A DNA stretch of 64,000 nt from Coffea arabica (Eukaryota; Streptophyta; Magnoliopsida; Gentianales; Rubiaceae). Positions 1 through 64,000 of this stretch are shown piece by piece. Every line of letters starts with the position of its first letter. The stretch's first letter is position 1. Location of the stretch: NCBI RefSeq assembly GCF_036785885.1, contig NC_092323.1, positions 8,130,501 to 8,194,500 of the forward strand, given 5' to 3'. Below the pieces are notes generated by a model. It worked only from the letters and a program-made list of their open reading frames with translations, ran no database searches and was not told the DNA's origin. Both the position numbers and the translations under genes were made by a program.

Positions 1-376
1 AGTGAGATAGTAGGAATATTGATTGGTGATAAGGTGATAGTGGGATAGTGGGAATATTGAGGTGGGTTATAACCTACTACTTTTTTATGTATTAAAATAA
101 ATACAAAAATCTAGAAAAAGTATGACAAGTTTAAAAGGCATTGAGAGGGTTTCTGCTAAAAATCCCTTCCTGAATACATATAGATATAGATAAGCCCCGT
201 TCAATTCTTCTCGAAATTTCATTAAACGTTTTATAGACAGGATGGTAACCCCACATTGGAGCACAAACTCAACATTACATATCCACTGTGGGTGCATTTC
301 TATGGTTTAGAATGAATTGGAGGGTCCTTACTGATAATTGCTTGACATACAATTTTGGGTTTAAAGTGGGTATCAT

Positions 377-856
377 TAGGGGTGTGCATCGAATTCGAAT
401 TTGAAAGTTTGAATTAAATTTTTCGGAATTTTGGCAAAAGAATTACCAACTGATTTCGATTTCGAATTCACCAGTTCCGATTTCGATTTCGATTCCGAAT
501 TCACCGAATTCGGAAACCTTTTTCTTTTTTTTTTAAAATTTTTTTGTTAGATGTATTGCTATATAATATAAATTTTATATTGCATATATTATAAAAAATA
601 TTATAATATATAAATATATTATAAAAAATATTATTATATATATAAATATATATTAACATACATATTATAAAATGATATTGAAATAAAAAATATTATTATA
701 TATCAATAAATAACTATAAATATTTATATATATTATAAAACGAAATTGAAATCGAAAATTCCGATTTCGATTTTAAAAACTCCATTACCGAATTCAAACC
801 AAATTTGCATAATTCGAAATCAAAAATTCCGATTTCAGTGCCGCTCCCCCCACCTC
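377..856. mobile_element. Degenerate hAT-like non-autonomous element
   Basis: The left edge reads TAGGGGTGTGCATCGAATTC, which looks like a plant hAT terminus. Both ends are packed with CGAATTTCGA/CCGATTTCGA-type short repeats in opposite orientations, and the centre is AT-only sequence. The right edge near 850 is eroded (CCGCTCCCCCCACC) and I find no target duplication. It is best read as an old hAT MITE. The exact right border is uncertain. Confidence 0.35.
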
Positions 857-995
857 TCAAACACCAGCATTTTTCTATGTCATAATAACCACTCAATGAA
901 ATTTTGTAAAAATCATTTGTGACATAGCAATATAGCATAGGTTTGTAATTTTAGTCAAGTATGTTGTAGGATTTGCAATTGTTTTGTCAAACCAC

Positions 996-1693
996 TAGGG
1001 GTGGCAATTCGGGTCCAAATCAGGTTGGCAGGTCGGGTTCGGGTCAACCCGTCAGAAAAATCTGTTGACCCGAACCCGACCCGTCAACCCGTGACGGGTC
1101 AGGTATGCTGACCCGAACCCGAAAATTTCAGGTTGACGGGTTGACGGGTCGACCCGAAATGACCCGAAACTTAATTTTAATTTATTAATTTATCACTGTA
1201 ATTTCTAATAAAATCAATTTCTCACAAAATTAATTACATAATCAAGTAATAAAAATTTAAATAAATAATTCCAAACCAAATCTAAAATAAATTAAACACC
1301 GTAAAAGTGTTTTATCCCAAACAAAATATAAAATAAATTAAAACAGTATAAAAGTAAAAAATAATATAATATATTATTTATCCAAATATAATAATTTCAA
1401 CTTCACACAAATTAAATAAATTCATTTAGGATTAAGTAATTAATGCCTTTGAAAAAAAGAATAACTTAGTTTAGTTAGATAAAATTATTTTTATGTTTAT
1501 TAAATTATTTTTAATTCGTAAACGGGTCATATCGGGTCACCACGGATTGACCCGAAATCGACCTGTTTTCTTTTCGGGTTCATCGGGTCCAACCCGATTC
1601 TGACCCGAATTCACGAAATCTCAACCTAAACCGATTAATTTCGTGTTAGATTCGTGTCGTGTTTTCAGGTCGTGTCGAAAATTGCCACCCCTA
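996..1693. mobile_element. Non-autonomous hAT element (698 bp)
   Basis: The two ends form a perfect 14-bp terminal inverted repeat, TAGGGGTGGCAATT (996-1009 and 1680-1693). An 8-bp target duplication CAAACCAC lies directly outside at 988-995 and 1694-1701. Subterminal DNA carries many GGGTCGGGT/GACCCGA motifs (1010-1165 and 1525-1670), and the centre is AT-rich without an ORF. Terminus sequence, 8-bp duplication and subterminal motif arrays are all typical of hAT. It lacks a transposase and must depend on one supplied in trans. Confidence 0.9.
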
Positions 1694-1701
1694 CAAACCA
1701 C

Positions 1702-3002
1702 GACATCAAGGTCCAATTTCAACCGTGTTTGTTTTAATTAGTGCGTGTGTGAGTTTCTTTCAGTTCCTGGAAAAAAAAGGGTCCAATTTCAACAGTGTCG
1801 TAATGCAATGTATTAATGTATTTGGACCCTGTCATAATAAGTACGCAATATAACCAAATGAAACCTAGTGAGTGAACCATTTTGTCAATTAACTATCGTC
1901 GCCCGGTTAATCCGATCCAATGGCCAAAGTTATCCTTTTCGAAAAATGAATGTGGTCATTTGGGACGAGAGAAGTTTATAGAGGCCCACGTGGGCTTGTT
2001 CCAACTTCCAACGCACGCACCCAAAAGGGAACAGCTTAGTCTCGAGACCGGAACAATTAATGGAACGGGCTGTGGTCCCCAAGTAAAGGCACGCCTAATC
2101 ACACGTGTGGTGGCAGCCAAGTCTTGAAGTGGGCCGAACCAGCTTTCTTTGCCTCCCATCTCTCTCATGTGCCCACCGCCCACCACCCACACGGGCCTTT
2201 TAAATGCGGTTCAAGAATCACAATTTTAGAGGGATATTATGAGTAGTATACCATATGATAAAATTAAAAATACTTCACGCATCAGCAAATTTTTAGTTGA
2301 GTTTTTAAAGTTTACAGTTGAGCCAACTATTGTTAGAAAATGTTCATCCCAAGTTGTCCCAACAGCACAAGCTAATTTTTTTTTGGTCAAAGATACATCC
2401 TTGTGTGACTCAACTAGCGTTTGCTTTGCAAAAAATTTGGACATTTTCTAATAAATGTGCTTTGGGGGTCATTCATAGGAAATAATTTAATTTTATTCAG
2501 GCAAGCAATATTGTTCTTTGTCAAGTGCCACTCTTAAAAACTGGTTTTTCAAGACTACATGGTGTATGATCGGTTTAATTAGAACTTGAAGAATTAGCTA
2601 ATATTTTTTTTTTTTTAAAAAAGGGTATTGATAATTTCATTAAGAATTAGTAAAGGCCTTTTTTGCACAATATGAATGGCTGGGCCGAGCCAAACAACGA
2701 ACTAGGACTATACAGAGAAATGGTAGGCCCAGGAGCACGTGTTGGATAATCTGAAACGACATCTCAAATGTCCGACTTTGGTCCCGCCAACCCAACAGGT
2801 GGGGTCTCCTGTAGCTGGGTTCTGTGTCGCACGTGTGGAGCCGTCTCAGTATTATTTTGGAGTCGGAAAAGATATTATTTTACTATTGTTTTTCTTTTAA
2901 AGGTAAATTATGAATATCTGTCCTTGGAGCCTGTAGAAGAGTTTGATTGAGAACAAGGACCTCTTCGGCTTCCCATGTTCCTCGATGGCCCCATTGTCCG
3001 TA
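1702..3002. other. Spacer, no supported gene
   Basis: No coding region can be supported here. The DNA is less AT-rich than its surroundings at 1870-2210 and 2660-2850, where several ACGT-core motifs occur: a GCCCACGTGGGC palindrome at 1984-1995, an ACACGTGT near 2101, and others near 2737 and 2831, together with GGGCC motifs. It could be an old promoter region, but no transcript start or product is visible. Confidence 0.4.
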
Positions 3003-3026
3003 GCCTAGACTAGGCATGGCCACGGT

Positions 3027-3195
3027 TCCACTTGGAACCGGGAACCGGACCGGAACCGAACCGTTTGGAACCGGACCAGAACCGGAATCAGAACCGTGGA
3101 ACCAGAACCGTAGTAGAACCATGGATAAAGGTTCCGGTTCTGGTTCTCTAAAAAAATAGAACCAGAACCAGAACCGCCGGTTCCAGAACCGTTAA
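3027..3195. repeat. Left subterminal GGAACC array of the hAT element
   Basis: The block holds over a dozen GGAACC, GAACCG and AGAACC hexamers in both orientations, just inside the left inverted repeat. In studied hAT elements, short subterminal repeats of this kind are the binding sites of the BED zinc finger of the transposase. That role here is inferred from position. Confidence 0.8.
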
Positions 3196-3526
3196 AAAAT
3201 TTAAAAATAATTAATATAAAAAATAATAAAAGTAGAGACATCATGATGACCTTGGTCATCATGATGCCACCACAATTTTTGCTCTCAAATTTTGCTCTTG
3301 GGGCTCCTCCTGACTTGCACAAAGGTCCTCAGGCTCTCAACGGAAGAAAGAAACAAAGCAAAGGATAGAAAAAAAACAAGAAAGGTGGCTGCCTGCTAAA
3401 TTTGACAAATTGGCAAGTTTACAACGTTACAATTCAACGTTGTAATTTTGTCCAAACTTTCAATACAACGTTACAAATTTGAAACGTTACAATACAACGT
3501 TCCAAATTTTTAATTTCATTTTGTCC

Positions 3527-3534
3527 TATAAATA
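3527..3534 (+). promoter_or_regulatory. TATA box of the hAT transposase gene (putative)
   Basis: TATAAATA lies about 240 bp upstream of the transposase ATG. It is followed by a T/C-rich leader and preceded by a cluster of about six ACGTT motifs (3421-3502), several in the form AACGTTAC. Position fits a core promoter internal to the element. Confidence 0.45.
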
Positions 3535-3772
3535 AGACTTGAAATTTTATTTTCTACTACACCAAAATCAATCTTCTCTTTTCCATCTCTAAACTACTCT
3601 CAATTTCTTCATCTATTTCCTAATTTTTTCACTTTTATTCTATTTTGCTCCTGTTCACTTATTTATATATTTTACTAATTACTTAATTCTTTTTATTCAT
3701 CTAATATCTATCATTATAATTTGTAAGTATTAAATTATTACTTACAATTTTTTTTTGCTTATTTGCTATCAA

Positions 3773-5872
3773 ATGGCAAGTTTTGATGGCAGTAGCTCAT
3801 CTTCAAAATCAAGTAAGCAAAATATTCCTTCAAATGAAGTCTTCAACTTTGATGATTGTCCAACTCAAGAAAGTCAGCATATGACAACCATCCTTGAAGA
3901 TCAAACAATTGAAGCCGAGGAAAGAAGTGGAAGCAAAACTCCTAAATCTGAAATCTTCACAAAGCACTTCACCAAAGAAATTGACGTCAATGGCAAAAGT
4001 CAAGCAAAGTGCAATTATTGTCCAAAAAGTTATCAATACAAAATGGGAGATGGCTATGGAAAGTATCACAAGCATTTGAGAAAGTTTCATCCTCAAGAAT
4101 TGGGCATCGACAACAAACAAACACAAATTACCGGGTTTGCTACTTCTAACCTTTCTCTATTTCGATTTAGTGAAGAAAGACATAGGAATGAATTAGCAAA
4201 AATGATAGCTATTGAACATTTATCTTTTAGTTTTGGAGAAAAGTTGGGTTTTAAGAAATATTGTCAAAATTCTTTAAATCCTCAATTTAAAAATGTTCCT
4301 AGAACCACTCTTAGACGAACACTTAAAAATATTTATAATCAAGGAAAAAAAGAGTTAATTCAATTATTCTCAAATTTAGATAGTCGTGTATCTATATGTT
4401 CCGATATTTGGAGTGACCATTGGCAAGTACATTCTTATATGGCCATAACTTGTCATTGGATTGATAATGAGTGGAATATACAAAAAAGAGTGCTAGCTTT
4501 TCGTATTTTTGATGAATCTCACAATGCTCTAAACATTTTTAAAATGATTAGTATTATTTTGGGAGAATATGGTCTATGTAAAAAAGTTTTTTCAATTGGT
4601 TTTGATAATGCATCCGCAAATACCGCTTCTATTGGAGAGTTGCGAGATCTTTGCCAACCTGGATTATGTGGTAAATTTTTTCATATTAGATGTGCATGCC
4701 ATATTTTAAATTTAGCCGTACAAGATGGTTTACGAGCACTTGAAAATCATATAAAACCTATTAGAAAAGCAATTTCTTATTTATGGGCACACCCTAAATT
4801 AATGAAAAAGTGGAGCACTTTTTGTAAAGTCAATGGAAAAAATCCAAAAAGATTTTCAAGAGATGTTCCTACTCGTTGGAATTCAACATTTGAATTACTC
4901 AAAGAATCACACAATTATAGTGAATTATTAATTGCATTCTTTGCAACTAACATGACCGAAATATTGTTGCATGAAAATAATTGGATTGTTTGTAATAAAA
5001 TTTTAGAAATTTTATCAGTTTTTAATGATGCTACTTATACTTTGTCTGGTGTATATTATCCTACTACTCATTTATTCCTTACCGAGGCGTGTAATATTGT
5101 TGGTTGTCTAAATGAAGCTAAAAATGATGATTTTCTGAAGCAACCTATTAGGGAAATGTTTAGGAAATGGACTAACTATTATGAACATATTCCACATATA
5201 TATTTAGTTGCTTCTGTTTTTGATCCTCGTGTTAGATTAGATGGTTTGCATGAGTATTTGTCATCATATTATGAACAAATATATAGTAGCGAAAATTATG
5301 CCCACGATGTTAGTAAAAAAGTGTTTGAAGTTAAAGAGCTTATTTGTTCTTTATATAATGAATTTTTTATTACTTATGGTGATCGATTTCCTACTAGTAT
5401 TTTGGAACCCTCTAGTAACACTGATAATAGTCTTAAAAGGGCTGTCAAGATTGGTGATAGAATACTTCTTGAAAGGTCAAAACGACAAAAGGGTTCACCT
5501 AATACTAATACGGAACTCGAATCATATCTAACTACCAAGTTTGAGCATGATGATAGCAGCTTAACTAAACAGTTTAAAGTCCTTGACTGGTGGAAGCGAA
5601 AATCAGAGAATTATCCTATCCTCTCCCTTATTGCTAAGCAAATTTTAGCAACTCCAGCATCAACAGTAGCAGTGGAACAAGCTTTTAGTGCCGGTGGAAG
5701 CATTTTGGATGAGACAAGATCGAGATTAAGCCCAGAATCACTAGAAATTCAAGCATGCGTGGATGATTGGACTAGATCAGAATATAGACAACAAGAAATG
5801 GAAAAAAATGAAGAAGAAGAATTCAATTATACAACTGATTCTAGTGCCGTCGCAAGCAATGAAGATGATTAA
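3773..5872 (+). CDS. hAT-family transposase, BED zinc finger, RICESLEEPER-like
   Basis: The 699-aa protein would cut and paste the surrounding element in the nucleus. The first ATG in frame is at 3773; the frame remains open upstream only to a non-ATG codon. A BED-type zinc finger lies at about residues 62-107, with C80, C83, H101 and H106. The catalytic core follows and includes SDIWSD and GFDNASANTASI, which are regions typical of the RNase H-like fold. The C-terminal hATC dimerisation domain is at about 600-666 and contains LDWWK, TPASTVAVEQAFSAGG and RSRLSPE. There is no frameshift or stop. Length and domain order match plant hAT transposases of the RICESLEEPER/DAYSLEEPER kind. Placement between matching inverted repeats argues for a working transposase gene and against a domesticated one. 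AT-rich codon use differs from the neighbouring host genes. Confidence 0.95.
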   Translation: MASFDGSSSSSKSSKQNIPSNEVFNFDDCPTQESQHMTTILEDQTIEAEERSGSKTPKSEIFTKHFTKEIDVNGKSQAKCNYCPKSYQYKMGDGYGKYHKHLRKFHPQELGIDNKQTQITGFATSNLSLFRFSEERHRNELAKMIAIEHLSFSFGEKLGFKKYCQNSLNPQFKNVPRTTLRRTLKNIYNQGKKELIQLFSNLDSRVSICSDIWSDHWQVHSYMAITCHWIDNEWNIQKRVLAFRIFDESHNALNIFKMISIILGEYGLCKKVFSIGFDNASANTASIGELRDLCQPGLCGKFFHIRCACHILNLAVQDGLRALENHIKPIRKAISYLWAHPKLMKKWSTFCKVNGKNPKRFSRDVPTRWNSTFELLKESHNYSELLIAFFATNMTEILLHENNWIVCNKILEILSVFNDATYTLSGVYYPTTHLFLTEACNIVGCLNEAKNDDFLKQPIREMFRKWTNYYEHIPHIYLVASVFDPRVRLDGLHEYLSSYYEQIYSSENYAHDVSKKVFEVKELICSLYNEFFITYGDRFPTSILEPSSNTDNSLKRAVKIGDRILLERSKRQKGSPNTNTELESYLTTKFEHDDSSLTKQFKVLDWWKRKSENYPILSLIAKQILATPASTVAVEQAFSAGGSILDETRSRLSPESLEIQACVDDWTRSEYRQQEMEKNEEEEFNYTTDSSAVASNEDD

Positions 5873-6167
5873 ATAATTAATGTTTGTTTTGATATTTCAT
5901 CTCAATTTCAATGAAAAAATCAAATATTTTCTTTTCCATTTAAAATGATTACCATTTGATAGTGTAATGTAATTTGACAATGTAATGTACTTTTCATAAA
6001 ATTTGTATTATCTATTTATTATTTCGTACTTTGTAGAATAATAATAAAATTAAAATATAATATTTATTTTGTATTTTTTTTTACATTTTATTTAAAATTT
6101 TAAATATATTGTTATATTTGTATTAAAATTGGTAAGGATAAGAAATTAAATAAAATTGCATATAACC

Positions 6168-6350
6168 ATACGGAACCGGAACCGGAACCGGAACCAGAAC
6201 CATAAGGAATCGAAATCAGAACTATGCGGTTCTGGTTCTACCTTTTTGAAGAACCAGAACCGCCGGTTCTGGAACCAGAACCAGAACCATCTTATATGGT
6301 GCGGTTCTGGTTCTACCTCTTTGAAGAACCAGAACCGTTGGTTCTGGAAC
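6168..6350. repeat. Right subterminal GGAACC/GGTTCT array of the hAT element
   Basis: GGAACC, AGAACC and their complements GGTTCT/GGTTCC are repeated across this block, just inside the right inverted repeat. It mirrors the left array at 3027-3195. The first part is a near-perfect run of GGAACC hexamers. Confidence 0.8.
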
Positions 6351-6873
6351 CGTGGCCATGCCTAGCCTAGACTCATCGAACTTCGTCGTTTTGTCCATTT
6401 TTCCCCTTTGAACTTGGTGATTATTAGATATAGTACCAATATTTTACAAAAAAATTGGTTTTTGTTTTCATTGAAGGTTAATGAATTCATTACTTTTCTA
6501 TCAACAAATAAAAAGGGTTCATTTTCAATTTGGCCGGTTGCCACCACAGGGGATATTTCAAGATCCGCACTTGATGAACAGACTACTGCATATTGCTATT
6601 TCAAGGTCAAGCCCCACAAGTTCTTGGTTGTTTTGTTGTGTAAATTGAAACGATAGACCAGATGACTTCAGTAATCAATAGCTTTAGCAAGTATCAAAAG
6701 AACTGATCATGATTCCCAACTTGAATGAGGGTTCAAATGTGAAAGTAACATGTTAAGCCCACACACGCGATCAATGGTTATGTTTGTTTATCAAGGCACG
6801 CCCCAAATCTATGATGGATCACAAGCAAGATTAAGACCTAACTGACCTTTCAGGATGAGACTAATAATACTAA

Positions 6874-7083
6874 GGCCTCATTTAGAGTCGCGATGGCTTA
6901 TATATATGGCTTGTAAAGAAGGATTTTTTACACAAAAATTTTTAATAAAAGGATTTTTAAATTACCAACTGTTAGATTTTTTATGTTACGAAAAATTAAT
7001 TATCAAATATTTTAAAAGTAATTTTAGTACTTCGAAACGCCTTTTTTTTTTTCTTTTAAATGCACCGAAACTCCAAACGGGCC
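6874..7083. mobile_element. Tourist-like (PIF/Harbinger) MITE
   Basis: The 210-bp AT-rich segment begins GGCCTCATTTAGAGT and ends ACTCCAAACGGGCC. The ends form an imperfect inverted repeat of the GGCC-TTTGGAGT type, flanked by TAA at 6871-6873 and 7084-7086. A 3-bp TAA/TTA duplication with GGCC ends is typical of PIF/Harbinger-derived MITEs. There is no coding capacity. Confidence 0.6.
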
Positions 7084-7551
7084 TAATCACCCTTTGTTAT
7101 ACGGCAAGGATATAAAAAGCCAAAAAAAAAAAAACTAAAAACTAAAAACATAACTGGGAGCAATCCTCTCTTTCTTTGGGGGAGGTATATTGATTACCTC
7201 GGAAAGTTGTTCAATAATAATCTCGAATTTACATACATACTCACGAATGCTCATTTGCTCCTGAAAAATCATCATCCATGTTTCGCTTTAACACCTTTAC
7301 TAATTGGCACCATTGGACTTAGCCGTGAAATCTTTGTGAGCATTCACAATAAAAGAAGGTAAAGGAGATGATACTTGCTCTTATTTTTAACTCTTTACAC
7401 TTAGCAGTAAATTGTCGTGAACTTGCAAGGTATAGCTATAAACTGCGATTTTTTTACATGTAACAAATGCATAATTTGCTCGCATATAATAAATCAAATC
7501 AGTAATTTTACTCGATTCTCTCAACAACGTTGGTCCAGAATACAAAGTTGT

Positions 7552-7665
7552 GTTTGGATTGTAATTTTCTGGAGTTTTTATAGAAAATGTACAGTAGCGA
7601 TTTGATATATGTAAGGTAAAAAAATGATTGAAAAATGTGTTAAAGGTTTCAAAAACTCAATCAAA
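7552..7665. mobile_element. MITE of the TTTGGATTGC family, right end decayed
   Basis: The left end GTTTGGATTG is followed by a core containing CAGTAGCGATTTGATATATG, the same core as the copy at 58434-58566. The right end is degraded to CTCAATCAAA. It is one of about eight related copies in the window. Confidence 0.6.
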
Positions 7666-8243
7666 TAAGCAGAAATATAAAAGTACCTGAAAATGAGTAT
7701 AGAGCGCACGAAAGTAACTGTTAACCATTTTTTTAAGTGTAAATCGGAGGTATTGAATTCGGGAACTCTCCGTGGAACTCCCTGACTTGAGAGTATTTTA
7801 AGCAACTGATTTTAGAGCATCAAACACAGATTTAAGTGTCTCAGAAATTCCAAAAAGAAAATAGAAAAATAAGAAAATAAAGGGAATATTCACGTACTTT
7901 GACGACTTCATGAAAACGGAAGTACTCGCACGTGTCAAACGCAGCAGTAAAGCCAGGTGTTCAAAACGACGGCAGTCATGGTAAAACATAGTAGCAGAGG
8001 CAGCCACATTTTCAATAAAGTGAGGGAACGAGGGATGCCCCTCGTGAGCAATCTGCCAACCCCCCATCCCCACCCCTACCCCTCTAGCCAAAACCGCTTC
8101 TTCAACTCCTTCATTCGTCATCCACCTTTTCACACTCAATCCTATTCTCGTCTAGTCTAGTTTTCCTCTTCAAATAATACTACTACTAGAGAATATATAG
8201 GAGGCAAACGGGTGGAGGAAGAATCAAGAAAGAAAATAGTAAC
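7666..8243 (+). promoter_or_regulatory. Upstream region and leader of the BES1/BZR1-like gene
   Basis: This stretch precedes the BEH2-like ATG and has no ORF of its own. It contains a GCACGTGTC motif near 7928 and a pyrimidine-rich leader with CTC/TTC runs around 8090-8180. An AATATATAGG motif lies near 8193, about 50 bp before the ATG. ACGTG motifs are known sites for BZR-type, bZIP and bHLH factors. Their use here is inference. Confidence 0.35.
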
Positions 8244-9961
8244 ATGACAGCTGCCGGCGGTGGGTCATCATCGGGGAGGTTACCCACTTGGAAAGAAAGA
8301 GAGAATAATAAGAGAAGAGAAAGAAGGAGAAGAGCCATAGCTGCCAAGATTTTTTCTGGCTTACGAGCTCAGGGCAACTATAAGCTTCCTAAACACTGTG
8401 ATAATAACGAAGTCTTGAAAGCTCTCTGTTCTGAGGCTGGTTGGATTGTTGAAGACGATGGAACTACCTATCGCAAGGTAAATGACACTATTTATTTTTA
8501 CAAATTTCTCGGCTTCAGATCTGTATCCATGCGTATTTATGTTTTCTTCTTTTTCCTCAACTACAATAGACTGGGATGTTCATGTAATATTGCTATTTTC
8601 TTGGTTATGAGAATATCGCAAGTATCGATTTTGATGTATACTGCGGAGAAATTCCGATAATCTTTGAAGGTTAATTTTTGTCCTGCTAGTATGATTATAA
8701 TTGTTTGCTGTTTGGCTGGGATCCCAGTGGGGGGTTTGATCCGTGAAATTACTTGTTGACCCGGCAAAATTTTTTCTCTACTAGTTGGTTCTTAATTTAC
8801 TGGTTTTTAGCTTCATAAGATAACCTGCGTAGTTGTAAAACTGGGTTTGAGTTCCAAATAACTTTTTATTTTTTTCAATTTTAGTGTAGGCTGTAAGGTG
8901 TTCATGATTCCCATAAATGACTGAGCGTTCAACTTCATAACTTCAACTGCCATTTGCGTTGAATTGTTTTCTGTCCAAATGGTCTTCTTTTCCTGCTTTC
9001 CTGAACTTAAGCAAATCTGCATTTTGTTTTTGCTCTTTATTAGTCCTGTTTTAGATTTCTTTCTTTCCTTTAATTGTTCGACATTTTTCTTTTGGTAATT
9101 AGTGTGATCAAGAGATTAGTGCACTCCTGAAAGAGATGGTTTGAAGCACTTTTTTTCCCATTGCCTTATAGGCTAGTCAGATGGTATTCAAAATTTCAAC
9201 TCATTCAAATGCTAATGTTCGCAATGATCTGATTTACACAGGGAGGGAAACCACCCCTGGTCGAGTTAACAGGTGCTTCAGCTAGTATCAGTGCATGTTC
9301 ATCTATCCAAATAAGCCCAGCATCCTCTTCCTTTCCTAGTCCTGCACCTTCTTACCATGCCAGTCCTGGGTCATCCTCGTTTCCCAGCCCCTCTCGTGGC
9401 GATACAAACCCCCCATCTTACATTCTTCCTTTCCTCCACAATTTAGCTTCCATTCCCAACTCCCTACCTCCTCTACGTATATCCAACAGTGCCCCTGTAA
9501 CCCCTCCTCTTTCTTCCCCAACTAGAGGTTCAAAGCGTAAACCTGATTGGGAGCCTCTTTCTCATATCAAATTACCGCCTTCATTGCCGCACTCTCTTTT
9601 TGCTGCTTCAGCACCATCGAGTCCTACACGACGTCAGCATTTCACGCCTGCCACAATTCCAGAATGCGATGAGTCTGATATATCCCCAGTCGAGTCTGCT
9701 CGCTGGGTGAGTTTCCAGACAGCCCCAGCTGCTCCATCTTCACCCACATTCAACCTTGTGAAACCTGCCACTCTGCAAAATCATCAGGATGTAGTCGATG
9801 GTCGTGGACAGTTTCCCTGGGGTGCAGGGGCACAAAGGGGATGTGGCTCTGAATTTGCATTTGAGAGTTGCACAGTGAAGGCATGGGAAGGTGAAAGAGC
9901 ACATGAAATTGGGGTGGATGACTTAGAGCTCACCCTGGGGAGTGGAAAGGCCCATGGTTAA
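8244..9961 (+). CDS. BEH2: BES1/BZR1 homolog, BEH2-like brassinosteroid transcription factor
   Basis: Exon 1 is 8244-8477 and exon 2 is 9242-9961, joined across a 764-bp GT-AG intron after the AAG of TYRK. The protein is 317 aa. The family binds E-boxes and BR-response elements in the nucleus and is controlled by BIN2-type kinases in brassinosteroid signalling. The N-terminal DNA-binding domain is at about residues 12-90 ([20 protein letters not shown], then [16 protein letters not shown] and EDDGTTYRK). A Ser/Thr/Pro-rich middle ([30 protein letters not shown]) offers many S/T-x-x-x-S/T GSK3 sites. ECDESD marks the PEST-like region. LELTL at 306-310 is an EAR repression motif. The short glycine-rich start and [12 protein letters not shown] favour BEH2 over BZR1 or BES1. 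The intron position after the DNA-binding helix region is the family's usual one. Confidence 0.95.
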
Positions 9962-12497
9962 GCCTCCTGTCTAGATAGTTGATGATTGAAGATGAACGTA
10001 AAAGGACTCACTAGGGTCTTCATATCTGCATAATTTCTTATCACTACATTGTAATCTGTTTCTGCTGATGGAGGTCTCTTGATCTCCTCTTTGGTGCTTG
10101 CTGCCAGATTTGCTTCCGCTATGAAGTCACGGACTTGTTAGCCTCCATTGCTGTATTTTCAGATACTGTCGACCACCAAAAAGCATTACTCTTGATGCAT
10201 ATAATGAGGACTGGAGAGTAGAGGAAGTAAAGGGGTGGCGTAATATTTTTTCTTTCTTGTTTATATTAGATTCTTTCTTTAAGGTTGTCACTGATCAGAG
10301 GACATCTATTCAGTTAATTACTTGTCACATAATTTGGGGCTGGAGAATGTGTTTCTCTTGTAGACATAACTAAAACGTTGAAATTGAGTTGATTAATGGT
10401 TGATTGATCAGTATTCTTGCTGGCAAGTTTAACAGCCATTTGTTTCTTGCTTTTGTGTGTTAACATTTGCCAACCTAGTCTTGAGTGAAGTTGATCATGG
10501 AAGAGCGTGATATTGTCATCTTGTTTGTCCGATCGCCTTCAAGAGGTGATGACATGGTACTAAGTTGAGATTGGAAACATCCTCCAACAATCACTGCAAG
10601 GTTTAGGGTTATCAGGTTTAGAAATATTCCAGCTCAATAATCACTGCAGAGACATTTTCAGCTTGGTGCCAAGAGACTTGTGGCATTAATCGGGTAAGAA
10701 AATTGATCATATTTGTGACTAATGGAATGCAAACGGATTGATGGTTGAAGAAACAGAAGAAACTTTGCACACCAGAAGGGAAAGGAAAAATAAAAAGGAG
10801 GGAGGAGCTGAAAGAGACAGATCCTAGTTAAGTCCATTTGTTACATGATGATAATAAATAGATGAAGAGGGATATGATTATTGTTATCCAAATGCGAGTA
10901 ATACTAAACTGTTATAGTTTCTGCAATTTGTTGGCTTCGTGGGTCAAACTTGAAAGAAGAGCATCTTAGAACAATATAATAATACCTCTAAATAGGAGCC
11001 CTTACCATGTGCCTGTCAGCTGTGTGTGTGTGCGTGTTTTTTTTTTCTTTCTTTCTTTTCTAAGTTGTAACCCCCCATGTGACCCTTCTCACGCGTGATG
11101 TTACAATGTGTCAACCGTATTAATAACTTCAGCTAGAAAACAAAAAGTGAAATAGAAAAACAAATTTGCAGTATCTTTGGCGTCCAATTCAACTTACCTC
11201 AATATCCATATCCGATGATACAACATACAAGGAGGGTTCCTTAATCTAGTGAAAAGCTGCAGATGCACTTGGGAATTTAGGAGTTCATACAGTTGGGTAT
11301 TCAATCTACCTGCGCAAATCCGAGGGAGAAAGCTTAAGTGCATTCAACCCGATTCAGAAACATACGTCTGTCTGACTTCAGGCATGAGCTCAAACACTGA
11401 ACCTGCGAGCAATCTATTATTATTATTTTACTGGATACGATAGATCTACACTATTCTATACTAATATACTAAGGCGAGAGGAACCTGAAGAAATGTCCAA
11501 GAACAATTCGGAGGGGATTAATTTGAGCAATCTATTAAACTATACTAAGTACTATATAATAACTTGTTTTCTTTCCACGTAAAGCCTGTCTTGGTACAAT
11601 TATCGTCAGCATCAGAAATATGTTGCGTCGGTCGCGCATTGGGTCAATGGACTTTCCTCTCTGTAGTTGTACTTCTATCGTTGAATGAATATATACAACG
11701 AAGCATGCTCAAAATGGCAAAATTTTTTTATTTTTTTTTTATTTTAACTCTTGTGTTTGTCCTCTGCCGCTCTACCAATATGAATGTAAACAAGGGTGGG
11801 TCACGGGTCAAAGTAAACTCTTTTAGATTTGTATTTGAAGCCAATAACAAAAATTATACGGACAGGGGAAGAGTGGAAGACTTTCGCTTTTAACGGGACT
11901 AACAATCGTACATGCATTTTCTTTTCTCTTTTTCATTCTTTGTTGGCTTGTTAGCCTTCAAAATGGCTGTAAAGATACTCCTGTTCAGGGTTTATAAAAG
12001 AGGTCACTACTATACTTTTCAAGTAATTTCTTGAAAAAAGATTGCTCATGAAAATATTGAATTTCCTTAAATTTAAGTGGTTCATTTAGATGGAATTGGT
12101 ATTGGCGCTGTAGTAATTCTTTCTTGACTCAATTAGGCGTGCAATATTATTAAATTTAAGGAGCATTATTGTTCTTTTTATGTGATTAAATAAAAAAAAA
12201 TCTAGGATTTTAGATCTATATGTATTTGTCTCATGTTTGTTTGATGTATTTTTTTTGTTATTAGTGCAGATTTATTGAATGAAACGATCTTTTCTATCAA
12301 AAAAAGAGAGAGAAAAAAAAAATCTACGGGAGTTTCATTAACAATTATGAGAATCAACATCAGCAGAATAATCCGTCCATTCCAGCATAATTAATGACAA
12401 CGAAACGCAATTAAATTAATATGCACTATATGAACAATGACAACGAAAAAAAAAAAATAGAAGACAAGGATTTGGTAATATGCACTGTATGAAGTCT
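9962..12497. other. BEH2-like 3' UTR and spacer
   Basis: The first several hundred bases are presumably 3' UTR of the BEH2-like gene. Further on there is a short GT repeat at 11021-11036 and AT-rich DNA. Apart from the short candidate ORF listed separately at 11714-11893, I see no gene and no transposon with clear ends. Confidence 0.4.
11714..11893 (+). CDS. Candidate small secreted peptide, unrecognised
   Basis: A 59-aa ORF starts with a short basic segment and a strongly hydrophobic stretch (MAKFFYFFFILTLVFVLC), which would act as a signal peptide. It ends in a charged tail, YTDRGRVEDFRF. A TATA-like ACTATATAATAAC lies about 160 bp upstream, near 11551. An alternative ATG is at 11705. I recognise no family. 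The hydrophobic part is coded mainly by an oligo-T run in AT-rich DNA, so chance is a real alternative. The call rests only on the signal-peptide-like layout. Confidence 0.2.
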   Translation: MAKFFYFFFILTLVFVLCRSTNMNVNKGGSRVKVNSFRFVFEANNKNYTDRGRVEDFRF

Positions 12498-12508
12498 TTA
12501 TATATAAC
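12498..12508 (+). promoter_or_regulatory. TATA box of the first UGT72-like gene
   Basis: TTTATATATAA lies about 85 bp upstream of the ATG at 12588. This spacing fits a start site near 12530 and a leader of about 55 nt. Confidence 0.5.
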
Positions 12509-12551
12509 AAGTATGAAAGCAGAATTACACACAGCTTATTAAATTAATTAG

Positions 12552-12572
12552 ATGTTTAGCAATACACTGTAA
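12552..12572 (+). other. Short upstream ORF before the UGT72-like gene
   Basis: ATG TTT AGC AAT ACA CTG TAA codes a 6-residue peptide 15 bp before the main ATG. If transcription starts near 12530, as the TATA box suggests, it lies in the leader and could lower translation. This is inference from position. Confidence 0.35.
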
Positions 12573-12587
12573 GTTTTCACAGAATCC

Positions 12588-14000
12588 ATGGATAACGCAA
12601 AGCTCCATGTGGCTATTGTCTCAAGCCCCGGCATGGGCCATGTCATCCCGGTCCTTGTTCTAGGCAACCGCCTCGCCACCGTCCATGGCGTGCGAGTCAC
12701 CATACTAGTCATCACAACAAGCAATTCCGATGAAGAGTGTCGATTCCTCAAAACGTTGACCTTGTCAACACTTGTCCGTGTTATAGCTTTGCCCCCAGTA
12801 GATATCTCCGCCAAAATTACTCCAGCAACTGCTGCTGTCACACAGCTATGCATGTCCGTCCGTGAAGCTTTACCAATCATCAGGTCAAGTATTGCTTCGA
12901 TGAACTGCTGCCCAGATGCCCTCATCCTCGACCTGTTTTGCCCCTCGGCCATACCCATTGCCCGGGAGTTCAACTTGCCCGTTTACGCATACGCTCCCAC
13001 AAATGCATGGTCTACCACTCTCTTCATGTACATCCAAGTTCTTGATAAGGAAATAGAGGGTCAATATGTTGAGCAAAAAGAGCCCTTGAGGATCCCGGGT
13101 TGTAAATCGGTTCGACCGGAGGATGTGGTTGATCCGATGTTGGACCGGAACGATCAGCAATACCATGACTACATTGAGCTAGGGATTGGGCTTACAAGGT
13201 CTGATGGTATTCTGGTCAACACTTGGGAAGATTTGGAGCCTACAACGCTCAAAGCCTTGAGAGAAAACGAAACCTTGAAGCCAGCAGTTAAGGTATCGGT
13301 TTACCCAATTGGTCCATTGACGAGACCGGTTGAACCATCTAGTTTGAAGAGCAAAGTGTTGGAGTGGTTGGACGAGCAACCTGTTGATTCGGTAATCTAT
13401 GTATCTTTTGGGAGTGGTGGAGTTCTTTCAGCTGACCAGATCAAGGAACTAGCTTTTGGGTTGGAGCTGAGCCAGCAAAGGTTTATTTGGGTGGTTCGAC
13501 TACCCTTAGATGGTGGTTTGAGCAAATCAGATGATCCCTTAGATTACTTGCCTGATGGGTTTCTAAACCGAACCAAAAATGTGGGGTTTGTAGTCCCGCT
13601 GTGGGCTCAACAAGTGGAAATACTGGGCCATCCATCCGTCGGGGGATTCTTGTCTCACTGCGGATGGAACTCCACTTTGGAGAGCATAAGCGCCGGCGTA
13701 CCAATGATTGCATGGCCACTTTATGCTGAGCAGAAACTGAATGCAGCCATGTTAACCGAGGATCTCGGCGTGGCGGTCCGGCCAGAGGTGTTGGCAACCA
13801 AGAAAATGGTGGAGAGGGCAGAGGTTGAGAAAATGGTGAGAATGGTAATGCAACAGAAAGAAGGCCAGGAGATGAGACAAAAGATGAAACAACTCAAGTC
13901 AAGCGCAGATGATGGTCTAAGCAATCGAGGGTCGTCGTTTAGTTCGATGTATAATGTCCTTGATGAAATACGATTAAATTCTCGCAATCAGAATCATTGA
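12588..14000 (+). CDS. UDP-glycosyltransferase, UGT72 family (intact)
   Basis: The 470-aa, intronless protein is a family 1 glycosyltransferase. Such enzymes move glucose from UDP-glucose to small phenolic or hormone-like acceptors in the cytosol. The catalytic His is H18 in SSPGMGHVIPV and its partner Asp is D115 in LILDLF. The 44-residue PSPG sugar-donor box runs from about 339 to 382 (WAQQVEILGHPSVGGFLSHC...GWNSTLESISAGVPMIAWPL...AEQ). IPGCKSVRPEDVVDPMLDRN and VYPIGPLTRP place it in UGT72, near the monolignol/hydroquinone and anthocyanidin 3-O-glucosyltransferase 5-like groups. The acceptor cannot be told from sequence. It is the first of three copies on this strand. Arabidopsis UGT72C1 sits at the same place in the conserved block. 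Confidence 0.93.
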   Translation: MDNAKLHVAIVSSPGMGHVIPVLVLGNRLATVHGVRVTILVITTSNSDEECRFLKTLTLSTLVRVIALPPVDISAKITPATAAVTQLCMSVREALPIIRSSIASMNCCPDALILDLFCPSAIPIAREFNLPVYAYAPTNAWSTTLFMYIQVLDKEIEGQYVEQKEPLRIPGCKSVRPEDVVDPMLDRNDQQYHDYIELGIGLTRSDGILVNTWEDLEPTTLKALRENETLKPAVKVSVYPIGPLTRPVEPSSLKSKVLEWLDEQPVDSVIYVSFGSGGVLSADQIKELAFGLELSQQRFIWVVRLPLDGGLSKSDDPLDYLPDGFLNRTKNVGFVVPLWAQQVEILGHPSVGGFLSHCGWNSTLESISAGVPMIAWPLYAEQKLNAAMLTEDLGVAVRPEVLATKKMVERAEVEKMVRMVMQQKEGQEMRQKMKQLKSSADDGLSNRGSSFSSMYNVLDEIRLNSRNQNH

Positions 14001-14129
14001 TATTAGTCATTCTATGCTTGCGTCCACGTGATGAGCTATGAGAAGCAAATAATTGTTCTCTAATAGCATATGTGAATTGAAACTTTCACTGTATTGACAG
14101 AAGCCAATGCATTTGTGTAGTCGCTGTCT

Positions 14130-14458
14130 GTTCCTCCGCCCCACTTTCATAGTCCTGTTTTCCTTTTTCGTCTGTCTCAAATTGTAGTTTACTTTTCAAT
14201 TGAAGAATGTAGTTGTATTTTAATTTTCCTAAAATACCCTTATTCAATGTAAGTTGTTGTTACTATAAACCTACTCCATTTAATGAGAGTTGATTCTTTT
14301 TTTACCATCAATTCAAGTTCCCATAAGGTTGTACTCTAATTAATGTGAGGGTATTTTGGAAAAATAGCTATCTAAATTGATTGTTCCAATAAAGTTAACT
14401 ACTTTTTATTAAACTGTGTGAAAAAAGAACCAGGACTATCAAAGTGAGACGGAGGGAG
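14130..14458 (-). mobile_element. Stowaway-like MITE, copy 1
   Basis: The 329-bp element ends in GACGGAGGGAG followed by TA (14459-14460). Its left end TTCCTCCGCCCCAC is a decayed match to CTCCCTCCGTCCCAC. Over its full length it is the reverse complement of the copy at 49670-49998. CTCCCTCCG ends with TA duplication are typical of Stowaway (Tc1/mariner-type) MITEs. It lies 130 bp downstream of the first UGT stop codon. Confidence 0.85.
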
Positions 14459-14460
14459 TA

Positions 14461-16173
14461 TTAAAGATATTTGTTAATCTAGTAGACTCATTAGTTAATC
14501 CTTTGATCGATGTAGGTAGACCTAATTCCTAGAAAGCGAAATTTACTACGGCTGCCTTTACTATCTAGTTAAGAGTCCTATTAAGTTTTAGAACCTTATC
14601 TAACGATTAGTTTTAATACGCACACAGACACATGCCATTTAATTAGTATTGATTTTGGGGGGTTAAGATGATTTTGGTGCAATAATTTTACACATGCTAG
14701 TTTTTGCTTTTAGCTGAAAATAAATAATAATGTATTTAGTTTTTGTTTTACATCCAATTAAGTAAATAGAGTTACTAACTATATATATACCTGAGTTGTT
14801 GTCTAGCTTGCAAACAAATCATAAGCACGGTAAATTATGTATTGATAACAAAGTCACGGGCACATATAAGTGTTTTCTCCAATTGAATTTGTGAAAAAAC
14901 TCTGAGGACTAACTTGAAATGAGATACAAGAATGAATTTTAAATATTGGATATTGATTTTTTATAATAATGTAAGTGAGAGGAGTTAAACCTGAGACCTC
15001 ACACTTACATTCTTTTCTCTAATCCACCCGACATATTCATTTTTCTTGCAAATCAAATCTACAAAATATAACCAAGAATTCAATGATCCAAATCCATATT
15101 CAATTGACTAAACAATTGTTTACTCCTTATAATCTTATTTGTGCTTTGACAACATGATGTATTGCCTTTAAGAGATAGTTGATTTGTAAGTCAAGTTGTT
15201 TGGGTTAGGAATACATTTTTCTTAGCAAGTTGTTATATCTTATCCATTTTAAATTATAAATTCAGAGAAGATGCGGTGCTCCAACGCCATTATTCAACTC
15301 CATTTTCCTACACAATACACATATATAATGCTAATTCGTACATTACAATGATCTAAAAGAAGCTAATCAATACCAAGTTTCCAAATAAAGCAATCTTTTC
15401 CTAGCCAATCAACATACATTGGAAGAAGATGCTTAGCTGTTCAAATGTCCAAATATATGAACAACTCCAAAAGTATACAAGCAACAAAAATCAACAAGGG
15501 GACGTTAAATCAATAAAAATTATACAAGTCAGGAAATTTTAATACTTTTTCTCCCTCTAACTATAGTATTCTACCAAGAATTACTGAAATTACTCAGTAT
15601 TCTGCTTTTGATTACATTTTTTTAAAGCTTAGGAGTTGACAAACAAGCACTTGACTGGGAAATTGAACATCAAAAAACATATTAAAAATGAAGAAAAGTA
15701 CTAGATTGAGCTTTTGCAAACTCATGTTGCTTGAGCCTTGATGTTCGAAGGAGCTGTCGATGCCACGGTGATGAAAACTGACGGTTGAAGCATGAAAGAT
15801 AGAAAAGCAGCGACCTTGGGGATTAGGGATTTGGTTTGCTTAAGGTTAACTATTAAGAACAAAAGATGGAGCTTTGGAGCTGGTGATCGTGTGGGCTTGT
15901 CCAATTTTTTGTATCTTTTCCCTTCTTTAGTTTTTTGGCTCGATCAAGATTAAGTCAAAGTTTTTCTTAAAAAAATTTAGGCAGAAAAAAAAAGATCGAG
16001 TTTAATCAAGTTTTTTTTGGTTCACCGGCCAATCTAGGGTGTTAATTGGGTTTGACTGAGTTTTTAACCTTTGAGTATTTGAGCAAACTTGAACCAGATG
16101 CTTGACCGATTCTCAGTTCTACTGACCGGTTCAATCCGAGCCTAAAAACACTGTTTATAGTAAGGCCAATTGT
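14461..16173. other. Spacer inside the UGT array, nothing recognised
   Basis: This stretch is AT-rich without a supportable ORF, repeat boundary or RNA gene. The stretch from 16174 on matches UGT coding sequence, so the missing 5' half of the pseudogene would be expected here but is not detectable. Confidence 0.5.
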
Positions 16174-16915
16174 CAAGGTACAGATCTACCCCATTGAACC
16201 GCTGGGCAGACAGGTTGAACATGGTTGTTTGAAGAGTGAAATGGTAGAGTGGTTAGATAGGCAACCTGTTGATTCGGTTATATAATTATCTCTTGGGGGG
16301 TTTCTTTCAGCTCAGCAAACCAATGAGCTGGCTTTGGGTTTGGAGCTGAGCCAATGAAGATTTATTTGGGTTCTTAGGCCACCTTTAGATGGTGGTTTGA
16401 CCAATTCAAGCGACACATTAGACACTTGCCTGAAGGATTCTTGAATAAAACCCACAAGATTGGGCGTCGTGGTTCCAATGTGGACTCAACAAGGAGAGAT
16501 CTTGGGCCACCTATCAGTTGGGGGTGTCTTTTCTTACTGCGGGTGGAACACGATTATAGACAGCATAAAGGGCTGGCGTACCCATGATTTCAAGGCAACT
16601 TTATGCGAAGCAGAGGCTGAAAGAGCACAAGGGCTGGCTTACCCATGATTGCATGGCCACTTTATGCGGAGCAGAGGCTGAATGCCTGCACGTTAGCGCG
16701 GAGGAGCTTGGTGTCGCTGTCCGGGCTGAAGTTTTGCCTACCAAGAAAGTGGTGGAGAGGGGGGAGATTGAGAAAATGGTGAGACTATTGATGCAGCGGA
16801 AGAACGGCCTGGAAATGAGAGCCAAAATGAAAAGTTCAAAATTCAGTGCAGATAATGCTCAAACCAATGGAGAGTTAGTCATTCAATTGGATGTCTGAGG
16901 CTCTTCAGGAAATAA
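16174..16915 (+). pseudogene. UGT72 pseudogene, 5'-truncated
   Basis: The segment aligns with the C-terminal half of the neighbouring UGT genes, from the VYPIGPL region (about residue 236) to the C-terminus. Recognisable pieces include EWLDRQPVDSV, ALGLELSQ, PPLDGGLTNS, the PSPG box (GHLSVGGVFSYCGWN) and KKVVERGEIEKMV. It is broken by a stop in GTT ATA TAA near 16280 with loss of the FGSGG block, by a CAA TGA stop near 16351, by frameshifts near 16420-16460, and by a 61-bp-period tandem duplication at 16570-16682. It resembles the first UGT more than the third in several stretches (for example CCTTTAGATGGTGGTTTG). It is surely non-functional as an enzyme. Confidence 0.92.
16570..16682 (+). 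repeat. 61-bp tandem duplication inside the UGT pseudogene
   Basis: Two adjacent copies begin GGGCTGGCGTACCCATGATT (16570) and GGGCTGGCTTACCCATGATT (16631). About 52 bp are homologous at roughly 90% identity and the period is 61 bp. Since 61 is not a multiple of 3 the duplication shifts the frame. The second copy is closer to the intact genes. The repeat falls on the end of the PSPG box (PMIAWPLYAEQ). Confidence 0.85.
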
Positions 16916-17908
16916 GACAAAAGTCAGGAAATTAAAGTGGGATGGAAAATTTTGTGGTCTGGTGGGTGATTGTTCATTATTGCTGGTGCATGATCACCTC
17001 CTGGCCGCATCCATTTCACGGGCAGCGAATCAATGTCGTGCAATCCCAATCAATCCATTTAAAAGTTTTCAATCGTCACCACACATGAAGGCAACTAAGA
17101 TAGGCGGTCAATATTGTGTTGCCAGGAAAATTATTCATCCACAAAGTTCTCGTCAAGCTTAAAGTGACCCAAGATTGTTAAGTGCATGCGTAAATTCTAA
17201 AGGGGTGTCTCACATATCGTAATTTTCCTCTTGATGATCATATATCGGAATTTTACATTAATCTAACTTCCGTATCTTCGAATTTTGAGACCCTATTCGA
17301 TTGTTGTCGGCCTATATCTACGTCCAGAGTAAAAAGAGAAAATTCAGGACCTGGTTTCTCAAGTGTGGAGCCTGTTTCTATTTTCTTATTCCTTTTCCTC
17401 ATTGTTCCTCGAAGAAGAGCCCAGGTCCGTGTGTTTAAGTTTTAAAGTCATCTAATTCTAACTGGGAAAGTTGTATTGTAAAAGTTGAAGACAGTAATTT
17501 TGACCATTCTGAACATTCCAACCTTCACTCTTTTTCAACATAATACATACAATTCAGGATGCAACTTGCAAGAAATTCTCAAAGGATTTTTACATCGTAA
17601 GCGAGTCTAAAATTCTAAATCGGTGAATTATTTATTTCCCAAGGAAAAACTTGAGCTTTGAAGATGGGGGTCAAAGCTTCAAAAGTTCATTTGTCCACAT
17701 ACTTGAATATTTCATCATACCTGTATACTTCCATTGAGTACGACCGTTTCGATAAAATAATTATTGCAGGCTTGTTCGAGATGAGATCCAACGTTAAGTT
17801 TGAACTCATTAACCTTTCGTCTGCTCTTCTACCCCAATAATATCTCAGAGAAACAAAAGGGATAGATGCTGTATCGTGGTACATATATAGGAAGTAAAAG
17901 TAGCGGTC

Positions 17909-17980
17909 AAGGCACCAAGTACACATCAATACAAGGCCCCAAGTACATATGAATACAAGGCCCCAAGTACATATGAATAC
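17909..17980. repeat. Three 24-bp tandem repeats
   Basis: Three consecutive units of AAGGCCCCAAGTACATATGA plus ATAC occupy this stretch. The last two are identical and the first differs at three positions. A truncated fourth unit (AAGACC) follows. It is a minisatellite with no sign of coding. Confidence 0.9.
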
Positions 17981-19020
17981 AAGACCAAGCACTAAAACCA
18001 AGGTGATGACCATGTGGAATCAATCTCAACACAGCAGAATCGCTGATATTTCAGTTATTACTCGTAAAAACATTCAAAGTTTTGCCAGATTTCGCCTTAA
18101 TGTTTGATTTGTTTCATCGGAGGTAACTTTAAATCCTATGTGGATACCATTCTATATCTTACCATCACCACTTCACCTTCTTAAACAGACTATAGGGAGG
18201 TGACTCTATTGAAATAGGCAAAAACCGATGGAAGGTTAGTAGTATAAGAAATCAAACTCTGATAATATGATATGACTATATGTATGTGTGCGTGTGTAGG
18301 TTATATGTCGACATTTGTATAGAAGAGGGTAATCAATGTTTGAAGCATTCTTTCATAATTGGTCGTTTATTTGTTTGTTGTATTTATAAGACACTACTTA
18401 ATTGATAACTACTGAATTTAGATTTAGAACGGGAGGGATAATCGTCTCTTGAGTTTTGAGAACATTATGGATGCGTCGCTGTTAGATTGTCAACCATGCT
18501 GCTGCAGAAGATAATGCTTTGTATATCCTCTAGTTGGTCACCTGCCTATTCACCCTTCACTAGTTAATAATTATCATCGTTATCGTTAAAGTTTGTGGCG
18601 GCTATGAATTACTGTTGAGAGTAATGGTGTATGAAAGGAATCTGTGGAAGAAAGACACATGCTATGACAATCATGACAGTGCAGAAGGCAACGAGACGCC
18701 CTTTTAACAAGGGTAAGGAGTTTAACTTATTCAGCCGGCGATAAAGCCATCACCATTTTTTTTTTAAAAAAAAACCCAACCCAACACTTGCTCTTCACTG
18801 GCTTCTTCCCACATCCTTCCAAAAAGGACGACTAAATCGAATATGCTATGCTCATAAACTTTCGTGTAGTTTTTTTTTTTCTCGCCTTTTGATTGCTACA
18901 ACGTTGGAAGTTTGTATATGAACTACTAGTATAATGGACTTCCCAAGGCGTCATTACTTGCATGAGTGGCCCCTAGACATCCACAAAAATAAATTTTCTT
19001 AAAATTCGCCTTTTGAGGCT

Positions 19021-19161
19021 GTTTGGATTGTGTTTTCTAAAGAGCTTTTGAAAAAATTACTTTAACATTTTTTTAGAATGAATTGTTCGTAAAATAAAAA
19101 GGCGAATTAAACATTTGTAAAAGGAATATGACGAAAAATTTGTCTTCCTAGCAGTCCAAAC
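19021..19161. mobile_element. MITE of the TTTGGATTGC family
   Basis: The left end GTTTGGATTGTG and right end GCAGTCCAAAC form an imperfect inverted repeat around a 141-bp AT-rich centre. It is related to the copies at 34860, 45857, 46532, 55300 and 58434. Confidence 0.6.
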
Positions 19162-19733
19162 AAGGCAAATTTATACCTGAAAATGTATATCTGTACCTGA
19201 TCCTTTCCATGCATGTTGGCGAATTTTTTTACTGCAAGACAACAAGAGGGTGTAGAAATTAAGTTACAAATTTTGCTCCGATAAGGCATGTATTTGTATT
19301 AAATGAATGGTTAAGATTTGCTTGTAATTTTAAAAAAAATAAGTTGCAGTTTGTCATCTTGCAATTATCCTAATAAAATTGATAAATATCTTAGTCTATC
19401 AAAATCAATTCACCGTGTTACGTCGTAGTTGCATTTGTGGAACTAGGACATCCCACTTTAATTGGGAGGGAGTGCAAAATGGAAATGTCTTGGCAAACGA
19501 TAAGTTTGGAGCCAAGTACTTAATGTCAAATAGTTTTTTAAGGTAGATAATCACATTTACAAGTAAGATTTTTAAAAAATTTTCACGGTTTTTTTTTTTT
19601 TTTTGAAAGGGAAGTATTTTTAGGATAGCAAATGAGATTATTGAAATTATTTTCGTTTGGGGAAAAAGGGGGGGTTGCGCGCTCTTGGCACCTTGGTCGT
19701 CGATTGATATTCCCTTGTTGAACTTCCTGATTC

Positions 19734-19739
19734 TATAAA
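19734..19739 (+). promoter_or_regulatory. TATA box of the second intact UGT72-like gene
   Basis: TATAAA within TTCTATAAAG lies 63 bp before the ATG at 19797. The spacing implies a short leader of about 30 nt. Confidence 0.5.
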
Positions 19740-19796
19740 GGCTGGAACCTTTCTTTTTTCCCTTGTAGCTGTTGGCGTTCACAATACGACTAGCCA

Positions 19797-21224
19797 ATGT
19801 ATAGCCAAAAGCTTCACGTTGCCATTCTCTCAAGCCCCGGTTTGGGTCATCTCATCCCTGTTCTTGTGCTGGGAAACAGGCTAGCAACCCATCATGCTGT
19901 TAAAGTTACAGTACTGGTCCTCACAACCAGCACTTCACCAGCAGAGTCTCAACTGCTCAAGCCCCCTTCCGGTCCAAAAGTAGTGGACACAATTAACATT
20001 CCCCCGGTGGACATCTCTCACCTAATTGATGCCAACACTAGGGTGGTCACACAATTATGCATCATGGTACGTGAGTCTCTACCGGGTGTTCGGTCCACAA
20101 TCGCGGGCATGAAGCACCGGCCGAACGTCCTAATTGCGGACCTCTTCTGCACGGAAGCCTTTCCGATTGCAACTGAATTTAACATTCCCAAGTATTTGTA
20201 CATTCCCACCACTGCATGGTTTACCGCATTAACTTCGTATTGCCCGGTGCTTCATGAACAAATAGATGGTCAGTATGTTGATCAAAGTGAGCCGCTCCAA
20301 ATCCCCGGTTGCAAACCGGTCCGGCCGGAGGACGTGGTTGACCCCATGCTAGACCGGAACGACCCGCAGTACAGGGAGTACTTGAGGCAAGCGATGGAGT
20401 TCCAGCTGGGAGACGGGATCTTGATGAACACTTGGGAAGAGCTAGAGCCCGTATCGCTTGAAGCGTTGAGGAGAAATGAATCTTTACGGGCAGTTGTGAA
20501 GCCACCGGTTTATCCCATCGGACCGCTAACAAGACCGATCGAGCTGGCCGGTCCAAAGAGTGAGTTGATCGAATGGCTAGACAAGCAGCCACATGAGTCG
20601 GTGATATTTGTCTGTTTCGGAAGCGGTGGCACTCTATCAGCTCAGCAAATTACAGAGCTAGCTTGGGGTTTGGAGTTGAGCCAACAGAGGTTTATATGGG
20701 TGGTTCGACCACCAGCAGAAAATGGTGCGGATGAGTCGTTTTTCACATCGGGGAGCGCTTCTGATGGCACCCCGGATTATTTACCAGAAGGGTTCCTCAG
20801 CCGAACGAAGAAGACGGGTTGGGTTGTACCCTTGTGGGCCCAACAACCGGAGATCTTGAATCATCCGTCAGTTGGGGGATTTCTGTCGCATTGCGGATGG
20901 AACTCAGCGGTAGAATGCATCAAAAGTGGTGTTCCAATGATTGCATGGCCGCTTTATGCGGAGCAAAGACTGAACGCCACCATGCTAACGGAGGAACTCG
21001 GGATAGCGGTCCGGCCGGAGATTTTACCAGCTAAGAAAGTTGTGGACAGAGAAGAGATTGAGAAATTGGTGAGAACTGTGATGGAGTACAAAGAAGGAAA
21101 GGTCATGAGGGATAAAGTTAAAAAACTGAAGAATAGTGCTGAGAATGCACTGAACAAGGGGGGATCCTCTTACGATACCATGTGCAATCTCCTGAGAGAT
21201 ATTCAGATGAGGTTGAGGTTTTGA
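19797..21224 (+). CDS. UDP-glycosyltransferase, UGT72 family (second intact copy)
   Basis: This 475-aa intronless enzyme shares the plan of the gene at 12588-14000 and probably uses UDP-glucose on phenolic acceptors in the cytosol. An in-frame TAG sits two codons before the ATG, which fixes the start. Catalytic H18 lies in SSPGLGHLIPV and D115 in LIADLF. The PSPG box spans about 347-390 (WAQQPEILNHPSVGGFLSHC...GWNSAVECIKSGVPMIAWPL...AEQ). IPGCKPVRPEDVVDPMLDRN marks the same UGT72 subgroup. A Ser/Gly/Asp-rich loop before the PSPG box (ADESFFTSGSASDGTPDY) is longer than in the first copy. GC content at third positions is higher than in the first copy. It is the last member of the array. The acceptor is unknown. 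Confidence 0.93.
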   Translation: MYSQKLHVAILSSPGLGHLIPVLVLGNRLATHHAVKVTVLVLTTSTSPAESQLLKPPSGPKVVDTINIPPVDISHLIDANTRVVTQLCIMVRESLPGVRSTIAGMKHRPNVLIADLFCTEAFPIATEFNIPKYLYIPTTAWFTALTSYCPVLHEQIDGQYVDQSEPLQIPGCKPVRPEDVVDPMLDRNDPQYREYLRQAMEFQLGDGILMNTWEELEPVSLEALRRNESLRAVVKPPVYPIGPLTRPIELAGPKSELIEWLDKQPHESVIFVCFGSGGTLSAQQITELAWGLELSQQRFIWVVRPPAENGADESFFTSGSASDGTPDYLPEGFLSRTKKTGWVVPLWAQQPEILNHPSVGGFLSHCGWNSAVECIKSGVPMIAWPLYAEQRLNATMLTEELGIAVRPEILPAKKVVDREEIEKLVRTVMEYKEGKVMRDKVKKLKNSAENALNKGGSSYDTMCNLLRDIQMRLRF

Positions 21225-22217
21225 GATCCATGGTGTAATGAAATAGTTCTAATGGTACATGGTAATGAACTGATGAAAATGAACTAAATGTAGTGGTTGT
21301 ACCCTTCGTGTCAAATAAAATGGTAACCAGGCAATTTCCTTATGTTTATCTACTGCAAATTTTTTGATGTGTAACATACAGTTACTTGTTCCATAAATTA
21401 GCCATATACTATATCTTAAGGACATGTTTTGGTTGACTTTGAGAATACACTTGTCAGGTAGTTTCTGTAGGAACTCAAGGCTCATCTTCGAATAGAAATA
21501 CCTGCGGAATCTGGCAATTACCACTCACTATTTTCTAGACATTAATCAAGCAGGATTGGTAATTGACCCAAAATAGTCATTGTTTATTAAAAATAAAAAA
21601 AAATCAAACATGTTCATTCATATATGTATCAAAGAACTAAAAATCTGTGAACTTTCTGCACGAACCAACCAATAGTTATCGAGAAAGGAAAATCAACGAC
21701 TCACATGTTGATTACTCAAGAGTCAAGAATATGGCTTCAAAACAAGTATAGTTTCAATACGGCCAGCATTTTCTTTCGCATCTCTTGCTCCTTTTAAACT
21801 GGCTACTTTGTACTATAGAGAAAGTCGCATGAGGTTGGTCTCTGGTTCGTAGGAGACCCCCGCTTCATGAAAAAAGTGATTCATCAAGTCATAGATTCAT
21901 CATATCGGTTGCCCAGAACTCTTGACTGGTACAGCAAGCCAATGACTCGGTTGCATTTCCTGTACGTCGTTAACATTTGTAAAGTCTGTTTGAAAGACTT
22001 CTCCTTCATCCAGTTTTAATTTTTAAGCTACCCACCTCGTTTCGTCGTTATGAATACATGGACGTGTATGGACGCAGACATCTCTTTCTCTCTGATATCA
22101 ACCGTAACGTCAGGAGTTTATGAGCTAACCAAATTAAAACTTTTGAACAAAAACATGAGTTTAAAATGATTAACCCAATTTATTTAATAACACCATGAGC
22201 TTAAACTTATATATATA
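21225..22217. other. Spacer between UGT array and Helitron
   Basis: The first 150 bases are probably UGT 3' UTR. The remainder is ordinary AT-rich DNA and I see no gene, repeat boundary or RNA in it. Confidence 0.4.
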
Positions 22218-23634
22218 CTAGTTTTTTCAGTCTCACGCGATGCGTGAGGATGCCGTGTTAAACAAGTTCAAATGAAGACAAGTGAATTAATATAAAATAG
22301 TTATATATTAAATACATGATGGGTGCTAGTAATTATGGGAAATTTAACTTTAGGTAAATTGGTTATTGTCGTTATTCATTTACTCAATTTATTTATGAAA
22401 TTGAAGAGATTTTTGTACCTACTGGACTTGAACTACTAATTGACTTAATGTGAGATATCGATACGATATATTAGTATTGATATGTTAGTATTTCATATCT
22501 GCAATAAATTATCAACGATCTAACAGTCGTCATGCGTGTGAGTGTGTATTTTTTCCTAATTGCACTGATAAATAAGACCTTGAAATTAGGTTATCTAACA
22601 TTCTTAATGTAGCATTAATCAGTAAGTAATGACAAAAATTAGGTAGAATTATAAGACATGGTTATCTAACTTTTTTAATGTAGCATTAATCACTAAATAA
22701 TGCCTAAAATTATAAAATGGGTTTATCATTTTCTATTGTTTGCTATACTTGAATGAGCTTTCAAACATATTTAAAAATATTTTTAGACCAATGTAAAATT
22801 AAATTATTATTTTTTGTATATTCAATGGCTTTTTTCTTTTACATTAATAGGTCTGGATGCATGACATATAATTTTTATTTAACTGTATCCCACCATGAGC
22901 TCGGTTTATATATACTATCATTTCTTTAAATGGTGAATTCCAAATCGACTTGTGTTTACAGATAAATTGAAATAAAATGCTAAAAAAATAAAGGATGGAT
23001 CTATTTTACAAATGGGGTGACAAACTCGTGTTTAAAATTGAAAAATATGTATTTATAGAATCATTTTTTCATACTTGAAAGAAAAAATTGGGACTATTGT
23101 AAAAGTTCAAAAACTATCTGTGTTGTCCACAAAAGAGAACAATAAGTCAACAAAAATTAGGGTCAAAAAATAACAAAATTACAAAACAAGCAAATATAAC
23201 ATACATGTTGAATGAAGGGAAAAATAAATGGCATGATTTAAAAATATGGCAAACACCTAAGGCTAAACTAATACTCATAAATAGCTAAGGTGGCCTATCT
23301 CTCCGGATCACAAGGGGCAACAATGACTCAAACAAAAGAGGTACAAAAAACAAATAAATTACAAAAGAACCACAATACTATAGCATGCATCTTCCGGTGT
23401 CCTGAGTAAGAGAGAAACAGCAAATGGCAATATCGAAAAATGAAGCACCACTAAGGCTAATGCTAATCACATGAAGAGGAAATTGCTGCCACGCGGACAG
23501 AAGTGAATTTCCAGCAAAGCCACCACCACTGAATGACAAAAGACCAAACCGCCCCTCAAGCTCACACAAATCGCACTATAACCAGCCCAATTTCAGTGTA
23601 GCAATCCGAACTCCCGCTTTTAGTATAGTAAAGA
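22218..23634 (-). mobile_element. Non-autonomous Helitron (1417 bp)
   Basis: Read on the minus strand, the element begins TCTTTACTATACTAAAAGCG, preceded by host A. It ends with a hairpin CTCACGC-ATC-GCGTGAG (22232-22248), then 10 nt (ACTGAAAAAA), then CTAG followed by host T. The 5' TC, the 3' hairpin about 10 nt before CTAG, the insertion between A and T and the absence of a target duplication are all Helitron hallmarks. The target is a (TA)n tract, part of which continues at 23635-23654. No Rep/helicase ORF is present, so it is non-autonomous. The less AT-rich part at 23270-23610 may be captured DNA, but I recognise no host gene in it. Confidence 0.85.
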
Positions 23635-25073
23635 TATATATATATATATATATAGTTTTTTATTATGTACCTTTAGGATGCATGATAAGTAGACAAAATA
23701 TAAGGGATGGACCCACTCCAAATTTTAAACATTATTATTTTCCCCCTAGAAACTTTAGCCAAAGAAATTTTAAACTTTTTTAGATAACGGACACCCAAAT
23801 CTACGGCTTATCATATGCCTAAGTGTACAAAATAGAAGAACCTTACACACACACATAAGGGCTAATTAAATCCACACCCTCCATACTAAATCCACACCAT
23901 ATACACTTATTAAAGACTTGTGCCCTTAGGTTTTAAATTTATTTGATACTTCTTGTAGTTTCAAGAAACATATATTTATATAATAAAAAAGAGAAAAAAA
24001 AATGGTTACATTGTTAAAAACATATTTTCAAAGATTTTACAAGGGCATAAGAATATTTACTAATTTAAAACTTAATTTAGCAATCCAAAATTTTTAATTA
24101 TTAAATTAAAATGTCACATATTTCAATTCCATAAAATTAAAATCAAGCAAGTCCCAAGGTGAAATATGCAATCATATTGACTTGCTAGCAATATTTACCA
24201 TTTAATTATATGCAAGCTTAGAAGAAAGTTTAATTTTAAAAAAAAAGTAGTAGGTCATAATAGGGAAGAGAAAAAATTTAAAATAACTTCAGAGAAATAT
24301 AACTTTTGGAACGACAGAATCAAGAAAAAGAGTTTCTATAAAAGACAATAAAAATTTGGGTGTGAATTTTTTTTCTGTAGAAAATATGTTCTTTTACGTC
24401 TCTTTAGCAGAGAATCGGGATATATTCATTATTGCTTACCTAATACTCGTGCTATAAAATGTATAATTTTTGGAGTGTCATAGATTCTGACGGGGATTAC
24501 CTACTGATGAAACTACCCTCATTTTAACATTAGACCCTCGAGCAAGGATTGGTCCTATCAACGAGATTTAGAAATGACTCCACAAGATCACTACGACCAA
24601 AAGCGTCCCAACTGGGGCTAAAATTAAAATTTTGACTCCAAAAAAAGTTTCAAGCTCCGATACAAGAAGCACATTTTAACAAACTTCTTGCCCATGATGG
24701 AAAGATTTCAAGATGCGTTACTAGCGATATCCTACGACTGGAAGCTCATTACAATTGAGTTGTTAGAACTCATCTGAAATGTTTCGTTTTAATTTTTCTT
24801 CAATCTTAACAAGTTGACTCATTCGCCACAATTTGTGCTAGCATAAAGCTCATAGCAACACGATAAGAACCGAAATGCTACGGACTGAAAGAGAGGCTGA
24901 ATATGAAATAAGTAGAATGATATAATCCATTTACACGAGGAATGTGAAGACCGACAACATCATGGAGTATGCAATGTTCGGACGATCAGAAGGTCAAGGT
25001 GGTGAACATGGCCTTCAGACGATGGAAAAAAAGGTTCAGAAGTTTGCTATGAATTCAACCCCAGAGGAGATGC
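23635..25073. other. TA microsatellite and APP1 downstream region
   Basis: A (TA)n run at 23635-23654 borders the Helitron. The rest is AT-rich spacer up to the stop codon of the minus-strand aminopeptidase gene. The part nearest 25073 is presumably its 3' UTR. Nothing else is recognised. Confidence 0.4.
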
Positions 25074-28000
25074 TCAGCAAACACAAACAGGTTGAGTAGC
25101 CTTTTTGAGCCAAGCCTTCTCAGATTCATCCAAATATGGAGCGAGGATGTCACTACATTTGGAATGATAATTATTCAACCATTCAATTTCTTCACGTACA
25201 AGTAGACTAAAGTCGATCAATTTCGTTTGATACGGTGCCTGAAAACAAAAATACACGACCTCAATGTTAACTCTTACCAGAATAAGAGCGACACAAACTA
25301 TTGAGCAAAATGAGAGGGAAGCATGCATGAAAAAATGCAAGCAAAAGGCGCGCCGACATTAAGACTTGAGGATGGCCTAACATCAAATACCAAAAAATGC
25401 AATAAGAAATAAGTGAGCCTTCAATGCAAAATACTTGCCAAAAGGCTTGTTTCTAATCAAAATTGTATTTCCATAATCCAGGGTGAAAGATGCACAGGCA
25501 CAAGTGAGCCTTGTGCCTTGGAAGACGCATGTGCACTTTAATTTTCACATAAATGTATAACACGAAAGGGGATGCGTGGAGTAAATTTAAATTACCCAAG
25601 TTCAGTTGCTGGCTTGTTTTGAAGTCATAAATGTATTCCCACAACTCTAGGTTCAAATACACGGACTTCAATTTAGACCGGAATGTACAACACCAAAACA
25701 GATCCATTGGAACAATTTAACTTACCCATGTTATATGCTCGAAAGTTAAATAGCCTTTCTCATCAAAATTGAACTCTGTATCAGCCTCCTTGATGATAAG
25801 CACATTCTCCAGTCTTATACCAAAGTTTCCATCCTCGTAATAACCAGGTTCTGAAATATGCTATTTGAATCACTTATCTAGTGTGTAGAAATCTCATTTC
25901 GAATAAGCCAGTATTTCATGCACACACAATGGAAATTACCAACAATAGAGAAAGAAGGAATTATTCAAATATGCATATAACACCATAGGAGCACCTGAGA
26001 AACCAATTTTCCTACATATGAATTTGTCTACTCAAGTATTTTCAGACCTTTATGAGATGTTAAAGAAGCAACTAGACACTAATTTCATAACATCCAAGCC
26101 TCTAAGTGTATGGCGATTGTGCCGATCCAGGTATATTGGCTTGCTTTTACATAAATATTATTCCGAACAAGCAAAATAAATGACAAATCCAATAACAATA
26201 AGAAAGGGCATGCGACAAAGCACAAGGTATGGGACTAGACATGGAATACCATTGATGGTTAATGTTTAATTTCCTTTATCAGAAAAAGCAAGTTAACATG
26301 CATTATGTTGTCAGTGAAACAATGCCAAGTTAGCTTAACTTTACTTCCCTCTTGGTACTTATTTTAAGGTTGTAGGTACCAACTAAAGACAGAGACCCTC
26401 CAACCTTCATCTTTTGTTTGCTTACGTGCTAATCCGCTTATAAGTATGTAATATATCAAGTGCGCACAATAAATGAGACATAAGTTATCAATTATATGCA
26501 AGTCTGTTTCGAAACAAATTTAGTCAACGAGAAGCATGACAGTATAAAGATGAGCAACAGGATAGTGACACTAACCATCCGTGACAGTCATTGAAGCTTG
26601 TAACGGCACATTACGAGCAGCAGATCTGAAACTAATTTGATGGGGTCCTAACATTACAAAAATAAATACATTAAGATTCGCGGATAGCCTGCATTGATAC
26701 TCTAAAAACCACTATAAAAATGCACATACTAACTACCTTCATGAACATTTAAGTAGGAACCAATTCCATGACCAGTTCCATGCCTATAATCAAGGCCATA
26801 CTTCCACAAAGGAATCCGAGCAAGAACGTCAAGAGTATTTCCTAGAAAAGAGTGATTGGAACAATAAGAAATTGAATTCCTCATAACATCACAAAACAAC
26901 AAAGCTATCCACTGCATTTTCCAAAATATGGAGGACTACTGCCTATACAATATTTTACTACTAGTAATCACAGCACTGAGAAAAAAATTAATCAGGACAA
27001 TACCATTGGTTCCACTTGGAAATTGAGCATTACCCAATGCAATGTGACCCTTGAGAACCTATGAAATAGTTTCCAAAAGAAGGCAATATTTGTCAGTTGC
27101 AGAAATGGGTGTTTATTTACGTGCGTGAGGTACAGATGTTGGAAAGCCAGTAAATTTTGGAACCTTCCTTTTCAAGCATAAAGCCATATCAATAAAAATA
27201 AAAAAGCTTAACGAAGACATAAATTTGGGCAAAATCATTAAGTTAATAAAGTTAATAAACAGGACTAAGATCTAGGCATCAAGACTGCAACACTCAATAA
27301 GACCTTTTCACTTTAGATTCCTAAACTAATTTAGATAACAATCAAATAGCTCATAGTCAACTATACAAGAAAAAAAGCTTGTTGCTAGAATCACTTTCAA
27401 GATTTTGAAACTGCCCTATCATTTGTTTCACAATGATTTATGGACATCACGAAAAGCAGCTCGTACTAAACAAGAGCCCAATCAACTCAACCAAAAATTC
27501 ATCCTAGCATATCAGCTGTCTGTTATGCACATCTTTTTTTCTTCTCAGCCTTTCTGGCCAATTCTCTTAGGTAAGCCAAATTATCTTAAGGGCTCATTCT
27601 CTTTCTCTTTCACTGTGATATAATGGCATATCCATCTTAGGGGGCAAAAAAAAAAAATTTTTTTCTGGACTGTTCATAATTCATCATGTTTTTTCTTAAT
27701 TGACCAACATTTACCATACAAGTCATTAAAGCTTACTCTGTCCTATAGGTTTCCATTCCAAAGTGGATACTGAATGGGTGGGAAAGAACTCCTAAGCATT
27801 TTGACATTGCTAGATTGCTCGCTACCACTTCATATAGCAAATCTTATGTAACCCCACAATCAAAAAATGTTACAAGAATGAATGATGCTCTAGGACAATT
27901 AAGCTTTAAATTGAAAGTCTAAAAATACATCGGATTTAAAGAAAATCAACCATCATCTATGTCAGTATAACATGCTTTGGACATATACATACTTCATCCA

Positions 28001-31000
28001 CTAAACAAATGTCATCATAACATGCTTCGAATATACTCATTGTACTGAGTAAACAAAATAAGGACTCACCAAAAAAAAAAAAAGCATAGCTACATACCGC
28101 AGTATAACATGCTTTCTCGTGTTTTGTGGGTTTTCCAAAATGAACTGTTCGAGTTATATCTGTTGTTCCATCAAGATACTTCAAAAACAGCATATGACAT
28201 CAATTAAAAAGATCAATGAATTAGAGAGACTAATAAAATGCAAATAGAATTGAACATGTAATTTAGCAATTAATGAATCAAAAACCCCCTGCTAGACAAG
28301 GAAGTTGCTAAACCTGCGCTCCTGAGTCAAAGAGGTAAATGCTATTTGGATCAAGATCGGCACAACTTTTTGCATCAGGTGTATAATGAATAATTGCAGC
28401 ATTTGGACCAACTGATGAAATAGTTGGAAAGCTTAATCCTCTAAAGTACTGCAACAGAAAAAGGAACGTTAAACTTAGATATATGAGAGAGATTTGATGT
28501 TTTCAACATTGAAAAAATCACAGTTATTTAAGCTATATAGTTCAAAACGACACAAACCAAATGCATGTAATAAAAAAGATTCATTAAGGTAAAAATACAG
28601 CCAATATTTTAATGCTATCCCCAGAAAAAAAGATGTAGTGATAACAGGACTGTACTTTTATAGCATGTTACAACAATTAGATGACAGCTTTCATCTCCAA
28701 CATAAACAATGAAGCTAAATGATATGTGAAGATTTGTTCCAGAAGAATTGCTCAAAGGGATGAAGTTGTTTATATATATGTCCTTGTAACCACTTCTAAG
28801 CAAGTAAAAGTAATGAAACAAAAAAAAAAAAATCACACAACAAAATATCATGGCAAATCTACATAGTTGTACCTCTTTGGATGCACGGAACTGCTCTAAC
28901 TTATCACTTGCAGACACTTCTGTTAGTCTAGTGGTGTTTCTGCCAATTATTCAACAAAGATATCTCAGCAAAAATACTCTCCCTGAGAATTATTCAGACT
29001 AACATGAAAAGAAAAATAATCATGGTTAAAGCCAATTTTTGACATTGAGTCACTAATAGGGGTGCAAATGAGCCAACTTAGCTCGAGCGCCTACAAGTGC
29101 GAGATCAACTCGACTTAAAGTATCTATACTCGAACTTGAGCTCATCGATATTGTTGCACCTCATCAAGCTTGATTGAACCCAAAGCTGTTCAGTTAGTTT
29201 CAAACAAAAATATTTAACCTACAGAATCAAATTCAATCAAACTCTCAAAATATGAATTTAGACTAAAAAGCTTTGATCTTATGACACTTCAATTCACTAG
29301 ATATCTAAGAATTCCTAGCTGCTAATCAAAATTAATCAAAAGAAAATTCATATTTGTTTTCCACACAAAACAAAGGGGACAAGGAATAGAAGAGGTGGTA
29401 GTGTTAGGCCATACTTCTAGAAGTTTTTGGTGCCATCAGTTGAACAAGACAAGTGGAAATAAAAAATGATATTTGGTATCTGATTGGAAGAAAGGGAGAA
29501 AAAGGTGAACAGAGGAAAGGCTGGGTGTCTACACAAGTGCACCTTCCAATTCTCTTCAGTAAAATAAGATGATTAGAGGTTCAGAAGCAAAAGAGTGAAT
29601 GAAATAGATGGCTACAAGAAGAAAAGCAAGTGATAGACTTCATTCTCAAGTTGTATCAAGATCCTTCAAGAGTTCAAGATATGTTGTTCAGATCTAACTC
29701 TGCTGGCTTTGCAGCCTAAGCTCAACCACTGGTCAGGTATTGAGCCGCTCATGGGTGCTCAGTGTCAAATTGTAGAGGCTCAATTGTAAATTTAAGTATT
29801 AACACATTAATCAATTGTTAAACCATGTTAAAAAGTTTTCTTGCATCAATCATGTAATTGACAATGGTTTTGCCTAACAAGTATGAAATAGACAACACAA
29901 CTACAGGACATGAAAGTCCCTGAGCCTTGTAAACAATCTGACAGTGTGAAATAAGAAGCGAAAAATACTGCTACATACACGTCCTTCTTAATATTTTCCG
30001 CCTCCAAGAAGTAACCAGAAGCACCATATAACTCCTGCATCTGTAAATAGAGAAGAACAAGAAACAAAAATCTAAGAAAAATCCAACAAAGATGAGAAAT
30101 TCTTCAATCATAACTTGGAAACAAGGTGGAATGACTTGTTTGTGTTAGAACAAGTTTTAACAATGCAAGATGAGCATCAAGCACAAATGCTTTTACAGTA
30201 TGTAAATATTCATCTAAAATTCCAAAAAAAAAAAATTAAATTAAATCTTCGAGAAATAGAAACTATCAACAGATTAAAAAAATAATATCTAGGAATGAAA
30301 CTATGACAAAATTGGCACTTTGGCAACTCTCTACGAAGTAGTAGGAATGATATGTATTTTAATGCAATAAAAGTTCATTGGAGACCATTTCTGTCTAATA
30401 AGCATTGTTTCTCAATCAAAAAAGAGCTTCAATAATAGACAAGTATTAGGAGCTAAAGAGGGGAATGGGATGAACATTTGATCAACACTTAATAAAACAA
30501 CAATTTCCACATACCTGCTTATCCAACCAGACAAGATATTGCACAACGGCAGCCCCATCTCGTATGTGTGCTTTCTTTAATCCATCCATCTCAACAGGGT
30601 TCTAAAAATCATACAAATCAGCTTTTCAAAACATAGAACTACAGTTTTATGGACATATCACGAAATAATGCAGCAATTTTGGTTATGTACACAGTCAGCA
30701 AGCTATCTTTTAGTGAGAGTCCTTATAATAAATTTTTCCACAGGTACGACATACTTAAAATATTAATTTAATACTCCAAACACAGCATAATGGTAGAAGG
30801 GGAAGCATAAGTTTCATTAGATCAAAAGAAACATTACAGAGAAATAAAGAACAAAAAGTCTCGCATAGTGAAAAATAAGTACAATAAGATGGGCATTCTT
30901 TACCAAATTAATCTACACGTTTGTTGCATACAGTTGAACTACTGCACCAAGATCAATTTTACAGTCAAATAGTCAAATGAGGCCATAAAATTAGTTCTTA

Positions 31001-33988
31001 TCCATTTCTTTATGGTATAAACATCATCTACCATGAGTCGAACAACCTAAAATTTAGCATATCTGACATCCTTCTTAGAGAAGTTTTTATACCTTTAGAG
31101 CTTTTGCAAGAGCCAAAGGTGACTGTTGTAGGAGAACCTCGTTGGTATTCAATTTTGAATACAAAGCAAAGCAACAAGTTCCAGGATCAACCCAAATGAA
31201 ATTAGTACTACTGATATTGTTGTTATGGTGCCCGCTTTCAGATATACTAGCTCTAGTAGCATTAGTTGAAGAGATAGGTTTGAGCTGATCAGATGCAAGT
31301 AGGGTTACATCTGAGGTCACAGCACCATAATCACGTACTTCAATTCCATTTTCCTTCATAGTGATGTTTACCTGAGATGATGTATGTTTCTTAGACTAGA
31401 TACAAAGAAAGTTACAATAGAATACAATAAATTAATTGAGATCAAATGCTATTAGAAGCAACCTCAGACGATAACTTCCTCTGGTCCACATACAAGAAAG
31501 CTGAGTTTAATGTTACCACTGCAAACGCATGAACAACTGGGCAGTAGGATACATCAGTGCCGCGAATATTATAAAGCCAGGCAACCTATATGGTTGTAAT
31601 TACATTAAATTGCAAAACAAGCTGAAGAAACCAATATTTTTCAGAAAAAATCGACAATTGCAAAGAACCAGACCACAAGCACCAGAGACTTACCTCATCA
31701 AGAGTTGTTATCAGTATACCACGAGCTTTTTCCTGCACAAGGTTCTCTCTCAAATCTTTTAACTTGTCTGCAACAGAACGACCAGAAAATTGTGGAGGAT
31801 GCACAGCAACAGGATTCAGTTCAAGTGGTGGGCGGCTAATCCAAACTTCATCCACCAAGTTTCTGGGTGTCTGAATCAACTTTTGCTGTTTCTTACTAAA
31901 AGCACGCTCCCATTTCTGTGCAGTGTCTACTGACACACACCAAGGATCAACACCAATGGCAGCATCTTTTGGTAAATTCTAGTTTGGCAGTTAACAAACA
32001 CCAGTTAACGTGGTGAATGAGACAAGAAACAAAATTCTAATACTGTAGCCAGCAGTAAATCCAAATTGCAATATCAAGCAACAACCAGCCATTTTTGGAA
32101 TGCAAGACGTGACAAGTTACCACTACAAACAAGTAAAAGAAAAAGTAGGAATCAAAATGTGAACCATTGTCAACCCAAAAAGTGGCAAAACAAACTGATG
32201 TTGAGAATGCATTTATCAAGCAAGACCACAAGTTCCAAATTTCCCTGCACTCAATGCCAGTTCATGTGTTCTTTATCAGCCGAAATAAACTATTTGTGCA
32301 ACTCCAGCATGAAATTGAAGGATGTGGAAAGTTGATTGCAATCATAGGCACTGATCTTTTGGGATGCAAGAAGCTTTCTCACGATTTTGATAATCCCTCT
32401 TAACTTTTTTCCTGAATATTTATTTTTTATTTATCAATTTGTTTTTTATTTTTATTTTTATTTTTATTTTTATTTTTTTGGGCAGGGGGGTTAGATATGA
32501 GGGTGATGGACCCAACAGACTGAGTACTATATTGGCATGCAGTGAAACTTGGAAGTTTCCACAAAGTAAGAACGATTTTGGTTCTTCATTTGAAAGAGGA
32601 AGAATTAGCTGAGACAAATTACCAAAAAACTAGGAGTTGCCATTCGTGCTATCGTTGTGAATGGTAAAAGTAAAACTGCTTCGGTTATGCAAGAAAGGTT
32701 ACCCCGTGAATGTAGGATGAAATAACATCGTACTGTTATACAACCCAACTAGCTAGAGTAGCTAAGCTGCAACTGAAGTCCTTGCAAGGAAATAGGTTTG
32801 AAATGCAGTATACAACACTTACAACAGATTGGGAGAAGTTACATGCAATGCATCACAAAACTTGGTTTTTCCATATCCACATTCTTAACAATATAGTCGC
32901 CATGTAAAAGGACTCACATCTGCCATCCAGATATCAACAGGCGGGTCTTCTCCCATGCGCATGAGCTTCCACTGATCATTAAGTTCATGGGCCGCCTGGA
33001 GAAAGTACCGCCCATCAGTCCACAGTCTTGCTTCTTCCATAGTTACAAGTGCCAAACCTAAAATAGTGGAGACCACATTTAATAAAAGTTTCAACAGCTA
33101 AAATCAGCAAGAACATTTTCAAAAAATGTCCATTCACGCACACAGACCCATACACACACCTAACTAGCCTTCCATAGCATTTTTCTGCAACAATACACGG
33201 TAACAGCACAAAGCTCAAATTTGGTGCAATACAAAGTTCAATTTGCTAACAATGGAAATACACCAAATTTGAACTAGTGTCTACGAAATATATAAACAAC
33301 TTCAGAAACTCCAGAAAACTAAGTTCAATAGTTACTATTCCCAGCTAGAGCTCTAAATCGAAACGTACAATTAAGTAAAAAGGTCACCGATTAATCTTCA
33401 TCTCTTCTTGCGATCAACTAATCAACTAAAGCAATTTGAGTTAAATGTCAAGTCAGATTGATTGCATGAGATAGTATTTCTTGTTCTCCAAAAGTAGCAA
33501 AAACGTTTGTTTCATACAACGGTAAGATGTGAAAACAAAAAACAAATTGAAGACTAACCAGCACTTCCGGCGAATCCCGATATGAATGCGCGCCTCTTGT
33601 CCCTTGCAGATACATACTCGCTCTGCCACATCGTTCTACCATGTTAGTATAAACGAACGGATAGCTAAATAAGAGCTGAAATCGAGCATCAAAAATCAAA
33701 GGCAATGAAAGTAACATCTAAAAACGCCAACAATCTAGAAGTATTAAAGCATCTGATAGAGCCATAGAATTTCAAATCAATCGGCTTTAAATATCCAACA
33801 GCGGACATCCAAAAAAAGAGAAAAAATCGGAAAACGAGAGCAAATAAAGTTAAAGAAGACAAGGAAAAAAGTAATTGAAAAGAAGAGACCTGGTGATAAT
33901 CTTCGGACGGAACAAGCAAGGCATGGAGAGGGGGAGAGTGAGAAGCCATCAGAGACCTCAACGAAGCCAATTTGTCCTCTTCCGCCAT
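25074..33988 (-). CDS. APP1: Cytosolic Xaa-Pro aminopeptidase (aminopeptidase P1)
   Basis: Sixteen exons with GT-AG borders and consistent phase give 647 aa: 33988-33890, 33622-33559, 33057-32918, 31978-31694, 31585-31463, 31371-31093, 30601-30515, 30040-29979, 28939-28873, 28448-28314, 28178-28098, 27058-27004, 26841-26737, 26647-26576, 25850-25726, 25238-25074. The enzyme removes the N-terminal residue from peptides whose second residue is Pro, using two metal ions. The N-terminal creatinase-like domains ([31 protein letters not shown]) precede the M24 domain. All five metal ligands can be placed: D443 (LFDSG), D454 (GTTDITRT), H517 (HGTGHGIGS), E552 (DEPGYY) and E566 (IRLEN). No targeting signal is seen. 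Length matches Arabidopsis APP1 (about 645 aa), which was isolated as an NPA-binding protein. For exon 8 I chose the GTATGT donor because it keeps the frame open. Confidence 0.94.
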
Positions 33989-34500
33989 CGATGCTGCTCT
34001 TTCTCTCTTCCCCTGTCTGATTTGACCTCTTTGTTTCTTTTCCTTTCGATCTCTCTTGAGAACTGAAAGTGCGTGTGCTTGGTTTTTTTAATATACACTC
34101 ACTACTTAGCAGAGCGCTGCAACTAGCTAACACTAGAGGAGCGAGAAAGAGATGGAGGTGATTCGGCTTTCGGCTATGGATTTGCCAGACCTTTTTGAGT
34201 TTTTAGTTTTTAATCTCGATTCTCTGCTTTGGATTTGCGCGACCTTTCAAGTTTTTATTTGGAGCGCTGGTAAATCCCCCCAAAATATTGGACGACGGAC
34301 GGAAGTACGGGCCAACCCCAAAATATTGCAAGTCGTTGAAGTTGTAGTAGCGTAGACGGTGCAAAGTGCAAACTGCTATCCCACATCAAATACAGGATTT
34401 GGATTCGCGCTAGCGCTGGCACTCTCCGTCCTCCAACGAATCTCCATGAGTTTACACGTGTTATACGATATCTTTCACACATCATCCTCTTTTTAGTGTG

Positions 34501-34671
34501 TTTGGGTGTGTGATTATTTAAAAAAAATTATTTACATCATACGCATATTTTTTATTATTTTTAATTATCTTTTTATCTCACATGCATATAACATATTACA
34601 TCACAAAAAATAGTACAATATTTTTCATAAAAAATTTTCAAATAATTTTCTATCTAAATACAAAAATCCAT
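34501..34671. mobile_element. Diverged MITE, TTTGGATTGC family (probable)
   Basis: The core TTTTATCTCACATGCATATA and the poorly paired ends (TTTGGGTGTG and ATCTAAATA) resemble the TTTGGATTGC family. It lies between the APP1 and quinone-reductase genes. Borders are approximate. Confidence 0.4.
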
Positions 34672-34859
34672 TAAATCCGATCCAATGATAATAGTTGGAG
34701 AACAAAAAGAAAAATCCACTTTACTTTTTCTATTCAAATATTTCAGGTTAACCAAAAAAGGAAAAATAAAAGTTCGAGGCTCGACGGTCACCCTCACACA
34801 ATGCGATAAAGTGTCCTTTTTTTCTCTATTTGAATTGCTGATACCCTGAGATAGTGGTG

Positions 34860-34980
34860 CTTGGATTGCAGTTTTTTTACCAAAACATTCTTATGTTTTT
34901 TGTAAATATATTTTTCAATCATTTTTTTTATCTCACATACATTATATCGACAAAACACTCCAAAAAATGGCAATCCAAAC
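34860..34980. mobile_element. MITE of the TTTGGATTGC family
   Basis: Ends CTTGGATTGCAGTTTTT and GGCAATCCAAAC are inverted repeats around an AT-rich core with TTATCTCACATACATTATAT. No coding capacity. The rest of the 34.0-35.6 kb gap holds only APP1 promoter DNA and AT-rich spacer. Confidence 0.7.
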
Positions 34981-35575
34981 AATAATTTTTCAAGTTCTTG
35001 TTTTCTTTGGCAGTGGTAGGAAGTTAAATGGCAATCCACAATTTTCATATGTAAAAAGATAAATTTAACTGCTACAAAAGTATTTTGGTTTAATGTATAA
35101 AAACTAGAACATTAATGTCTAATAAATGTATAGGGTGAAGATTTAGCATGCAGGGGCATGGACTCAGCCTCTCCCTTTTTATCTTTTTCTAAGTCAACTT
35201 CGTTGCTCCAGTTAAAAGGTTTATTCAATTATTTGTCAAGATCGTTGTTAAAGGAATATAGGAAATATACATTAATTTAATCAATCGAAAAACGATCTTC
35301 TCCATCAACGAACTGATGACTGCAATTACCTAAAGAGAGGCATACAAAGAGCAGTATAGACACACTCTTCTAAGTTCCAGATTATAAAGAACTTTTAATC
35401 ATGTACATTTTCGACATAGAAAATGATTCTACGCGCATCGGACAATGGAAGTAACATCACAAAAAGAATGGGAGCCTCAGATTCAACATGAGGCCGTCTG
35501 TCACTATCAATTTACTCAGAACCATGTTTTAACTCGCAAGCAAGACGGGGTAGGATAAAGTCTAAAACCACATTG

Positions 35576-38187
35576 TCAAATTTGTGCAAGTTTCTTCAAT
35601 ACCGCAGCCATATACTTTCCCTGATGCTCTGCCAGGGCCAACTCTATTTCGGTTGGCTGTCTTGTGCCATCACCAGCAAAGACTCCAGCTCCATATGCAG
35701 AACCCCCTCGAAGAGAATCCATTTTGAACATACCAGCTCCAAAGGTGTATCCAATGGGAACATAAAGCATTCCATGATGAGCCAACTGGGTGATTGCAGT
35801 CCAACTGCGATAAACATACCAGCTAAATAACCATTAGCCATCAGGGACATAAACTTTTCGGTCACATAAAAGCATATGGCATCATTGACCCTCCTTAGCA
35901 TTCCAAAACCAATAATATACTAGCACAAGAACTAAAAAACAAGGCACCAGATCATAAGCAAAGATCTGTCTTGCTCTCATTAATCTGAAAAACTTGCACT
36001 AGATGAATTATCTTCTTGGTAAGTAAATCCATAAAAACGTAAAGGGAATTAAATATGGCATCCAAGATCACAAAATTTGCATCAACGGATCCAAGCAACA
36101 CACACACACACACACATATTTCTTGGATAAGAGAGAGAGAGGAAGAAGAAGAGGCTAACTACATTGTAAGAATCAATGACTTGCCTTAATGTCTATCCCC
36201 TGTATGACATGCAGCAAGGCATGACCAAATTACTGAATCTACTATCTATGCCACAATTTTACTTACAATAACCCATCAATTTGGTTATTTCACCTTAAGA
36301 TAACCTCCCTTGGCCCAAAAGGATTTTGATTGACTAGCATGTTGAAGATTGAATCCACATACAAGGTAAGTAATTTAACTCTTCTTATTAGCACTACAGC
36401 ACTCTATGAGGAATATCAAACTTGACAAGGATTTAAAACTATTAGCCCAAAAGGATTTACTTTCTCACAATCACCCACAAACTCCTTTATTATTACCCAA
36501 TAAAATTGTCTTTCAGCAGTAAAATGCATAAGCATTAGAGAAAAAGAGCACAGTTTTTAAGGTATTAGACTATTGTTCATGTGTTTAATTCCTAATCAAC
36601 ATTTTTAACGATTCAAAGATAAATTTGTACATATAAGTGAAATTTACTCCAGAATGGACATCTGCAAGCTTTTGACATTCTCATTGCTTTCACAAGCATA
36701 TATTAATATCAAATTCAATAAAATGAAGTTACCCATCTAACCCCCTGCTCAATCCCAAATGCCCCAGCCCAACAAAGAAAATGGAAGAAAAGTCTCTCAC
36801 CAACTCGACATATCCTAGAATTTATGGAAGTTAAAGCTGTTAAAAAATAACTCAATACTTCATTAATTGGATGACAGAGCTGGAAATGTTTCACAATTTT
36901 TGTTCCTGCAGTGATGAATGCATTTATTATATGACAAGAGGGTCTGATACCTTCACATCAGGGCTCTTGAGTTTAGGCCTAAATATTACTGTAGCTCCAT
37001 CAATTGCCACCTATATAGCAACTTATAACTAATGAATCATGCTAAAGCAGATACAATACGATGATAATAATGTCTTCAAAGTTTAGCCTCAGCAAATTGA
37101 AAGCCATATATATTGACTCATGCAATTGAGGTTGAAAACAAAATAAATCTCTTCACCACCCGAAACAAGTTGATTCAATCATCATTCTCCAATAATAGAT
37201 TCACATTGCTCAGCCATATTACATTCTTTAGACATCCGCACCAGTCCTTCTCACACATTAAATCATTAATATCACAAACATGGACATAAATTTACGAGCT
37301 ATGATTATCTCTACACGAAATTCGTTTTCCCAAAACTGCTGAGAGCTTTAACCAATCCACCCCAACTCCCAACATCTTCAATGAATAATTTAGGCAAAAT
37401 CTAACACTAGAACTAACATGCATATGTCTCCGTCAAAAAATCTAAATAGTATAATCTAATAACAAAATAGAGCATGTGCTACTACTTCAAGATCTCTTCA
37501 GAGTGCGAGAACAAACCTAAAAATGGCTAATTAATCGGTTTTTTATCAGGGCGGACACGAAATGGGAATCATAACAAATTGAAATTAAACTACATATATC
37601 TGTTCTAGGAAAGAATTCACCGGTAAGCTTAAAACAGATAGGGAAAAAGACGCTTACGCAGTGGTCTCTTGACCACCTCCTTGCGTCCCAGTACTAACAA
37701 AAAACCCGGCAGGCTTTCCAGCGAGCTTCTGCTCTCTCCACAGCTGGCCAGTAGAATCAAAGAAAGCCTTCATTTGGGCGGCCATGCATCCATACCTCGT
37801 CGGAAATCCAAACAAGAAGCCATCAGCCTGTGTCAAGTGAGCCGCCGAAGCAATCTCGGGAATCGAATCATCTTTGGGCGGGGCCCGCATTTGGGCCAAC
37901 ACATCATCGGAAAGGGTCTCCGGAACTCTATACAGAACTGCCTCCACCCCCTCCACGCTGTCCACCCCTCTCTTCATCCGCAGCGCTAGGCCCTCCACGT
38001 GGCCGTACATTGAGTAGAATACTATGAAGAGTTTAAGATTGGCTTGAATTGGGATTTCACTGACGGCGTCGGTGGCAGGGGTGTCGTCGGTGGGTTCCAC
38101 TTGGGGAAGTGGACGGTGGCTGTCTTGGGTGGAGGAGGGTTTGGGACCTTTTTGCTTGCTAGGGACGCAGCCCCCTCCTTTTCCCAT
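35576..38187 (-). CDS. WrbA-type NAD(P)H:quinone oxidoreductase (FQR1-like)
   Basis: Exon 1 is 38187-37658 and exon 2 is 35804-35576, joined across a 1853-bp intron, giving 252 aa. The enzyme is a flavodoxin-fold FMN protein that reduces quinones by two electrons with NAD(P)H, avoiding semiquinone radicals. FMN-binding loops are visible at YSMYGH (58-63), FPTRYGCM (128-135) and STGTQGGGQE (165-174), and AHHGM (185-189) is the usual active-site segment. Compared with FQR1 it has about 50 extra N-terminal residues, rich in Pro, Ser and Thr, starting MGKGGGCVPS. This start fits N-myristoylation at Gly2 with Cys7 open to palmitoylation, so membrane attachment is possible. The same extension is my recollection for the Arabidopsis gene next to APP1 (At4g36750). 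The intron holds nothing I recognise. Confidence 0.93.
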
Positions 38188-38236
38188 TTTTAATTGATTA
38201 ACGGAGTTGCGTTAAGGTCCAGTGTGTGACTATGTG

Positions 38237-38244
38237 TTATATAA
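38237..38244 (-). promoter_or_regulatory. TATA box of the quinone reductase gene (putative)
   Basis: TTATATAA lies 50 bp upstream of the ATG on the minus strand. It would give a very short leader of about 20 nt, so a more distal start is also possible. Confidence 0.35.
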
Positions 38245-38503
38245 GCTGTCTGTGCGAGTGAAAAATGAAGAAGTGAGGGAGTGGGTGGATGGAGTTGGTA
38301 AATGGTGAGGTTTATGGTGGGGTGGGCGTTTGGGACTCTGAAGGATCGGAAGAAGAGAATCGTGGAAAATCAGGAAGGCCGACCAGGGAGAGCTGAAATG
38401 GCACATTGGCATGCGAGTGGGATTTTGTTTTGATTGCGATTGCCAAGTTTGGCGTGAAAACGGGGTATTATCTATCTTCTCTGGAGTCCAGAAGTTTTTT
38501 CAC

Positions 38504-39155
38504 GGGATAATTTTAGAAACCTCCCCGAGGTTTTTGATAATTTCACCGAGCTTAGTTGAAGTTTTAAAAATTACATCTATCTCTTTTATTCAACTAAAAT
38601 CATAATACTAGTCTCAACACTTTAATAAAACTCCCTTGTTAGATATGCATAAATGAAAAATGAATTTATAATTATTTTTTTTTCCTTTTCTCTTCTTATC
38701 CCTCCTTTTTTTTATATTTTTTCAATAAACTCACAAAACTATAGTTATTGATCATAGTTGTTATTATTACCAAATGCTGAACTAGTAACCTTTTTTTTTT
38801 ACAACTTTGAATGTGTTCTAACATTTTTTGTCAATTTTTTTTTAGAAACAATAGTAACTCAAAAAAAAAAAGACCCAAAATGTAGTCTATCATAGTAATA
38901 CAACTATTGTCATAATTGCTCATAAAACAACAAATATCGTTATTGAAAACTTGATACTATTTCATTATATTTGTTTTACAATTATTTTTTAAAGTAATTT
39001 AAAATTTATAAGCTGCGGGCATTTTAGGGTATTCATTTAAAATTTTGATCAAGTCTAATATTTGATTATCAAAAGAAGCAAGTATAATTTTAAAAACTTC
39101 AAGGGAATTTAATGAAATTAATAGAAACCTCACAGAAGGTTTATGAAAGTATCCC
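38504..39155. mobile_element. Relic of the GGGATAATTT MULE family
   Basis: The left end GGGATAATTTTAGAAACCTC and the inverted right end GGGATACTTTCATAAACCTT are diverged versions of the terminal repeat of the element at 56275-57719. The 652-bp centre is AT-rich and noncoding. No 9-bp duplication remains (TTTTTTCAC against TATATATTT), so it is an old copy. Confidence 0.65.
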
Positions 39156-41615
39156 TATATATTTTTTTTTTATTTAGACCTTCAAACAAAAGAATATCCG
39201 CTAGTGTTTGGTCTGAAAGGATATTTGTGCTTTGCAAATACTCAATGAGGAGAGATGTTTTTCATTTCACGATTTTTGTCACCACTTTTACTTACTAGTG
39301 CTAATATTTCACAAGATTGGAAAAAGAAAATAAGGAAAAACAAAAAGGAGAGAAATAAATTATTGTAGCTGAAAATTACCATTTTTCTTGTTGGTTTCCA
39401 GGTCTCTAGCTCAATTGATAATTTGGATTTAAATGCTAGTAGCAAGCAAAGACGGAGTGAAACACTTAACTTGGACAAGGGCCAAAATGAAATTTATTCC
39501 CACCTGAAATTGGTAACTCGGTCAGGGGCTAAAAGAGTGTTATAAGCAACAAGAGAAGGAGTGACAAAAGTAAAATGGAAGAAACTGGTCCTTTTCTTTT
39601 CATTTTCGAGTTCCCTTTTAGGTTTGCACAAATGGGCGATCCCACCATTTTCCTCAAGTAGAATGGAATTGGTGAAATGAAGTCCTCGTTGGACACAATA
39701 ATAATTTACTATCACTTTTAATTTATGGAACGCTCAAAACGTTAACAGAAGAGAAGAGAGGAGAAGGGGGGATTTTCAGAATTGAACAACTACTAATTGA
39801 GGGAGTTTCCTTTCCACCCGTTGTACTTGTCTATGTGACAGCCCAACATCTGACAGCCCAAGTGCTTTCTTTTGTGCACGTTGAAACTAACTCGAAAAGC
39901 TTTAAAGTAGACTACAGGCCCAATTCCATGAAAAATCCATCCATTCAGGCTGCGTATCCTCCTTTTAGCTCGTACTAGTTCATCCATTCGGGAAACTGGA
40001 GATTGGATGGCAAGAATTATCCTCCGAGGATTGTACTTTAGCTTCTATTAGGTGCCGAGGAGGAGTCTGAACCATGGAAAATCTTGAAAGAATGGACAGC
40101 GGCTGAAAATGGAAAAGCATGCAAGAAATGGCTTCTAAATGTTAAATTGTTCAACCGTTTCTCTAACTTTTGCAAGTTGGCAGCTGTATCATTAACGTTT
40201 ATTGACTAAAGATGAGGCAAGCACCTATGACCTAAACTACTGAACTTTGGACCACTGGGAAGCATGGCTTATTGGCTTTTTACCAAATTCTGATTGATTT
40301 CCTTTTCCGAAAAAAGTAATATGTAGCAGTACTACTATTAAATGAAGTTAATGCTAATTACACTTTCCTCTTAGCTAGGTGTATACCCGAAGGGAATGAT
40401 GCTTTTTGAGCTACAATTTTTCCACTTCTTCCAATAAAAAAAAAACTTTCCCTTTAATTTTCAATACTCCCAGATTGATTCCAAATTAGCTTTTAGACTA
40501 GAAGTGTGAGTTGCTTATGTACTACTAGAATAATCTTACTGGAGCACTCACAACAAAAAAAAAAAGAAAAAAGAAAAAAGAAAAAAAGACAAGTGCAGTG
40601 CTAATTTCGAGTCTTAAACTAATAGCATGACTAGATAGATTCCGGATCGAGTAAGTTGGTCTTCAATCGTCTCTTCAACACCTTACAAGGTGCCGAGGAC
40701 CACCATTTCTCACTTTAGGTGATCTTCAAAAGTTTCCACAGACCACTGTTTTCGGATGTAGGACACCTGAATGATCTATATATCTCGAATGCTTTAATGC
40801 TGCAAATCTATATTTCAAGAAATACATGCCAAAGCCATGAGTTCAACACGTGTTCAGTAACTCACCTAATCTGTATCGAAAGAGGATCGGTTGTTCCAGA
40901 AGACCAAAAATGGCAAGTGGTAACCATGTGCTAAAGCTTTGTTGAAGGATTACAGGACGCAAGAAAGAAAGACAGCTAGCATTTTATGGAACAATATGAT
41001 ATGATATGTTGCACAGTTAATTAATAAGCAATGAAACAAGATTGCTTGGAATGCCACATTTCCACTTGTCCTCCATCCACGTCTTGTACGTTTTTCTCAT
41101 AATCTAATCATCGATTAAAGATTAATTAATGGTTGCTTAAAGCGTAGATTCTTTGACTATCTAGATGTTAAATGAAGCTATGCTATTAGCTCTACACACC
41201 TTCGCTGGTGGGAAGATTTGTTGCCTTCCTCAAGTATGGACAGTACTCTTACTTTAGCATGGGTGCTGTGTGGGCTTTCTTTTTAACCTTTAATGAAAGT
41301 GATGAACTAGCTTGCCCTCCAGTGTGTAAAGAATGTCCAAAACAAAGGCTTTCTACTTCTCCATGTCCTTTCAAGCATTTGACTATAATTCTTCAAGGGT
41401 TTTTCTGGGTGTCCGATGATCATTTGGTAACACACCTAAATCCCACACAATCTATCATGTCATGCGTATGTACATACTCTTTATTTGTATTTATATACTT
41501 TCTCAAATGGTTTTACTTTTTTAATAATCTAACATCCAAAATATATTTTAACGGGTATTCGATGAGCACATGTTAGATAGATCCATTCTTTAAAGCAATA
41601 GATAAAATTTTAAGA

Positions 41616-42303
41616 TAGGGCAGTCAATAGAGTTGGATTGGCTCGAGTTTGGCTTATTCGGGCTCAAAGAAATAAGGCCGCGTCTATTATAATTTTGGGT
41701 CAGGTAGAGATTGGATGTAGATTGATACATGATTAAAAATGTGAGTTATAGGCTCAGCCGTATTAAAGTCTAATCCGTTATTTTATATATATATATATAA
41801 TATTTATATTTTGATATATAATTATATTTATGCACCCTAATATATATAACTATAAAAGTATTATTTTTTAAAATATATAAGATATAATTAGACTATTAGT
41901 AATTAGCAAAAAGATAATTAGATTCACTAAATAAATTATTAGTAGCTATTCATGTTTTATTATTATTTTTCATGAATTTTTAAAAAATTAGATACAATTA
42001 TTATTGAAATCTTTTTATTTATGTACTTTTACTGGATTATGTGTAGTTTTATTGTTGTAGATTTCAAATTAACTTTACTACTTAATAGTTATAGTAATAA
42101 TATTAAAGAAATTAAGAAATAATAAGTGAGTTTAGACTGAGTCCAAAATAAGCTCAAAACCCTAATATATTGTAAGTTAAATATGAGAGCTTTACATATA
42201 TAAGTCCGAAACTCATGGCGTAAAACCCGAATATCTTACTAATTAGATGAGTCGAGTTTGGATTTATTAAAGTCCGATTCAGATAATCCGATTGATAACC
42301 CTA
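41616..42303. mobile_element. hAT-like non-autonomous element (tentative)
   Basis: The left end TAGGGCAGTCAATAGAG and the inverted right end TAGGGTTATCAATCGG share an imperfect terminal repeat. GAGTTTGG/GAGTCGAGTTTGG-type motifs lie inside both ends and the centre is AT-only. TAGGG-TCAAT ends are common in plant hAT MITEs. No target duplication is evident. Confidence 0.4.
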
Positions 42304-43169
42304 CCTCTTAAGCTGGTGGTCGGCTCATTAGCCTTCTAGTTATGTAGATCAGTATATGTCAATTACTCCTAAGCACCCAACGCGCATTTTCCATTGTCTA
42401 CTGGCGGCCTTAATCAACCTGATGTTGTCGTGTAATTGGGGATGGTGGATTACGGGCGCGTTAACACGGGGCATGCTACCTATCAACGTCAAAAAGAGCT
42501 TAATTAAGTTAAGACAGTACATAAGTCAAAATCTACCTACATTATGGCTCAAATTAAGGCGTAATTTGAGGGTTGTTGAATTCTAAGATATAAAATACAT
42601 TGATGATCCTATCCCTGTGCTTCTGCATGCGTCTTAGAAATCGCTACGGCAAGCAAATTGGCTCGCAGTTAGAGGAAAAGCTAGCTTGAAGGGGCTAAGC
42701 CTGCATGGTAAGTGAGGAGGGAAACACGGAAGGAGATTGTTTGTGGCACATTATGACATTACAACACAAACAAAATTGACTAGCAGTATTTGATTTCTGT
42801 GTTGCCTGTGGTGAAAAAAATTTGACATTGATCGTTATCCATTGCCAATATAAGGACTCACAAATCCCTAAATATTCATTCAGTCGTGGGTGCGTTATAG
42901 CCTCTACTACAAATCATTATCTGCTCTGGTGTTTAAAAAATGTTACAAATCCTAGCTGCATCAATTCTTACCATATTTTTATTCTAGGCAAGAAAAGAGA
43001 TGCGTGGAAAGCATTCATCCGGAGAGTGTAATTTAAATTATGATGGACGAAGAGCGTACATATTTGTTACACTAGTGCTTGCATTTATTGATGCAAACCA
43101 ATGATTGCCAAGTTATGTTATGTGTCAATTGAGAACGTTCCTTAGTTAGCCTGGCTATGCGCAATTTCG

Positions 43170-43367
43170 GTCCATTATTTTGTTCGACTGGGAGTTATTC
43201 TGACTTGGTCAGAATCACCTGAACAAGTCGGACTACTCCTCCAAGACTGTGAGACTTCTGTCCCAAGGATCACAGCACGATTTTCTCCAGAAAATCGAAC
43301 CTGGGACCTGCTCCTAAAGAGGAGAGTAAGGAAACGTCTGAGCTGCCCGGGGCCAGTCCATATTTGA
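43170..43367 (-). mobile_element. tRNA-derived SINE, minus strand (probable)
   Basis: On the minus strand a B-box-like GGTTCGATTTTC (43290-43301) follows an A-box-like GGGCAGCTCAGACG (43335-43348) at tRNA-like spacing of about 45 nt. An imperfect flanking repeat is present: GTCCATTATTTTG near 43171 and GTCCATATTTG near 43357. The A box is imperfect and there is no clear poly-A tail. Confidence 0.4.
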
Positions 43368-45856
43368 TTATACCAATTTCCAGCTATGATGATGTCCGAT
43401 ACTGTGACGAACATAGTGAAGTCCATATTATCTACATTGTCGCGAAATTTGATAACTTCACATTTGTGACAGAAAAAAACTCGAGTAATTAAGTACAACA
43501 GAACGTTGTAACGAATGTGCTAAGGTACTGGGGCTGTGCAATAAGGGGGAAGGTCATGAAGACGTTGAAGAAGGTGGAGAGATAGCAGGACCACCATATT
43601 TTCTGCCCATTGGGACTTCATTAATGGTTGGCCAGTTAAGATTTTGTTCCCCCGATGCAATAAACAAACTTCTGCTGCATCATTATGCTTAAAGATGGAA
43701 TAGTTAAGTTAACATAATCAAGATAGTGGATTTGATTAGCCAGAATCCCTCTCTGTGCTCCAATGCATCATCTATAATGGAAGCTGGAAGATGGGAAACA
43801 AGGGCTAGAGCTGTCGGGATAAACATGACAGCTACTAGTTTAAGCTTAATCATCAGTCAATGAGACGTACAATAAACAACTCAAAAGCAACCAGGGAATC
43901 CTCCCCATACCATGCGCATCTTTACTTTACCCCGGTTTATTTTAATAATAATAAAAAAAGCCATCTAATCTAAATAAATAACACGATTAACCCAACCTGC
44001 AAGCTGCGAGCTTGGGAGTTAAGGACAACACCTCCCTAAACTAAAGAAAAAGAGAGAAGCCCTTCTCTCTCCTAACTCGATCCCCTTCTCCATCCTTATC
44101 CATTCTTACCACCTTTGTCATTACTCTAGTCGATCGTCTAGTTTACCACATAGTAAACTCCTAAACCTCTCGGTCTTATCCTTGTTGTTTAAGATAATCC
44201 CAACTTGAAATAGAAAAAAACCCTCTTCTAGACGCATCATCTACCTTGCCTAGAGAATGAAGATGGTAGGCAATAACGTCGTCACGATCCTATAGGCTAT
44301 GGGGGCCAAATTTTATGGTGGAACTATATATATTATAAATACCCGATGGTTCTTGATGTTCGAGAGTTGGACATCAAATCAAAAAAAAAAAAAAAGAAAA
44401 ACTCAATCAAATGGCATTGGAGACACTTCTGACAATCCTCATAATAACCATTTCCTTTCTCCATTCACAAGAGTGCGCGTCACTCACGAATTTTTTTGAT
44501 GGGGCTGGGGAGGGGAGGGGTCCAAACTGGCAATGGAGCTCGTGCCACGTGTCACAATAAAGGATGCCTTTTTCTAGAAAGTGTCGTGTTTCCATCAGTA
44601 TTTCTTAATAGGGGATATTGAAAAACCTACGCAATATGAGCAGGTCCAGTGAATTGAACCCTGCTGCTGGCCGGTTGCAAATATCATGACGCATGCCAGC
44701 CGTTGGTAGCTGATGCAGTACATTTTCTCAATTTGATTGGAAAAGATAGAATCTATTCTATTCTTGGAAACAAATTTGTTGGCTATGATAAAAAGGAAGA
44801 AAGTAATTCCAACTACAGGACCCTCACAACCAATGAGAGAAGTGTATTTTTATTGCACAATCCGTATTCATAAATGCTGCACATACTACTGAAAGTCGTC
44901 GTGGTAGGCCATCAATGTACCGATTCAATCTCCATTTTTTTTTTCTTTTGGATAAGATTACAACATATGATTCACAATAGTGGAAGTAATTTAAACTAAG
45001 CCATAAAACGTAAAAAATTATATTACTACAAACTAACTCGGATGCAAACAAAAAGGATTTACATAGGCCTTTTGAGGATGCAATAAAAAGTTTGGCATAA
45101 AATGAGGGGTTAAAAGGTACCGGGAATTCAATAGATTTGTGGTGGTTAAAGCGGCGAAGTAGTTTCCAGTTTGTCTCAGGCTGTGGCTTTTGAGAAAATT
45201 GACTTCCTGACCTTCTTGTTCTGCAAATTTATTGGATGATACTACTGCTAGTGTGGGATGAGTAGTTGAGCTTTGACAGTCTTTTCTGAAGCACCTTTAT
45301 CATATGATTTATCTGTTCAACAACTTTATCAACGTTGTACTCGACTTTCTCAAAAGCCTCTGTGCTCACACCAAGTTTTTTACCGACGACTTTGAGAAAC
45401 TACCCACCCGCAATAAAATAAAACATCATCAGTTTGACAGAATAGGAGGATAGACTTCGTAGACCCTTTTTTTTTTTTTTTTTTTATCTTCCATATGATG
45501 TCCGACACTAACTTCCAAAAGCAAATGCCAAAAAAGTGGTTCCAATAAAAGATGCATCTAACGTGGTAGAAAAAAATGACCAACACAATTCCCTGAAATA
45601 TTATTATTATGTCCTTCCACGAACAAAATGTGTTCCTTTCATTTTGGCACCAACTCCAAGATAGCATATTTTTCAAAAAACAAGTTTTTTAAATATAATA
45701 TTACAGTAATATATAAATAAAAAAAACTTATAAAATATTTCATTCATACAATATATTAAATATTTTTATAAAAAATTTTTATATATACTATTATAGTAAA
45801 ATATTTTCAAAAACAGCTAATTCAAACTGAGACATGAGTTCTCCAATTGTACCTTA

Positions 45857-45989
45857 TTTGGATTGCGGTTTTCCGTCGAAAAATTACGTCGTTTTCCGTG
45901 ATCACATTTTCCTATTATCTTTTTTCCTCACATACATCAAATCGCTACAGTAATTTTTTCATGAAAAATAATGAAAAATACAATCCAAA
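45857..45989. mobile_element. MITE of the TTTGGATTGC family
   Basis: Ends TTTGGATTGCGGTTTTCC and TACAATCCAAA are inverted repeats. The core CATCAAATCGCTACAGTAAT is shared, in inverse orientation, with the copy at 58434-58566. Confidence 0.75.
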
Positions 45990-46193
45990 CACCACCTAAG
46001 TATTCCAAATGTCACCACCATCAATCGCCAAGGCGGCTGGCGGTTAAATTTTAATCTTCCCCCCACCCCCTCCCCCCTCCCCTCTCCGGGGGATACGGGA
46101 TGGTAAACAGAATGGTAAATGGCGATAGGCAAATAAAAGGTCCATGTAGGGGAAGAAAATTGAGATAGAATGTCTGCATCAATTGAAAAGTTA

Positions 46194-46250
46194 CACGTGG
46201 ACGGATAGAATCTGTGGTCCCATTCCGGGATTGTGGGGTGATGACACGTG
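46194..46250. promoter_or_regulatory. Pair of G-boxes (ACACGTGG) 51 bp apart
   Basis: Two identical ACACGTGG motifs have CACGTG cores at 46194-46199 and 46245-46250. Paired ACGT elements act as ABA or light response sites in plant promoters. The only ORF downstream is a 34-codon frame from 46398 (MFRQSASICTDSSG...), which I do not recognise. It might be a leftover first exon. Function is not established. Confidence 0.25.
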
Positions 46251-46531
46251 GATATGCTCTGGGTTGCACCCATGTGCTCTCCTCTTACCTTGGCGTGGAA
46301 GCTGTCTTCTTTGCCATACTTTCTCCTAAAGTAGTTTTTCCAAATTTTTACACCTTTTCTGGTTTCCTCACCACCATCTTGCAGAGGTCCACTCGTTCGA
46401 TGTTCCGTCAATCGGCTTCAATTTGCACTGATTCTTCCGGCTCTTGGGCTTCTAAACCGCGTATCTTTCTCTTAGAAGATAAATTACTGCATACTTTTCA
46501 TTGATCAAGTGTTTAATATTAAACCTTCTTA

Positions 46532-46665
46532 TTTAGATTGCCGTTTTTTCTAAGCAATTTTCAAATTTTTCATAAAACACATTTGTCAATCACTATTTTA
46601 TCTCGCACGCATCATATCGCTACAATATATCTTCTTATAAAAACTTAAGAAAATAGCAGTCCAAA
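46532..46665. mobile_element. MITE of the TTTGGATTGC family, diverged
   Basis: Ends TTTAGATTGCCGTTTTTT and AAAATAGCAGTCCAAA pair imperfectly. The core ATCATATCGCTACAATATAT is shared with the copy at 45857. Confidence 0.6.
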
Positions 46666-47243
46666 TGAGTTCAGTTCATGGGCTTCATCAATGGAAAAAT
46701 GAGCATACGGAGCAATTCTCCTACTCAGAGAGCACTTGTCTTTTAATTGGGCAACTACATAGTTTGTTAGACAAAAAGGACGTTTTTTTTTTTTTGAATT
46801 AACAGTTGAGTGTTAAAAGTGAGATGGTACCAGCATCGCTGTCAAACTTTTCTTCTAGCTGTCCACTGAATTTCGTGCTCTAGCATGAGCTTTTCGTTTT
46901 TGCGGGGAAAAGGATGACAAAAAATGTCTAAGATTTTTAGGCAAAGATTGCTCTTCGCCGAATTGCCTTTTGGCAGTAGTTTCTATCAAGTGGGAAGATA
47001 TTGTAGATGGACAATAAGATGTTATCAAGTGCTGTGTTAGGAAGGCAGCTTCGAATTTAATAAACCTTTCAGAAGTGGTAGCATAAAATATCAACGATCA
47101 CAGTTAAAAGGCCGTTGTCAACTTTCAATTTCACTCTTTATTTTTTGCTTGAAACAAAGATTTTGAGCCGCAAATAACTTATCGGAGGTCAAGTTCACTA
47201 TTATGAACACTTGTAGTTAATCAATCTTTGTTCGATTGACTAC

Positions 47244-47778
47244 TGAAGGGGTGATTCTTGGACGGTCAAGCCGAGCTGATCTAATACGTCCTCTTCCTAA
47301 GCGAGCTGACTTTGTGATGTACTTTTCCTGATACATACACTAGATGGACCCTTGTTCCCCCTGAAATACCTCCGATGATTAAGTTAGTTTTGTGAGATAT
47401 GAATAATGAGAATAAAAAGAGTAGAGTTCTTACTATATTTCTCCCTCCTCCCCTTCTGAATAAGGGGGGAGTGGTATTTATAGGGGACAAGTTGGAGGAA
47501 GGAATAGTGGGCTCCAACTTCGTAGGATCGGACTGAGCGTGTCCAATCTGATTCGACAAGATGGAGCAGTAGACAGGTCCCGTCAGATGTCTTGTCCACC
47601 ATGCAGGTGTCAGGTTCTCCGATAAGATCTCGGATGTTGTGTCTTGCACAGCACCAATTCGAGGCACCAGTGGATGTAGAAGTCACCTCGGTTATCCGCA
47701 TGCGATATCTAGTCGAGATGACCAAAACTGGTAGCGATCCGTCCCAAATAATAAAGGATCGATGCATGGCCATCCTCA
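47244..47778 (+). mobile_element. Solo LTR (535 bp)
   Basis: The segment begins TGAAGGGG and ends CCATCCTCA, so it has TG...CA ends with a short inverted repeat (TGA-GG / CCTCA). It is flanked by a 5-bp target duplication ACTAC at 47239-47243 and 47779-47783. A TATTTATA promoter-like box at 47475-47482 sits near the middle and the sequence is much less AT-rich than its surroundings. No internal retroelement region or second LTR is present, so it is best explained as a solo LTR. The superfamily (Gypsy or Copia) cannot be told. Confidence 0.75.
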
Positions 47779-49621
47779 ACTACTTACTTTGTCCGTAGCT
47801 AAAAAAAAATCGACGTCAATAAATACTTCCGATTATTGTGTTCCCGACTGATTTTGAACAATGGCTGAAGAGCAATCAAATTGATAAATGTTGCATGTGA
47901 TATAACTTGCCAGAGTTTATAGTTCAAATGATTTAACTAAACTAGAAAATAAGTAGGACAATAATTCTTTTCTGATAGCCCGAGACAGAAGAGACATCAA
48001 CTTCATAAACAGGTATTGAATAAAGTTGTTCAACGAGTTTCCTTTCATGTTTTCAGTTCAATTAATGTCGAAACCGTGTTGGGCCATTTCAAAAGAAAAA
48101 ACTTTAAAGGACAGACAAAGTGCTCTTCATTTTCTCGACTGAACTCTTGGAAACGGTAATCAAGTTCTTCATGCATTTCCACCATGTTAGTCAAATCCTC
48201 CATGTACGTCCCACAGCATTCGATCAATCAATAACTTATCTGCTTTCTTCTTTTTCTTGTTCATCTGAAGCCGACATAATTGTCATGTTTCAGTTTGCTT
48301 GGACAAGGAGATAAGGAATAAAGAGAGTACATTCTGTACATGAGGGAGTTATCCAGTTGCAGACAGGTTGAGAACAAGATGAACCGAAGTACATGTTCTT
48401 GAAGGAAAAAAAAAAAAAAAAAAAAAGAAGATAAAACACCCCAAAAAGTGTGAACAGGATTGAGAAAAATAAGATTATCCACCCTTTTTTGCCGATACGT
48501 GTCTCCTTGTAGTTCAAAACATGATAAATGCTGCTCACAAAATCAAGAAAAGGTTTCGACAAATTACGTTTACTTTAGGGTTGGCAAATTCAATTTCAGG
48601 GCACATATTTTTGCTACATTTTAAGTTCAAAAAGATTTAGAGTACTAATTTTGAAGTGATTAACAGTGCATCTCTCAATTTAGACAAACCAACACACCTA
48701 ATAAAACAATTGAGTGATCCAAATAGACGTAAAAAGTACATCTCTCTGGTTTTAAAACATTCTGAGTTTGGAACGGATATTAAGCTATTTATTCAGGAAG
48801 CAGAAATGATGCAGCGTAATTATGCTAACGGTTCATAACGAAAACAATCTGAGTTGAATCTTAGGAAGTACAACAAGTTAGTTAATCAATAACTTTTGAA
48901 TCATAGAAATATTACTTAATAAATAGAGTAGCGCAATCTGCTAGCTTAGCAAACGTACACCCCAATATGCTAAACTGGAGGGAAGAAGAGACAATTAATT
49001 AACGATCTATATATGCTCGCACTTCCTTGATTAATTGTCATATAATAATTCTTTATAGTAATTAATATAGCCAACATTTGGTCTATGCATCTGAAGGGTT
49101 GTGTGTGTGATGTAATTGCATATGTCAGGTGTCAAGCTCCGGGCAGTGTCATGTGGTTGTGATTAGTGAAGATGCTGTCAAAGTTTCACTATTTACAACT
49201 CTCGAGCCACGCGTGTGAACGTGATTAAAAGCCATAACAGTATTAGCTAAACAGTCTTTAAGTTAATTTAAGCTAATAAAGCCGGGCTTGATTAGCTTGC
49301 TGCTGATGATGATAGCCATAGAAAGAGGAGAATACCACCCAATTGGACAACAAAAGCAACTCAAATGCCCAAATCCAGAGGCCAACCGTACTCTTTGTTT
49401 AATGACTTCGAGGCGGTCAGCTTTGGGATCCCAACCTAGTTAATTCATCCTCACTATTACAAAGTACTCATGCTGTATTACTTTGTACCGTCGACGTGGT
49501 GCTTCGTGGTTTTCTGTTCATAACTAAATCAACCCCCCAGTCTAATCGCCCTTTATTGTCTACCCAATCAAGAAAGTGAACAGAACCTTCTCCAGACTCT
49601 AGGCCTAAAGTATGTGTCTAC

Positions 49622-49650
49622 CAACAACAACAACAACAACAACAACAACA
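49622..49650. repeat. (CAA)n microsatellite
   Basis: Nearly ten uninterrupted CAA units lie just upstream of the second Stowaway element. Confidence 0.9.
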
Positions 49651-49669
49651 GGATAAAAATTACGAACTA

Positions 49670-49998
49670 CTCCCTCCGTTTCACTTTGATAATACTATTT
49701 TTTTTTTCACATAATTTAAAAAAAAGTAGTTAACTTTGTTAGAAAAGTAAATTTAGATTGCTATTTTCTTAAAATACCCTCACATTAAATAGAGTATAAC
49801 TTTATGGGAACTTGAATTGATGGTAAAAAAAGAATCAACTCTCATTACATGGGGTAGGTTTATAGTAACAACAACTTACATTGAATAAGGGCATTTTAGG
49901 AAAATTAAAATACAACTACATTCTTCAATTGGAAAGTGAACTACAATTTGGGACAGACGAAAAAGGAAAACAGGACTATCAAAGTGGGACGGAGGGAG
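49670..49998 (+). mobile_element. Stowaway-like MITE, copy 2
   Basis: The 329-bp element has terminal inverted repeats CTCCCTCCGTTTCACTTTGA and, inverted, CTCCCTCCGTCCCACTTTGA. TA flanks it on both sides (49668-49669 and 49999-50000). It matches the copy at 14130-14458 along its entire length in opposite orientation. Its ends are better preserved, so it is probably the younger insertion. Confidence 0.92.
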
Positions 49999-51234
49999 TA
50001 TTTAGAAAATGGATTAGGTTGATGGTTATGCTGACTTTATGTTTTGTGTATTGGGGTGCTTGAGCATGTAAGCCTAAATGTGTCTTACTACTATTGCTCT
50101 GCATGATTTTTGACACCTTTGCTCCTACACTAAATTTAGTTATATTACTTGTCGGATATAAATCATGAAAGTTTAGCTTGGAATGCGTATAATATGACGA
50201 ATGTTCATAGTTGATATATGTTTAAATTGTAAGCAGTTGAATCTTACGTGTTCTCCAATTGCTCCATCGGAGGGCTTGCCCAAAAGTAAAAATTCAAAAT
50301 AAGATAGCTCATCAAGAAATAGTAACATCAAACTGAAGTGTCCATATAATTCCTTATAGGTTCTCAGAATTTTAAAAAAAAAAAAAAAAATTTTAAAAAG
50401 AGTATGGTTTATGTAGAATCATATTCTTTTTTGAGTTTTTTGTTCACCTCGAGGTACAAGCATGGGATTGATGATGGTGATTTCTCTGATAAAATATTTA
50501 CCCCACTTGTTAAAGTCACTTCATTAATTGTCATGCAATATTTTCATTAATTGTCGAGTGTTATATGCAAATAGTTCAGATTTGTCACAATCAATAAAAA
50601 GAGCGTAGGTGGTAACTCGCAAAAGATTTTATTCAGCACATGCTTTCGGAATATTCTCCTTGAATCAAGAACCTCTTTTTTTTTTTCCTTCCTTTTTTTC
50701 ACCATATGTTCTATTTCAAAAGTGCTAACGATTGCTTATCACAAAACTGCCCTGTCGAGTGGTGCATTAAAATACAACCATCACAGCAATTACTCTCCTT
50801 GGAGTAACGCACTACTGCCTTTTCATCCCCATCCTTTTTTTTTTTGAAAGCTTTATAAGGTCCACCTCGGTATTATCCAGTCGCCGGTTATCTCACTATA
50901 GACAGGATGCGTCATGTAAATTTGAGACAAATAAAAAGATATTGATGCGCCTTACTACATTAACGGAATCAGGCTTCCACGAATCAGACAAGATTTAAAT
51001 AGCTAAGCTTAACTTTTATCCTATCCGATTTCCCGATTTGACAAAAAACTTAATCTAATGGCCCGTAGCCCATCCCTTTAAATGGCATTCCTTGGTAATT
51101 GACAAAGTAAATGTAGGCACTACTTTTTAATTATTACGTCATGGCCATGTATTTCCATATAATAAGTACTAGTGTTAAAGGCAAACCCATGTATGTGCAA
51201 TTTAAGAATAAATTAATTTTTATGAAATTTTTTT

Positions 51235-51670
51235 GGGTAAAAACAAAAAGCCTCGTGGTAAATCTAATACATAGAAAAGCCCCACATGATTTCAAAACGA
51301 GCAACACGACACTTCATGTTTTGAACTAAATTGTAAAAGTGACCGAATTCGTTAAACTTTATGGAAATGGATAAAATAACAAAAATGCCCTGATATAATT
51401 AAACAAAAGACAGTTCAACAAAATCATTTGTTTTATTCTCTAGAGAGAGAGAGAATTGAGGGTTAAGGGGTAGAACAGGTAAATTTGTTAAAAATTAGGT
51501 ATAAAAATTATTATTTTTTGTTCCAATAAGTCATTTCCGTTAAATTTAACAGATTCCGTCATTTGTACAATTTAGTTCGAAACATGAAATGTCATGTTGT
51601 ACGTTTAGAATTTACGAGGGTCTTTTATGTGTATTAAGTTTACCACGAGGGGTTTTTTTGTTTTTTACCC
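51235..51670. mobile_element. Fold-back/MULE-like element with ~140-bp inverted repeats
   Basis: Two arms starting GGGTAAAAACAAAAA and GGGTAAAAAACAAAAA are inverted repeats over about 140 bp, both with CCTCGTGGTAAA and TGAACTAAATTGTA or close variants. Only about 150 bp separate the arms. A 9-bp near-duplication flanks the element: AATTTTTTT (51226-51234) and AATTTTCTT (51671-51679), one mismatch. Long arms plus a 9-bp duplication point to a Mutator-type MITE. Confidence 0.75.
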
Positions 51671-52361
51671 AATTTTCTTTAATGAATCGATAGTTATCTT
51701 GGTAGTCATGTCAATTGATAGTTATCTTGGTAATTAAACCTTTTTTTAAAATAAAAAGTTTGGATATTTACACCAATTGGTAATTGCAACAAAAATTATG
51801 TTGGTTGTCTATAATTGGATAGTTAGGATAAAATTTGTGAGGATAAAAATAAAAGTTTAAAAAGTGACAAAAGATGTTTAATGGATAATAGAGATAAAGG
51901 TTAATGGATAATAGAGATAATGGTAAATTTGAAAATACAGAATGTTAACACCAAATAAATTACCTACATAGACTTTATTAGTGTAATGATGCCATTAGGA
52001 ATTTAACTGCTTGATAATTTTATCTTTAAGGGATTACTGAATTCCACTCCAATGCAACATTACATAGAGCCTTGATAGATCCGGTTTAGGCTCCTAAAGA
52101 AAATTTTATGGTTAGTATTGAACCTTTTCCCTTATTAAAATAGATTAAGCTTATATACATTATCCGTGTATATACTATCACTATTAGATATATGACACGT
52201 GTGTAAAATTTGAATTTAAAATTTAAAATTTGTTCATATGTCATCCACTGAACAGTGATAGTGTATACATTGACCATGTATATAAAATTTACTCTATTAA
52301 AATACTTTAATTTGTGCTTGGAGTTATGTAGTGCATTGATTGGGTACCCTAGGTCTTTTCC

Positions 52362-52384
52362 TTATTATTATTATTATTATTATT
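52362..52384. repeat. (TTA)n microsatellite
   Basis: Seven to eight TTA units lie about 500 bp upstream of the homeobox gene. Confidence 0.85.
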
Positions 52385-52710
52385 CTGAAGACATAATTTA
52401 TCTAAATATTTCCTAAAAGCGATGCACGTAAAGTGAAACATAACATATATAACAAATGTATGGTTATTAAGAAAATGTTACAAAATCCAGTTCAGATGAT
52501 TCTGTTGTTGGTTTTTAGATATAAAAAAAGTGATACACGCAACCAAATAAATAAAATGAAAGGTTCCATGTATTGTTAGTAAATTTGTAGCATTGATGGT
52601 TGGGTACCACGTTTAGCGATCCACTAAGTACACCGGACACATTCTCTATAAATATAAGACATTTGTGTACAAGTCCAAACACAACAGCTCCTTAGCCTTC
52701 ACTCCACCCT

Positions 52711-52719
52711 TATAAATAA
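52711..52719 (+). promoter_or_regulatory. TATA box of the HB40-like gene
   Basis: TATAAATAA lies 157 bp upstream of the ATG at 52868. A start near 52742 would give a leader of about 125 nt with a CT-rich segment. A second TATAAATATAA at 52650-52660 is an alternative. Confidence 0.5.
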
Positions 52720-52867
52720 GTCCTCAGCCTCGCTACTTCTAGCTAGTACTGTTCTTCTCTATTCTACACCGAAATACAGTAAAAAAAAAAAAGCCTCTGA
52801 GTCTGAAGGGGTAGTGAAAAAAGAGTAAAGAGAAAGAAAGGAGGAGTGATCAGAGAGACTACCAAAG

Positions 52868-54835
52868 ATGACAAGCAGCATGAGCCATCAAGCTGATCAG
52901 CAAATGGTTCTCATTTCTCAGTATTATCCCGGTATATATTCTCAACTGGCGCCTGCAGAACAAGGTTGGTTTTACACTACGAGTACCCATCAAGAACTTT
53001 CTGAGCATTTTTTGTCTTTTACTTTTTTGTTTTTTTTCCCTTTTGGGGCTATATGCATGCGAGTTCAAAATTTTCTACTTAGATTATTTCATTCAATATC
53101 AACTTCTTGTTATGTATCACGATAGGGGAAGTGAAATCACGAAGACGTCGTAAGAAGAACAGAGGAGGAGAGAGCAGCAGCAGTGGCGTGAGGAAGAGGA
53201 AGCTGAGCCAGGAACAAGTGAATCTTTTGGAGATCAACTTTGGAAGTGAGCACAAGTTGGAGTCGGAGAGGAAAGACAGGCTTGCCTCAGAGTTGGGGCT
53301 TGACCCTCGCCAGGTGGCAGTTTGGTTTCAGAACAGAAGGGCTCGATGGAAGAGCAAGAAGCTGGAGGAAGAGTACTCCAAACTCAAGTCTGAACACGAG
53401 AACACTGTCGTCGAGAAATGCCGCCTTGAAACTGAGGTATCCTCCGGCCGCCCCATCTCTTAAATTTCCTTCTCATTTCTCTTTCTATTTTTTTTTAATT
53501 TATTATAAATTACCTAAAAATCATTCTTAGTTTCTCAAAGTCGTGGTATCATGATTTGGCAATATGAAGATAAACAATCAACTTGGCTTATCGGGCAAAA
53601 ATATCTTTAACGATAGAGGCTTCAAGTTTAGAAGTAGACCCTTCATTGCAAAGAAGAAAAGGAAGAGTAAGCGGGGCCGCCATGTCGGAAATTTCATTTA
53701 AACGAACAGACTCACATGAAAAGATCCGAAGATAGTGGTGAATTTGTATTTAATGTTAGTTTGGTTTCTGTTCTTTTGAATTTAGAATGAGATATTGAGC
53801 CAGTCATTCTATTGAGCCAGATAGGCCTGCCTTAGCTATTTTTTTTCTTTCCCTATTAAAGCGGCCTATGTCTTGCTGATCACTTGAGCGTCTACAGTTT
53901 TTTTTTTTTTGGTTAAAAAGAATGTTTTAAAGTTGTCAAACTTTTGTTTCAAGTTTTTACTAACATTTTTTATTTGGTCCAAGTTTCTGCATTTACCTCG
54001 TTAGCTTTTGGAGCGGTAATAACTTCTAGTTTCTATAAATTCACAGGAATTTTCCTTGTGCAATCATGCCATTCTATTTAAAGGCATTCTAACTTTTCTT
54101 TTCCTCCTTGATCTGGAACCACCAAGTTTAGAATATGCATGAACCCAAGGCTCGAAAAAGGCCATGTCTTCTTGTTAGGATGTCATAATGAAGGTGGCAC
54201 CGAACCCAACCAGTGAAATACTGAAATTTGGACATGGAATATGGAGACTGCCACCCCCAAAGACAGCAAAACGTACATTTTCTTACAATTAACAAGAATC
54301 CGTACTCAGTTGTTTAAGGTGGCCATTTTTTGTTCACAACGTGCATGGTGGAAGTGCACATGACCTTTCAGCCCACGTGGTCCTTCGCTGACGGTTCTTG
54401 TAAATTTTCACACACACACACAGAGTCAAATACTTCATGGTCCCAACCTCGCTAGTTTGATCCCAGAGATTGAATGTAGTCTTGTGATCAACCTCAACCT
54501 CTCATGGCAAACAGTAGCTAGTGATCTTGTTAGCATTTTCTAGTAGCTCTGATTTATTGTCTATCTTCAACACAAGCTGAGAAAAGTTTGTTCTCATTTG
54601 TGAACAGGTTCTGAAGCTGAAAGAACAAGTGTCTGAAGCTGAGAAGGAGATACACAGGCTGCTGGAGAGGTCAGATGGGGTTTCAAGCAACAGCCCGAGT
54701 TCATCATTCTCAATGGAGGCAATAGAGCCACCATTTTTGGGGGAGTTTGGAATGGAAGGATTCGAGAATGTCTTTTACGTGCCGGAAACCAATTACGTTA
54801 ACGGATTGGAATGGGTCAACATATATAATATGTAA
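52868..54835 (+). CDS. HB40: HD-Zip class I homeobox transcription factor, HB21/HB40/HB53 clade
   Basis: Exons 52868-52964, 53126-53436 and 54608-54835 join in frame to 211 aa. HD-Zip I factors bind CAATNATTG-type sites as dimers in the nucleus. The HB21/40/53 group is known for acting downstream of BRC1 in axillary bud dormancy and ABA accumulation. A basic stretch SRRRRKKNR (37-45) is a likely nuclear signal. The homeodomain is at about 55-111, with [10 protein letters not shown] at 99-108 in helix 3. The leucine zipper follows directly, with heptad positions L112, L119, T126, L133, L140, A147 and L154. The second intron (1171 bp) interrupts the zipper after LETE. The length is close to Arabidopsis HB40 (about 216 aa). 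Placing it as HB40 and not HB21 or HB53 rests mainly on the gene neighbourhood. Confidence 0.93.
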
Positions 54836-56265
54836 CTATTGGTAGCAGTATTAATTTAGTAGTAACTAATATTGATTGTATATGTAGAGATAGTGACCAA
54901 CTGATGTACATCTTTTTTCCTGGCTTTCTGCTCAGTGTTTCTAGTCTAGTGATCAATGATATTGACTACCGTTAATTAGCAAAATGGAACTTGTCTCCTA
55001 CACAACTTACTTACTTTTTGACTCACTGCAGCAAGTCTTCGTAATTCATATCTTTTGATCCTGTTTTTTTTTCTTCCTTTTTTTTGTTTTTTTTTTTGGG
55101 GGGGTGGGGGGGGCATCTTCTGATCCAGTGTTGTAACATCAAACCAGAAACATCGTATCTGGCTTTATCCTCATTCCCTTGACATGAAAAGCTGACTGAG
55201 GAACTCAGCAGGCTTCTTCCTTTTTTTTTTTTTTTTGGGGTATAATTTGATAGTGTATTTCAGCCTGAATCTGATAACCTGATCGACATGCATAGGTTTG
55301 TTTGGATTGGGTTTTATTTCCCCAAATTTATTTGCTTACATCATCATTACAATTTCCAATATACCTTTTACCTTCTCAATTACCTTTTTATCTCACATAC
55401 ATCACATCACAAAGAGTGTTACAGTAAAAATATCTCTAATAATTCACAATCCAAACAGACTTCTGTAGCTAGGTGGAACAGCTAGTATGTATTTTGAAGA
55501 TGATTAATCAATCAAGCGACCTCTTCAACTACCTTCAAAACTTTAATATTACGATTCTAACGAGGATCATCGAATACTTGCAAGGTGAAATGGAGACGAG
55601 GAAGAGGCTAGAGATGAGGAAATACATAGCCCATAATGAGGACATTTTTGTCTTTTGGGTAAAGATGGATCGTATGACGAGTCCATGGTCCATGCACGTT
55701 CACTTGGTCACATGTTTGACTGAACCGATTCTCCGGTCTAAAACTGTAGAGCTCAGCTCCTAGAAAGTGACCTAAAGCTTCTTCATTTTTTTTTTCGTGG
55801 GAAAGCTTTATATATATATATAAATTATGTGTGGCATTGGCTCAAGGGGATGATGATGCTTTGCGGAATATTTGTACCTCAAACATTATGAGCATTAGAC
55901 AACAAAATATATATATATCAGTCAAGTTACTTGGACTGACATGCTACAGACATTGCCGACAATTCTCTGTTGTTTCGCTTGTATATTATTTCAGAATTTT
56001 TTGTTAGGACCAGCGAATGCTGCAAGGTTGGATCAAGTATTAATTTCCAAATTAGGAATTGCTCATTAAAGTTCGAGTTCTTCAGTTATAATGAGAAAGT
56101 TTTTAATTCTTTTAGAAGTTGTTATCCAGAGCACGATTTTACGTCTTTTCAACAAAACAGTCGCGTTCATCTGTATCTGATGCAATGATCGCTTTAAAAA
56201 GAGCAAGAATATTCTTTACTATTGCTACTGTCAACAACTAACCTTAGGAATTTGGATCCCAAAAA
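54836..56265. other. HB40-like 3' UTR and spacer
   Basis: The first ~150 bases are likely 3' UTR. After that come T- and G-rich runs near 55060-55110, a MITE at 55300-55456 and a short TA repeat near 55808-55822. No gene is supported. Confidence 0.4.
55300..55456. mobile_element. MITE of the TTTGGATTGC family
   Basis: Ends GTTTGGATTGGGTTTTATTT and TCACAATCCAAAC are inverted repeats. The core TTATCTCACATACATCACAT and GTTACAGTAA are shared with the other copies. Confidence 0.7.
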
Positions 56266-56274
56266 GTAAGAAAA

Positions 56275-57719
56275 GGGATAATTTCAGAAACCTCCCCTGA
56301 GGTTTCTGACAATTTCACTGACCTCCCCTGAGGTTTCCACAATTGCACTGACCTCCCTGGCAGAACTTGGGACCCAATTGCTGACATCATATAATGCAAA
56401 ATTACTATTATACCCAAGACATTTTGTGTTATTATAGGACTAAAATATGATAAGGCAGATGGTGTTTTTGGATAGTATTGGATTGCATTTCTATTTATTT
56501 AATGTATGGTTATGAAATTTGTAATGATATTACTCTTGGATTGCAGTTTTGGTTTGCACCTTATTACTGTTAATGTTTTATAAATGACTGTTTTAGTTCT
56601 TGGATTACACCTTACCTCCAAAATTTGGGAATTTACCCAAATTTTCCATTTTCTAATATTCCTACAAATATGCAAAATTATGCATATCCCTCAAATCTAC
56701 CCAATATTAATGTTTTGTTAAACTCTAAATAACAAAAATATGAAATATAATATTTAAATATATTTTAATACACACAAGTTGGACGGGTAACTAGTGTGTC
56801 AGAGAGTTGCCATAATCTCCTTAAACCCGCATGCGGGTTTAAAGAGTATTTGGATATTCTCATATGCACCTATGCAAATCGAACAAACCGGATATCTTAT
56901 CCGTATCCCATTTTTTTAAATAAAATTCTTATAAATTTGAAAAATAAAATCAAATTTAGATGTATTAGGGTTTTAAAAATATTATATAAGTGATAAAAAT
57001 TTTATAAATTGTAAAAATAAAATCAAATTTAAATAATTAAATGTTATATTTGCATAAGAAATAATACAATAATCATAATAATGATAATACAATAATATTG
57101 GTGTAATAAAACTGCCATTAATTTAAATATTTACTTATAATGCCCAAAGAGCCTAATTACCAATTTTTTCTTCTCGCGCTCAAATATAACATTAACCCGC
57201 ATGCGAGCTAACATTGAAATAGAAAAAACACAGAATCCCGCTTGCGGGTTTCAACGTTATTATGCAGGCGGGATTTTAACCTGCTTGCTTGTGAACATGT
57301 ACCACATTGCTTTGAATTTTTGTGACAAGAGGAAAGCTTTGTCTGATGAATGTATTTGTGAAATGACCTGAGTGGTGGTAGATGGGTTAATTGGGTCGGT
57401 TGCGTTACCCAATTGTTTATATCCATAAGTAAAATTTTATGATTCCCATACCCATCCCCTCACTTTTTCTTATTTATTTCTGATTTTTATTAGTTTTCAT
57501 TAATTCACTAATATAACTTGTACACCTACCTTAAGGGCATTTATGGGAACAAAATTTCCTCTCTTTCCTGAAAACACTTTTTTATGTTTACTTTTGTGGT
57601 CATGGGCTGATTTTGTTACAAAATCAGAAACCTCAAGGGAGGTTAGTGTAATTGTGGAAACCTCAGGGGAGGTCAGTGAAATTGTCAGAAACCTCAGGGG
57701 AGGTTTCTGAAATTATCCC
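56275..57719. mobile_element. Mutator-like element (TIR-MULE), non-autonomous, 1445 bp
   Basis: The ends are inverted repeats identical over the first 70 bp, starting GGGATAATTTCAGAAACCTC, and similar to about 90 bp. A perfect 9-bp target duplication GTAAGAAAA lies outside at 56266-56274 and 57720-57728. The arms contain internal repeats of ACCTCCCCTGAGGTTTC. A 9-bp duplication and long TIRs are the Mutator signature. The interior is AT-rich, with several CCCGC-TGCGGG motifs and no transposase ORF. Intact ends and duplication suggest a fairly recent insertion. Confidence 0.92.
56821..56842. repeat. 22-bp perfect palindrome inside the MULE
   Basis: A perfect palindrome centred on CCCGCATGCGGG with flanking TTAAA/TTTAA lies in the left half of the MULE. 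Related half-sites occur at about 57195 (CCCGCATGCGAG), 57237 (CCCGCTTGCGGG) and 57265 (GCAGGCGGGA). Confidence 0.8.
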
Positions 57720-57969
57720 GTAAGAAAAAGTAAAACCTTTGCTTCTAAGTTCGGATTGCTTGTGGTCTGATGGGGGGGAGATAAAAGTCCTAAATTCGGG
57801 TTAAAATAAGACGCATGCACGACAATTAACGCTCAACGAGTGGACGAGTAAATGACAAACCAATTAAAAAGTTCCTCGTGGACGACAAAGAAAGATCAAG
57901 TAGAAACAAAAAATAATAATAATAATCTTTGTTTTACCCAAACAATAAGCTAAATTAATCTGAGACACC

Positions 57970-58303
57970 GTTTGGATTGAAAGAATGGAAGGGAAAGGAA
58001 AGGATGTCAATGGAAAAAAAAAAAAAGAAGAATAGAGAAAAGTGGTTTCCATCCATCTTATTTGAATTAAGTATGGAAAGAAAAGAGAGTAAATATTGAA
58101 TTTTCATTTTGGTTGAAGAAGAAAAAGAAAGTAAAAAAAAAAAATCAAGCGTTAATTTACTGAGAAAGATAGAGAAAAATAATCTTTTAATTTAATTTTT
58201 CTCCGTTTCGACCTACCTTTAGGCGAAAGCCATAATTCAATAAAATAATTAGACCCTCCCTCTCTCTATTCTTTCCTTTCCATCTTCAAAAGTCAATCCA
58301 AAC
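57970..58303. mobile_element. MITE with GTTTGGATTGA ends (334 bp)
   Basis: The left end GTTTGGATTGAAAGAATGGA and the inverted right end GTTTGGATTGACTTTTGAAG form a terminal repeat, with GGAAAGGAAAG just inside both ends. The ends resemble those of the TTTGGATTGC family but the interior differs, so it is a separate family. Confidence 0.6.
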
Positions 58304-58433
58304 AACAAAAATCAACTCTCTTTAATTCTTTTCTTCTTTCTTTGCCTCCCATTCCCTCGATCCAAAAGGGTACCTAATGGAGAAAGTATCGGCAACTGCT
58401 TTGAAGCATTTGTCACCCTCAACAAAGGGCTTT

Positions 58434-58566
58434 GTTTGGATTGCATTTTTTTAGATTTTTTATAGAAAAATTACTGTAACGATTTGATATATGTGAAATA
58501 AAAAAATAATTGAAAAATGTGTCCACGAAAAAGTTGCAATATTTTTTGAAAATCTGCAATCCAAAC
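58434..58566. mobile_element. MITE of the TTTGGATTGC family, well-preserved copy
   Basis: Ends GTTTGGATTGCATTTTTTTA and TGAAAATCTGCAATCCAAAC are inverted repeats over about 20 bp with few mismatches. The core TACTGTAACGATTTGATATA is shared with the copies at 7552 and, inverted, 45857. At 133 bp it is the clearest reference copy in the window. Confidence 0.8.
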
Positions 58567-59275
58567 ACACCCTAGAAATTCCCTCATAAGTGATTAATTA
58601 TGCTAATAAACTAATTGAAAACTATAGTTTATTTGCAATTTGTATGTTATAGCATTTTTAAATGTTTTCACAGCTGTTACTTTTTATGGTTATATTCGCA
58701 TTGGATAAGGATAATTTCCTTGGCCAGTCGAGTACCTTTCCATTTTCATGCGGTCCTGCTGTCGCCACTAAAGAACAGTCAAGTTGCTTCAATCATTGAT
58801 TTACCGAATACTTGCGCACAACTCATGAGGAGTAATGGTTCAGGCCCACTTGCGGATGCAATTTTCCCCTTTCCACATTTGGGCTTCTGTGAGCCCGTTC
58901 ATTCTGTCGGACTTTTCTGTTATACCAAACAATACTGAACATTAGAGCATTATTCAATGGATCAAAAACCAGATTAATTTGCACCAAAAAGATTGGATTT
59001 GCACCGTCTCTTGTTTCTCAAACAAGGGCGAAAAAAAGGAAGGCCGTGACTTACGTACAAATCATTCTTCTTAAAAAAAAATCCAGTAAAAAATTTTGAT
59101 ATAAAAAGTCTAATAATTTTCTCTTACGCATCAAAGAAAGAAACTATAATAACTCAAATTGCAGGCCTAGTTCTATTTATTGCGGGAGTATGGATAAGAT
59201 ACACTTTAGATCTTAGAAATTAGGTGACTACAGTGCCATGCCTAGATTCCAAGTTCAACCAGAAAGATAGCAATA

Positions 59276-59458
59276 GCCCCCCGGGGCTAAAGCTGGTGGT
59301 AGTAGCTCAGTTGGGTGAGTACCTCCGCGAAGGTTCGAATCCCGGGTATCGGTCGATGATGTTGGGCAGCCTTTTCCGACCCGCAGGGAATTAGTTGGGT
59401 CATTAGGTACCCAGTCCGAAGACCCAGATACCCTTGCGTGACAAAAAAAAAAAAAAAA
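59276..59458 (+). mobile_element. tRNA-derived SINE
   Basis: An RNA polymerase III A box TAGCTCAGTTGGGTGAG (59303-59319) and B box GGTTCGAATCCC (59332-59343) are followed by a tRNA-unrelated body and a poly-A tail (59443-59458). A 16-bp target duplication CAGAAAGATAGCAATA flanks it at 59260-59275 and 59459-59474 without a mismatch. This is the full anatomy of a SINE mobilised by a LINE. It is not a tRNA gene because no cloverleaf forms around the boxes. The perfect duplication suggests recent insertion. Confidence 0.93.
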
Positions 59459-59474
59459 CAGAAAGATAGCAATA

Positions 59475-61623
59475 CCTTTTCGGTTTTTCGGTTAGAAGAA
59501 AAAAACAAATAGATATACTATCGGATGGCCAGGAAAAACAAATAAATTAGCTATGCCTTTTATTGAGGTTTATAAAAGTTTAAATGAGTAAATTGAAAAT
59601 TTTAAACATTCACTTAGAGTGAAATTTGGAAGAAAAAAAAAAGGCAACTTGCAGGATAGTATTCAACAAATCCAATAACCTAAAAATAAGAAAATTCGAG
59701 AGGATAATATACAAGAAAACCCAGATACATATCTTAACAACTTCATATACACGAATGTTTAGTCATAAGAAAATGCGTGGTTCTTGAAAATTAGATATCC
59801 AAAACTATTAAATAAATAGGTTTAATTAAATTACTTTTGGTGAGTAATTGACCCCTTGCAAAATTTTGTGGACAATTATAAAGAAGTCAACAAATTTTTT
59901 TAGGAAATATATTTTAATGCATGATGTAGTTTAAATTATACTAAAAGCTAAAATAATCTCTTCATATGTGTTAATTTTTAAGGTGTAAATTTTGCTTTTA
60001 TTCCAATACAACAAAAATAAATAGTTTAAGTCAACAAATTTACACCTTATAAAAATTTAATCTTATTTCATTTTTTATTGTTGTTGTAAACTTCATAAGG
60101 AAAATACCATAAGAGTAGTATTGGAATAAAAATTTTATCCTTCTCGTATTTCCTCCAAAGGGGATAAAATGTTACAAAAAATATCAATTCAAGAAGAAAA
60201 GTAAGATTTTAAAAACCTCAAGGGATCCAAGTCATATTATTAAAAATCATGAGAGAGGTTTTTGAAATTATCCCAACTATTTATGTGTTGGCAGAAAATA
60301 AGGGTCGACCAACCTACCATGTCTTATATTCATATTCTGATAATTATTACCCTTCATTGCATTTATATACTTTCCATATTTAATCTTACCCACCTCTCTA
60401 ATATTTATTTACTTTTTTAATTAATGTTATTTTTTTTTAAAGATATCTTAAACAGGACATCTTAAAGATATCTTTTTTTTTTTTTTTGATATTGAAACCT
60501 TAAAGATAGCTTAACGAGTGTCTATCAAAGGAGTCAAATAAAAATAATTATTTCATTTATTAAGTAGGTCCCACGAAAATTAAAGGAGTCAATTTGTATC
60601 TGCCAATTCAAGTTTGCTGGTATCACGTTTTCATATCTGTGTTTTGTTTTTTATCAAGAAAGTAACGTACTGCACTATTTACCAGCCTAAAGAGAAAAGG
60701 ATGAATAATGGCAAATGCAATCCAAAAAGAATAAAGATAAACACTCCAAAATCCTAATTTTGGATATGAACTAAAATAAGAATAATTTCAAAATAAAAAA
60801 GAGAATATTTAGAGTTTAAATATGTATATGACCTCCCAATGTAAACATAAAACCAGGATTATATCTAGAATTTAGATATATATTGGTTAGACTCCTCTCC
60901 ATTAATTGTAAATGATTTTTTCTCTATTACACCTAAATAAATATAATTATAATATTATTTTTGAAAATAAAAGATATCCATATTATAGTTCTCTAGTTGT
61001 TTAAAGTATATAAAAAATTGAAATTAAATTGATTAAATTTGATTGTTGGATTAAATTTTATAACTTTTATCATAATTTTGACCCATTTGCACTATCAAAA
61101 TGTTTTGTGCAAATTGAAAGACAAAACATTCATAAACGAGTTTGATTTTTAAGTATGTTGATCTACTTGTGAAATAAAATTATATCAACACAAATAGATT
61201 ATTGTGAAAAACTTTAGTTGTATAAATATCAAAAGATAGATAAATATATAAAAAGAAAAATAATGGAGAGCTCTCAATCAGATGTATCTCTACTTCTTAT
61301 CTTTTGGCCACTTAGAAAGATCTTTTAATTCTTCATTCCTTTTTTTTTTTGCATTTACATAAATCGACTAGTATACCATCTACAACCCCCAAATTTCCCA
61401 GTCAAAGAAAAACTAGAAAATGATATATAATTACTAGAAATTTAGCACAAAATTATTACACTTAAAGACTTCCCTCTTCTGTCTTCTGTCACATGGGTAT
61501 CATTCAAATGTATACAGAAGGGCAAAACCATCACCACCAGAGTACATTTGCGAATTCTCTGTAGAAACTACAGTACACACACAGTTACACACACTGAAGC
61601 TGTAAAAATACACACGTTCTGTC
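59475..61623. other. AT-rich spacer upstream of the kinase gene
   Basis: This spacer is very AT-rich with T and A runs. It contains the MULE-family terminus at 60204-60274 and otherwise nothing I recognise. The last few hundred bases are kinase promoter and leader. Confidence 0.4.
60204..60274. mobile_element. Right terminus of a decayed GGGATAATTT MULE
   Basis: The sequence ending GAGAGGTTTTTGAAATTATCCC, read in reverse complement, starts GGGATAATTTCAAAAACCTC. That matches the terminal repeat of the element at 56275-57719. No matching left terminus is found nearby, so only one end is recognised. Confidence 0.5.
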
Positions 61624-61630
61624 TTGGGCA

Positions 61631-61648
61631 ATGCGACAGCTGCTGTGA
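61631..61648 (+). other. 5-codon upstream ORF before the kinase ATG
   Basis: ATGCGACAGCTGCTGTGA codes M-R-Q-L-L and stops 8 bp before the kinase start at 61657. Whether it is in the transcript depends on the start site, which is not clear. If so it may limit translation of the kinase. Confidence 0.35.
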
Positions 61649-61656
61649 AACAAACA

Positions 61657-61853
61657 ATGGCTGATCAAGAAAATCTTGTTGAAGATTCTCTCTCTGCTGC
61701 ATTTGGCAAGGATGTTGAAGGGTTTAGAAGGAATGATGTTTTCGGTTCGAAAAGGCTTGTCAAGATTGGTAAGGAGCTGTTGATCGATCTAAAACACCTA
61801 ACTATTGGCTCGATGATCAGTGAAGGCCCTTATTCTATTGTCTATGAAGGACT
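61657..61853 (+). CDS. Raf-like Ser/Thr protein kinase, first exon only
   Basis: Exon 1 codes 65 residues plus two bases of a split Leu codon and ends at a good donor (CT|GTAAGT). The N-terminus (MADQENLVEDSLSAAFGKD) is followed by GKELLIDLKHLTIGSMISEG and PYSIVYEG. The layout [L]-[L/V]-D-x-x-x-L-x-I-G before the glycine loop is typical of plant Raf-like MAPKKKs of the ATN1 and At5g66710 kind. The loop reads I-S-E-G-P-Y-S-I-V, so the first loop glycine is Ser. No further exon is recognised before the window ends, so intron 1 is over 2.1 kb. The catalytic domain lies outside the window. The ATG at 61657 is chosen because the frame upstream has no other ATG. Confidence 0.7.
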
Positions 61854-64000
61854 GTAAGTTCTCTATCTTCGTAGTTTCTATTTTTAGTTCATACATTGTC
61901 CTAAATTTCTTTGAAGTACTGATGCATTACGGACTTCAGATTTTCTCTAGAGGACATGAGGAAAGCCCATTTCTTTGATTAAAATTTTGAATTTTTAATG
62001 GTTTTCTTGGCGGTGTCTCGTGACATGTTCTTTGCACTTTTGTGATGTTATCTTTGATTTCACACTGGTTTATCTATGATAGTTTTAATGTTAGAAGTGT
62101 ATGCAGCAGCTTTAAATTTTAGGGACTGAGTACAAGATTGAAATTTATATAGTAGATGAAATGATATTTATTCACTAGAAAGAATCATGCACAGGAAATT
62201 CTGATTCCGTATGCATGGAATTTGCCGGTGAATATAGGGTTCCCACTTTTAAATTGGTGTTAAGGTTGTGTACGCTTATTTAGTATTAGGGGGATATTGT
62301 CAATTTTTGAACTTGAAATTATGTTTAGAAGGTCGAATTTCTTGGACAATAAAAAGATGCTTTTGGAAAAGATTTCAGTGTAGGTGCAGATTTGATGACT
62401 AGGAAAAAAGTAAAACTTTATGATAGTACAAAATTTGCATATGAGAGTTGTACTTTCTTTGGGGAGGTCGTCATAGTTTATTTCTGAACTCTTCTGCCCG
62501 AAATATCTTTGTGCAACAGCAATAGTATGTTAATCCTTCATGCATCTCTTCAGAAAAGTAGTAAAATGTGGTAAATAATGCCTAAAGGCAATTCAAGTGG
62601 CATAGTTGGACCAAGAAAACTAGCAGAGTCACTTGCAAGGGTATGAGCTTGTATAGTACGTAGTTTGTGTGCATGCATTTGGCGACTCTATGATACAGAC
62701 GAGCTTAGTGGATGAAAATGTTTTAGAGGGAGAAACACTTGACTTTAGCTAGTTATACTATGAAAATTGAACTGACTTGGGTTCCAGACTTTTAAAATTA
62801 CTAATCAGATCTTGGAGATATGATGTTATAGATAACCCTGCAGGGTTGTCTTCAAGAAGATACAATTTTGACTTATCGAACTTTATTTTAGGTAACAAGA
62901 CCCATAAGGGTCGATTGAGGCTCATCAGTTTGCATTTATAAATCTAAGATGCTGTACTTTTTTTTTACAATACAAGTATCATATCTTTAGAATACAGTCC
63001 CTCCTTTTACATGGTATGACTACACTAAAGCAGCTTTTCTAACAACCACTTAAAATAATTTGTGTAACATCTGTTAGGTATTGAGAAAGAGCAACTTGGT
63101 TTCTTGTAATATCATCCTACTAGGATTTTCAAACATGGAGAGCAGATTAGATAGAATTTTATCAGGGCAGACACAAGGTGAACTTTTACCTGATATATGA
63201 GGCTGGATACTTCTCATTATATACAATACAATCATGTAATAATCAGTTTAAGAGGCAAAGAAGAAATTAGCTGAAATGTGAGAAAGAACCAGTGGCCAAA
63301 TAATCTTCTAATTTGAGTTTGGCAGTGGTGTCCATGATGTCTACTTGGTCATGTTCACTTTGGGTTGGCTTGTAGTGCCATCTTGGTGCGAGTTTTGTCC
63401 AAATTAGTTGCTCATTGAATATATCCTTGCAATTGAGTCATATATTGAACACATGAGATGGAGTGTTTATTCTGCACCAAGTTTTGCAACATTTAGAACA
63501 CTTGAATGACAATATGCCTTATTTAGTCAAAACAGATCATCACTGTCTTGTAACTTTAATGAGTTAATGCATATGTTAGAGTAATAAACTGAATAAGCAC
63601 CTAAGATTTCCAAATTTACAGTGACAGACTTGTGCTTGATTTTGTATATGGAAAGTCAGCTCACTCTTTGCACTAACTTTCTTTTCCAAATGATCCAGGG
63701 AGAACCTTGAAATAGAATTAGTGTTCTAATACTGAATATTAAAGCTCTTTATAAATGAAGATCATTGGCACCATCCTCTTAGATATGAAATCATCAAATA
63801 AACTTTATCTGTCAAAAACTTATTCCGTTCATGTCTAATTTGGCGAAAGAAACTAAACTTTCCTCTCAGTTGCATTATGCATTTGGTAGCTGGCATGATC
63901 CTGAGGTTCTTAAACTTTCATTATTCCAAGTTTTGCTGATGTCTATGTGGAGGTTTCACCTTGAATTTTCTGAACTCTTTTTAATGGAGAATGCATTCCA
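61854..64000 (+). other. First intron of the kinase gene (to window end)
   Basis: After the donor at 61854 the sequence is T-rich with no ORF resembling a kinase catalytic domain. I read it as an unfinished first intron. A truncated gene would be the alternative. No transposon ends are seen in it. Confidence 0.5.

What the first reader, a model, noticed from the sequence alone, without database searches (positions are those of the whole stretch)
3003..6372. Apparently complete, possibly active hAT transposon
Perfect 20-bp TIRs, a perfect 8-bp target duplication, an unbroken 699-aa transposase and intact subterminal arrays occur together. Most hAT copies in plant genomes are broken, so this is a candidate source element.
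Basis: partly seen in the sequence, partly recalled or inferred. Interest (0 to 1): 0.7.

Follow-up and report, generated by a model that had tools for sequence, protein, structure and literature searches.

The report
Recently mobile hAT transposon in coffee
This stretch is a complete "jumping gene" in what is almost certainly the Arabica coffee genome, one of at least 13 copies with an intact gene, nine of them almost letter-for-letter alike and spread over both parental halves of this hybrid species, so it jumped recently and may still be able to move.

Summary
Confirmed: a 3,354-bp hAT element (3011-6364) with perfect 20-bp TIRs, a perfect 8-bp TSD, an open 699-aa transposase frame and GAACC/GGTTC arrays at both ends. 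The host genome is held (1.198 Gb, 131 contigs); size, homeologous pairs and N-methyltransferase genes point to allotetraploid Coffea arabica. At least 13 full-length copies have an open 699-aa frame and perfect, different TSDs. Nine, read in full, differ by 0-8 substitutions, and two are identical; the other four are about 98% alike. The homeologous site on C13 is unoccupied (95% identical). Near-identical copies lie on both members of homeologous pairs (C11/C12 full-length; C3/C4 and C7/C8 for a ~1-kb deletion derivative), so the family moved after the parental genomes merged, unless homeologous exchange carried it. At 1.3e-8 the nine have a mean pair age of ~33,000 years, against 350,000-610,000 published for the polyploidy; a slow rate weakens this. 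The window copy is probably not the source: it has three private substitutions (one G299C), a 1-bp insertion and a 21-bp loss. Present activity is not shown. An ordinary hAT; the interest is recent cross-subgenome DNA-transposon movement where LTR mobilisation was not found.

The parts
3003..3010 (.). left copy of the 8-bp target site duplication GCCTAGAC
   Evidence: the unoccupied homeologous site has a single GCCTGGAC
3011..3030 (+). left terminal inverted repeat, 20 bp
   Evidence: the same 20 letters in 9 of 9 copies read in full
3031..3192 (.). left subterminal array of GAACC/GGTTC-type repeats
   Evidence: 19 motifs in 3011-3200
3527..3535 (+). TATAAATAA, possible TATA box of the transposase gene
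   Evidence: letters; inference only
3773..5872 (+). transposase gene, 699 aa, one open frame; Dimer_Tnp_hAT at residues 581-666, hAT-like RNase-H match at 426-530, possible BED finger with C80, C83, H101, H106
4403..4405 (+). codon of Asp211, first acidic residue (CSDIWSD); aligned with a Hermes Asp
   Evidence: catalytic role of the Hermes residue recalled
4604..4606 (+). codon of Asp278, candidate second acidic residue (GFDNASAN)
   Evidence: by motif; in the alignment it lies two columns from the Hermes Asp, next to a gap; role recalled
4667..4669 (+). private missense codon of the window copy: TGT (Cys299) where the other 8 copies read in full have Gly
5675..5677 (+). codon of Glu635 (ASTVAVEQAFS), third acidic residue; aligned with a Hermes Glu
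   Evidence: role recalled
6170..6344 (.). right subterminal array; a 21-bp stretch is missing at about 6325 relative to 7 of the other 8 copies
6345..6364 (-). right terminal inverted repeat, 20 bp
6365..6372 (.). right copy of the target site duplication

Best explanation
The window holds a complete, autonomous-type hAT cut-and-paste transposon in Coffea arabica. Shown: the structure, the open transposase frame, at least 13 such copies with perfect TSDs, and near-identical copies on both members of homeologous chromosome pairs. Inferred: the transposase binds the GAACC/GGTTC arrays through an N-terminal BED-type finger and the TIRs through its core, excises the element and inserts it with an 8-bp stagger; copy number rises when excision is repaired from a sister copy or happens during replication, and array-length changes arise in that repair; the same enzyme moves the ~1-kb deletion derivatives in trans. 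The young group (nine copies read in full) spread within roughly the last 100,000 years at the rate used for coffee TEs, after the two parental genomes merged, and crossed between subgenomes; an older group of four (about 98%) came before it. Whether it still moves today is open.
For: 13 full-length copies with an open 699-aa frame, 99-100% aa identity (64 of 1446 candidates scored, so a lower bound), 98-100% in DNA (40 of 225 scored). 13 of 13 have perfect 8-bp TSDs, all different (9, 4); the flanks of the 9 copies read in full do not match between copies, so no segmental duplication among them. 36 pairs of these 9: 0-8 substitutions, mean 2.9 in 3.35 kb; C12_34.07, C15, C10, C14_7.32 have none among themselves, and C15 and C10 are identical in all letters. 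Homeologous empty site of the window copy on C13, 95%; on the partner chromosome also for C12_34.07, C22 and, part-length, C14_7.32. Pairing: C13/C14 (26), C11/C12 and C21/C22 (27, 74), C7/C8 (57, 59), C3/C4 (97% over 1.87 kb). Full-length copies on C11 and C12 differ by 5 substitutions. Derivative: 15 loci, 0-12 substitutions, zero between C3:55.5 and C4:33.4 or C4:47.0, one between C7:2.06 and C8:47.4. 19-nt TIR pattern with up to 2 mismatches: 214 forward, 204 reverse, control 0 and 0. Host: 1.198 Gb, 131 contigs against 1,198 Mb, 132 scaffolds, 22 pseudochromosomes in PMC11018527; N-methyltransferase match up to 99%, best PDB matches 2eg5 and 2efj (that these are coffee enzymes is recalled).
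Against: No expression, excision or polymorphism data. Dating depends on the rate: at 2.5e-9 (an assumed slow rate) a split at 350-610 ka predicts only 6-10 substitutions per pair, so the most different pairs (7-8) would fit that age. The four older copies (about 98%) fall outside the young group. 10 of 13 full copies are on even-numbered contigs, so most insertions could have happened inside one parental lineage; only the three on odd contigs (C11, C15, C19) need movement between subgenomes. Homeologous exchange is not excluded copy by copy. Four of 13 copies could not be read in full, so dN/dS was not measured. Of the 9 read copies, 4 have a partner-chromosome empty site, 3 lie in repeats, 1 gave no listed match and 1 was not tested. 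The diploid parents were not available.
Confidence: 0.85

Rival explanations
1. The burst took place in one diploid parent shortly before the merger, and the copies on the other subgenome were carried over later by homeologous exchange, not by transposition.
For: Copies are biased to even-numbered contigs: 10 of 13 full-length and 12 of 15 derivative loci, the latter a sample and not a census. Homeologous exchange is documented in Arabica and was offered by the genome paper as a possible reason for TE similarity between subgenomes (PMC11018527 section 6; PMC10805892 passages).
Against: A non-reciprocal exchange would leave the same insertion at the homeologous place on the partner. Among the listed matches the only full copy on C20 is at 12.9 Mb and in the older group, those on C12 are at 10.7 and 34.1 Mb, and C16 has only a partial older match, against C19:7.3, C11:6.1 and C15:12.2 Mb. 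Three independent exchanges would be needed for the full copies alone. A reciprocal exchange is not excluded by this.
Confidence: 0.15
2. The family is complete but dead: it burst some tens of thousands of years ago and is now silenced and fixed in all plants. (This can be true together with the best explanation.)
For: Five of the nine copies read in full carry substitutions relative to the commonest sequence, and the window copy has a missense and an array loss. Low TE expression overall in coffee (PMC3823963 passages).
Against: Four copies without substitutions among themselves, six of nine... five besides the window with one protein; 13 of 13 open frames; no step of the machinery is visibly broken.
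Confidence: 0.35
3. Copies were homogenised by gene conversion, so their identity says little about age.
For: Dispersed repeats can convert (general knowledge).
Against: The copies have unrelated flanks and each its own perfect TSD. Older related copies in the same genome stay at 91-94%. Conversion tracts were not tested for against the older copies.
Confidence: 0.04
4. A domesticated host gene of the hAT type rather than a transposon.
For: Plants have domesticated hAT genes (recalled: DAYSLEEPER).
Against: TIRs, TSDs, many copies, deletion derivatives, an empty site.
Confidence: 0.01

Closest known systems
hAT superfamily, Hermes transposase (PDB 2bw3, 4d1q, 6dww, 8edg)
   Same: aligned D and E of the catalytic core, C-terminal dimerisation region, 8-bp TSD, subterminal repeats, a possible N-terminal BED finger (PMC10368747 passages)
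   Different: host is a plant; similarity is confined to parts of the core and the C-terminal region; array motif GAACC/GGTTC, where the Hermes BED site is AAGT
Activator (Ac) of maize and other active plant hATs (Tam3, Tag1, nDart; all recalled)
   Same: autonomous plus internally deleted members, 8-bp TSD
Tip100-like hAT sequences reported in Coffea (PMC3823963)
   Same: hAT superfamily; a Tip100 cDNA probe gave 36 FISH sites in C. arabica, against signals on 8 chromosomes in C. eugenioides and 14 in C. canephora (passages)
   Different: the probe sequence is not held, so whether it is this family is unknown

Membership tests
hAT superfamily | 8-bp target site duplication | tested here: met
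   13 of 13 full-length copies, perfect
hAT superfamily | short terminal inverted repeats | tested here: met
   20 bp perfect in 9 of 9 young copies; at least one mismatch between the ends in 3 of 4 older copies, and in 15 of 15 derivatives of about 1 kb; the fourth older copy, C12_10.65, has one change in each end
hAT superfamily | hAT C-terminal dimerisation domain | tested here: met
   PF05699, 83.4 bits against a cut-off of 21.4
hAT superfamily | D-D-E residues in an RNase-H-like core | tested here: met
   D211 and E635 aligned with Hermes D and E; D278 by motif only, two columns off in that alignment; PF14372 hit; no fold was predicted
hAT superfamily | N-terminal BED zinc finger | tested here: inconclusive
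   zf-BED 14.8 bits, below its 20.6 cut-off, E=0.03, residues 65-107; C80, C83, H101, H106 present
hAT superfamily | subterminal repeats at both ends | tested here: met
   19 and 19 motifs in the ends, 3 in the middle
Ac group of hAT | target preference nTnnnnAn (recalled) | tested here: not met
   8 of 35 perfect TSDs fit; the strand-symmetrised preference is T at 3 and A at 6, 66% each
Buster group of hAT | target preference nnnTAnnn (recalled) | tested here: not met
   5 of 35, the window's own TSD among them
Ac, Buster or Tip group | place in the transposase tree | not testable with these tools
   no plant hAT reference proteins are held; PMC3942097 (passages) says that its authors had not investigated the target preference of the Tip group
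autonomous, active element | expression, excision, new insertions | not testable with these tools
   no RNA-seq, no second Arabica genome, no parents

The most novel reading that the evidence does not exclude
A DNA-transposon family was set moving after allopolyploidy in Arabica coffee, crossed between subgenomes and is still active, producing gene-disrupting insertions in a crop with little nucleotide diversity. It would be an unrecognised source of cultivar mutations, and an exception to the 'no genomic shock' picture drawn from LTR elements.
Probability: 0.35. Interest if true: 0.7.

Novelty: new member of a known kind. Interest (0 to 1): 0.5.

Why it matters
[quoted passage not shown] Another paper says that the very recent origin of the species does not allow one to tell whether some non-shared insertions came after the merger (PMC10805892 passages). 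A cut-and-paste family with near-identical copies on both members of homeologous pairs answers this for at least some insertions without a clock, subject to the homeologous-exchange rival, and offers 13 full-length and many short sites that can be genotyped.

Tried and rejected
Segmental duplication as the reason for identity: rejected, no flank of the nine copies matches another copy's flank. Rfam at gathering scores in the window: nothing. A homeologous-exchange patch at C21/C22, suspected from 99% over 300 bp: not supported, 93% over about 980 bp. The same at C7/C8, suspected from 100% over 200 bp: it is coding sequence, 98% over 1.5 kb. L049 and L050, with the same TSD letters: flanks unrelated. 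The first alignment was discarded because minus-strand copies had not been turned; one search replaces it.

Rows dropped or missing. Of the short elements, 5 of 31 were left out of the TSD count (four with one mismatch, one with no TSD), and 8 further loci had only one TIR within 2 mismatches and were not counted (L022, L028, L031, L034, L056, L057, L059, L066). The TSDs of the four older full copies are not in the 35. The 15 derivative loci are a sample: they come from the first 30 of 418 TIR places (C1-C7) and from places chosen. Empty sites: of 9 copies read in full, 4 have one on the partner chromosome (window, C12_34.07, C22, part-length C14_7.32); C10 and C19 lie in repeats of which other copies run across the junction at 77-88% and 81-84%, C15 in a repeat with 40 of 40 listed matches running across the junction; C2 gave no listed match; C11 was not tested. 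For C3:2.53 only the left flank was searched, so whether C4 is empty there is not known. Subgenome naming of odd and even contigs: hinted only by 5S rDNA, all 47 scored hits (of 44,184 candidates) on C22, against two loci on Chr11e and one on Chr11c in PMC10805892; left open.

Literature: 9 searches. No title or start of abstract in those listings names this element; a hAT probe in PMC3823963 could be the same family. Papers seen as passages: PMC10805892, PMC3823963, PMC13013560, PMC3942097, PMC10368747, PMC9366187 (PMC13013560 and PMC9366187 are not used here); PMC11018527 as passages and one whole section. All others: listings only.

Full report
Observation. The element is as described: TSD 3003-3010/6365-6372, TIRs 3011-3030/6345-6364, ORF 3773-5872 of 699 aa, dense GAACC/GGTTC arrays at both ends. 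It is not chance: the 19-nt TIR pattern has 0 expected matches in shuffled windows, and 200 shuffled elements gave open frames of at most 146 codons. The protein is a hAT transposase by Pfam and by sequence match to Hermes. D211 and E635 align with Hermes residues; D278 is proposed from its motif and is two columns off in that alignment (catalytic roles recalled). The BED finger is only suggested.

Host. The window is contig C14 of a 1.198-Gb genome in 131 contigs. PMC11018527 (passages, section 6) reports the C. arabica HiFi assembly of the di-haploid line ET-39 as 1,198 Mb, 132 scaffolds, 22 pseudochromosomes. Flank searches pair C13 with C14, C11 with C12 and C21 with C22, C7 with C8 and C3 with C4. 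I take the host to be C. arabica; no tool named it.

Copies. A protein search found 13 full-length copies with an open frame at 99-100% identity, one partial copy with a stop (C6) and many older, broken matches (64 of 1446 candidates scored). A DNA search found the same 13 at 98-100% (40 of 225 scored). The TIR pattern with up to 2 mismatches occurs 214 times forward and 204 reverse, control 0 and 0. All 13 have perfect, different TSDs. Nine could be read in full: 0-8 substitutions in 36 pairs, mean 2.9; four have none among themselves, two are identical in all letters.

The window copy in its family. It differs from the commonest sequence by three private substitutions (3088, 3289 and 4667, the last giving Cys299 for Gly), a 1-bp insertion at 3150 and a 21-bp loss in the 3' array. 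C12_34.07 also lost 21 bp at nearly the same place but kept the other repeat unit, so the two losses look independent. Of six indels among the nine copies, the four longer than 1 bp lie in the subterminal arrays, which fits slippage during gap repair (inference). The window copy is therefore more likely an offshoot than the source.

Derivatives. Fifteen sampled loci of 961-1007 bp keep roughly the first 620 and last 380 bp (one of them aligned, 95% and 97% to the full element) and differ among themselves by 0-12 substitutions. All 15 carry the left-TIR variant of the older full-length group, so they probably come from that lineage; recent movement of both suggests a shared transposase (inference). 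Among 31 distinct short elements with both TIRs, 26 have perfect TSDs, 4 have one mismatch and 1 has none. The 35 perfect TSDs counted (9 full, 26 short) are all different and prefer T at position 3 and A at position 6, 66% strand-symmetrised. This is neither of the two preferences I recall for the Ac and Buster groups, and PMC3942097 (passages) says that its authors had not investigated the third group, Tip.

Empty sites and timing. The window's site on C13 is unoccupied, 95% identical over 600 bp, with a single GCCTGGAC and no extra bases at the junction. Partner-chromosome empty sites were found for three further copies, one of them part-length. Collinear parts of the subgenomes average 94.9% identity (PMC10805892 passages), while full copies on C11 and C12 differ by 5 in about 3,353 bases, and derivative copies on C3 and C4 by none and on C7 and C8 by one. 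Such copies are too alike to descend from the common ancestor of the two parents, so the family moved between subgenomes after the merger or was carried by homeologous exchange. At the 1.3e-8 rate used in PMC11018527 the mean pair age of the nine is about 33,000 and the maximum about 92,000 years, and a pair dating from 350-610 ka would show 31-53 substitutions. At an assumed 2.5e-9 it would show 6-10, so the clock alone is not decisive.

What is not shown. No expression, excision, polymorphism or parental data could be reached. PMC3823963 (passages) reports more FISH sites of a Tip100-type hAT in Arabica than in either parent and reads this as increased transposition; whether that is this family is unknown. 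The finding is a well-preserved member of a known superfamily; its value is that it makes post-merger DNA-transposon movement in Arabica directly testable.

Noticed in passing
L037 513-1519 (C7:2,059,583-2,060,589): A 1007-bp derivative (TSD AGTAGAAC) interrupts coding sequence of a PDR-type ABC transporter gene (Pfam ABC2_membrane and PDR_CDR on 3 of 4 flanking frames searched); the homeologous site on C8 is unoccupied, 100% identical over 200 bp and 98% over 1.5 kb. It looks like a recent gene disruption.
   Followed up: partly
window 8190-9961: A BES1/BZR1 transcription factor gene (PF05687) begins about 1.9 kb beyond the element's right end, on the same strand; the homeologous site on C13 lacks the element, so a promoter effect could be tested.
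   Followed up: no
window 12573-14000 and 19794-21224: Two long open frames that look like related plant glycosyltransferases (by eye only, no search), a nearby gene pair.
   Followed up: no
L041 / G000:C15:12165306-12168679: This full-length copy sits inside a repeat that looks copia-like by eye; 40 of 40 listed genomic matches run across the junction uninterrupted.
   Followed up: partly
G000, even- against odd-numbered contigs: Even-numbered contigs carry 10 of 13 full copies and 12 of 15 sampled derivatives (nominal binomial p 0.004 for 22 of 28; the derivatives are not a census), but only 56 of 99 listed perfect TIR sites (counted by hand): young copies may come from one parental lineage.
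   Followed up: partly
G000 C22, 32.8 and 39.7-40.4 Mb: Clusters of 5S rRNA genes; all 47 scored hits of 44,184 candidates are on C22.
   Followed up: no
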